Below are positions 1 through 64,000 of a stretch of DNA of 64,000 nucleotides, one piece after another. Numbering within the stretch: the first letter of the stretch is position 1; each line of letters begins with the position of its first letter. Source of the DNA: Tubulanus polymorphus. Taxonomy: Eukaryota; Nemertea; Palaeonemertea; Tubulaniformes; Tubulanidae. Both the position numbers and the translations under genes were made by a program. The stretch lies in contig NC_134026.1 of the NCBI RefSeq assembly GCF_964204645.1, positions 24,508,650-24,572,649 on the forward strand. Reading direction: 5' to 3'. A model generated the notes under the pieces. That model had not been told where the DNA came from and did not search any database. It was given only the letters and a program-made list of their open reading frames with translations.

Positions 1-1567
1 GAAAGAGATCATTGATAAAATGACTGATAATTAATGCAGTCAACTCGAATACATATGTTCATAACAACTGAGTTCTTTTTCCTACTATACAAAAAGTGAC
101 ATTTTTTCCTATGTTGCAAAATTTGGTGGCAATAGATATTGCCAACACAAGTTCTAGGGATTGTCCAAAGCAATGCAAGTATTATGTGAAAGTATTATGT
201 AATTATGTGAAATTACCTACATTACCAAGTTAGCAAGGCTAGACTGGATCATTTTTTCAAACTCAAAAATCTTTTTTCAAGGACTGTGTTTTAGAAGTAT
301 TTGTCATTTTTCATTAACTAAGAATTAACAAACACCCATAGAAATGATTCTAGCTGTCTTAATATCCATGATATCATAAAAGTGTGTAAGCAAACTTCTA
401 TGACAATACAGACCATGAGCTTCACCTGGCCTTGCAATCCTATTGTCCTGTTGTTAACATGAACAATTGCCATGCAGTTGTGGTCCCACTAATTATTTAA
501 GTATTGGCTGGATTCCTTACAATTAAGATAATGAAGTTGAACTAAGTAAATATTAACAGCTTTACTTAATGGGGAGCCACAACTCTGGAAATCGAAATTG
601 TAAAAATCCATAATATGATCAATAATTTATTATGCTAGCTTGATTTCAAAATATTTAATAATTAATTCTAATAATTCATCGCATCGCACAGTTAAAAATA
701 CTACAAGTAAAAAATTGCCAAGAGTTGATTTTTACCTACTTTGAAGATTTTGAGATGATTATTGTACCATTTGAATGAAAAGGTACTGCAAATCAATAGT
801 TCATTAATACTAAGTTAATACTTAAAGTTACCGCACAGCTCAAATTTATCACGAGTTGAAGAAAATTCATCACACAGTTTAAATAGATTACACTAGCTAA
901 ATAGATTACACAACTGTTTAAAAAAACACCTGACGATGATCTCTAGGTTGAGATCGAAACGTTGTGTATTCTATATATTTTAGATTGAATAAATAAATTC
1001 TTGTTTTTAAATTCTTTTAATCTGTAAGTAGTGGGTTTTTATCTTATTATACGTTCACCACATTTGAGTGTGGTTATCGTTCTATCAAAATATTTCAATT
1101 TTGAATTTTGAAATATTACATAAGTTCATTAATTCCATCAATTTAACAATTTATTTAATTCTGAGAATTAAAAGTTAAAAAAACACGAATTGGAGAAATA
1201 TATTTAAATAATTGCTGACCAAAATGGATCATTCGATGATTCCAAAAATGTATTTTAGTGCAAATCCTATTTTTAGAATAGCCTACATGAAAATCTGAAA
1301 ATACGTATGGATGCCCTTGATTTTGAAAATGACGGATGTCACTGCTTTAAAAAAATGTTCTGTCACTTACCGTATTCGTGAATGATTGTTCATCAGACAT
1401 CGTGTACTTTGTTTTGTCAATTCCTATATGTATATTTATCTCTTCCAGGTTGGTTGATCTAATAATAAGCGGGTTATGATCCTCAGCACCCAGAAGTATA
1501 TTTATATGCAGAGCCTCCGAAAATACCCGTGAAAGGATACTAATTAACGCTCTCAAAAACATGGCAT
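1..1567. other. Intergenic AT-rich DNA without a recognised gene
   Basis: I find no coding exon with family similarity here. The open frames are short, and the frame at 1347-1562 on the minus strand resembles nothing I know. The one distinctive element is a retroelement-like motif at 921-1010, listed separately. Confidence 0.6.
921..1010 (+). mobile_element. Retroelement-end-like motif (CTGACGA, stem, GAAAC)
   Basis: CTGACGA lies at 930-936, followed by a 6-bp stem GATCTC/GAGATC around a TAGGTT loop and then GAAACG at 956. An AATAAATAAA-type tail follows near 990. CTGANGA-stem-GAAA is the hammerhead ribozyme core order and is also common at the ends of Penelope-like retroelements. Stem II is shifted by one base and I could not find a convincing stem III, so a catalytic ribozyme is not supported. 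The identity as a retroelement end is inference. Confidence 0.3.
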
Positions 1568-1950
1568 GGCATTTATGATAAGGTTTAATTCAGGTGGCTG
1601 CTAGTTACTGATGGAATTTAATTACTGGCTAGGAAGCAGTTGTTAATTAATTATTTCTACCTGTTTCAGCTGCTTATTTTGTAAAGCGTCACCATTAATT
1701 TGATATTATAAGTCAGACCACTTGACAGAATGAAGTAGAATTGTACATTGTAATTACTTTGGCATTTATAAGGTTTAATTCAGGTGGCTGCTAGTTATTG
1801 ATAGAATTAAATTACTGGCTAGGAAGCAGTTGTTAATTAATTATTTCTACCCGTTTAAGCTGCTTATTTTGTAAAGTGTCACCATTAATTTGACATTATA
1901 AGTCAGACCACTTGACAGAATGAAGTAGAATTGTACAATGTAATTACTTT
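1568..1950. repeat. Direct tandem duplication, two copies of about 190 bp
   Basis: The segment beginning GGCATTTAT at 1568 repeats at 1761 with only a few substitutions. The first copy carries a small insertion (ATGATAAGG against ATAAGG). Shared landmarks such as AGGTTTAATTCAGG lie exactly 190 bp apart, at 1581 and 1771. The copies abut directly, and the second ends at the TAATTACTTT word at 1950. The close identity indicates a fairly recent local duplication. There is no coding content. Confidence 0.9.
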
Positions 1951-2231
1951 GTATGGACAAGAATAATACAAATGTATCAAAATTATGATGAAATCTGTAA
2001 TAAAGAGATATATATTTAAATTTTGAGTTGATCATTTGTTTAATTTTTATATTTTCCCTACTTAAAAAAAAATACAAGTTCTGAATGCTAAATTTCAAGC
2101 TAATTATTCACAAGATTAAGATTACAGGCTAACCATTTAGAAAGATGATGAGCTGTTTTGGAACAGTTGTTGGTAGTGGGAGCCATTGAGCTTTGGTGAA
2201 CAGGGCCTGCCTTATTTTGCAACCAAGATCA

Positions 2232-2355
2232 GGGGCCAGTTGCACAGTCGTGACTTAAGTCCAAAAGTGGTCTTAAATCTTAAGACTTAAGTTGTTAGAT
2301 TGGCTATAGAACTCAGTTGGTCTTAAATCTAAGTCATGACTATGCAACCGGCCCC
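2232..2355. mobile_element. 124-bp fold-back, MITE-like element
   Basis: The element starts GGGGCCAGTTGCACAGTC at 2232 and ends with the near-complement ATGCAACCGGCCCC at 2355. This gives terminal inverted repeats of about 24 bp with four mismatches. The inside carries further ACTTAAG/CTTAAGT complementarity. No coding frame is present, and I could not identify a clear target-site duplication. A non-autonomous DNA transposon is the likely class. Confidence 0.6.
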
Positions 2356-2400
2356 AGGAGCCTAATATTGTATTCATCTAATATTCCTAAACGTGAGAAC

Positions 2401-2510
2401 TCCCACCAAAATAATTCAGCCAAAAAGAGAATTTGTATATATTTAATCAATGTGTCTATTATATACTGTTCTATTCAAGAATTCTTTTTGGCTGAATTAT
2501 TTTGGTGGGA
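2401..2510. repeat. Short inverted repeat with 32-bp arms
   Basis: The left arm at 2401-2433 (TCCCACCAAAATAATTCAGC and onward) is the reverse complement of the right arm at 2479-2510, apart from a two-base indel. The AT-rich spacer is about 45 bp. It could be another MITE or a cruciform, and lies 45 bp from the previous fold-back. Confidence 0.75.
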
Positions 2511-3483
2511 TTTCTTTTGTTCATTTATTGTACACTATGGATGTTGTGTTTCTTCTTGACTAATGTGATAGTCCTATCACAGCTGCATTACTTAGGGGGG
2601 TATTTAATTACCATATTTGTCTACCAATGACTACTTACAAGTCCCCATTTAATTGTTCTTTAAATAAACACTAAGGAAATCAGAGAAACAGATTTTGGAA
2701 TGGTAGACCAGTTTCGAGAGACACTCATAAAAATAATTAAAGAAATTGTGTATCAAAGACATTATGATCATAATTTATTTACAATTACAAATTATATATA
2801 AGTTGAATTTGCACAAAAATGTTAACTTCAATAAATGAACAGAGAAAAGCCCTATAATAAATCACTACTGGTTTTGAAACAAAGACTAATGAAAGTAGGT
2901 AAATATCAACTCCTGGTAAAAATCCCTCAGTTCTCTGTATAAAGCCCAAATGAAAATAGATAATTATTATGTACATAGATATTTTACTATAACTTTCGGA
3001 CCTAATTTTTTAACAGAAATTTTAACAAAAACTACTAACAATATTATTTTTATGCATGTTACTTGCTTAAAGTCACAGAGTAATGTCATTTCATGACCAT
3101 AGCTTGGTAAAAGTCACACATTGTCAAAGAAAAACACCACGGAAAATTTGAAATTTTTGAAAACTACATATATATTTAAGTTTTTCAACAAGAATATTGA
3201 CGAATTTTATTTAAATTTGCTGTGAAACCAAGTTTTGGGTACTTTCACCGGGTGGGATTATCTGTTACCCATTCTAATAACATTCTAATAACATTCTTTA
3301 ACATCCATGGTTCAGACATCTGCAAAATACAAATCATGTCCATATAGAGTATCACAAGGAAAAAATGTTAGAATATGAAATAAATTTAGGATAAATTCTA
3401 AAGAAATGCATTCAAATTATTACACTGGATAAAGAATAATGAGACGAGTAGTACTGTATAGGTTAACTATTTATTTGACGCAC

Positions 3484-3520
3484 AAGCTTTCGATTCTAAT
3501 GAATAAAAGCTTCATCAGGT
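3484..3520 (-). mobile_element. Second retroelement-end-like motif (CTGATGA ... GAAA)
   Basis: On the minus strand CTGATGA (3518-3512) is followed by an imperfect hairpin whose outer ends are AAGCTT on both sides, with GAAA inside the second arm at 3491-3488. The order matches the plus-strand motif at 921. The homopolymer-rich flank on the right gives no reverse transcriptase frame, so this could only be a truncated element end. Low certainty. Confidence 0.25.
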
Positions 3521-3942
3521 GAATGAGTATAGTCAATGGAAAAACAACAGTATTTATAGGTAGAGACACCAATTACAGAGAACTGAGTGAGAAGAGTTAT
3601 TACAAATAAATGATGAGTGAAATAATTAATAACTAAGTGAGTGAGTAGATAATTAATTAATTAAGGAACAACAAACTAAAACAAATCAAAGAGAAATAGG
3701 TCTAAATCAAAATGAAACTATATCAAAGTAAAATAAACAGATGGTATCTAAGAGCAACGAATAACAAGAAATGGAAGTCCGAGATAAGTCGAGATACAAT
3801 GAATAACAAACGAAATAAAAACTGTAGTGGGACATGAATCCTAGGTAGATCGCGATTGAGGCCAAGATTGATTGAAGGATTGACACCTTGATAAAGAGTA
3901 AGACAACTGCACAAGGGCAATTAATCATAACATAGCCATCAG

Positions 3943-4451
3943 GACCAAGTTCCACAGTTGTTAGTTTAGGATTTGACTGAATCTATCAATGTTTTTGGGA
4001 TATTTCGCTAAATGTTTTGAACGCATGCCTCGAATTTGGTCTTCATACGACCAGTAAAACTGTGCAGCCTCAATGAACCATCGTTTTTTATCCATTTTAC
4101 ACTGTAGGCCTATTGAAGCATTGCCAAAGTCTTCATTTTCTCATGTTGGAATGAGAAAAGATCAGTTATTTAAGTCTCTTACCTCCGATTGAAATGATTT
4201 ACAGAAGACTTTTTAGCAATCAGTTTTAGCAATCCTTCAATACATAGTGTTTTTTAAATGGATAAAATTAAAAACGATGCGATGATGGCACAAGTTTCAC
4301 TGGTCGTAGGCCTATTACAATCGCCTAAGACTAAGACCAAATTGAGGTGCGAGTGTTCAGAAGATTTTTAAGAGAAATGTCCCAAAAAGATCAATTTCAG
4401 AAAAAAAAAATTTACAACTGACTCAGTGACTTGTGCCCGTGGAACTGGATC
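3943..4451. repeat. Long imperfect inverted repeat (about 0.5 kb)
   Basis: Successive blocks pair in mirror order around a hairpin at 4136-4159 (TTTTCTCAT, loop, ATGAGAAAA). 4110-4135 pairs with 4203-4242. 4078-4098 pairs with 4257-4281. 4046-4060 (TACGACCAGT) pairs with 4293-4308. 4018-4045 (TTGAACGC, AATTTGGTCTT) pairs with 4333-4359. 3985-4004 (TTTTTGGGA) pairs with 4375-4395. 3943-3955 pairs with 4439-4451. The arms are diverged and the right arm carries insertions. There is no coding frame. Confidence 0.75.
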
Positions 4452-5328
4452 GGAGAAATGTGGCTCACCTTTTTTGCCGGCCGCTTGCGATCCGAAGTAC
4501 TGACCAACGAAACCTTAAACTAAAAAGTTTACTTAAAGAATAAGTAAGAAGGCCCTCTTCGTAGTAATAAGTTCACCAACTTTTGATAGTCTAGTCCAGT
4601 GGCAGTAGTGAGACGAATTTAAACGAAATAAGACGGACGAGTAGAGTAACTGAGCAGTCCGTATATCTGTTAACTGATAAATCTATGCAAGCTCGAAAAA
4701 TGTAGGTCCGTACGCTAGGGATTTTAAAATTCGAATGCGTAATAGGCCTAATTTGTATTGAATTGAATTGGAGCATACGCTGCTGCGATTGGTCAATTGT
4801 GGTCACGTGAGGTCTGTACTGAGGGTCGCTAGACGGGGCTGTATGCCATAAAATGGCGTCTGTAAATACCTCATTGAAGTGATAGATTTTTCAGTAATTA
4901 AATTCGGCGAATCGAAGCGAATGCGCGACTGTCCAGTGGTTTCAAGTGTTACTGCTCGACCAATTCTGAATGTAGGTACAATTCTTTTAACCTGTCTTCA
5001 TGGTCTGGAGTTAAAAATTATTTTCGATACTGATTGATGCTGTCGGACGTGGCTCTTCTGCTATCGCACACTTCTTTTTCGCACTTTCCTTCGGCAACCA
5101 ATCATCATCAATCCACACTACAGTACTATGTATATAGTACCTTGGATATTGGATGATCTAAGCTACAGTTCACCCCCAAGGCCAAACTTCAAATATGAGC
5201 CCCTGTGCATCAATCATTCGATTCAGCATGCGTTCGCATGATTGAGCGAGGTGAATGATATAAATATAAGTTAAAAAGTTGTCTCATACTATGTGTTTTC
5301 AGGCACGTTTTGTCATTGTTGGATAAAC

Positions 5329-6907
5329 ATGTCCCATAAAAATAAGAATAACTCTGCATCTGCTAATCATCGTTTGGAAGGAAATTCTCATTATGTGGAG
5401 GCACTTCGAAATGGAATCAATCCCTCAGTATCTGAGGTACGGTTACAGAAAGCCATCAACTGTTACTATCTAGCTGAACAGACATCCAATACTGATGAAG
5501 AAAAGGCTTCCGCGTCAAAAAACTATGCCATGGCTTCCTGGAAAATAGCTCATGTGAAATGGGCAAGAGGTGAAAAGATTATACTTGTAACGCACAATTT
5601 CAAAGAAGCCATAGATTATTTCATGCGGGCCCAGAGAGCTGGTAATTCCAAGAACTTGACTTGGTGGCAAAAATTAGAGGCATCAATCACCGAATGTTTA
5701 GACGCAGTTTTCGAATATCTCCTAGCAAATTACAGCAAAGGACAAGAACGTGGACGTCAGTTGGAAACATTTGCTCGTTTACTTCCGGATGGCATTTCGA
5801 AGGCTAAATGTTACTTAGAAATTGCGCGAGGTTTTTTCCACCAAGGAATTGAAGACATCAGTAATGGGATTTATGTGACCGCTTTATCATTGATGAAGGA
5901 GTGTTATTACCCGATAGAAGAGGCTGCTCGGCTCGGTAGGCATGACGTGGAATTGAGTTCTGATGTAAGAATACAAAGGGAAGATGTTTTCAATAATCAG
6001 TGCATTGCTGAATCCATGCAGTCAAGGCAACAAGGTATGTATACAACAGTTCGAACTTACTGAATTATTTTCCTTGCAGATAATCAATTTTACAGAGATA
6101 ATTGTTTTAGGGGATGATATGTACAAGGTGCTACTGATGGACACTGAAGAGTTAAGCATGGATCTGGCGTGGAATGTGATAGATTGCTATACTCAAGCTA
6201 TTGTGCAAACCAGAAATATGTCTGTAAGATCTGGGGTTTGAAAATTTGTACTTGTAATCAAGACTTTAAGACTGAAAAATCTGTTGTTTCAGATTGAAAA
6301 TGAGGCAGCTGCTCTGAGTCGATTGGGGCGAGTTTATTCCGTCGTTCTGAAAATGAAACACAAGGCTAAAGACTTGTTCCAGAAATCCATAGAGCTCGCG
6401 TTAACAATGGTGCCTTGTTCCCCAGAGAGAGAAGGTATGTTGTCAACTAAGATGAGAACTTGAACTCTGCCTTCAAACCTATTCTTGACAATAACATGAT
6501 ACAGGCATATTTTTTTTGTAGAATGGTTTCAAGAAGCCAAAGCTTTTGTTTCTAAATACCAACTTGAAAAACAAGAAGAGGAGAACAAGAAATGGGAAAA
6601 CCTGCGTAAACCATTCAGAGATGAGATTGATGCAGAGATAAGAAAACTTGATGAACTCGCAAATAAACGCGATGAAAAGAAATTACTTTCGTACATTTAC
6701 AAGACATATCCGCCGAAAGACAAAGGTGTTGTTGTGCTTCCCTCTGGTGAGAATTGGGATATGTCAACAAGTAAGAAGGCAATTACAAAAGCATTGATAC
6801 ATTACCATCCGGATAAAATTGATATGGAGAAATTCGGAATTAAATGGAAAGTTATTTGCGAAGAAATAACTAAGGTTTTAAATAATCGATTTACGTGTTA
6901 CAAGTAA
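5329..6907 (+). CDS. TPR-like helical protein with C-terminal J domain
   Basis: The exons are 5329-6034, 6111-6223, 6293-6434 and 6522-6907, all with GT-AG junctions and continuous frame, giving 448 residues. The start is the ATG at 5329, because a splice acceptor at 5301-5302 separates it from the more upstream ATG at 5293. Residues 15-330 are alpha-helical with TPR-like helix pairs (for example the NAIDYF-like and LSRLGRVYS stretches). A charged coiled-coil stretch follows at about 335-370. The last 60 residues form a compact J domain with W, then KALIHYHPDK, where H416-P417-D418 is the Hsp70-stimulating HPD motif. A C-terminal J domain of this size resembles the auxilin type. The inferred role is as an Hsp70 co-chaperone or adaptor. 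I do not recognise an established vertebrate orthologue. Confidence 0.8.
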
Positions 6908-9532
6908 AAGCCAGTTCAGTATCATGTGTTTTAATTTTTACGGAGTTTTTATTGTTTTATCGTTTTCTAATCAATATATCGATTAAGATTCTAAATGCTT
7001 TGATTGCTGTTTATTTGACCGTGATATATTCTTAAATTGCTGGAATAGCGATTAGTTTTAATTACATAGCTCTTTACTACAATTTTAAATACTATTCTTG
7101 TGCATGTGAACCATTATTAATTTTGGCTCAATTATTATATAACGCAATATTCATTCATCATAATGTCTACATTCTACTCTATTCTACTACTGTCATACTA
7201 TTTTGCTGATCGTATACTCTGGTGTTATTTCTTATCTCGTATTGGTGCATTAAAACAGTATTATCCGCATTAATAATTGTGTAATTCAAATATTTTATGC
7301 ATGTTCATTAGAAAAGAATAGGAAAAATTTGTCCAGACTAGTGAAAATATATATCTGGTCATGAAAATAAATTAAGACATAAAGTTCATTTCTTATGGTA
7401 AAGGAATATATTCATTTCTGAAAGCAATCAAGACCCTAGACATAATTGGTAGGATAAGAAGTGTTTTAATGCAAATGTAGTAATAAAAACGCATCTTGCC
7501 CATCCACACATTCAATGTCTTCATTGCAAATATTCCCTTTCAATAAACAAAATGCCCTTGAATGTGCCACAAGACCAAAGGAAGGCATTGAATCTATCCT
7601 TGAAACACCACCGACCAACATCGACTGGATTTAACAAAGACAATGGTGGTTGATGGCAGTGCCCATAAAAGGAGTATTTGTTTTGTTTATATCTGCATCC
7701 TCTTGCGAAACCACTAAATCAAATACGTGTAAAACTGTCATCAACATGAGAAGATTTGTATGGCCAACATCCCATCAAGACGCTCCCGGTTTGAGCATAA
7801 GTCTAATCATAACATGTTGTATCCAGCAAACTCGACCAGAAGTAACTAAATAACAAGTGGATTAAAATAGTGCAATTTTTATATTCAGATAATTTTTGGG
7901 ACATGTAGCTGAAGGTCTAACTACAGGCAAAGATGTACATTTGATACATGTATAAACATACTATTTAAATTCATCTATACATATATTTCAAATAAAATAT
8001 TTTCCAATGGAACAAACTCCACAAAATTTCTTAGTAATTGCCATATAATAATGCCTTATATGTAAACATATATTACCATTATATCATTTATATCAAGGTA
8101 TTAGGGTAATTATCAACTATATAACTTAAAAATATGAGTTCACTGAAATATCTTATTGCAAATATGTTTGACAATATATTATGATTTACAGATCTACAAT
8201 TTTTATTCATTAAGAGTTTACAAATATTGCATGACTCAATTATTTGAAGACTGCAAGTTATTCTTTAACTAAACAACTGTTGCTAAGGTGGGTTTGAAAA
8301 TATACGATAAAAATCTTTGTACTATGTACAATTCCAACTTTTCAACGCTGATTTCGTAACAAGGAACATGTTTAAGAATAATCGAAACTGTACATAATAT
8401 ATGATATACTTCCAAAAGTAAACTTGTGGTCATTCAAATCAGATGAATCTTATGAATACAGAAACATGGGATGACCTTCGACGCTTCAATGTTCTCAAAT
8501 AAAATTTTAGACCGATATAAACGAAATTGAAAAAGTATAAAAATTCTGTTAAATACCGTAGTGCTGATCCCCAACAATACAACTCCATAGAATTTCAAAG
8601 AGTTTTTCATTAGCAACCTATTAGAATATCTGTAGTTCCAGTGAAATTCTGCAATTTTCTTAGGTTTTTTGCCTAGGCAAAAAAGCTAACCAATATGAAA
8701 ATAAGCCATTGAAGTTCTTGTGCATTAAAGATCTAATATCTATGTTCACCACACTAATGGATTGAAATGTAAAATGGCACCTGTTTGTGAACATTCTGTA
8801 CTCAGATACAATGTATATGGATATACACTTTATATAATCATTTTCGCCAACCATTACTGAACATTTCTTTATTCATCAACATATTGAATCAAACATCAGT
8901 TATTTCCATGAACATCAGTTATCTTTGCCAGTCAAATGAAGAAGTCAATACAACATTTATCGGACAGCTTCAGATTTTCTTTATGCATCTACAAGAGGGA
9001 CAGATATGCAAGATATGTGTACACAAAATAACGTTTTGATGTCTACTTCAAACCTCGTAAAACCATACTGCACTGGTCATGAATGATGAATTCGATGAGG
9101 TGCAGATGAAACTAGTAACCAACAACGGCGTCTGCCCTAAACATCAATTCAACATCCTACAGTGTTTCTTAGAAAAACAAAATCCTGAATCAGGTGACAC
9201 CGGAATCAAATATCGACAAATGAACTAATTTCAACTGGAGTTGGGTCTAATCATCAAAATTGCAGTGAAGCTAAAAAATGCATAACTCTGACATGATGCA
9301 TGCACAACAGTTTCAGAAAAATTTTCAAATATTTCGACAGAAAATGAAGTAACATGGAACGAAGTACCAAGTATTCAAACATATGAAAAATTCAGATGTA
9401 ACGATTTTTAAAAACGCACATTTTACATGCACAAATATTGAGCACAAGTATTTTTTGTAACAAATCACAAAATATATAATGATATTAAAATACACAGTAA
9501 CACTGTAAATATAATTTGATTGTACAGTGATG
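6908..9532. other. Convergent 3' flanks of the TPR-J gene and FCHO
   Basis: Two AATAAA words in the sense of the TPR-J gene lie at 7376-7381 and 7542-7547. The rest is AT-rich and probably holds the 3' UTRs of both convergent genes. The open frames at 7650, 8434, 8660 and 9325 have no family similarity and look like chance. Confidence 0.5.
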
Positions 9533-12500
9533 CTACACATACTGGATCTCAGAATCTGGTTCAGCAAAGTACTTTCCTGAAAATACAGAAAAGAGTACTG
9601 TAGATTTCATGTAAAAACTTCCAAGATGCATCCTATGTTTGACAATTTGATGACACCGGGAATTCATGTAAGCCATCACCTCAATATCCTTCTGTAAATT
9701 CTTACCTGATGATAATCGTCGTTTTGCTAATGATAATCTGTACCCTGGTCCGACGAGTTCGAAATCAATTCCTGAGATAGTAGATCCCTCACACAAAAAT
9801 TGAACAGCAACATTTTGAGGTGTACTGGGTCCAGCAGCCACCTCAAATTTAGCCCGTATACACCCTTGTCCGCCATTTTCATTCATATCTGACACACTAT
9901 CTAATTTCCACGTTGCCCGTTGTTTATCCTTCGACCTGAAGCGAAAAACAATTTCGATAACTATTGACTCAAATATCTAAGAAAAATTCATTCTTTATCC
10001 TGAGCTACTCAGATGAAAGAACTAGGTAGGTAGAGAAATGACCGTCAACTTACCAGAAACCAGCTGGAAGGGATTGTAAAGATGTGGCATCACCATTAAC
10101 TGGGACTAGAATATTCACATTACACAAAGGCATAGGATTCGACAAAGCAGCACCATTATAACTATAATCCAATTTAAAGTCTGTATGAGATGCCTCGCAT
10201 TTCCAATAAGGCGTTATATGTAACGGTGTACTTTGCGCCTCCGGGAGAGGTTTCACCTAGAAATGTGAATTCGACGAAAATGTTTCATCATAAAATGAAT
10301 AATGTGTTCAATCAGTCATTGAAGATTTTTGAAAAACTCACCTGATACTTTAATATATCTACATTATAATATGAGGCATTTTTATGTTGATCAGCTTGAG
10401 TTCGTAAATGGTCGATCAAGGCTGTCATGTGAAATAAAAACATTCTACTATCACTAGTGCTTTGGCGTGTATCCCTAAAATAGAAATAACAATTCAAAAA
10501 TAATGCCCACAAAAATAGGGGTCCAGGGACACCGTACCCACTAGGTGAAATGCTTGACAATGTGACAATTTCAATATTCAACACCCTCTGGTGAACAAAT
10601 CAAGTAATCAATAAGCATGAAACTCATCACAATCATGAAACTTGTCATGAGCAAGAATTTTGTGGTTGATTGTGTTTAAAAAGATATGCCGAAGTACCAT
10701 CATACGAAGTTTAATACCACTAATTCTTCTATTCAACACATTTCAATACTCACTCTGTTATGAGGTTCTTATTCGTAACTAAAGACTCCAATCTGTTCAT
10801 ATTTTTCATTCTAAATGTAAGCTGCGCTGGAGATGGATTTTCAGTAAGAACTCGCACGATACCCTGTGGAAACGACATCTTCATGTCTCCAGACAGTCGC
10901 ACTAGACACCTGACATACAAATAATACACACAGCATTGACTGTTGATATCTATACAGAAAATCAACATGATGTTAATTGATTCAAGACTCACTTCGAATG
11001 ATTTGATCCTTTGAAAATTGCATTGATAGTTTCCGTATAGGCAACTGCTAATGGAATAGTATCCGACATGCCAATAGTCAGTGGACTCGGTCCCCTCGAT
11101 GAACCAATAGGAACTGATGTAGTATTAAATGTTATACTACTAAGACTACCTTGACTGTCGTTTCGACTCATGTTCGTAATTGGACTTTGTCGACCTCTGG
11201 TTGTCTATAATTGATCAAATGCCATAACTGCTGTTTAAGCTCATCAATAAATATGATTTCATGACAATAATTAAGTTACAAAATACTTACCAATTTTGTT
11301 CGAGAGGCTGTCTTAGGTGGTGGTCCAGGAAGGAGCACAGGAGATGAACCAGAAAGGCCATTTCGATGTTGTTTGGCAGGAAGAGCTGGTGGAGTATCGT
11401 TATCATTTTCATAATTATCTAAATATGGACCTGTGAAAAATAAAACCATTAAAGGTCGATGCAGATTGAATGCAGTATATACATTTAGATATAAATGATT
11501 TAGACATACCTGGTGTAGAAACTGGTGTTGAAGACACAGGGGTGGATGCCTCGCTGCCTGCATTACTTGAAAACCCACTATGATTAGAACAACTTGGGAA
11601 CAATGATGACGGGAAGGAATAGTTACCACCGGTGGGAGTCGATGCACTTGATGATGCAAACAGATTTGACATCGTTTGACTTGTACCGAGCAAATCCTGA
11701 CTAGGTTTAGCAGCACTACAAATTACAACCAACCATCAAACTGAATTCTGGGGCAAAATCCATATTCATTGCTTTTTGTTGCTTTTCATTGTATTCTATA
11801 GACTCTATCTCAGTCAATGAAGGGAGGGTTACTTACTGTATAGTGTCAGAAACTGAGACTGAACGCTTCATATTGTTGGCATCTGATGAACTATTACTAA
11901 CACTCCGACGACGCTAGAAAATACCAAGATATATATATTAGACAATTCTTCAACATTATAATAACTTATCAAGATAATAGGAGCTGATAAACTTACTCCT
12001 CCGACGGGAGATAATTTCAACCCCTCAAAAGATGCACGGATATCATCGACATTGGATGTACTGGTTGAAGAACCATTTGGACTCAGAGGCTTAATTTCTA
12101 CTTTGATTTTGCGTAATTTATCAGAATCAGCATCTGAAACAGAAACATATGCAGAATGGATAAAAAACCTGTTTAAGAGGGTTTTACACTGCTGATTATT
12201 CCGAGATTGGGATGGAGAAGAAATATCACCTGATTCGCTATCTGAACTTGAACTGTCTTGGGTACCTGAAATTTACAAGAATCATAGATGAAAATGAAAA
12301 CTTGTACACGAGTAAGTATCAACTAGATGGAGAGACTTTTACCATAGTTTAAAGGGTCATCTGGCCGTATGCTGTATCCTTCATCATCTACCATAGGTGT
12401 TGGAGTTGCCTGAACAAATATAACTTGAGATCATTAGATGGCTATAACTCCGAAAAAAAATCATATTAGACATTTTACATATCATGACACTCACCCTCTC

Positions 12501-15500
12501 AAGACTATTGACATCCCTGAAATGTAAGAGGAGTTGTCCATTAGTTTCAAGTCGAATTAGATTGAATCCAAAAAGTTCTCTGAGCTAATCATAATTTATG
12601 TAAACATATTCTATAATTCCGACAAAAATCATTTTCACTGTGTGGATATAATGCAATTACTAAAGGACTGGTTATAGTTCTATAGTGTAGTATATAATAA
12701 TAATAATGATGATAATAATAATAATAAATAATGATATAATATCATAAATAGAATGACAATATCATAAATATAACAACAAATCAAATTGATCATTGACAAT
12801 GAAATGAAGTGGAAAATCTTCAGAAAAGAGTCTGTTTTTTCCTGAAAACTGAGTGAGAATATCACTCACAGTACCGGTACTGTAACCCAAAATACTGGTA
12901 CTGTCAAAACATGACCGTAGTCTTGCTCCAGCACAATAAGTTCATTCAGTTTTCAGGTGAAACATCACATGAACAGTAAACAATCGAACATCAAATTAAC
13001 AAATAGCTCTAACAGAAAATCAGCAACGGCTGAAACATTAGTGATAACGCAGGCAGTCTAAGTTACTGCTCAGAATTTTCGCAAAAGGTAGAATCTGACC
13101 ATTGCGCATGCGTGTCTCTTGTGAGAAAAAAGCTAACTATTTTTTTCTGGCGCTGAATGTCCATATCTTTGACACAGTCTGATCGATAACAGCATACATG
13201 GACATGTACCCTCCCTAAACAAAATAGAATTGGACTAACTGCAGTAGTGCCTGTGATGAGATTGCGTGCACATATCAGTTTTCAGAAAGTTTGTGAATTT
13301 TCATTCCATTTAATCACTGTAACCTTGGAAGACATGAAAGCGATATGAATAAAGCTATTTCTAATTTTTGAATATACAGTATAGGACAGGTGTTAATGGG
13401 CAAGGGTTGATACTAGTGATTACTACACTTGATGATAATTAATGATATCTTGCTTGCAGGAGAGAGCCGAAATCAGTTTGTAATTACCGATATTACTACC
13501 TGTATTATGTTGATTTTAATGGGCTTAAGATTTCATTTTAGAACCTTAGTCCTTGAGAATGATTACTAACAAAAATTGGAATGTGCAAAAATCAAAATGA
13601 AATCTACAATCAAAATCAAGTTTATTCTCTAGAGATTGCTGAATTCATAAGTTAGGAAGGAGATATATAAGTACCGATAGACAAAAATATTAATTAATGG
13701 TTGTGAATTAATTATGATCGTATCCTTCCCTTTTTTACAGTAGCTATGGTCAGTTACCTGAATAAAATTCAATTGTACACAGAGTTGACTAAAGCTACAT
13801 GAAAATGGAAGAATACCAAGACAGAATAAGCGAGTGCAAAAGATGGATAGGATACGACTGTCTCGTGTACATGAAAGTATTACAGATATTACATTAATAC
13901 CTTGAGATGTGGTGTCGACAGACGTATTTAGCGATGTTGCGCATCAGTATTGGGTTAGAGTGAGCCCATGCGGGGAAGGTACATGTACATGTAGCATAAG
14001 ATAGGGCGGTAGATGTATTCATATTGGGATCTACAGGCTCAAACAAACATGGATCATTCTGAATTCTACAGAAATATATAGATACACAATGATTAATACA
14101 AGAGCACAGCAGAAAATTCCCGTTTAGAGTTGTCTTATTGTATTAGTTAGTATCGAAAGTTGAAAATGAATATATGAATGAATGAAATGCGCGATTAATA
14201 ACCAGTTACTCGTTACATTCTGGTATTGATGATAATGAAGTCCACACCCCATGCACGTGTAGCCTCGAAACAAAGTGCGACCAACTTTTTTTGATAAGGA
14301 AATAAAATACTGAGTTGAAGAGACCACAACAACAGACAAAAATGCCCCCCAAGTCATGTACATTAATTTCACAAACAACAGCATTAATTTTGTTGTTGCT
14401 TCATCTTTGTGACAAGGGGCACATTCTGTTTGACGTGGATTATATGTAATGTGACAATTTTTACCAGATAATCAACTCTGGCGGTGGACATAAGATGGGG
14501 CTGATAGCTCTCAGGCTAACTTTAGACAACTGCCGTACAGTTCTGGGGCTAATGGAAAGAAAATGAAACAAATGAAATAAGAGAGAAATGCATTTTAGAA
14601 AGAGGCGTGAAGTTAAAACACCACATTATCAAGTCTAAATGAAAATGTAATAAAGTGATCGAAATAACTCAATAACAACTCACAAAATCAAATGCCTGCA
14701 TGGATTACAGGGATTAAAACTATTCTACTTAAATCGATGACATTTCCAGCGCATTCTAATTATCTACGTCTTTTGAGGACAGCATGCTTAACCATGCGTG
14801 TTTAGGATTAGATTATATTTCATAAAAGCATTGGGAGGAAAGAATAGTTGAAATGTAGCCTAGCCTTGTTTCTCAAAAGTATGTCCGCTCAACGAAAAAG
14901 ATACGTACGGAGACTCTGATTCTTCTTTATCCTTGTCACTTTTTTTCTTCTTTTTCTTCTTTTCCTTTTCTTTCTTCCCTTTGCTGAGAAACCCTGGAAA
15001 ACAGAAGCACAATTGAAATTAGAACCGGCCTTTCATACTGGCTGTCGGATGCTAAGACACATAAATATGTAGAGAAAAACATCTAAGATTTGGAGACAAG
15101 TGACGGAGAGTCAATGATCAAAAACATACACAACTTAAACCATTACGCAACGGATGCATTCAAATTATATACACAGTAAAAAAAACCAGGACTTCGATGG
15201 GGAGGGAGTGAACCAATTCACAGAATTACAATTAAGAAGATTATCGAATTGGAAAACAGGTAATACAGATCTAAATGAAAAATCTATCTTGTGAAAACAA
15301 TCAGGGTTATCGTTATATAGCCTATACACGAGCATACTTGGAGGTTAATGAAGTTAAACTGTTCGCTTAACACAGGTGATTATTTACAAAAAACATTTTG
15401 AAGTTGATCCTATGATTTAACATAGAATTGGTGCAACCAGTATGTTAACTGTAATAGAGTTCATAATCCCAACTATTCAATGGATTACATTGGCATTAAA

Positions 15501-18500
15501 TCTAAATGGTGTTTGGTTAGAAAAAAATGGTTATGTACACAAATTAGTTAGATGCCTGTCCCACAAATACAATTCATGAAATACACGTTTGATTATTACA
15601 CCAACACTAGAAAATTCAGGCATAGCAGTTATTTTACTTAATCATCTAAGCACAAGGACAAAAGTTTCAAAGTGACTTTAAAAAAGCTATCCTGACTGAA
15701 AAGTATACATATTTAGGATACACAAGTGCTATGACTGAAGTTAACCGGTGTAAACCCAACACAGAAATATTTTTAGAATCATTATTCTAAGAAACCACAT
15801 CCAACCTCGACTGATGATATTGTTGTCTTTATCGTGATTATCACCACCGATTTTCAGCAGATCAAAGCTAGGCCCTTTCATTAACAAAAAAGAAAATACA
15901 GAGGAAAAATATGTTAATACCAAATTTCGAATTCGAAGAAAAAGAAATACCATCGATTTCATCACATCATAACAGTTCTAAAAGGCTGGAATATTATTTA
16001 GCGCTGATCAAGTGTGATCTCTCTAATAGAGAGCAATTCAACCTGCTAATGGATTTTCACTAATAGAAGGTATAGCTATGGCTTTCAACACTCAGATAAA
16101 CCAGAGGGGAAATCGTTCATATCAAACCTTATGTTTAACGAAAATTACAATAGCAAAGTAGAAGGAATCAGAACAGAAAAAAAAACGAAAAAATCAAACA
16201 AACAAAATATAATAGTTTTCAGAAACCCATTAGTGAAGGATAATGGTACAGTGACGGGGGTCATCAGCATCTTTCCACAGTTGCTGAAGGAAGTAAGAAT
16301 ACTCCAGTTAAATCAATAGCCCATTTCCCGAGGAACAGTGTGCGATGATACAGGTCACTCCGTTCACAATATCCTGACTAAGATTTCCTGTGCAGACCCA
16401 TAGACCTCGACCGACAAATATTAATGAGATAAAGATAATGTAACAGATTAATATTCAAAATGACAACACACAGGCTGGCACAAGCTTCCATGGCATGAGA
16501 TTCACAGTTAATTCCCACACACACACACACGCGCGCGAAATTGTGCATGAACCAAGAATCACTGGTACCAGGAATATTAATTCGATTTGATCAAACCTAG
16601 CACATCACCTTTTCCGAATACATGTACATCAATAAACAATTATCTGAACTTAAATGACGTTCGGAAAAATAACAGGAAAATGCTCTCAGGCTGGACAAAT
16701 TGAAAAATAAATTGTACAACAAGTATTACTTCATGACCAGTCAGACTGTCTTATTGTGCAAAAATGTATACAATTTGATGTGCTTTCGCAAATGATTCAA
16801 TAATTTTGACTGGAAATGAATGTAGGGACTTACAGCGGACAATCTTAAAATAAGGTGCACAAAGCCCAGCGGGTACAAAGTACAGATGCAACTGTACACC
16901 ATTTTAACGAGAGGAAAAGTGAATATAGCAAAACATAGACACATTTCAACTTTATCCATCACTCTCAACAAGCTTTCAATGCATATGTATTCAATCAACC
17001 GATGATATTTCTATCAAAGGCTTATCTAAGAAATATTAGGGCATTCATTCATCACTTTCTTTATGATTGCAACACTAGAAAAGAGGATGCTTATTATTGT
17101 GTTATAAAAGCATTTTTTTCTACAGATGCTTAAATTTTTGATACATAATCATATAGCGATAATTAAAACATCTATTCTATTAACCATAATTGAAAGTGAA
17201 CTAAATAAAGCGTGAGCAACTAAATAAATAAAGTAAATGTGTCCAGATTTTTGCATCTATTTACATCGTGAACCCCGGAGACCAGCTGGACTGCGACTCC
17301 GTTCTATAAACGGACTGAGCTTGTTCCAGTTATACTCATTATTTGTGTTGATAGGGACTTCGTCTGAAAACAAACAGACAACTTACAGTGAAGAAACATA
17401 AAAACTAGTGTGAAACATATAACCGTACATTAGTGTGATCAGTTCTGTGAGGCCACCAAAAAAATCTAACAACTCTAGCGTTAACAGCTTTTTCATAAAA
17501 TGTATACGGTACAAAAAGAATACAGCAAAGAATATGTTGAAAATGCTGGAACTACGCAAATATCATTGGAATGTAGGAAAAAATACATGTATGTTGCAAA
17601 ATTTCAATACTTTTGATTACTTGTAATTTCAAAATCATAACCTAGCACCTCAAAACTGGTATCAATGTTCTGAGAATGAAACTCGCGAATAATACACAAA
17701 TTCGATGAGAGTAATAGTAGTAATACCTGTACTTACTACTTTGGGAATATCAGGTCAACTGGTATTAATCTCAACATACAATATTGAAGAAGGTATCAAG
17801 CACTCCCTTTCACTAAATTCTTACAACCTCTAATACCAAGTACTGTACCATTCATTTATCAACTAATGTACACGTACAGACAACATATTTCAAATACCTG
17901 CATCTGCTTCCAACAGAAAGGAATTCTTCATCTAACCACTATGAATTCATGTAACTACTTACCCCCTTCTTTCCTTTGTTTATCAACTGAGACACTTTCC
18001 CTTCGTTCTTTCTTCACTTCTTGAGGAGTACCTTCATTACCGCTGCCACTTGCTGCAGTTGAAGCTTCAAACTCCTGAAAAGTGACGGGCCCTGAAAGAA
18101 ACGAATATTCTATATTTTACAAATTTCACAGAAATGTATAAATGATTTTTGAAGTTAAGTTGTCAGCTTTCTTGGCAAGGCATTGAAATGCAGGGAGGAG
18201 CAGTTGTCTGGGGGTAATACATAAATATGTATTTAGATAATCTTACCTGGCTTTTGTGTTCCTGTGGCTTTCGATTCAACGAATGTAGCAATTATTTGTT
18301 CAACTGTTAATTCGCTTCCATTCTTTTGAAACTCTTGCTGTACCTACATCAAAATATCGAGATTAGTCTCATAGACCACAAATCTTCATAAACCAAACAT
18401 CTATAACTCGAAACCGGTAACAATATATTTTTTTCATTCGGGACCCAGATCCAGTTTCTAGATTTGTATCTGAAGTTAGAATAACTTTGTCAAATTTATA

Positions 18501-20531
18501 TAAATAACAGTTGTCAACTTTTTAGTAAGTTGCACTTGTGGAGCACGGCCCATATATCATACATATGGATAAATCCATACCTGGCCTAAGGCTTCAAAGC
18601 CCTGTTCCCAAGCTTTAGTATAAGTATCAACAAAATCTTTCATTTGTTGTAAATGTGTTTCCTCTTCCTCCTGAAAATGCTGGGAAAGAAAAAAAAACTT
18701 CATCTTTTTAAAGAATTCTCCACTAGGAAGATGATTTCAATCTTTGACTGCGCGATAAAAATAATGGAGAATAATAGCACAAAATGTTAGAACTGGACCA
18801 TATGTTACACCTACTTTACATGATTCAGTCATCTTTCTTTCAAAATCATCTCGAACATTTCCATACTTTTCCACATAATATTTGTACTCATCAGCTGCAA
18901 ACAAGAGCCACTTAAGTTCTAAACAAGAGTCATATACTAACTAGTCGACAACTCATTGAATCAATGCCGTCTTTACGATAGACCGAAAATAAACTACCGG
19001 CAGGAAGGAACTTACTAGCTTTTTTAAATTTGGCTTCAGCTTTTTCAAGATCTTTCTGTTGGGCATTTTCTCTCTTCAATCGTTCAAGTTCATTACCTCT
19101 GACATTATATATTTCTTTACTCTGAAAAAAAAAATTCAGGTACTTTTTTATTTTTTTCTGACGGGTGGACAAGTTGAATTATATTCATCCCATTTGATAT
19201 GGATACTGTCAATACATCTTGTGTAGGCCTATATTCTTATTTCTAGTACCTTATGTAGACCAGCAGTTATTTGTTGTATTGACTGCACTGTTTCCAGGGT
19301 ACTGCTCTCTTTTAACTGAAATCAATACAGGAATGAATTATTCAAATGCATAACAGCTTATATGCCAAGTATTTTATCAGCACTTAATCCACTTCAAAAA
19401 AAGAGAAATAATGGGTTCCCCTTTTTTAAGGCCAAAGATTCATTCAAACAATCTAATAGTTGGCCTTATAATATCAAATCTTAATTAACAAAATAAATAA
19501 AAGCTTGTTCTATCTCCTCAGCCAGAATAAATAATTTCAGTATTTCTCACCAGTTTATGTCGCTTGTGTTGATCTTCGGAATATCGATGTACGTCTTTTA
19601 ATAAATCCTGCCATCGGTGAACTAGCTGTAAATGTAGACTCGATAACTTCTCAACCAGAGTCCGTAGGATCGGCCAAAATGTGGAAAAAGTCCTAAAATC
19701 AAAAATACATTTTAACATATTATACCGGATACAACTTATTTTTAATATAGAATTTATTATACACCAGTATTCATTGATCAACATTACCCCAATTGACTGA
19801 AATTTCCTGTTTGTTTTGCAAGTTTACTCAATAGCCGTGAATAATTCTCTTCTATGCTACAACTACAAAATACATAATATTTTGCATCTAAACTTTACAG
19901 ATCGAATAATTTTCAGCAGCAGAAATAGAATAATGACATGTATTTTGTACCTTTCTCTCAAGAAATCAGCAAATTCTAAACTGGACTTATGCCCATATTT
20001 CATATTATGGTACAGAACATCAAATCCATTATTTTTCTCCCCCTGAAATAAAAAGAATAATGTTTGATGCTTGTATACTTTCTATATCCAAAACAAGGAT
20101 AGAAATATTGTTTTAAACTACTCGTTAGATTATTTATTATATTACTAACTAATCAAACAAAAGAATTTCCTAAATTAATCTAATCATTGAGTATGAAATC
20201 ACACCCTTCCAACCGCAATTACCACATCAGGGACAAAAGGTAAATTTTCAGGGACACAACAAGGAAAAATGAAGAATTAAAACAATTTTCAGAGGGACAG
20301 TACAAATTGGTTCAGGGACAGCAATAGATTTCCATAGCATAAAACAGGACGCAATGAGGTATTTTCTGGGACTGTCCCTGATAATCGGGGACAGTTGGCT
20401 GTCCTGACAATCAAAGAACAGTTGGCAGCTCTGTAAAATTAATCAACTTCTCATCAATTTGTTTATAAATTCATACTGAGCTGAGAAACATCAATGAAGA
20501 TAACCACAGGTTCTCACAGATCCTTCACAAC

Positions 20532-20607
<76 letters not shown>

Positions 20608-21257
20608 AATGATGAAGGCCCTTCTCTAGCAGGCAGCCAATGTATGCATGTGTCTACTAGTTGAGAAATACTTGTTTCAATCCTTCAATTATTGTATAGG
20701 TTAATACAGGAAAGCTAGCTAGGAGCAGGGCTCAATTTCACGAAGGAAATAATGATGTCGCTATAATACATAAGTTGCTATATAAGTTGCTATAATACAG
20801 CTAGGTCTACTCTACTATTTCCAGGCTATGTGTATTGCCATTCATGACTTTATTGAGTAGGTCCAGTTCTTTATGCATTATTGCATTATTCAGTTATTAC
20901 TCATTCTTCTACTGTCGTGTCTCGACTCCTGTCGTGGTGAAGATGTCATACGAACAATCCTATACGGTTAATTAAACCAAGATCCCAGCGAACAAACAAA
21001 CATACACATTCGTTCGTTGATGCAATTGCGTGGTTTTGTCTTGGATTGGCTCCTACATTTGTTTGAATTTTTTAGGAATAACGTCAACGAGAGTGTATTC
21101 ATGATTTTTCTTTTGATGCAAACGCACAGAAATAGGCACTAAATGTACTGTTTTTTTTTAGTACGCATGATACTTAGACCTATGTAGACTATGAAGTTAA
21201 AGCGTACGGTGGAGAAAATAAAATACTTACCCAGAAATTTTCTGAGAAAATTGTCAT
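9533..21257 (-). CDS. FCHO2: F-BAR domain only protein (FCHO1/FCHO2 orthologue)
   Basis: Coding exons in transcript order: 21257-21231, 20042-19951, 19863-19788, 19692-19551, 19315-19250, 19121-19016, 18894-18815, 18679-18581, 18343-18247, 18091-17963, 14993-14909, 12516-12495, 12409-12343, 12265-12230, 12133-11997, 11913-11837, 11715-11510, 11430-11291, 11204-10993, 10909-10754, 10474-10342, 10256-10054, 9935-9706, 9576-9533. The product is about 886 residues, the usual family length. It starts MTIFSENFW; the F-BAR (about 1-270) includes [13 protein letters not shown]. The linker carries a lysine-rich run and the EGYSI motif. A C-terminal muHD follows from about 590, with [25 protein letters not shown] and GYRLSL. 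Family role: nucleates clathrin-coated pits through membrane bending and AP2/Eps15 binding. Exon 3 appears to carry one extra base. Confidence 0.93.
12495..12516 (-). other. 22-nt FCHO microexon
   Basis: On the minus strand an AG precedes GGATGTCAATAG and a GTGAGT donor follows GAGAGG. The exon encodes only DVNSLER plus a split proline codon. It joins the lysine-rich exon (14909-14993) in frame to the exon at 12343-12409. It sits after a 2.4-kb intron and would be missed by most gene finders. Confidence 0.8.
16516..16537. repeat. (CA)n followed by (CG)n microsatellite
   Basis: A CA run of about 15 nt changes directly into GCGCGCG. It lies in the intron at 14994-17962 of FCHO and has no other visible content. 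Confidence 0.9.
17265..17363 (-). other. Candidate alternative FCHO cassette exon
   Basis: On the minus strand a pyrimidine-rich TTTTCAG precedes a 99-nt stretch without stops that ends CGAT before GTAAAT. It is symmetric in phase 1, so inclusion keeps the FCHO frame and adds 33 residues rich in Asn, Ser and Arg (including [11 protein letters not shown]). It lies between the exons at 18091-17963 and 14993-14909. If the donor is not used, the frame ends at a TAG two codons later. No family similarity supports it, so it may be a lineage-specific or chance exon. Confidence 0.4.
20226..20436. repeat. Cluster of GGGACAG words in FCHO intron 1
   Basis: The word CAGGGACA or a close variant recurs at least five times, and the inverted form CTGTCCCTG and two CAGTTGG words occur near the right end. 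The order suggests the remnant of an internally repetitive transposon, but I cannot name it. Confidence 0.4.
20532..20607. repeat. (TGA)n microsatellite, about 25 units
   Basis: A perfect trinucleotide array of 76 nt lies inside the first FCHO intron, about 0.5 kb upstream of exon 2 in the sense of that gene. It is likely length-polymorphic. Confidence 0.97.
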
Positions 21258-21426
21258 TTTTGAATCATACACCCATCAACAAGATGGAGCCCAGTCTAAA
21301 TTAGTCTCTACGGCTATGGTTTTGTGCCAAGTTACTATACAGAGAGTGCAGAGTGGCTACTGATTGCCACAATAGTAGAGATTATATTCATTTCCTAGGC
21401 GCTAGATGTCGCTAGTGGTTGGCAAG
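21258..21426. promoter_or_regulatory. Divergent FCHO / RCHY1 promoter interval
   Basis: The start codons of FCHO (minus strand) and RCHY1 (plus strand) are separated by only 169 bp, so both 5' UTRs and core promoters must lie here or overlap neighbouring coding sequence. I see no TATA box at a sensible distance for either gene. Shared bidirectional transcription is inferred from spacing. Confidence 0.6.
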
Positions 21427-23205
21427 ATGTCTGCCTCCACTGAAAAAAATTCTTCTTTTGGCTGTGAACATTACAAACGAAAATGTAGCCTAGTGGTGAG
21501 TCGATTTAAACCCAAATTATCTCTCTCGATTTCATATTGTTCTCTTTGATTTAAAGTAAATTTGAAAAAGGTCTTTTGGTTATTTGTAACGTGTTTTAGT
21601 GATAAATCAATAACAACCCACTGTCATGTCAACAGAAGTAACGCTAATTACCGAAAAAGGTCGTTTTCATCGTTGTCGGGTGGATTGATTTTTGAGTTTT
21701 CGTTTTATTGGTGATATATATGCTGTTAAATACTGCCAAATGTAAATTTAGGATTGTGTTAATGACCATTTAATGGTACTGTATGTAGCCTTATTTGTAA
21801 AAGTATAAAGAAACATAGTCCGAATACCAGTCAGTGGTTGTTACGGTTCCCGTGGAACGACGGCTAGGTACTAGACTAAAAGAAACAGTGCAGTTTTACT
21901 TGACTGATTTTTCCAGGCACCGTGTTGTGGACGGACATACCCTTGTCGCATATGTCACAATGATGAAGAAGATCATGAGCTAGATAGAAAGCATGTTGAA
22001 GAAGTTGTGTGTGGTGATGAAAAATGCAAAAAGCGGCAAATGGTAATAAGCAGCACTTAGATCAGACCTTAGCACTTAGATATTTCTCTTACCTTAAGTT
22101 TGAAATGAATTATTTAGGCCTATAGTAAGTTTTTGCTATAATTTATCATAGGCTATTCAAATGAATTCAACAAATTTCAGAAGTTAAATTTTCTATTTCA
22201 GATCCAAAAAACTTGTCAGGAATGTGGTATTATCTTCGGAAATTACTTCTGCTCTGTTTGTCGGTTGTTTGACGATGTTGACAAACAACAATTTCACTGT
22301 GATGGTTGTGGAATATGTCGTATAGGTGGCAAGGATAACTATTTCCACTGTATTAAATGTGACGTATGTCTTCACAATAACCTGAAAGAAAAACATAAGG
22401 TGAATATTGGTAAATCAGTTGATTGAGATGACATTTTTAACAAAGATGAATGCTTTTTATTTCGATTTTGAAATAATTTCAGTGCGTGGAGAAGGCATCT
22501 AGAAATAATTGTCCGGTATGTTTAGAAGATTTGCATACATCAAGAGAAGAGTGTAGTGTTCTTCCTTGTGGGCATCTTCTGCACAGGTGTGTTTCTATTC
22601 GACTGTAAAGATTACCCAACAACAGCATGATCTTAATACAATTCATGTGTTACAACAAATACTGAGTTTTAATGTTTTCGTTTCAGGCAATGTATGCACA
22701 ACATGCTCAAATCATGGTACGTATAGTAAACAATATCAAAAGCACTTGAGTTTGTATTGTTCTTTGTTTTGTCGATTCTTATGGGTTGATTTTTCAGTAA
22801 TTTTGGATGTGCAGTCTGTGGACAGTCTATGGTCGATATGAAAACTGTCTGGGAACAAATGGATGACGAAATTGAAAGTACACCCATGCCTGATGAATAT
22901 AAAGATCTTCATGTACAAATTCTCTGTAAAGATTGTCACAAGGTGAAAAAAGAAATGGTGCATTTTAGCAACCGAGTCTGTTAATTGTGAAGTAACAATG
23001 GAAAAGTATCTTTTATAGGAGAGTAAGGTACTCTTCCATGTAGTGGGATTAAAGTGCAAAGAATGTGGATCATACAATTCATGCAGAGCTGCTGAACCAA
23101 ATGATGGTAAATATTTGTAACTTTCAAATCGCTTTTGTTTTACACAGAAATGTTGTTCTAGTGAACTGATTCTTTTTCTTTACAGAGAAAGAGGAGTCGA
23201 GATAA
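21427..23205 (+). CDS. RCHY1: RING finger and CHY zinc finger protein 1 (Pirh2)
   Basis: The exons are 21427-21495, 21917-22042, 22202-22399, 22483-22586, 22687-22716, 22798-22942, 23019-23106 and 23186-23205, giving 259 residues, close to the family's usual 261. The order is a CHY zinc finger (GCEHYKRKC, CCGRTYPCRICH, H-E), a CTCHY finger (FHCDGCGICR, YFHCIKCDVC), a RING-H2 (CPVCLEDL, LPCGHLLH, CAVC) and a C-terminal zinc ribbon (CKDCHK, LKCKECGSYNSC). Every zinc ligand I expect is present. In vertebrates this E3 ubiquitin ligase targets p53 and other substrates in the nucleus and cytoplasm. One exon is only 30 nt. The gene faces FCHO head to head. Confidence 0.95.
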
Positions 23206-23525
23206 CATTGGATTCTACCAATGTCTTAATGAGATTGGTGTGTCTTCCTTTCAAATGAACAAGGTTTTCCTAAGTTTGATTATTTTCGCAAACTGGATAA
23301 TCCCATATTTTAGATTTCTCTTCGTTGCCTCTGATCGGGTTAAACGGTCACAACAACTAAAATTTGTCATGATTTTTGGCAGATGTGTTAAAAGGTTTTA
23401 TTTTCTTCAAAAGTGTATTTTTATTGCTTGTAGCTAAGTAGACAACTAAGTAGAAAATTATGAATGGAAAATGTAAATAGAAAATTGCCTATTGTTCATG
23501 TGTTGAGAATTTTTGTTGATTTATT

Positions 23526-23531
23526 ATTAAA
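23526..23531 (+). terminator. Probable RCHY1 polyadenylation signal (ATTAAA)
   Basis: ATTAAA lies 321 nt after the RCHY1 stop codon and 230 nt before the CBR4 start. It is the best-placed polyadenylation hexamer in the gap. The 3' end itself cannot be seen. Confidence 0.45.
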
Positions 23532-23762
23532 GATTCTCGCTTCCTATCAAACATATGTTGGTTTTCCGTTTATTTTTGTTGTGGCTCAAGTCCTAGGTCG
23601 GTTTGAAACCGTTTCTTAGTGCATTCATATATGTACCGGTTTATGGACGTTGTGTCTGGCCGCTGCGTCCATATTCCTTCTAGGGCAAGTGAGGACGGCA
23701 ACCAATCTAACTAATGGCGTTCACCGTTCTATGAAAATAATATTTACGATTGGTAGAATATT

Positions 23763-25199
23763 ATGGATAAAGTATGCGCTGTCTTTGGGGGATCTCGCGG
23801 AATTGGCAAGGCAATAGTAAAAGACTTTATGAATGAAGGCTATAAAGTAGCTGTCATATCCCGTAACTTGGAAACAATCGAAAAAACCGTCAGTGAACTG
23901 CAAGAGTTAGGTATGTCGTACTAAGTATCGAAACAAACCCACTAAAATATCTATTGTAAATCTATAACTAGACAAAAATGTGATCTTTTTAGTCAATGGA
24001 AAAGATGTAGTTCATGGAGAAGTTTGTGATATATCAAAGGAAGATATGATTCATAAATCGATTTCAAATATAAACAAGAAATGGGGAAATATTGATGTCC
24101 TGGTAAATTCTGCTGGTCAGTAGTATTGTTTTGATGTATTCTACATATCTCTACACTTCAAGCTCTTGGAGAATTTATTGATAATTAATTTAGATGATGA
24201 AATTTTTGCATTAATGCAAACATTTTCATTGCAGGTATCAATCAGGATAATTTGCTATTGAAAACTGATCTGAGCGATATGAATGAAATCCTTCAAACCA
24301 ATCTTGTGGGACCGATGTTGACATCAAAGATAGTTTTAAGGGGAATGTTACAAAAAAAGCATGGCACTATTATAAATATAGGTAAATACCATCAGTTTTA
24401 ACATACACGCCTGCATTGCAATTCAATTTATTTCTATCCTACTTCCAATATACAACTATATTTTTTGGGGAACTTTAGATGAGTATAAGTTGATTTTCTT
24501 TTATAGGTAGTATTGTTGCTAATACCGGAAATATTGGTCAGTGCGCATACAGTTCATCTAAAGCCGGTTTGATAGGATTAACTAAGAGTTTAGCTAAGGA
24601 GGTCGCATCACGTGGAATAACTGTGAATCTTGTAGCTCCAGGTAATAAAGATCTTCAACGAGAAAGATTGTTTAGGTCGAACCAATTCAGTATTAAGTTG
24701 TATAAAACTTTGTTCTTATATCATTAAATACTAACAGATTTACCGAATGAGAACATTCTTAAAATGTTTTTAAAAAGGTATAATGATATAACTGTTATGA
24801 TTGAATTTGCTGGTCCCATATTTGTTGTACCAATGTTCTATTTGTTACACCAAAATTCATAAAGACTAGAATTTTTGGTTATGGGAATTCAACATTTTCT
24901 GAATTCTGTTGCAGGTTATATATCTACTGATATGACAGCTGAAATGCAAAAGATAGGGCCTGCTAAATTAGCTATCCCTATGAAACGCTTTGGTAATCCA
25001 GAAGAGATTGCACAGACTGTTAGTTTTCTTGTTAAAGCACGATACATTACTGGACAGGTAAACCCAGTTTCATTGAACGGAATATTCTCTTTATTTACAT
25101 TGGTAATTATAAGTTCATTACATATGAATTTGATTTACAGCAGAGATGTATTATTTACAGGTGATAACAGTCGATGGTGGTCTAACACTCAGTGTTTGA
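23763..25199 (+). CDS. CBR4: Carbonyl reductase family member 4 (SDR)
   Basis: The exons are 23763-23910, 23993-24115, 24235-24381, 24507-24641, 24915-25057 and 25161-25199, giving 244 residues (human CBR4 has 237). The protein opens [18 protein letters not shown], which is the NADP(H)-binding TGxxxGxG-type loop, and carries the NSAG motif. The catalytic Ser141, Tyr154 and Lys158 (YSSSK) lie in order, and it ends VDGGLTLSV. In mammals CBR4 is the beta subunit of mitochondrial 3-ketoacyl-ACP reductase with HSD17B8. The start is conserved with vertebrates. The final exon encodes only 12 residues and the stop. Confidence 0.95.
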
Positions 25200-25512
25200 T
25201 CAGTACGCAATATATCAGTGTAAGTCAAAGTTCATTAATTGAAATGTAATTTAACTGTTGATTGAAGTTACTTTCATCGTGTTAAGTACTCTGAAAATAA
25301 GTCAGGGGATTGCTGCTTGTATTTGAATAAGTTAAGTCAACATTCTCCGAAACTTTTCATGATTGCTTGTCAAACGAGATTATTTTTCATTCATTGTGAT
25401 GTATCATTTAGACAGCTAAGGATCTCCTTGTCTCCGAAACAGGTTCTCTGTCTTACTAGCTGCCATTATGAGTATATTTTCTTGGTTCACAGATTTGTAT
25501 GATACCTTGTTG
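25200..25512. other. Shared 3' interval of convergent CBR4 and the unnamed minus-strand gene
   Basis: The two stop codons are 313 bp apart on opposite strands, so the 3' UTRs probably abut or overlap. I see no perfect AATAAA in either sense inside the interval. Confidence 0.5.
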
Positions 25513-28500
25513 TTAGAAGTTGTAGAAACCCAGTTTACTATTGTTGTTATTTTTGTCAGTTAATTGGATCTGAACCAGATTCGGTCTTGTGTTGGATGGA
25601 TTTCTTGCGAGTGGGTTTGATACGGCTTGTCTCTGGATGTTGTTTGGAGAATGGTTGTATTCCAGGCTCTGCGGTGGAACATAGTGCCACGTCTGTGGTG
25701 GCACAGATCCTGGTGGAAACTGCGATACAGTATACAATGGAGGCGGTGGAATCATTATGTTAACTGGTGGGAATACAGGTGGTGCAGAAAGGCTACCGAA
25801 TGGAGGACCTGGGGAGAATGCCCAGTGTCGATCTCCTGGTAGAATTGGTGGTAGCACTGGTGGTTGTTGTTGGGGCGGTCGTGGCTGAACTATTGGAATA
25901 GCTCTTTCTTGTGTAGAATTCACATTATTCCATATTCCATTACTTGAGAAAAGCTTAGTTCGAGATTTTAGATCATAATCTCTTGAAGTATCCGGCATTT
26001 GTTTAGCTGGACTTTGGTGATGTTGTTTTTGTGGTGTCCGTTGGAGTACTGGAGCTGATTTTGTAGGTGTAATACTAATATGAAGTCCAGTTGTAGGATC
26101 GATGAACTGCTTTTCCTTGTTACTGTCTTCTTGAACTAGTCTATGAACCTAGACAATAGAAAATTACTTCTGTAATTCTAACACTATCTTATCAATCTTC
26201 TATCACCAAATTTTCAAAGGCCATACTTGATATTTAAAATGGTCAGCAGCTGTGTAGTGACCATCATATTTCACTGGTAATGCATCACTTTGAACATTGG
26301 TCAATTCCTCGTCCTGGGTACTATTACTTATAGCTTGTTTAGCTTTGAATTGTTTCGATTTCTGCGGGGATTTTCCCTGACTCCACCGAGGTACGCTTTT
26401 ATAGTGCGAAGATGGACTGTATTTAGTTGGTTTCGGTGGGTTTATCGTACGCTGTTGAACCTGATGAACGATGAAAGAGTCCTTATTACCGATAGCCAAC
26501 ATGGAACATCGGTGTATAGGATATTATTCCGATGATTCATGGATTTGCAGAACAAAACATTTGGATAACAATTTGCCTCACCTTTGTGCTACTACCACTT
26601 GTTGTCCTTGAGACCAGGCAAGGAATTGGTTGACTGTAAGAGTGACTGGCATATTTTTCATTTGAGGTGGACCTAAAACAAATAGTGTCCGCTTCAATTT
26701 ATTTCAATCTATGGATGAGGGATTCAACTTAATTTGTACTTACTCTGATGTAAGACTGCTTAAAGATTCTGAATTACTACGGGCTGTACAAAAACTGGAT
26801 GTATCATTTCTACTTTCTGTCTCAATACTCGTTTGACAGGAACTGAAATATACAAATTGCATGGAGATGAATAGGAAAGATATTTTGCATAAACCTGAAA
26901 AATTACTTTAAAAAAGTATCTCGAGCTAACCCGTATACATCTGGATTTGATCTTGATCTACATGAACTAGAGCCTTTCGTTGATGTAAATGAAAGATCAA
27001 TAGCTCCATCTATCATAGATTCAGTGAGGGAGCTGTATGGTGTGCTCCTTTGCTGTGGTTTGAATTCCGGAAAACTGTGATCATTGGGCCACGCATTTTC
27101 TAACGAGGACATTGATTCCCTGAATTTGTTTGTCGTCGTTTCTGTAGATACATTTTTTCTTGGCGGACAAATTGGTCCCAGTGTCGTCGATGTGGATCGA
27201 TTCTTATCGAAGAAATCTTCTAACCACAACAAACGTATGTCGATATTCACCACACTGCGAATCACCTTTTGTAGATCTTCATCACCGACTTCCAATAACA
27301 ACGGGTTTGAACTGTACAAATCTGAACGCGAGACTTTCAGCGGTAGATGATCAGCACTTCTGTAGCTGTTATTGTTTCTGTTGTAGCAATCTGAATTGTC
27401 AATTTGAGGATGTGGAGTACTGTATTCGGTACAATTCAATGACTGCAAATGATTTCGATATGTTTCAGTGTGCTCTTCAAACAGTTCACTGATGTCGTGT
27501 CTACCAAGGAATAAGTTCACAATTTCAGGCCCAAGATTTTCTTGTGTATCAATTTTTCCCCAACATGTCAAACCTCTGAAATGACTAAGATAAGCAATTT
27601 GATGTAGAGATGACATTTAATGGAATAAAGTGATCCAGTAGACTCCACCCGGGTCGGATCCGATCAATTCAGATATCTGTTCAACTCAGATGTTTGTTGA
27701 TATATTTTTGTGAATCTGTTTATGAAATACATAACATCCAAATCGGATATCACTCCAAGTCAAGACACATTCTTTACGGTCCGAAGAGATCCAACTTGAA
27801 TGGAGTCTATAACTGGCCTAGTTCATATCTCAATCTTACATTCGTGGATCAAATGGATTGTTATAGTGCAAATGATCTTGTTGGTTTTTGTATGGATTCT
27901 GGTAGCCAACTGTCTTCATCAAGTCAGACTGATGCACGTTTACCTGTAGATTTCATAAAGAACGTTTTTTATTCATTTCTTTCCAGAAACAAGATCTGCG
28001 ATCAACAACACATGAAGGAATACACACCTCAGATTTTGTGCTAGATTAATTGCGAACTGACACATTTTTCCTTAAACTGTTTTGAACTGTTTTATAATAA
28101 CAAAAATATATGAAGTGTATTCTTGGTGTATTTTTGGTGCTAAGTTGAGTTGAAATTAATGAATGCCTTTTTGACTATGAATAATTAACTAAATGTCTAG
28201 TTGTTAGGATTTTAGTAATGGTTGTTATAGATAATTGGTTTTACACTTAGATACTATTAATTTGAAAACTGTGTGCGTGAATAGTAAGTCCATGACATTG
28301 CAAACATTTTAATTAAGATGCCAGTTATGCCACAATTTACTTGTAGCATTATTCCTTGCTAGTATTTTTGTTAAGAGTCAATATATCTATATCTTTAGAT
28401 TTTTCGCATAACACAATCTTGATGTTATGAGATGGTTGGTTTTCTTTAATACCATAACTGTTGAAGTAACCCTTTTCATTGAATGGACATACATGTACCA

Positions 28501-29448
28501 TTATTACCGTACTACAATGTATAACCATCTTCGAGTAAGAGTTTTTGCATCATAAGGAAAGAAATCTCCTAGCTTTATTGTAATAAGTAGCAATAATTTT
28601 ATAACTACGTTACTATCCTCTAAAACGGTTTTGTTTTTCATTTTATTTTGTTTCGCTTAATTTGTGTGCCATAATTCATGTCTATAACATGACTTTTCTT
28701 GAGAACTGTTATTTGTTTCTAATGTATGTGAAATTATGAATGTATTATCAGTATGATGATAAGTATTAAATTATTTAAGTATTTGACTATAAAAAATTCT
28801 GTTTTTCGTAAAATTCTTTTCGTAAATAATTAGTTTAATCCATTCTCTTACTGAAAGTACGTGCCTTATCGCCATTATTACCGAGTTGAATACCACCTTT
28901 GTCCGAAGGCGCATCAATGCCACTGTAATGAAAAAATATTTGCCCTCAAACAAAGAAACATTTGCCTTCAACTAAAAGGAATTTCTAAAGAGTCAAAATC
29001 TCTAAGAATAATAGTGCCCTTTCGAAACCCATAAAATCAAGGAATTTAGATTTTGAATCGACGACAGTTCTGAAATGTCTTACCCGACTGGGATGTCAAT
29101 ATTCGAACATTGATCGCCAATGAGGAAATCTAACGATTCCGGACGAGATAAGTTATGAAAGCACCTGTTTCTTTCTTCGGCAATCTTGTCCTCTCCCGGA
29201 TGGAGGAGTCCAGTACGAAACAGGAAATCTGTAGGTAGATTTTCCATTCGCTCCTGCAATTCTTTGGCCCGAACCCATAATCGGGCTTGTACGAAATCTA
29301 ACCTATCTGGTAATCGGCATTTCCAACATTGGTTCACTGAACACGTAAGCTGATATAGAGCATCCTCGAAGAGGGAGGATGGTGAGATTTGGTTTGAATC
29401 GGGAATGGTCTCTGATGTTGTTGTAAATTCTTGGAATGTTGGTGTCAT
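25513..29448 (-). CDS. Unrecognised 697-residue protein, Ser-rich middle and Pro-rich tail
   Basis: Exons in transcript order are 29448-29084, 27575-26907, 26842-26744, 26672-26582, 26460-26227 and 26148-25513. All junctions are GT-AG and the frame is unbroken, which supports a real gene. Residues 20-150 look globular, with conserved-looking tryptophans and cysteines (NQCWKCRLPDRL, GLTCWGKI). The middle is Ser/Thr/Asn-rich and probably disordered. After about residue 485 come basic stretches (WSQGKSPQKSK) and GHYTAADHFKYQ. The last 150 residues are proline-rich (PRPPQQQPPVLPPILPG) and end NNSKLGFYNF. There is no signal peptide or membrane segment. I do not recognise the family; a cytoplasmic scaffold or RNA-associated protein is possible but unsupported. 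Confidence 0.75.
27693..28044 (+). other. Coding-like open frame nested in an intron of the minus-strand gene
   Basis: A roughly 350-nt frame is open on the plus strand inside the intron at 27576-29083 and ends at TAG. It has no ATG until about 27853, so it could only be an internal or terminal exon, or chance. Its composition is protein-like (Ser-rich run SSSSQTD, few low-complexity stretches). It contains a TTTCTTTCCAG acceptor-like site near 27987. No family is recognised. Confidence 0.2.
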
Positions 29449-30408
29449 CTTTTCGACTTATTTTTGATATTCCAAACTGACCCGGAAATGCGAAAAGCTT
29501 TGTGGGAAAAACGGCTGTAACCACCCATTTCTAAGGATACGACGAACCAGTTATGTTGCTATGGAAAACGATGTTCACGTCCAGCAATGTTTGCTACAAC
29601 AAAATATCTTACAATTTTCTGTCAGTAGCACTAAAAACTGATCGTATAATTTTGAATGATGTTACTTATTTTCCAAATCTCAAACAAAAAAAGTCAAATA
29701 TTTTTACTGACGCGCATTTCAACTGCAATATAGCCCCAGTCCGCCGTTTTGTGGTTTTTCTATGTGGGAGGGAAAGTGTTATCAATAGTATTTCGGAAAC
29801 AAAATAAGTCACTGCTACAATTCTGCCTATGATAATTAAATATATGTGAACCTAGGTGCACACTGCGAACTCTGTGGTCAGATTCCGAGATATTGCATAT
29901 TTCAGTAATAGATTAAGGGCATTTTCTGGATTTACTCACGCATAATTACTGGATTATTTATGAGAGTATAATTAACGTATCGTTCGGCTTATTCTTAAAT
30001 TTTTTTCTCATAGCTGTACTTTCTATACATGAACATGTTAAACCGCGTCGGTCGGTGCAGGTTGCCGGAGATGTACTGCTACCCTGGGAAATTATTTAAA
30101 GGAATACTTCATTCATACTATCCATATCGAGTTCTCACGGCGTTGATATACCTTGCATTTTTTTATAGTAACAACTAGTCGGAAAGAAATATTTTCTTGT
30201 AAACGTCACAAAGAAGATTTTGTATGATTGTATCGGGAAATAGATACAATTTTATGAGCGCCGATAGGGCAGGTCATTGCGCACACTGGGTACGATGCTC
30301 TTGACTCCCGGATGCGGCAGAGAGCAAGAGGAAAAATCCCCGGCTACAGGTGAAAATCTCAAAGTATAATGAGAAAGGCGAATCTCTGGTCCGTATTACC
30401 AAATAACG
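29449..30408. other. Divergent 5' interval between the unnamed gene and ADAMTS
   Basis: The two start codons face away from each other across 960 bp. The interval probably contains both promoters. The frame at 29553-29807 (+) has no similarity I know. Confidence 0.45.
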
Positions 30409-33400
30409 ATGAAAGCACGGATTATTATTTGGGTTTTGTTTCTAGTTGCCGGGATCAATCTTACGAAAGGATCTTCAAAAGCAGGTAATTTCAAACCGAT
30501 CATGGTTAATCGATTAAGCTTAGTTTTCTATGATAATGAATAAGGTTTCAAATTATTTCTTGATCGTATTAATTTTGATTGAAATTATTTGGAATATTTT
30601 GACTTACACAAAATCAACATTCATTCCGACCATTGGCCTTAATTTGACCTGAATATATACTGAATATATTCAAATACATTCAAATTCAACTTGCCGTTTT
30701 GGAAGTGCATTCATAATAAATTGCTAATTGATAGAAATTGCGAAAATTTTTTATTATCTCAAAAGACCAAGGCCACACACAACGAATCGGAATTCAACTT
30801 AGAAAAACTAATTTTCTGCGTGGCTTATGCAAAATATTTTCAGTATTTTCGTAACTGATCATATCTCAGAAAATCTCTATAGAATACAAATTCCCTAGGA
30901 CACATCTGTAAATTACTTAGTCAATGTTTTCTTCAATCTTTCGAGGAATGGTACTCTTTAACCGATCAGTCAATCAATCAGCATAGGGATCGAATAGGCC
31001 TACATACATGTAACAGCTTGCGATTAATATAATTGATATACGTATATATAATCCTTCTTATTCTCCTACAAATCTATAATTAAATCTAGCTCATTAAGCA
31101 CATAATCTGTGGAATACTTGTATTAAGTAAATAGAATCTTCATCATTCCACTGCTCGATCTTGGTGCGGGGTTATTGCATTCCTCGTCGTTACCGTTTTC
31201 ATGTCCGATACAGAGGATTACTGTTGAGAATGAGAATAACGAAAAAAGAAGAAAAAATTCTAAAAAGTTTTCTAAAAATTCCCTGCCGTGTAACAACATA
31301 AGTCGAAATAAAATACCACTAAACTTGTTGTATGTTTTTTTTTCGCACGCATTTGTTTTACAAAATATCAGGGAGGGTTTCCACGTGTAGCGTGGCGAAA
31401 AAATTCACCCTCCGGCGAGTAACATTCAGAGTGGAGAAACCGCGAATCATTCAACCGATATGTAGTAAGAGATCTATCGAAATTCGACTGCTTAGTACCG
31501 AGATAACCGAAACTATAAATTAAAACTTCCACGCTCTGGTAACATATTCGTATAGTTAATATGTCTGCGAGAAATGTGTTTTAATTTCCGTCCTGCGTGG
31601 CATATAAACGCAACTCTCGTCTGTACTAATTACTTAACCCAATTTTAATCACCGATTCAGGAATTTTCTAAACACTGGCGCTGATTTATTCGATTCGCTT
31701 ATAAAAATGATGAAAAATAGAAGGAATTTTATAACAAGACGCTTTCAATATACACTATTAACACTATAATATATTATCTTCCTTTAATCATGTTCTATAA
31801 ACTGACTCAAAAACCAAGTAAATCAAATTCTATTTCAGATGGTTCAAGTGAAGAAGTGGTCGTTACTGTAGAAGATCAACCACTTAAGAGATATATGAAA
31901 AATGCGAGTCAATTACAGAGTACGAAAACCCTGAAATTCTTCGCCTTCGGAAGACAGTTTTCACTGCAGTTGAAACCTATCTCTTATGGCTCTCGCAAAT
32001 ATCTCCTCGAGCACTGGTCACCGAACGAAACCAGGATAGAAAGCCATTACATCGAGCGATCGTGTGACTTCTCCGGACGTGATTCAGAGCTGACCAGCCG
32101 CACTGTTGTAACGAGTTGCGACGGAATTTTGTGGGTAAAGTGTAGCTCTTTGCTTGATGTTTCATTTGCCTAGTTAAATATTTCGTTTATAAACTTATCC
32201 TATCTACATATTTCGGTTAACGCGATGGTATACGTGCGTTCTGTCGCCTTTCTCAATATCGAATCGAAGCAATTGGTGAATAAAAGCCGCATTTACGTTG
32301 TTCGCGCATTCATCTATCATCTCCCCCACGCCAGTTTTCTGGCAGTAACGTATGTAGTAGGTTGTAAACTATTAGAACATCACATCGCTGAATTTTTATA
32401 ACGAACCCAGTGTACCCTAAACCCGGTGTATTCTCAACGAGCTATCTAATCAGCTATTGGGATCAAGAGCCTTGTTATTCGGGTGATTTATATAAATTGT
32501 TACTTATTTTTTGTGCCTTTTGAACAGTGTTAAGCTGAATATAAGTTGCTAAAAAAACCGATGGTAGATTATTCCAGAACAATTCCTGGAATATGTTAGA
32601 GATATCCGCAATCAGTACAATCAGTGCATAGCCATCATTATCAAATCTATACTATCAAAGACAGGCCAGCTGGACAAAAAGTTGTTTTTTTTTAACATTA
32701 TTCCCTCGACAAGAATCTGTATACTTCTTTATAGTAACGGTCTCGGGTTTCTTGTGGATCTCCATCGAATTTCATTCCCACGAAAGGGGATCAGTGAAAC
32801 AGTGGGCCCAATTCATTTTGTAGAATGGTGTTTTATCGACGAATTATACAGTATTCACGATTGAACCAGTCACCAAAACTTACTCTAATCAGCAATTGCA
32901 CAGAGTTACCGAATACATCAATCATGCGGAACAAACAGGTATTTGATCAAACGTATCGTAAGGGGTTCAGGGGCGGATTTGAGCAGATGGGGGTCAAGCG
33001 CTTTTCTCAGATATAGGGTTTTTTATATTTCAATGAAAAATGCATTCATTTTGTGTGCATTACCTACAGTAATTTCCGAAACAGCAATCCATAACGATTT
33101 GAATTGCGGTTAGTTTCATCAATAATATGATCACTATCACAAAATCTATGAACATGGAGAAGGGGTTCAAGACCCGTGTTCCCTATAGCCAAATCATGCA
33201 TGTATATTCGTACATTTTAGTCGTAAAGGGTCCAATATTCTTGACTGATGAGAAAATCAAATCTCGTCGACGCCGATCAGCCAGCACCGATCGCTATGTG
33301 GAAACTTTAGTCGTAGCTGATAAGTATATGGTACAATTCTACGGCAAAGATGTAGAAAAATACATCCTTACTCTAATGAAGATTGTAAGTAAGACTATGA

Positions 33401-36400
33401 TGAAAATACACGCTGTGGTGTGCCAGGGTTTTGTCGAACTCCGATCCTTGTGATGATTTATCACTATATTTCAGGTAGCTAGTATATTCAAAGATCCATC
33501 TATAGGTAATTCTATCAACATAGTAGTGAATCGGATAATCATACTCAATTATGATGAGGTAAATATGTTTTGATTTTAAGATCCGATGATCCTCAAATCC
33601 AATTCAGGATTATCATGGGCCTCAGCTTTAAGCATAAATTTCGACTGCAACTATGGAATTAGTCGTTGAATTGCAACTGAGGTAAAAAAAAACAAATATT
33701 TACAGCCCAAGCTGCACCTAGGTCATCATGCGGATAAAGTTTTGGGTAAATTTTGTAAGTGGCAGAAGTTGATTAATTTACCAGAGAATGAGGTGACTAA
33801 TTTACAGCATCACGACCATGCTATTTTCATAACTCGGTGAGTAATCCACGAAGAATGTGTATTTTCATATTAACGGTGATTAAAATGAGCTCTAGTTTGA
33901 AATGTTCATCAATCATCAATTTTCAGATATGACATCTGTTCAAAAAAAGATAAACCATGTGGTACCGTCGGTATGTATACACACCTTAGCAAAACGGCTG
34001 AGAAGATTATAAATTCAAATACAGGTATTTTCATGCATATGATTCTAGGTTTGGCTCCAGTTGGAGGGATGTGCAACCCGACTAGAAGTTGTAGCGTCAT
34101 TGAAGATCGCGGTTTGGCAACCGCATTCACCGTAGCGCATGAATTGGGCCACAAGTATGTCAAACTAGGATTACTGTATAGCTATATTTTCTGATATTTT
34201 CCATTACTGATCTTTTCCATTACATGTAATGTTACATTTGATACTTTCAGTTTTGGAATGCACCATGATGGTTTGGGTAATCCATGTGGAGATATTGGTC
34301 ACGAGAGTGCTCGTCTGATGGCCGCTCAAATCAACAAACACATTGATCTATTCAGTTGGTCGAGCTGTAGCAGAGATTATATCACTCATTATTTAGAGTA
34401 AGTCTTTAAAATGCACAAATGAAAGGCAAGAGGGTCTTTCTCATTGATTGATGTGCTATTGTCATCTTTTTACCAATGATGGAGGGGGTATCTTTGGCGA
34501 AAGTACCTAAATGATGTAGGTTTCTCATTGATTCAAACGTGTCTTAATTTTCATATTCTTTTTAACATTCTTTCAAGAATTTTAAAGTCTTTTTCCATAC
34601 GAGTGTTGTTATTTTTGACTACCGAACCGTGGAAGAGGTTATGTCTGATATGCTTAAAGACAGAAAATCTTTCAATCACTGTTTTACTTTTTAAGCTCAG
34701 GGAAGGCTGATTGCCTGTTAAACGTTCCAGTAACGAATAACTATGAATACGCAGACACCCTGCCTGGTTTGCGATATGATGCAGACAAACAGTGCCAATT
34801 TGCAGTCGGCAAAAAATCTCGTATTTGCGGAAACGTAAGCTATTTCGTAAAATCAGCACGATTATGGAATTAATGCTCTCTTTCTTTTAATCACTATTTG
34901 AAGCTTGATTGTTTTGTTAAGTGTTCCTTATTGGTGTTTTTCATTGTAGCTGTCCTGTAAAGAACTACGGTGTCTCGGACCGTATGGGAGTTGTCTCACC
35001 ACGAATCTGCCTGCAGCAGATGGAACGAACTGCTCGTCAAATGAAATCGAAAACGGGGTAGAGCAAACATTTTCATTTTGTGTGCAGTCATGATTTACCG
35101 CAGCCATCTCTCTAATCAATTTTGAATGTTCTATATATATTAGTGGTGCTACCAATCGAAATGTGTGATATACGGCGAATTTCCCGAAGAAATTAACGGC
35201 AATTGGAGTGAATGGTCAGACTGGAGTCAGTGTTCAAGAACTTGTGGTGGTGGAGTCATGAAAAGTTACAGAAATTGCGACAACCCAAGGTAATTGTATA
35301 TATTCTTATCCTGGTTGTGAAATGGTTGCATCGAACAAGATGCTAATCTAAAATGTACTTCATGGACTTTTGTAGTCCGACTCATGGAGGAAGGTACTGT
35401 CTTGGAGACCGTAAAAGGTTCAGATCATGCAACGCAGAGGTATTTTTCTATCATCATTAAGTCTTACAAAATCTATATACTATACTGTTGATATATGATG
35501 AATATGATTTCTTAATCTTTTACTTCATATACGTTAAGCCGTGTCCAGAAGGTGCACCATCGTTCCGTGAGGTGCAATGTGCCAGTTATAATAACATTCC
35601 TTTCCGCGGAAAGAGATACACATGGAGGCCTTACGCCGCAGGTTAGAACAAATTCAATGATCCTTGATAACAGATCATCCTGCTAAAAAATACCAGTTCT
35701 CTCAAGACATAAAGCTTGCGATTTTATTTTTGCAGCTCGTATCGACCACTGTGCGCTGTATTGTATGGCGGAAAAGTTTCATTTCTACGTAGAGAAATCG
35801 CCCAAAGTAATTGATGGAACTCTGTGCTACCAGGGCAGTACTGATATATGCATTGATGGCCAGTGCAAGGTAGACGATCTATAGATTTTTTGGATGAAAT
35901 GTACTTCGATTTTAAATGAAAGTTTGTTTGAATACGTAGTTATCAAAAATCCTTTTAAAGGCAGTTGGTTGTGACAAAAAGTTGGGGTCATCGGCCAAGA
36001 ACGATAAATGCGGAGTTTGCAACGGAGACGGTAATAGTTGTAGAGCAATAACTGCAACTGTAAAAAAGGAAGTCAAATATGGAAGTGAGCAAAAGAGAAC
36101 AACATGAGACATTTTGATACATAACCCTGATGAGGTCGTAAAAATGTTCTTTTTTCTTGTTTTTTTTCTATGAAGAGTATGAAGAGATATTAAGAATTCC
36201 GCGCGGAGCAACGTCTATAAAGGTAGAAGAACTAAATATATCTAGAAATTACCTAGGTAATTATGACAAATACAACAATGAACTCATAGCTCCGATCTCT
36301 CAAGACAACACCTCAACTTACAGCAGAGTCCTTCTAAAGCAAACGTTTAATTTCAGCTTTAAAATCCGAAAGTGGTAATTTCTATATAAATGGTGATTGG

Positions 36401-38240
36401 ATTATAGATTGGCCACAGACGTATTACGTGGCTGGAACTTTGTTTCACTACCACCGAGACGAAGGTAAACTGGAATACCTTGAAGCGCCAGGGCCAACTA
36501 CTGAAAACCTCATCATTATGGTACGAATGCAGGGGGAGGCGAAAGCTCTATTGTATACGATGGATGAAGCAACGTTGCCGTTTCAGTTTTGATATTTAGT
36601 TTCATTCTATTGACAATTTGTCTGCTTCCATGCTTAGTTTGGTACGAACGAATCGTCTAATTACAGGTACTACCACAGGAGTATGCCAGCAGCGGTATCA
36701 AATATACACTGTCTGTACCCTTAGTTGAAGGTCCATTGAACAATAGCATATCAGACCGTACTCAAGTGCAGTCCATTTGGATAACAACACGGTGGTCGAA
36801 ATGTTCCCAAGATTGCGGGGGAGGTAAACCATAATTTGACATTACAGCAAATGTTCATTTATGGATTGTCTTGATCGTTTATTCTATTTTCACACAAGGA
36901 ATAAAGTATCGTCATTACGCATGTGTACGAGAAGATGATAAAACTCTATCCGACGAAAGTTTATGTAAATCACCGAAACCAACGGCTAAAGAGAGACGTT
37001 GCAACGTAAAGCCATGTAGACCCCAGTGAGTAAGCAACCCTCAACCCGCTTAGCGCCACTCAGTGCTGGACTATCTTTCTCCAAACGCAGAGTAGGGGCA
37101 TGGAAAAGTTAGAAAATCCAAGATTGCTTCAGTATTTTGAGTTAAGTACTTGTAAAAGTGATGAGTTTCTATTGATACACAATCCTTTACAGATGGGCAT
37201 TAGGTGAATGGTCAACTTGTTCAAAATCGTGTGGGGGTGGAATCACGACAAGACGTGTACTCTGCATTAAAGATATCGAGAACCGTAAACACGAAGTTGT
37301 CGAGAACAGCACCTGTTCCGAAAAAGCACCATTAATGGTATCGGTTTGTAACAAAAAACGATGCCCACCTCAGTGGATTACTGGTCACTGGAGTAAGGTA
37401 ATCTTAAATCTCACTATAGCTAATGAGACATCCGCCATTCTAATATTTAGTTCTAGAGCGCACAGTTCTGCTATGCTGTCACGCACGCATAATTAATGAA
37501 ATTTGAAAAATTACAGTGTTCCAAACAATGTGGCCAGGGCACAAAGACAAGGTTCGTTTTGTGTTTATCGAAGGATGGCAAAACGTTCATGCCGCATTCA
37601 ACATGCGATCCTAAACTAAAACCGACCAAGGCAACCAGTTGCTTCACAACTAAATGTATTCGACCTAGGTGGGTCATGGGGAAATGGAGTCAAGTAAGTG
37701 AATTCGATGAAATGTCCTGACAAAAATATAACAAAATCTAATGCGCTTCACCGAGTCCTTGTTGGAACTGGCCCGTACTCTCCGCAATCGCTCGCCTGTA
37801 GTGTTAGAATCATTAAGCACGTTTACGCGATGAAACCCCACGCACATGAATATATTGTAAATCATTTTTCTTAATGTTTTAAAGTGTTCGGTATCATGCG
37901 GAAAAGGCACAAAAATAAGGACAGTTGAATGCCGAGATTACAAGAATCGAATCACTGATAGCTGTAAACTTAATAAAAAGCCTCCAAAATACGTAGAATG
38001 CGGCAATTCATGTAAAACCTCAGATCATGCCGAAGGTAAGATGAATTATTCCAATCGTTCAGACACATTCTAATCAGGATATGATTTTCATTAGACCCGG
38101 TGTGTGCCATGATTTCTTCTTTTGTAGTATGTGAAGATTATCCACAGGTGAAATATTGCCCACTAGTCAAACTTTACAATTTTTGTTCAAGGCAATACTT
38201 CAGAAAAACCTGCTGCAAATCATGCGAAGGCATTGCCTAG
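30409..38240 (+). CDS. ADAMTS10: ADAMTS6/10-type secreted metalloprotease
   Basis: Exons: 30409-30484, 31839-32134, 32824-32938, 33070-33108, 33221-33384, 33475-33558, 33706-33836, 33927-33970, 34049-34154, 34251-34397, 34696-34834, 34950-35057, 35144-35289, 35376-35439, 35539-35641, 35736-35869, 35961-36084, 36176-36256, 36357-36520, 36667-36823, 36899-37025, 37193-37397, 37517-37693, 37885-38035, 38128-38240; 1064 residues. Domains: signal peptide (1-20), prodomain, furin-type site SRRRRS at 190-195, catalytic domain with zinc motif HELGHNFGMHHD (347-358) and Met-turn, disintegrin-like, TSR1, Cys-rich, spacer, four more TSRs (WSKC/WSTC/WSQC with CGxG), PLAC domain. This layout matches ADAMTS6/ADAMTS10, which act on fibrillin matrix. 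The paralogue symbol is a guess; an unduplicated ancestor is likely. Exons 2-4 of the prodomain are least certain. Confidence 0.92.
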
Positions 38241-38401
38241 TCGACCTACCTAAGTCAAAACTAAACTCTTACAGTGTGTTTTTACAAAAAGAGTTTTATT
38301 CAAATTTATATACCGTACTGAGTATAATGTCGTTTTTAACCAACCTATAAACCTGCTTTGACAGAACGAATCATACATTGTTTATGTCCATATTAAAAGT
38401 A

Positions 38402-38407
38402 AATAAA
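38402..38407 (+). terminator. Probable ADAMTS polyadenylation signal (AATAAA)
   Basis: A perfect AATAAA lies 162 nt after the ADAMTS stop codon, with a T-rich stretch following. The RCL1 start is 371 nt further on. Confidence 0.55.
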
Positions 38408-38778
38408 CGAATTTTTTCTTATATATATGGTTTTATTCCTTTTTAATGATCTGGACGCAGAAAGTTTGGAGAGAGTAGAATTAGCAATTAAGTGATTTTC
38501 TACGACAATATCTAGGTAACAACACACATTTTACCAGTGAAAAAGCTAAAAGCAAAAGAGATTACGGACAACTACTTGGCATAAATAATTTAGTAGGGGC
38601 TTAATTCTGGTAATTCTGGTGATTGTTAACAGGAGAAATAATTTATTTCAAACTGCGCGGGCTTCAAATATCGTCAAACTTTCTAAACCAATCGGTGCAA
38701 ATGTTTCTCGTTGAGATTAGGTTCGAACCATGATTATTGTATGCTGTAAAGGATGTCCGGTTCGTGGTCCGTACAAAG

Positions 38779-41332
38779 ATGGCTGCGCCCGTGTTAACAT
38801 ATGAAGGATGCAATTTTCTTCGACAAAGATTGATTTTATCGACGCTCTCCGGGAAACCGGTAAAAATTAGAAAGATCAGACATAAAGACGATAGTCCTGG
38901 ACTGCAAGGTATCAAAAATGTATCTGATAACTGTGTCTCTAATGCGTGACAGTCGAATTAAATCCGACATGCTTGAGCGTGATGATAGTCTGTTTATTTT
39001 CTGCTTAAAACTTAGGTTTATGTCAAAACAATTATTTTGTAGAATTTGAAGCCAGCCTTCTACGATTATTGGACAAAGTAACGAACGGAACAGTAATAGA
39101 AATAAATGAAACAGGTATGGGCTCGTTTATAAGATTCTTCATGTGAGATAGACAAAAAAGCAAGGTTTTAAGAAATTATTTTATCATTTAGGTACCACAT
39201 TATATTTTCAACCGGGTTTATTAGTCGGTGATAGTATTGAACATGACTGTTGTACCCAGCGAGCTATCGGATATTACCTTGAATTACTGATTTGTCTGGC
39301 GCCATTCACAAAAAAGCCTTTAAAAGCTGTATTGAGGGGCGTAACCAATGATAAATTAGATCCCTCGGTAAGCTGTTAATATAATGGAAATAGATTATGC
39401 GGTGAAATTACAATTACATAGGTTGAATATCTGATTGTTTATTTTCAGGTGGATGTTATTAAATTATCAATATTTCCGGTGCTTAAAAGATTTCTAGGAA
39501 CAGATGAAGGATTTGAACTGAAGGTAGGATCGATTATTTCCTCAGAATTCAATCTGAACGTTAGATAGGTGCGGTGTACTGAATATAGATGAATCATTTA
39601 TACTGATTACAGATAAACAGGAGAGGAGCTGCTCCGGATGGAGGTGGTGAAATTCTCTTCAAATGTCCTTGTCGACAAAAATTACGTCCCGTTCAGTTTA
39701 CGGATCCAGGAAAAATAAAAAGAATTAGAGGAGTGGCGTATCCTTTATCTATTGGACTTTCATTTCGGAATGGCCTTCAATTTCTTCTACATTTCAAGTC
39801 AACTTTTCTCATTAGAAAATCAATTTCTAATAAAACTGTACCATACACTTGTTGGGAACGTCAATCTTATATCTATTTGATGACTTATTTGACAACATTT
39901 CCATTTGGGAGCCTAAAAATCCAGTTCAAGGTTCATTAATTAACCAATTTTCACTACGTTTAACCTTGGAGTAATCAGACTGATTACTCCAAGGTATAAC
40001 TGAGTGCATTGTAGCGCCATCTGGTTTGTGCTGATGCCCCATTATAGCCCAGGCTGTAAGTCTCCAAAATTGAAATGCATGTATTTTATCAGCACGTTAC
40101 CTTAGCAACGCAATATTTTGGCCTGGCTCATGTAACCAGGGTTAAAAATCTACCAAAATAAACTTCAGAATCTTATCTTTCTTCATTGAAAATTTGGGCT
40201 TTGATGTTTTCCAGGGAACCGAAATCATATTTCTAGAGTGTTTTTGAGACTTAGAGCCTGTCCTATTAATGATATATAAATAGGGGAGCATTCATTTATT
40301 ACATACGCATAAGATTTGAATTTTTCAACCCCCCTCCCCCTCTGTACACAAAATCGGCCACTTTTTCATATACATTAAGCATCACAGTACGCAATTGCAC
40401 TGTACCCTCCCTTAATGCGTACGTAATAAATGAATGACCCCATGTAGTGTCTACAAACACTATGTACAGCTGTTTTTTTCGTTTTCAAAATCAATTCGCA
40501 TTTGTTCAATGTTTTGTACTTAGACTTTAACTTCTCATAGCTGGGCCGCTAGAGTTTCTCCAGCCGTGGCTAATAGAATTGTGGATTCAACCAGAAGCAT
40601 TCTCAACAAATGTCTCCCAGATATATACATTTATACAGATCACAATAAAGGCAGCCAGTCTGGCAAGTAAGTACTAAATAGACCTTTCCGGATGTAGCAG
40701 TAGATGTTACGTTTGATTAAAGATTATACATACATGCGTTCTTTTTCCAGGTCTCCTGGTTTCGGTTTAACGTTAGTAGCTGAAACAACAAATGGTGCTT
40801 TCTTATCGGCTGAATCGATATCTAATGCAAAAGGTAGTGAAGACGGCCCAACGATTCCAGAAGAGCTGGGGAAGAATACAGCTGTATCATTACTAGGAGA
40901 GATTTATAGGGTAAAGATTTAGTTAGCCCAACAGCAAAAAACGTCTTAAGATACAATCGATAAAGACTTTTCATCTTTTGTAGGGTGGATGTGTAGATTC
41001 TTTTAGTCAGAGTTTATCTTGTTTGCTAATGACGCTTGGGCAGAAAGATGTATCTAAAATCCTGACAGGTCCGCTATCACCGTACACGTAAGTATTACTC
41101 CATCGATGTTGAATTCATTTTATAATTAATTATGTTCATGTGATTTTGAAATTTTCTTAATTTTTTTCACAGAGTACAATTTTTACGGCATATGAAAGAC
41201 TTTTTCGAGGTCATGTTCAAAATAGAGCCAAAACAATCTGCTGAGGAAGAAGATTTGAATTTAGGAGGTGAAAAACTGCTTTTAACTTGCGTTGGAATCG
41301 GTTATCAAAATCTCAGTAAAGCTATAATGTAA
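38779..41332 (+). CDS. RCL1: RNA 3'-terminal phosphate cyclase-like protein (RCL1)
   Basis: The exons are 38779-38908, 39043-39114, 39192-39367, 39449-39523, 39613-39737, 40541-40666, 40751-40910, 40984-41087 and 41173-41332, giving 375 residues (human 373). Similarity to RCL1 is clear along the whole length: YEGCNFLRQRLILSTLSGKP, GLLVGDSIEHDC, RRGAAPDGGGE, DPGKIKRIRG, PDIYIYTDH, SPGFGLTLVAETT, GGCVDS and TCVGIGYQNLSKAIM. RCL1 is the nucleolar, Bms1-associated factor of the U3 processome needed for 18S rRNA maturation. It belongs to the cyclase fold but is not an active cyclase. The intron after codon 290 of the transcript's first half (39738-40540) is of U12 type. Confidence 0.95.
39963..39995. 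repeat. Perfect 16-bp inverted repeat with 1-nt spacer
   Basis: ACCTTGGAGTAATCAG at 39963-39978 is followed by one A and then its exact reverse complement at 39980-39995. It lies inside the RCL1 U12 intron. Confidence 0.95.
40283..40441. mobile_element. 159-bp MITE-like element in the RCL1 intron
   Basis: The left end GGGGAGCATTCATTTATTAC and the reverse complement of the right end, GGGGTCATTCATTTATTACG, form terminal inverted repeats of about 30 bp that continue into TACGCATTAAG-like sequence. The centre has CCCCCCTCCCCC. Similar GGGGTCATTCATTTATTACG ends are, to my knowledge, widespread in invertebrate genomes. No target-site duplication could be assigned with certainty. Confidence 0.7.
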
Positions 41333-41337
41333 ATTAG

Positions 41338-41343
41338 AATAAA
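41338..41343 (+). terminator. Probable RCL1 polyadenylation signal (AATAAA)
   Basis: AATAAA starts six bases after the RCL1 stop codon, implying a very short 3' UTR if used. No other hexamer in the next 200 nt is as good. Confidence 0.4.
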
Positions 41344-42431
41344 TTCGAAACATCTATATGTATACAATGAATTGACTTGTTCTCTGTTTTCTGGATGGAT
41401 TGATTGATTAAGGTTAAATTTCTCCTATGGAAAATGAATATGCCGTGCCAAAAATCATTAACGATCGTTGCCAGCTGAGCTGGGTTGGACTAAACAGTTT
41501 TTTCGAGAATGCGTAGCCCAGTAAATACATATTACAGTCAACTCCCGATGACCACATTTTTATTCTTTCCAAAAATTTACTTTTCAGAAATCTTCACATT
41601 ATTTCACATGCATCTCATCCCTGCCGTATATTGGGGTTAATTTTGAATCGAACAAAGATGAAATCCAGATGTTCCGTTTTCTGAAAAAATCTTGGTATAT
41701 TGCGATATATCATCGGGGGATTGACTGAATATTGGCTGCCATGTCTTGAAATCCTCCGCAGACTCATTTTATGTCCAGACTATCCGAAAAAAAGCGGATA
41801 TATAAATTTGAATTCAGATTCATTTATTTGCAGAGGTTAATTAGCCACATTTTCGAGTAGACTTATGTACAAATATATCTAGATATTCTACAGAACACCA
41901 ATTGGCTGATATTGGGTTCAAGAAATTCATCTCTCAAATCATACATCGTATCAACGAATTATATGCATTTTAGAAGTGCATTGGCTGAATAAGACGAGGA
42001 TAAAACGCATTTTTCTAGAGTGAATTCGTCATTTAGTTGTTTTCGTTCAGAAAACGCTATGTTGAACTTGTTGAACGATGCTTAGCCTTCGGACGCCAGC
42101 TCCTTTCTGTTGCGCTACGAAACAAAGATCGGCTTTTTCCGAACTGACCGAGTATTCCTGTTCGTATAAATACAGCAGCTGAAAAATATGAAATATAATA
42201 CACATAACATAACTACATTGTCAATTACAGAATTGGGCCATAGCTAGCATTTTAATTTTTCTTTAATTTAATTTTTGGGGGGGGGAGGGGGCGGATTGTG
42301 GGAGAAACTCGAAAAAGGGTAGTTTTTCTGAATAATTTGCAAAAAGGGCACTTTTCCAAAATTTCTGGGGGCAACCGCCTATGCTAGTTACGGCCCTGAA
42401 TTTTATAGAACTATAAGTACGTTACATCAGA
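41344..42431. other. Intergenic, convergent RCL1 / EF-hand interval
   Basis: No coding exon is seen. A poly-G run (GGGGGGGGGAGGGGG) sits near 42281. The rest is AT-rich and probably includes the 3' UTR of the minus-strand EF-hand gene. Confidence 0.5.
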
Positions 42432-43632
42432 TTACATTTTCAATTCTGTTTGTTTGATAATGTATTCTTTTGGTTTAAAACGAATATTTGCTTGAAACAG
42501 TCGGTCAGTTACCTCTAAAAATTGCTCCACGTCCACTTTCCCTTTCGCACCCGTGTCGACTTTTGAAAAGTATTTTTGTCGCTCTTCCGTTGAACTCTTG
42601 TCACCAAGTTCATTCATTACCGTACAGCTAGAATTACGTTAAGCACATGTTGTCAGTTTTATTTCAACATTGTTTGGTCTTAGCCGAGAAAATGATTGAC
42701 TTACAGTTCATCGAAATCTATCAATCCATCTTTATTTAGGTCGAATAGCAGAAATTGGGACTTCATATCAAGTAGTTGTTGCGTTTCCCAATTCGGAAAT
42801 TTAGCTTTCAAACTTCTCGGGTCCAATTCTGAAATAATTTGACATACAAAAATATTATCTCGTTTGTCTTCTTGGGATTCCTTTAGACATAGTTTCCAGG
42901 ATTAACTGAGCGTGATTTTTTTACCGCGGAATTTTAGTTTCATCTGTTTTAGATAACGACGTTCTTCAACGAATTGTTGGAAAAAATCATCGATAGCCTT
43001 TTTGAATTCAGATTTTTTATGATAAACCTGGTGATCTGGAAAACGCTCGCCTGAAATAAGCAAAAAAGAACTTATAAATCGTTGTTTAGTAATGTCAATG
43101 ACATTGAGAGGTTTTTCTGGCGTGAGAAAGTCCCGAAACTTTAGGCCTATATTATTCAATCAATCACTGACACTAATCAGTCAGTCAAGATTCACGAGTC
43201 GGTATTGTGTGACGCTTTTTTAAAAACTTTTTATAGCGTTCTTTTGTCTTATTTCACGATAGATTCTTACTAAGAAATTGACCTTTAGCGGATATAATTT
43301 TCATTAACCCCCTCCCCCAACCAAGTCCAAGAAGATATCATTGATCAGATCGACAAATTGGAATTTCTTACTTGGTCTTTTGGCGCGTGGCTGGCCACTA
43401 TAGGCCTATCTAAATATCAACAAAACGAATGTAAATCGTTCGGTCGAAAAAACTTGCGATCGTTCGCCATTCTTTGTTTTCTTCTTCTCCCCAACGTCTT
43501 TTGGATCGAAACAAATCGGAAAAAATCATGCGCTAAAGCTATCCATCTGTACCTACCCGTTGGCGAAAATACTTCTGCTGATTCGTACGACACTGGGGCT
43601 CTTCCCACGTTAGGAAAAACTATGTTTCCCAT
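42432..43632 (-). CDS. Small EF-hand calcium-binding protein
   Basis: Exons in transcript order are 43632-43557, 43050-42925, 42828-42705 and 42627-42432. Phases match and the splice sites are GT-AG. The product has 173 residues and begins MGNIVFPNVG. A charged helical stretch (residues 36-66) precedes the EF-hand pair. Loop 1 (residues 97-108, DLNKDGLIDFDE) is canonical with all calcium ligands. Loop 2 (133-144, DTGAKGKVDVEQ) ends in Gln instead of Glu and has Lys and Gly inside, so it may bind weakly or not at all. The first exon is supported by phase and donor rather than similarity. I do not recognise a named orthologue. Confidence 0.7.
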
Positions 43633-43920
43633 GATGGTAGTCTTCTGCAAAACCTCTGCAAATGTTTTGGTTTTGTCAATTCACATTCAGCTGGGCCTAC
43701 ATCCAACGTGACACTTTTTCTGTGTGCAACGTTTTGAATCGTGCGCGCACTAATCAATTAAATTCTAACAATTTGAACCAGTCGAAATCAGTAACCATAG
43801 CTGCAGGTTTACATATCGAGTATAATGGGAGATGAAATTATTATAGAACATGTTTGCTCGGTCTGTTGAAGTAGTACTAGATTTATGAGAAACATTTTGC
43901 ACACTCTCTTGGGGAACGAT

Positions 43921-43980
43921 TCTATTTATTAGCGTTTTAATGAAATTCGCTGGCGTTTCGACTACAAGCGATCTACATTG
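43921..43980 (-). mobile_element. GAAACGCCAGCGAA motif, possible retroelement end
   Basis: On the minus strand GTCGAAACGCCAGCGAA is followed by an A-rich stretch with AATAAA. This resembles the GAAACG word at 956 near the left edge. It lies 45 bp from the hexamer-tailed element at 44024. No reverse transcriptase is nearby. Confidence 0.2.
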
Positions 43981-44023
43981 AATCTAAAGCATTTCACTTT
44001 GGGCGAATTCATTTCATTTTAAT

Positions 44024-44560
44024 ACTTGAACTTGAACTTGAACTTTAATTTTATTGCTCCATATAATACACAAGTTACATAGGAAATGACATGCAATAAA
44101 ATATTAACATCAAAACACAGGGAAAACAGTACAAGAGTGGACATACATTTAAAATCGCTTTTATAATGGATAACATAGGAATAGAGAATATTTACAAATA
44201 AAATATGTTAAACGTAAAACAAAATATAATACTACAGCAAGGAAACTAGGTGGCGATACAATCAAGTGAGTATAATATAAAAGAATCAAAGTGTTGAACG
44301 GAGGGCAAGTAAAGAGTTAACTAGGTTACACATAAGGCTGGCAATTTCATAGTCTCCGTTGTTATAGGACATCAAAAATAGGAATTTATCGAAAACACAA
44401 AAAGACTCAAACTCTGTGAAACATACAAGTGAGGATAAAATGGAAACTCTGGCAGGATGAAGCGAGGGACACGGGATTCGTCCTCAACTGCATCCTGGTG
44501 GACTTAACCTTGGCCTTTTTATAGCCATTTTTTAAAAGAAATGAAACCTAATATAGGTTG
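44024..44560 (-). mobile_element. Likely non-LTR retrotransposon 3' end with (GTTCAA)n tail
   Basis: On the minus strand the sequence runs GGAGCAATAAAATTAAAG and then repeats of GTTCAA at 44045-44024. CR1/L2-type and RTE-type elements end in such short tandem tails after an AATAAA-like region. The interior is a long AT-rich untranslated-like stretch with no preserved coding frame. The 5' boundary is arbitrary. Confidence 0.4.
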
Positions 44561-47500
44561 TTTATCCTATTTAGTTCTTAGTGTTCCGAGTCGTCCGATC
44601 TGCGGTCAAAAATTTCGCTACTCCATAATTTTAGGTTGCATACAGTACGAAATCTAATCTTTCCAGAGAGACAATACGGGATGGGCATGCTAGGCCCGAC
44701 ATAGGATTTTGGACTCATTAGAAACCGACATTCGTAGTCGAAAGCCTTCAGCGTCGTTCGTTAGTTAATTTCTTCGGTGAACGAGGACGGCAATATACAG
44801 AATTATATATAATTATATACAAACAGAAATGTCAATTTTCTTTCGTAAAATTATCCAGCAATCATTTTTAATTTCATTATTTCAAGCCCGGCTTGGCGGT
44901 GCGACGAAAGTAACTCATCAATGATTGCTTCACCATGCTTCTTTGACGCTGTGAATTATCAAACACGGGCACTGCATGTTACCTGTGAAAATTCAAACAA
45001 CTTACATTTGTATTTTTCTACATTGTTCCCCGTTTTGCCTCTGATAAAGGTAGTTCTTCAAAATCTCCATAGAATTTATTCAGTCTGTACCGGGAGAACT
45101 TATAGCCAGGTGATAAACCTGGCAATTAATTACATTAAAATTTATAATACCGTTATCGCCTGGCACCTCGTTCGAATAATCAAACTCGTTAGCCTAGGTC
45201 TATTATTCAGCAAAACGAATTCATTGTATTGCTAGAATTTCCCGGGTCAACTAACTCAGACCGCACTCGGCGAGGTACTGCATCAGAGATGGTGCAGGGG
45301 TGCGACCGGCCAAAAATGTCACTAAAGTTGCCCTGAATTTATGGGGAAAATGAAAAATATTTACGCTTACCTATAAAAAGTTTATAGATTTGTTTTCTGT
45401 ATTTCTCAAAAATGAGTTATTTATAGGCTATAAATGTTTTCCCGCGTCGAGTTTTCTTTTTGGGTGCCCTTTTAATTATTTTGCGTACACCCCTCCGAGG
45501 CAGACCCCAGATCTGCGCCCCTGCTCTGGTTATACCCGGTAATTCCAATGGCCATAGTATTTTCTGCGAAACGACAATCCTTTCGAAAGTAAAAGCAAAG
45601 ATGTCGATTAATTGCTCATTTGAAGCGCGAGTGATCAATCAATATAATTGATCTGAATTAGGAACGGGATCCGTTACCACTCACAGGAATGAGAGAGCAG
45701 GATTATTGATTGCTCCTGAATCTAAGAAAAAAGGTACAAACATTACTTTCCCATCACGATCTCCGTGGTGACCACTCGCAGTGATCAATACATGGTTCTC
45801 GCGTAGCGTGAAACTTAATCATCGATGTAACCCCTAGCAAACCGGATTTCCGATAAGGAGTTAATATTTCGTTCGAGCTTAAGTTCTAATGCAGAGTTAG
45901 TGCGTGAAGACACATCTCGAGAAGAATATGTCATTTGGTCAGAGGGCAGTGATCTGTTAAAATCCGCCACAATTAAGTTGCAATAAGGCGATGATCGGTG
46001 TTAGTTTTGCCGGACTTCTCATTAGCCCAAAATCGGCTTTTTGGTCATAGATTGATCTCCTTTGGCGTAAGGGCAGTATTTTACGTGATAACGAGATAGC
46101 TTGCATGATAGGATCTCTGCAAAATGATGTGATCCATCACGTCGCGTCGTCTCAATCATAAGAAAGGAAGCCTATCCGTCGGCAGTCATTAGGATCACGC
46201 CAGCCTGCGGTGTAAATCCCAGCAAGGATCTCGCTCTATTGAGAATAGTTTTATTGCCGTTTGATAAAATTGGTCAGATGACCGATGGGTCAGATCCATG
46301 AACTGAAAATAAATAAATATCATATATGATAACGACTCCGGTATTGGAAATATATCATATCGTGACACTAGTCCAATAAATATATAATCGACGTCAGCGA
46401 CAGTGTAATCTGCAGAGTTTCGCGAAATAAAAGCAACAGTTCCTGGCTAAACTTCGAGATTACGGAGAGAATGTAGAAAATCAGGATTTGGAATGTCGGG
46501 GGTGGGGTATACACAGGCTGGCAACAATATGGGGTAACGTATACGGTACCACGGCTGACTCTAGATTTGAGGACTTCTCGCTTCAACTGATATGACACAT
46601 TCGATTTTTATGAATATTGCAAAGAATGACGCTATTGCTATTCGTCTGTGAAATAACATTATCACGCCATAGACGGCATTATTAACCTGATTATTAAGTC
46701 TGAGGCAATTCAGGTGCTGAGTCTTCATGTAACTTCAACAGATGGTGCAAATGAAGACGTGGAGTACATTTTGCAAAATCCTTCTCTATAAATGTCAACA
46801 ACGTGGTTTACACGCGAACTTGAATTACGAACTACTAAGGTTACGAATCAGTGGTATCATCGTGCATTGATCAAAACGCTTACGAGGAAATCAAAAGCAG
46901 TGTGCGGCGGGCTTAATGCCGGATCCCAAAATACCTTCGCGGTGGCTTTCGTAAATGATCAACAGTCTGGATCCACATTACCACATGGCATAAGACCACA
47001 ATTAGGTTAGTAAGTAGTTTAAGATGCGTAGGGGGCAGAACCCCAAAAGAGGTACTCTTGCCATATGTTTCGGATAGGTGTCGAATTACGGTTATATGTA
47101 TGAAATCTGGGCGTTCTGAGGGACAGATTGATGATGAAATAGGCCTGGATTGTTTTGTCTAAAGTAAGGGTACCGGTCGGTACCAAACACGGCGGGGATT
47201 TCCTTTGATGGCTCGGATAGTGGCACACCTGTACTGGGATACCCCTCCTTTCTAAAGGTTTGATTATTTCTAAAGTTCGGTTGGGTGTGCGGCGAAAATC
47301 ACTTTAAACGCGTAGCTGATGGCCTAGCAGCAGGCATAGTAAACAAAGAAGAACGAAAATAATATTGCCGAAAATGTACACAAGGGCATCTTGCGGAATA
47401 GCTGTAAAAACGGAAATGTGATGATGTAAATTTATTTCGATTTTATGCGTTCCTTTCCGCACGATGCTCTCACGGATTACGGAGGCAATTGACTTTCCTG

Positions 47501-47859
47501 CTAACTAAATACCAGCATATTACAGAACGTAAACCTCACAGACTCTCGGAAATGGAGGGTTTTTAAGTGTCCTTGGCTAAGTCTTCCAACAATACCGATC
47601 TTTTCATCGGTACTGCGATTTGATATAGTGGAAGCAATTCAAAATATAATATATCAGGAGTGGACTTAAAGGCTTATGCAGTGCGACTCAGGGTTATTTC
47701 AGGCAACGACGGAATACTTCAAATACTTTTTCTGTACCCCAGGCGACATGGGCCTTTAGGATAAAATTTGATTTGAGATTCTATTAGTTCAGAAGATTAC
47801 AGAATACTATGGTAAGCCCAGTATAGTAGTCACCCGGTGTGCCGATAGAGGGGAGTGTA

Positions 47860-48068
47860 ATAAGTGCATTGTATTGTAAATAGTTAATGTATATATATTC
47901 TAATGTTTTCATTCTCTAAATGTTTATCACTTCAGTTTTGTTTTGTAAATATTTGTATATACATGTGTAATAGTTTTCCTCCATATGCCATGGAAATGGT
48001 TGGAGTGTAAATAAAATCGTAATCGTAATCGTAATCGTAATCGTAATCGTAATCGTAATCGTAATCGT
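47860..48068 (+). mobile_element. Likely non-LTR retrotransposon 3' end with (AATCGT)9 tail
   Basis: A T-rich, TGTAAATA-containing stretch ends GGAGTGTAAATAAAATCGT and passes into nine perfect AATCGT units at 48015-48068. The layout of AATAAA followed by a hexamer tail parallels the minus-strand element at 44024. The left limit is not visible and no coding part is present. Confidence 0.45.
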
Positions 48069-48115
48069 TGTGTATTGTTCTATACGCGGATATACGCGGC
48101 TAAACGCCGAATCTA

Positions 48116-48342
48116 CGTTCACACTATACAGAATCTACGAGCAAGCAGAACGAGGTTAAGATGATTGCTCGTAGACAGACTATAGCGGCCAAAAACAGTT
48201 CCGTACTGAGATCGGGTTTACGGCGCGGAATCGCGCTTAATAAGCCACGTATTTCAGCACGGAACTGAATAAGCCGCGATTAGGCCTCGAATAATTTCCA
48301 AGCGTGAACGCTTAGTACCGTACTGAAATCCTAGTGTGAACG
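48116..48342. repeat. GC-rich inverted-repeat element with CGTTCACACTA ends
   Basis: CGTTCACACTA at 48116-48126 is the reverse complement of TAGTGTGAACG at 48332-48342. Inside, CAGTTCCGTACTGA and CAGCACGGAACTGA form a second inverted pair, and CCGTACTGA recurs near the right end. The GC content is well above the surroundings. A non-autonomous DNA transposon is likely. Confidence 0.55.
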
Positions 48343-49095
48343 CAGCTATAGATAGGGATCTTGCTATTACCGACATTCATGATAGAATGGCAATGATTGA
48401 CCGAATACTACTGATAAGCTGGTTCTCATTCATGTCACTAGCAGTCACTCGACATAGGGACCTCAATCTTCAAAACAAATACCATTATTTTCTAATCTAT
48501 CATGCGACGTGTGGCTTGAGACAACAGCGCACTGTTTCTCCGAAGAGAAATCTGGGAGATGCAGGTACTAATCTTCCTGGCTGTTTAGTGTCAGGCTATC
48601 AGATCTGGCCACCCGTGACCACTGAGCACCACAGAGGATTCATTGTTACTAATTCTGTCGACTTCTCAGCTGATACTGCTAACGCAGAAATGGAAATAAC
48701 GAGTGAAAGTCACGAGGGGTATAGGCTAGCTTCTAGAACGTGGGACATTACTGTGATTGCATGAAATGCTTTCATCCACTAACGAATTTTTACACATCCA
48801 TCAAGCCATCCTGTTCTGCACGACAACTTCATTATTGCTTCATTTGCTTTATTTGCTATTGCTGGTCAAGAGAAAAGAGGGAGGTTTGCTGACGGTCGAA
48901 AAATAATAGACTTGAAGCAAGAATACGTTAAACAAGATAATTATGACGTATCTTCTTAATATCTTCTTTGTATCTCCTTTCATCATTATCACTTGCCCTT
49001 CCTCTTTTCCAGGTGCATCGCACTTCTTAAGTGTTACAGTTATTTTGATTCGGAGTGGTAATCAATAAATTATCATTATGATATGTTATATCATT

Positions 49096-49149
49096 AACAA
49101 TTGTACATATAAAATGTATAATATTATACATTTTACATGTACAATTGTT
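49096..49149. repeat. 54-bp near-perfect palindrome, no spacer
   Basis: Two 27-bp arms (AACAATTGTACATATAAAAT and onward, and its complement) meet without a loop, with a single mismatch. This could extrude as a cruciform or be a transposon relic. Confidence 0.95.
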
Positions 49150-52100
49150 GATACACATGTAATTCTTTATTGATAAAATAAACATTACATTACACTACAA
49201 AACATATATCCAAATCATGCAAAAACGGATGCAATAACTTTATCAATTCTCATGATAATAATAGTCCTCTTTCACATTCGAATTGAGAGCAACGGTAATC
49301 ATATGAATAACTCCGTATAAGATGAGACAGAAGTGACTTCATTGGATTATCTCTTGTGGAGGGTGACGCTTTTCAATCCGCTGTACGGAAATTACGTCTA
49401 GAGACATTCGTCTGACCCGGCGAGGCCTCCCTTGTCAATCAATCTCTGTTATATACACCAGATCCACACCAGTAATACTTGTCATCAGATTCCTATAATC
49501 CTCTCATCTTCTTCAAAAAGTCAAGGTGGCGAGAAGCAACACAATCTCGAAGAATGTAGCTGATAATGTGCCGAGAACGATATCAAGCGAGTTCTATGAA
49601 GATTCTCTACCTGTTATCTCGTCTAGATAAATCAGTCGGTTCATCTTACAAATAATGATATTCACTTATGATGAATAATTCAGGATCATCCAAATGTAGA
49701 AGAGTAAAGACTCCATTTGTTGCTAAGTCGAGACCATGAATTTGGTATCTTATTCATATTACCACGTTTGCGACACTGAAGACAGTGGATAATTTTTTGA
49801 GCGCAAAAATGTCGTTCGTGATTCATGAATAAGCAGCAAAAGTTAATCATGCCGAGCCTGATAATTCTACGATACTCGTTGACGCTTCCTGGGCTGTGGT
49901 TCGAAATCAGAACTCAGGAATATCAAATGTAGCCACATTATCCAAACCCATTCATTTGCCGGCATAACGGGCTGATAACATTCGATTTAGCACATTCATA
50001 CGCAAAATAATAAGCCTATTACGACAGCTTGCATTGTGTTAGTGCCAGTCTATAAGGCGAGTAGTTTCCTGAGTTGACTCCTTTTATGACTACCCGCCAT
50101 AAATCGGTATTAGCTCACATACGCGCGCACGTAACCATGTGATAGATGGTCTAATCACTATTGGTTTCTGAAACTACAAATATCTGTCGCTGATAAACGC
50201 TCCGGTACATATGTTTGGCCAAGGTTAACCATCAAATTGTATGGTTGATCACAGGATCGTGGACAGACGACGGAGGCATGCAACATTCCATATTCGCTTC
50301 ACACGCATTTACACATGTTATTGTTTTACAGACCACCACACCACACCCAAAATCATTAGCTGCAATATCACAGCTTTGATGGGTTTACATAGTTTGTCGC
50401 TAACTGGATAAGCAAATAGCAAAAACAACGAACAGTTAATCAGGTTATCAAACATAGAAATATAATAATAATAGAATGAAATAATCAATCAAACCCCACG
50501 ACGAAAACATCAATTTATTCTACCCTCTCTCAAATATTGCAGCGAAACAATTTAACCAGCTTTGATTTATTGCTTGACATTTTGATAATTTTCTCTCATG
50601 AAAACAAACTGCTATGCCCACATATTTTGGATTTCTGGAAATTACTTCAGTGTTCGATATAAATCAAAGAAACGGATAGCGTTTCAGATGACATGAACAA
50701 AGATTTTATAGATTTTGCAGACGAAATTAACTACGAAGGTCTGTTTATCTAATTGCTATAATTTCGGATAGAAGTGCCTGCATATGTAACGGTCAAGGGT
50801 TTGAATTTAGGTGAATTATATGAATCTTTCTCCTCTGTAGTTACAAGCGCGATACGACACCAAGATTATATTCTATTCATATTCGATTAATATTATGAGC
50901 TCTCTCCCTAACACACAAACATTTCAATAACCACGACATTTTCATTGCGAATTTACACAACTTTGTCATGAGAGAGGAAATTAGACGAGTTCGTACTTTA
51001 CTCACATTTTGCTACGCGGGCATTGAACTATCCTTTTCAATTTGCGGTGTAATACGAGAGCGAAGAATTCGAACTCTTCAAAGATCTCATCAAGAAAAGT
51101 GAGTCATTACCACCGAGACAACAAGTTTTTAGTCTTTGATTCATTGCTGGTTCAGAGCCACTAAAGGAAACACTTGAGGTTCTCTTGAAGAATTCAAAAA
51201 TGAGGTTTGCGTGCTTTCTTCAGTTGAAACACTTATGATTATAAAACCATTCACCGCAAACAAAAGCTTGTTCGTGAAAAAGACCATCATCAAGCAATTC
51301 TTGAATAGAATCACGGACAATGAATTTGATATCATGATTTTGTATGCTCGCAACTGTTTGAATTCACTGACGCAGACAGAAGTGGATCATCAATAAGTGT
51401 AATCAACTTTTTTTCATAACAATAAAAGTGAAAAAAGTGAAAAACTCAGTTTATTACCATTGGGTTACTTACAATCTTTCTTTTTTCATCGATGGTCAAA
51501 CTGATAATAATCTATTGTCATATATGTTCTGAATGCTGAAGTCAGATTGTGTATTTGCAGTGCTAATTGAATGGTCGTGTTCAATGTAAGGTAGACAGAA
51601 CTGATGAATATTTCATCGATTTCAGGTATGGAGATACGTTCAATCAACACTTGGGAAATAGGAGCGGATGAGAGTATTTGACCGCACAGAATTCCGAAAA
51701 CTATCCTCAGCTATTCTTAAGAACATTACCGTTAAGATAGGCAATCATAACGTTTGTAGTATCAAGCGGAAAGAGGCGAGCAGTACATACCATGTTCTCC
51801 GAAACTAATGTCAGCAATGATTACATTATCTCATAGATGTCGAAATCTAGGAGAGACATTACGTCTTTGTGCCTCTGGCGATTGCTTCTTTTTTGACTAT
51901 ACGGTATCGTTCTCTCTTGATTTCTCGTATCGCATTCTGTAAAAAGGCTAGCTGGCGTCTAATTACACGTTCCTCTACCATTGGCAATTTTTCAATCGGC
52001 TGCTTTATTCAGTTAGACGGATCGTACATGAAAAGGAGATAATGATCACTAAGTCGTCGAGGTACTTTGAGACGTTGAAAAACATTTTGTTACTGTATGC

Positions 52101-53202
52101 AACATCTTGAGTAGTAATTAGGTACAACAACTTGTTTCGGTCCAGGTGTTTCTTGCAAAGATCATCGATATATCTTCCCACGACACAATAATGTGAAAAT
52201 CTATTCCATGGAGACTCGGATGGCATGTTTCTTATTGCAAAAAAAAACTCCTCGAGGCTTATTTAGTTTCTAGATTCCGAGGAAAATTGGAGAAACAAGA
52301 CTCCCTTTCCATTGAAAACAGTGAAAACAAAATTCACCTGCGTTAGAAACATTACCTTCTCTTGACATGACTAGTTTTTTGCGAAGGCTCGTCTAACATC
52401 TTCCTTATTGTTTACGTTACTGCTTTTGTTATTTCATAACTATCTATCATTTGCATTACTGTCAATATTTTAACGGCGTTATCCGACGTCAAATGGACGT
52501 CGTAAGTAGTGTAACAATACGGCAAATCACGTGAAACCACCCTTTCACAACTCACCCGTCGAGAAACATCGGAAAAAAGACGGGGAAGCGCGGTTATGAT
52601 GTATTTGTGGGGAAAACTAACGCAAAATGAAGGAATTTCAATAAAATTCGTTTATTTTTCGACTTTTTGACGATCAAAATCGTGAAAGGATAAAAAACCG
52701 ACGACTCTTTTTTTACAGTGTATAGATAGATTCTTTCAGAAATCCTTTCACTTTCGGAAATCCATTCACTTATGAACATTTCAACAGGTGCAATTATAAT
52801 CTCGTTATAGATATTATGAAAGAAGGAAAACTTTTTTTTACTGTAAATCGTGTAAATTGTTTTTGCAATACTTTCCTTGTTATGGAAATAAAAAGCGTAC
52901 GAATATCTTCTTACGAGTAGGCCTATGTAGAATATGAAATGTCATGGCGTTAGGTCTATCTAATACTTGTACAACAACACCGGAATGTTTCTACAAAGAC
53001 TGTAAACCTGCGTAAAATCATCGTACATGATCTAAAAGCCTGCTTTTGCGGTTCTTTGATCATTACATGATTGTCCATTAGGGCTTTAGTCTTAATTACC
53101 GGAGAGGGATCATACATGGGTGAACCATGATGTAAAGGATTTTGTACGCATGGCTTCAGCTACCTTCATATACCTGTATCTTATCTGATAGTCTTGGTTG
53201 AT

Positions 53203-53271
53203 GTTTAATTGAAATTACAGCTGTATGTTTTCAATCTTCACGATTGAAAACATACAGTACATTAATTAAAC
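53203..53271. repeat. Hairpin with perfect 16-bp stem
   Basis: CTGTATGTTTTCAATC (53221-53236) and its exact complement (53242-53257) enclose a 5-nt loop. The outer GTTTAATT and AATTAAAC flanks extend the stem imperfectly to about 30 bp. The size is compatible with a small fold-back element. The 5-nt loop is short for a typical animal miRNA precursor. Confidence 0.9.
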
Positions 53272-55805
53272 CCCATTGGTCATGGCGACTGCAAAGAAAA
53301 AGATCCACGGACCAACACAGCAAAACCATAATTTTGATGTTTCCTTTCATCAGCATATTGTCACATAACTCAATTACATTAATTTCATTTCGTCTTGTAC
53401 TCCGCATTTTTATTTAATTAGTCGCCCACTGATAAACCAGTTTCACCTTGCATACATCCAATGTGGTAAAATAGAATTATGTTTTATCACATTTCATTTC
53501 ATAAGCAGGCACTTGTCATGCACCATTCATTCGTTCGTACACATTTGTTTTGCCACCATAAAATGCATCCAATCGATCTATCAGTCATCAATCGGTCAGC
53601 TCATGGCCCGGCATCTCCGTCATTTGAATAAGCTACTGATGATAGCATTTAAGCTAGACGAGGTGATTATAGAGGCTAATAGAGCTTACATCCGGAGTAA
53701 ATTCCTCGTCACATATTGCAAATTACGTATCATCACATGGACACTCATCAGTGTTGCCGAAATAGCAGCGTTTTGAATAACAGTTCATTAAATATTATGA
53801 CCAAAGAAATACGACGGGTGTCACTTTGAAGTGTCTTTTGCTTGTATGAGAGGACCTTGCGCTAGGAGAAACTCACGCCACTTGACATCCGTTAATGAAC
53901 AACTCACATCAAAAAATAACAGCAGTGAACATTATTTCGTCAACTGCATACGAGCAACTGGACACAAAATCGAATGCCGCAATGGTTTTACACATCTGGA
54001 CCTCCACAGAGGCCAAGTTCAGTTACTACGATGGATGTATACTCTAAGTGCGAGGATACTCATAAAAAAGTGGACGTGTTGATAAATATCATTTAATATT
54101 TATGGGCTAGATGCTCTAAATGAAGATATTGAATCGCGGCTGCCTGCACATACGCAACCATCATCCGTTCGGTTGGTGATAAATTGGCGCTCATGACGCA
54201 GCGCGGTGAGTTTTACTGATCAAGTTCTGGTTTTATCACCTGCCAGAGACTCGAAGTCGGCAACGCGGACAGATCTTTCACTGATACGTGCGACTAGTAG
54301 GCTACGGTTTTCATTCCAGTCTTGTTAAAGTTTCTTGAGACACCAACAAACATCGGTGTTGAAAAATTCATAGAAAGGAACCTATGCTTTTATAAAAGGA
54401 ACCGTACAGTTACAAAAAGAAGGGTTATATAGAAATTTCTTCAACATCGGGATAAAAAAACTATACGTAAGTACGTTGAAAGTCGGTTGTACAGTGATGT
54501 CGATTAGTCTGACTGAGATAGATAAATGAAAAGAACTTTAATTCATAACTCTGAATCATGTTCTATGGAGAAATTATTGGCCTCTATTGCGAAAATTGCA
54601 AGAGATAGCTTTTCATAGTTTGTTCCTACGAAATGGAGCGGGTTTGTAGTTTAAGATCTCTGTAGACTTTGACTTAATTTTGCGTATGTCAGATTATTTC
54701 TAAACCAGTGGCAGTATCGCGGGGATGTCGGAGACGTAATCAGCTTTTATTTCTAAGTCCTACTCAGATTTGGATCTGATGCGGTGTAAAAATACTTAAA
54801 TTACAACTGAAGAAAATGGGGTTGCGGAATCAACGGAAGAGATATAAGTTTAACGAAATTGTACCACTACTTGTATTATCCAAAATCTGCTTGAAAACCA
54901 TCACATCAGTGTTAATATGTTAATACAGTTGATGTACCCATGCGAAAATCTAGCTTTGACCCAAATGGTTGTATAATTTGGAAAATATAATAAGCCTTTG
55001 ATCAGAGTGATGTACCGTTTACTTCGTAGGAATAAAAGGTGTACAGTAACATTGCTTGTTCCTCAATTGTTTTGAAACTTGAAACTAATAGCAAATCCAT
55101 TAGGTCATATGCGATTCAAAGGATACATAAGAGTTACTAAGGCATCTTTGACGAGCTAAAATGAAGATTTGATTCCAGATAGCTCATACCACACATCCAA
55201 CTAAGAAACACATAACAGCATGTTAAAAAATCAGAAAGGTAACGGATTAACCCAAGATTGCGGGAGGAATCCTGATTGCAGTAGCAGGGATTGTAGGTTT
55301 TCAATTACTCTCGTGTCCTTCAATGGCGATTTCATCAATCTGGCCAAATGACGGGAAAATGTCATCAGCCATTATTTTGGTTTTGGCCACTAGGATGTTT
55401 AAATGAAGAATTATATATCGCTATCCAGATTTCCAGCTTTCCTAAACCTCTCCTATATTTCATAATGGACGCGTTGCTGAACGTGGTTGATTAATTATTC
55501 GCTGCATATGCATGCATATGGCGTCAACACAGATGATAATGCGAAAGACAACGACAAGCACACAAGATGTAAAATGAAACGATGATAGTTCACAATTATG
55601 GTAATATAGTAGAACATTGCCTAGAGAACGTTTCTGCTGAGTTAGATGATTGACTAATCAAACATAACCCTATATCTGACTAAATTTCTACATTTTTCAA
55701 AATTTAGGCGATTTTGGTTCACAAAAAGGATCTATGATACATAACGAATTATGAATTTTCATAATAATTATTTATTCCGTAGCATAGATAGATTTCTTCG
55801 TAGTC

Positions 55806-55929
55806 ACGAGAGAAAACCCACAATAAATTCAGCCAAAAATGAAAACTTCTATAGAAAAATGATATTCATATTTCGAGCAACAATTCGGCTAAATACGATT
55901 AGCTAATAGTATTATGGGATTTCTCTCGT
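55806..55929. repeat. 124-bp inverted repeat with ACGAGAGAAA ends
   Basis: ACGAGAGAAAACCCACAATA at the left end matches the reverse complement of the right end with a few mismatches. The words AATTCAGCCAAA and AATTCGGCTAAA inside resemble the arm sequence of the inverted repeat at 2401. A small DNA transposon relic is likely. Confidence 0.55.
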
Positions 55930-58900
55930 TATTCATCATACACGGATATTAAGTGTATCTTCTCGTCTTTTCTTCGTAGACATATTCCAAACTGAAAATA
56001 GGAACTACAATTGTCGTTTTCATGTCACAAATTACAATATTCCACCGTAAACTTTGCTTCTTCCTCAAACCATTCTCTGCTTCTATGTTTCATACAGACA
56101 TTCAACAACGGAACGTTGGGCATCATTTGTTCGTCGACATGTGTACGCCAGAGAAATGTCAATTGCACGTTTATCTCTGCGCGTGAAAAGTATTCATACT
56201 TATGTGAAATGTGAACATTGGCTGTGGCTATACTCATTTGCTTGCAATACCGGTATATCTAAATCGTTTTGCAATTTGTGTAGTAAAAGATGAAAATGCG
56301 TTTATACATTTGAGGTTTACACGATTGCTTTACTCCATAATGGTGGAGGTGATTGGATTCAAGGGAATAAAAATGTCACTTTTGGCTGACTATCGACCAT
56401 GAAATGTTTACAATTATAATGGGGATTTCAACGTCATTATGATAAAAATTGCACCCTGCATTCATTCATGTTTGATATGCAAAATCATTACTATCTGTAT
56501 CAGCTTTTCCAGGCGACGTACATAGTGCAGATACGTAAATAGGTAATTACATTGTCACTGTACATGATCTCCGTTTATCATTGTCGTCGAAGCGCAAGCA
56601 ACTTAGCGAATTGATTGTGCATTTTACAAGGACGCGTCAAACTGATCAGCTTACATGGACCACGTAATAGATTAACAATCGTTCTCATAGGATACTGTTA
56701 GTTCCCACGATCGTGAAATTCAATTTCACAAACTGTATCAACAATTCGGTTTATTCAACTAGAAAGTCTGCATCGTATGCATCTGAACCACACATGAATC
56801 TGGAAGAGTGATAATACTGTTGTACGCACTGACCAGATTGGTCGAAAAATTTGCGATTTTTTTCTGAGCTGTAATGCTCACGCTGGATCTTATGATCACG
56901 TACTATGATGTTCCTAGCGATGTTTGAAGTAACAAACTCTTCACTAACACCTCTGACCACTTCTCTTATTGGTTATAATAGCCATTAATATTGGCACACC
57001 CCGCAACAAGTTGTTTTTGTTTTTCTATTCAACCACTCTAAGTTTTAGAAAAATTGCCATGATGTTTTCATTCATCTTTCGGCCTTTTTTTCTAATCAAT
57101 CTCCACCCACTGGCTGTTGTTAAAACCCACGATTATATTCGTGTAAAAATGCAATCAGCTCATCCCTCTGGCTTATCACGATATGCATAAAATATAAAAC
57201 CTTCCGTATGTCATCAAAGCTAGTACATTTTAAACGTATATATTGAACATAGACAAGCTGTTTGCTTATCATTGAATCGTTCATTGATTACTAGTGAAGC
57301 GGATCCGGCTGTAAATGATCGGATCTGCCTACGAATAATCTTTAAAGTGAAATGAGACCTGTGCCTTGGTTGCAATCGACAAGGTCGACCATCATTTTCC
57401 CACTTTTAATACAGCTATATGGTCCAACCACTCATTCCACCAGAATACATTTCTATTTTTTTGTGCGGTGTCGTCAAATTTTCAGACCCATCATAATTCT
57501 GTATTTCTAAAGCTCACTGTTTTTGTCGACTTTCAAATTTCATGCCAATTTTAGGCTGGTAGTTAAATCTTAAGATAAGCGAAAGATTGTAGTCGGAGAA
57601 AACATGTATTTGGTCAAGAAAAACTTCAAACTGTGAAAACAAAACCGAGTTCGATGATTCGATTCCTGAGCAATATAGCCTTTACGTTTCAATTGTTTTT
57701 TTGAAAAATGAATCTTCGTATATAATATCGAAGAAATTGTACTACAGTTATTTCAGAACCAAACAAATGTCAAAGGTAGAGAAGAATATTTCTCACATTA
57801 TCACACGGTAGGGTAGAATTAACTCCTTTAGAATTCCTACGGGTAGGTAATAAGAACCTACGTATAGGAACAGGCGATGAGCGCCAAGAGTACGAAGATT
57901 ACTTTAATCTTTTTGTCACGCGATCTAAAATCCATCTAAGGTATTTTTGGCATGCTGACATGACTCTGATAATTCCCTTATTCTTTTAAATTACCGTTAG
58001 ATTACATGTTTGCTATTTATTTGTTCGTTTGAATTTGTTTTTATGATAAAATTCGTCATGATTTGTGGTAGAAAATGATTTGCTCTAACGATTTTTCCAG
58101 AATGTTTACTTTTTGCAATTTTGGATTGTAGTTTGATTAAATTCTAAATGAAAAAAGCTTAATTGGTTTTACAATTTTCTTTTTATCACACGATGCCATC
58201 TAATCAGTTACTACTAGTCATCCCTAGTTGGTAATCCATCAATGACTCCCTGGGGCCGTTCCTGTTACCCTGGCCTTCTATATGTGCTCCCCATTCCTCC
58301 ATGTGCATTCAACCCCTTGCGTTATAATTTTCAACTCAAAAACACTCGGAACATTTTACGATGAATGCAATGTGTGTATTTATACGAATAAATGAATTAT
58401 AGTTACTGTTTCCACACCGTTTCGTGTTTCGTAGACCAGAGTTCCGCTATTCACAGTGTTACAAGCAACAGTTTCATTATTTTTTTCCAATCATAGATAC
58501 CTAGCATGTTGTAACAAGTTTCAGGTATCTAGTTTTGTAGTGTGGCAGTAACATAGTCTACGCTTTTCGATAATGATAAGAAAATTGCTTTTTCTTGCCA
58601 ATATACGCCATTACAACCGGTGATAATTGAATTATCTCCTTATTCTAACAGTATTGCTAAGTTTGCATGAATTCACCACATTTTACACTTATTTGCGGTC
58701 ACGACATACATCGACCTCAGATTCCGTGCAATCTGAAACATAATTCCATATGCTGCATCGTGTAAATTGCATCAGGTTCCGATGAATGGAGAGTTGACTC
58801 GTATGGGTTATTCGTTCGTTGCGTGACACACATGAATCTCTATGATCACTCAACTCCTTGTAGTAGAATCTCAAGGTATCAAGGCCTCACACTTCAAAAA

Positions 58901-59468
58901 TATGTACATATCAAAGTGTGTAAGAATTCAAAATTTCTTTTCTTAAAACAGTTTTCAAGTTATCTTAAAGTATACGTATTTTCGACCCCAATGTTTTATT
59001 TCATTTAGAACTATCCTTCAAATAAAAAATCTTCTCCGCAAAATGCAAATGTCTACATTCATTTTATTACACAGTTTTTATTTTGTTTGAATTCTATCTA
59101 TCAAATTCTGCATTCATATTACTCATAACTACTAAGTAAACAGTTATTTTTCAGCTGCAAGCAAGCTTAATGGACTTGTTATAAATGAAAATACTAATTG
59201 ATGAAATACAAAGCTGATGGCCACGTCGCCAGGGAGCATGTTATTGCTGCAAATTTTAAATGAATATCCATACCGGGCTGTTCGTGCACGCATCAATTTA
59301 AAAAACGGCGAATTTGCCGTCAATCTGTTCCAGTTATAAATAAGATATAAAACGCTAGTAATTAAGTTAAGTTTCACTTGACTTGCATTTTATGCGAGAA
59401 AGATGTTGACGGGAGCTGCTAGAAGAGAATAATCAAATAGTATATCAATTGTGTATTTCAGGGTTGAA

Positions 59469-62400
59469 ATGGCTGTAAATTACCATCGCCGGCATATTAT
59501 ACTGATTTGGGGTGCGTTGGAGTGCTTCTTTTTCAGCGGAATTGTTTTCGGGTGGCCGGGATTTTTAACGGAAATTCTTGCTCATACTGGATACTTCTCT
59601 GATGTCTGCACCAATATCGGAAATGATAGCAACGATTCCGTCACGGACTTATTGACTTCGGACGTCGATCCCCCGACCGAGGTAACTTTGGATACAATCG
59701 GCTCGGATGTTCGCAGGGTAATCAGTTCGAATCTCGTGCAAGACGGAAAGCGAAATCTAACGAATGCTCTTCACAAAATACAACAAACGAACGCGGACGA
59801 CGATGATGATAATAACCACAATAATTATGAACCTTATGACAGTGACGTATTTCGAATGTTGCACACAAATGAAACCTGTAGACTGCAAAGAGACGAAATA
59901 CATATTGTTTATGTGGTAGCCATTTCGATAATGTGCATCCTGTCGTTGTTTGGTGGAATATTTTATGATCTTTTCGGAACGATGCGTACGAGAATTATAG
60001 TCATGTAAGTAGATGATCTATTTTTTGTCAACATTGATTTACCGCATGAGCTAAATAGAAGTAGCAACCATTGCCTCATCAGAAATATCGGCGGTTATAC
60101 CTGTCGTACTGCTTTGCAATAGTTCTCTGGGAACGTTAAAATATGGAGTGTAATGAACAAACTCTGCACATAAAGAATGTGATATGTCAACATTTTGACC
60201 CCAGAAGAGAGTTCCATCAATCAGAATCAAAGTCGGAAGTGTAGATTAATTGATTGAATGCTTTCACTTAACCTTCCCTTCTTTAAACCCATTTTGCTAC
60301 ATCATTCATTGAAGGCGAGCCTTAGTTCTCATTTCAACATCATTCGTGAATGAATATTATTAATCTGCCCAACATCTCATTGATATATATTGGAGATCGT
60401 AAAAGCCCTCGCAGACCTAACATTTTGTTTATTGAAATATATGGAGAGATCGATTACAAAATCTCCCAGACAACCGAGAGTTCAGATTTAATTGAAAATC
60501 GTATTTACCTTGCTGTTTGGGCGCGAATAGTGTAAAATCGTATAAGAAAATCTTATACTGCTTCTTTGGTTGAATATACATTTCCCGTCTGGTGAAAATG
60601 AAAATCCATTTCACCCAGACGTATGACAGGGTCCCATTTCCCCTATCAGGTACATCGAATATGATTCAAGTTACTGTTTATCGGAAATATACATCAAATC
60701 ATATAATAGTTTTCCTATATTTTAGGGTACTTTTTACGGTTTCAACTTTGCTAGTGGCTTTCACTGCACCACGTACGTATACCTTAGTAAAGCTTCGTTA
60801 TAATACCTTTAATCGTCAACATCATACATTTTACTTAAAGTGAGCGTAGAATTTTAACTTGCTAACAATTGGCAATCGCCAACATTCATATTGTGTTTGC
60901 CGCGACAATTTATAACCAGGTTTTCGACGAAAAAAACCTTCATCGTACGTAGTTTTTAATGACATTTTCAGACCAGCCGTGGTTATTGTACGTCTCAATG
61001 AGTTTACTGTCATTCGCTGGTTTGTTGCTGCTGATGACAAATGTACAGGTGGCGAATTTATTCGGAAGCAAACGGTACACCGTAATGGCGTTTTACGTCG
61101 GTACATTCGACACGAGTCGACTGATACTTTTCTTGATCGAGGTAACCCAGGTTCTTACGCGTTTCTTACCCAATTACCTTCATTGTACCGATTGTCCGCT
61201 TGTATTATAATAATTTGTTTTTGAAGGGATTTCGTAGATATTCGTTTCGTAAAGTTTTTTTCTTGTTAGTCGGCAGGTGTTGTCTTTTATCTCCAGCGTT
61301 TGGTTATAATACAATAACCCATTAGTCACTCTTGTTCCAAGCGATGATTTAACTAAAAATGATTTCGCTGCTCATACATCTAAAATCTGACAGTTACTAC
61401 GGACTGCTCAAAATGCAAATTGCATGTTTCCTTTTCTTTCAATTCAAATCATTTGTCATTCTATACACTTAATATCACCGGCACTCTTTTCTGCGCATTA
61501 TGTTGCACGAACGTATTAGTGTTGCAAAGCCCATCCGTCTATAAACGTGACTTAGCTAATTGTATGTTCTACCAATCCTAATAATGCAGATCATCCATCA
61601 TTGTTTTTATTTCAGAAAACGACAGAAGTTGGAATAAACGCCCAACTGTCATTTATGTTTATCACCGTCTGTATCATCCCGTTCCTTATTGGCACGATAG
61701 CCCTGCTACCTAACAGACAAATTCCGTGGCCATTACCAGAACACTATGGCAAAGACAAGCGCAGATCTTCGTACCAAGACATAAGACAAGACAGCTTCCA
61801 AAAGGGGGATCGGGGAGGTGGGTTGTATATCAGTTTAAAGTATACGTTTGGGTGTTGTAAATCTGCTCTTTGAAATTTCAATCAAATCTCTAAATCACAT
61901 TTAGCCAACATTTGAATGTGAACGAACATAATTTCATCTGCTTGCAGGTTCCCAGAAGAGACGTAAGCAATTGCCACCTAAAATATCATTCAAGCAAGCG
62001 GCGCTGTCGTCTATATACTTCACCCACGTTATCTGGTACTCCTTGCTGAGTCTGAGAATGAACTATTACGAAGATCATTTGACGGAGAATGTAAAAAATC
62101 TTACCCAACAACATAACGGTAATGATTTTCAGGATCGAATAACCGTACATGCGTGTCAGCATTCTACTTGCTATTTCCAATTATCTTTCTAGTGTAAAGG
62201 TTAAAAAATAAGGGATTTGTTTGAAGAAAATGTATCATTTATGTAACGGATGAGATTCAGATAGCCTAACATAGTAATCAACATCAAGGGTCTCTGGCAG
62301 CAATAGTATGGAACCACACGAAAGTGGTTAGGTTGACAAATGCGATTCCGTTCAGAATAACAAGAGGATGTCCTTATCGTGATCGCATCAACCACTCAAT

Positions 62401-64000
62401 TAACTCCTCGTGTTGGTTCAGTCAATATGCGACCATCGGACTGGCGTTATTGACATTAACAAGGGAAATTGTCTTTGCTCCCCTCTCTGTCTCTCTTTGC
62501 AGCAAATTCAAAACGTCGATGGATCGCAGGCCTTTTGACCAAACTTAAGACGTTTGTTCATTCTATTTTCCAGTGGACAAATATCTCAGATTATACCAGT
62601 ATTTCCAGTTCATGGGTGTAGCGATTGCGCCATTAGTGGGTTTGATAATGGACCGACAAACACACAATTTAAAGGGTAAATAACATCAGTAACGACTATA
62701 GAAGCCATTAAAACTCTTCAAACTGCCAATATCGTTTACCAATCCTTCACATATTAACTATCTATTAATTTGATAGAAATGCAGATGGTTTTGACACGGG
62801 AGGCCACTTGACTAGAAGCCTCTAAATGACTTAGAATTAATTGCAGAGTATCATGAATGATACGAATATTTAGAAAATCAATTTGCTCACGCTTTGGAAG
62901 AACATATTTTTGCAGAGTATTATTTTTCATCATGCTTCTCGTGTATCTACGTGATATTTCATTGTGTTTTCGCTATTTTTTTTTCGAAGGACGAACAAAA
63001 ATGAAACAGAACATATGTAACGCTACTATCGTGCATATTCTGGTCGTAATTGTGACGGTTGTCCAGATGGTGCTTCTGTTATATCCATCCGCCAATGTAC
63101 TGCTCCCTGCTTTTGCCTTCCAGTGCATTAGCCGGTCAATGTTGTATGCCACAAACGTAACAACATTAAATCTTTTGTAAGTACCCGCGACACTTGCGTC
63201 AACTTGTATCGTAAAGGATAACATCATACCAAAAAGTAACATCATGTGGGAGACAATGAATAGTTGGTCAATATCATATTATATTTGACAATAGACAAAT
63301 CCGTTGTACCTACAACACTTGAGTCTACTGCTCCCTAAGGATAGCGTCACGTCAAAGACACGACAGCCTTGTAACAAAACCTTTGATATTATATGGATTT
63401 TGTCATTTTAGTGACCTAAAATAATCCTAAAAAGGAAGGGTTAACGTGATCATTAATTTATGATATCTAAGAAACTTCGAGAATGGATTTCTCTTACTAA
63501 GAACGATGTCATTAATCCAGCTGTTGTGTTGATTAATTTTACCAACCAGACAGTATAAATCCGCCGCTAGTATAGTAGCAGATGGTTTTACTATCTACGA
63601 AAATCGCAGATTTTGAGATTTCACATAAAGCCTTTCGGTGATGCGAGGAATTGAGTACTCTTTGTGAATCATTTAATTCGTTGAATCATTAGATACCTCA
63701 GAGGTATTCACCGACCACTCTTTTGCGTAGAACTTAGCTCATTTCGCCGATGTTTACCCTGCGGATTTATGTGGCGGTAACAAATGATAAATTGTGACAT
63801 GGCATAATGAAGATGAACGAAAAGTTAAGCATGTCTTATATCCCAAGGCGACTAGAAGCACGCGTAGTTATTAGAACTCATGATGTATCCATGAACAGGT
63901 TGACGATAAGAGCGCTAATTTTGATAGATTTATAGCACCTTGTTTTCCTATCGGGTGTCTAAGATATCATCAATTGAAAATTTCAAAAATTAGTTTTACT
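59469..64000 (+). CDS. SLC43A3: SLC43A3-like transporter, 3' part beyond the window
   Basis: Seven coding exons are visible: 59469-60004, 60726-60772, 60972-61141, 61616-61817, 61948-62118, 62574-62675 and 62990-63176. The next exon is not found before the edge, so the gene is truncated at about 472 residues. An acceptor at 59460 makes the ATG at 59469 the likely start. TM1 is followed by FGWPGFL and a roughly 100-residue extracellular loop with an acidic run and several Asn sequons (NDS, NLT, NET). The MFS signature GGIFYDLFGTMRTR follows TM2. Later matches are MTNVQVANLFG, LLPNRQIPWPLP, GLIMDRQ and the CISRSMLYATN helix. SLC43A3 is the purine-selective nucleobase transporter ENBT1. Its SLC43A1/A2 relatives carry neutral amino acids, so the substrate here is inferred. 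Confidence 0.85.

Follow-up and report, generated by a model that had tools for sequence, protein, structure and literature searches.

The RCL1 gene and its surroundings

The window analysed here, a stretch of 64,000 nucleotides from the nemertean Tubulanus polymorphus, carries on its forward strand a protein-coding gene with the following structure.

38779-41332, forward strand: RCL1 coding gene, nine exons and eight introns
38779-38908, forward strand: RCL1 exon 1
39043-39114, forward strand: RCL1 exon 2
39192-39367, forward strand: RCL1 exon 3
39449-39523, forward strand: RCL1 exon 4
39613-39737, forward strand: RCL1 exon 5
40541-40666, forward strand: RCL1 exon 6
40751-40910, forward strand: RCL1 exon 7
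40984-41087, forward strand: RCL1 exon 8
41173-41332, forward strand: RCL1 exon 9

The spliced reading frame is open over 375 amino acids, and the predicted protein is matched over its full length by human RCL1 in the PDB, with an E value of 1.5e-170, where the best-scoring RTC cyclase of the same database reaches 1.7e-16. On this comparison the gene is an RCL1 orthologue, far nearer to RCL1 than to the RTC cyclases, and the name given to it in the initial annotation holds, given the full-length match and the 69% identity to the human protein. RCL1 is a ribosome-assembly factor of the small-subunit (SSU) processome. Searches of prokaryote and virus contig collections returned no relatives of RCL1, as is expected for such collections.

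Upstream of RCL1, forward-strand frames at 33100-38240 resemble exons and have thrombospondin-like cysteine motifs; recognised by eye, they suggest an ADAMTS-type gene. Downstream, EF-hand-like motifs were likewise seen by eye in minus-strand frames at 42432-43159. As for RNA genes, the window gave no Rfam match and no tRNA.

Splice signals and class of intron 5

The fifth intron of RCL1 differs from the others in its splice signals, which are located as follows.

39738-40540, forward strand: intron 5, GT-AG, assigned to the U12 type; 803 nt, phase 2, splitting the codon of Ala193
39738-39746, forward strand: U12-type donor GTATCCTTT, exact consensus
40525-40531, forward strand: U12-type branch site CTTTAAC, of the TTAAC type, with the predicted branch A at 40530
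40539-40540, forward strand: acceptor AG, the first AG 3' of the branch site, placed by the sequence and the frame test

The intron begins with the GT at 39738-39739 and ends in CTTTAACTTCTCATAG. The donor, GTATCCTTTATC, agrees with the U12 5' consensus RTATCCTTT at 9/9 positions, and the branch site, GACTTTAAC, agrees with TTCCTTAAC at 6/9 positions with the TTAAC core intact. The branch A lies 10 nt from the end of the intron, within the distance of 10-20 nt between branch and 3' splice site that has been published for U12-type introns (PMC8199999). Between the branch site and the AG there is just CTTCTCAT, which is too short for a polypyrimidine tract to be judged, and an extra AG is present at 40522-40523, upstream of the branch site.

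The junction was examined by trying 244 donor/acceptor pairs around the ends of intron 5. The frame was open in 44 of the 244 pairs, and the U12-type pair gave the best alignment with the human protein, free of gaps. The initial annotation had placed the intron at 39738-40540, where the GT and AG are found exactly, and had argued that the exon frame demands these ends; both the coordinates and the frame argument are right, because the U12-type pair is the best among the 44 with an open frame. Its description of a perfect minor-spliceosome donor, with a branch-like sequence about 10 nt before the AG, agrees with the 9/9 consensus match and with CTTTAAC, and it had also rightly called this intron the longest in the gene, the remaining seven being 73-134 nt in length. 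Neither a U12-type donor nor, near the intron end, a TTAAC-type branch site was present in any of these seven introns, which are classed by their sequences as major-type introns.

The U12 character of the intron was scored by exact consensus, by duplex energies and against an empirical null. If intron 5 were a major (U2-type) intron, its U12-like donor and branch site would have to be coincidental, and the frequency of the donor motif is compatible with this, since GTATCCTTT was seen three times in the window compared with 1.96 times expected from shuffles (3 of 7034 window sites, given a GT). The motif is thus at chance level in the window and alone means little; moreover, the branch site is not of the commonest U12 form. 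The weight of the donor motif lies, on the sequence evidence, in its placement on a junction that is set by homology and frame, which argues against coincidence. An equally good branch match precedes 3.9% of AGs, and the chance that one of RCL1's eight introns would have both a donor and a branch site of this kind comes to approximately 1.3e-4, a rough and post hoc estimate that also weighs against coincidence. The two further GTATCCTTT sites in the window, at 1532-1540 and 55118-55126 on the minus strand, were rejected as donors; they show no donor signs, and the open frames upstream of them are short.

Duplex energies of the donors and the branch site were calculated against the snRNAs of the host genome itself. 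The donor of intron 5 pairs well with U6atac (−6.3 kcal/mol) and U11 (−5.2 kcal/mol), and its pairing with U1 (−2.3 kcal/mol) is the worst among the eight RCL1 donors, the others ranging from −5.7 to −9.2 kcal/mol. The duplex of the branch site with U12, at −2.2 kcal/mol, is unremarkable, in a model that did not impose the bulged adenosine. This pairing pattern of the donor, together with the minor snRNAs encoded in the genome, also argues against a major intron with coincidental signals, which we regard as highly improbable. On its sequence, RCL1 intron 5 is almost certainly a GT-AG U12-type intron that would be removed by the minor spliceosome. It resembles the U12-type introns of animals and plants in its donor, its branch site and the distance from branch to AG, as well as in its phase other than 0, in being single among major introns and in the presence of minor snRNAs in the host. 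It differs from them in that its branch site is CTTTAAC, where CCTTAAC is commoner.

In the proposed splicing reaction, the donor would first base-pair with U11, and the CTTTAAC branch site with U12, after which U6atac would displace U11 on the donor UCCUUU. Branching would occur at 40530, and the first downstream AG, at 40539-40540, would be used, the AG at 40522-40523 being skipped because it is upstream of the branch site. If the intron were retained, translation of the frame predicts that 66 intron-coded residues would be added before a stop and that the C-terminal half of the protein would be lost. We infer the actual splicing of intron 5, the order of its steps, for which established minor splicing (PMC8199999) serves as the guide, and what would become of a transcript that retains the intron.

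Minor-spliceosome components and other U12-type introns in the genome

The genome was scanned over 268 Mb in 77 contigs, and U4atac, U12, U6atac and U11 were all found above the Rfam gathering scores. A genome without these four RNAs, which had been named at the outset as evidence that would speak against a U12-type intron, is thereby excluded. U6atac is represented by two near-identical genes with scores of 96.5 and 93.5 bits; a third, weak match of 40.5 bits at 15260197-15260307 of contig C8 is probably a decayed copy. Motifs present in these snRNAs include GTAAGGA in U12, AAAGGAGAG in U6atac and AAAGGG near the 5' end of U11, along with Sm-like sites. PDCD7, the 59K protein of U11/U12, is also encoded, above the curated threshold.

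Compact U12-type introns were sought genome-wide with a strict pattern, which gave 17 matches as compared with 5 in the reversed control; a single site, read in overlapping ways, accounts for three of the 17. A pattern with a longer spacer gave 6 further matches compared with 2 in the control, and one of the 6 has a RhoGAP match. Where other introns combine the donor of intron 5 with a branch site of CCTTAAC or CTTTAAC, joining their flanks gives conserved proteins in frame. Such joined flanks were confirmed by Pfam or a PDB sequence for two protein kinases, a CBF/NF-YB factor, a CoA transferase, NOP53, a PARP, MED23, EXOSC1/CSL4, RRP5 and EED, the EED query being one residue short at the junction. 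The more specific names RAF and NLK for the kinases, NFYB for the CBF/NF-YB factor and OXCT for the CoA transferase are our own reading of the sequences.

The matches with a CTTTAAC branch site include a calcineurin-like phosphatase, a ThiF-family protein, an inositol polyphosphate kinase, EIF3I, a leucine-rich repeat protein, a nicastrin-lobe protein and THOC2. The raw genome-wide count of this pattern shows no clear excess over the reversed control (10 compared with 8); approximately 8 of the 10 matches lie between in-frame coding flanks, and a Pfam match was obtained for 7 of these. Because CTTTAAC is found in other coding-flanked introns, this branch variant is ordinary in the genome. The other U12-type candidates of the genome have a distance of 9-16 nt from the branch to the intron end. 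A strict pattern for AT-AC U12 introns gave no signal genome-wide, with 2 matches as against 4 in the reversed control; with no excess over the control, this subtype may be rare in the genome.

Three of the introns detected in this way are located in NOP53 (26711711-26711783 of contig C1), RRP5/PDCD11 (23318366-23318452 of contig C2) and EXOSC1/CSL4 (378100-378179 of contig C2). With RCL1 included, at least four pre-rRNA processing genes of this genome therefore have a U12-type intron.

Repeats, age and possible role of intron 5

Intron 5 departs from the other introns of RCL1 in that it is much longer through inserted repeats, for which no strand was assigned.

39952-40043: palindromic repeat fragment, inverted repeat 39952-39978/39980-40006, with dispersed partial copies
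40077-40268: second dispersed repeat, with copies elsewhere in the genome at 82-93% identity
40281-40443 (about): MITE of approximately 160 bp with inverted ends of approximately 27 nt, high copy number

The inverted repeat of the MITE is formed by 40284-40310 and 40415-40441, and tens of copies were scored at 87-94% identity from approximately 1000 first-look candidates. Several copies appear by eye to be bordered on both sides by TTA or ATA, which suggests that the target duplication is a 3-bp TWA, like that of PIF/Harbinger elements. The fragment at 39952-40043 is perhaps a part of the element at 40077-40268. The gain of a transposon proposed for this intron is thus confirmed in the form of a high-copy MITE, to which a dispersed repeat is added. 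Without its repeats, the intron would measure roughly 310-370 nt. Since the extra length consists mostly of repeats, no function is needed to explain it.

The genome contains a separate RTCA gene (6050400-6061000 of contig C2), which belongs to the same family as RCL1, PF01137. In contrast to RCL1, the homologous position in RTCA, in the GRAFVAGVLP stretch, lies within one exon and has no intron. An origin of intron 5 before the split of RCL1 and RTCA is thus unsupported, the position in RTCA being uninterrupted; a loss in RTCA is possible. As a separate observation, intron 1 of RTCA (6050505 of contig C2) and intron 1 of RCL1 (38909) both begin with GTATCA directly after a conserved PGL motif, and they lie 2 bases apart in the alignment with different phases. 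This similarity may reflect either a common origin with sliding or coincidence.

RNA processing has been known since 1998 as an enriched class of minor-intron genes, and among the minor-intron genes with high expression in the retina of the mouse embryo, ribosome biogenesis has been noted (PMC6865273). RCL1 shares its donor motif and its functional area with the minor-intron RNA-processing genes EXOSC1, RRP5/PDCD11 and NOP53. A literature search that covered main texts returned none that names RCL1 among the minor-intron genes. This silence of the literature does not show novelty, and intron 5 is a good example of an already known kind of intron.

Besides being of the U12 type, intron 5 could act as a regulatory switch, through which a limiting activity of the minor spliceosome would restrain RCL1 mRNA and ribosome production. 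Such a role would accord with the report that U6atac limits the expression of minor-intron genes in human cells (PMC3728624), with the truncated RCL1 protein predicted upon retention and with the three further pre-rRNA processing genes that have U12-type introns here. However, RNA-processing genes are known to be enriched among genes with minor introns, without a shown coupling (PMC6865273), and, minor introns being common in them, intron 5 alone is no argument for regulation. The length of the intron, as accounted for by repeats, also gives no support to a switch, and a pan-eukaryotic survey reportedly favours neutral processes for much of minor-intron evolution (PMC10639083). A regulatory switch at intron 5 is considered very unlikely, and no result obtained here connects RCL1 with U6atac-limited control. 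The occurrence of candidate U12-type introns in all of RCL1, RRP5, NOP53 and EXOSC1 is a suggestive hint of a coupling to ribosomes; that a limiting minor-spliceosome activity would set ribosome output through RCL1, RRP5, NOP53 and the exosome component CSL4 together is very unlikely.

The assignment of intron 5 to the U12 type places a well-supported minor intron in a small-subunit processome gene; the animal genome concerned is assembled at chromosome scale, and the positions of its four minor snRNAs are now known. RCL1 intron 5 can be entered cleanly in the catalogue of minor introns and can serve as a test case. If the splicing of RCL1 were limiting, the activity of the minor spliceosome would be linked to ribosome assembly.
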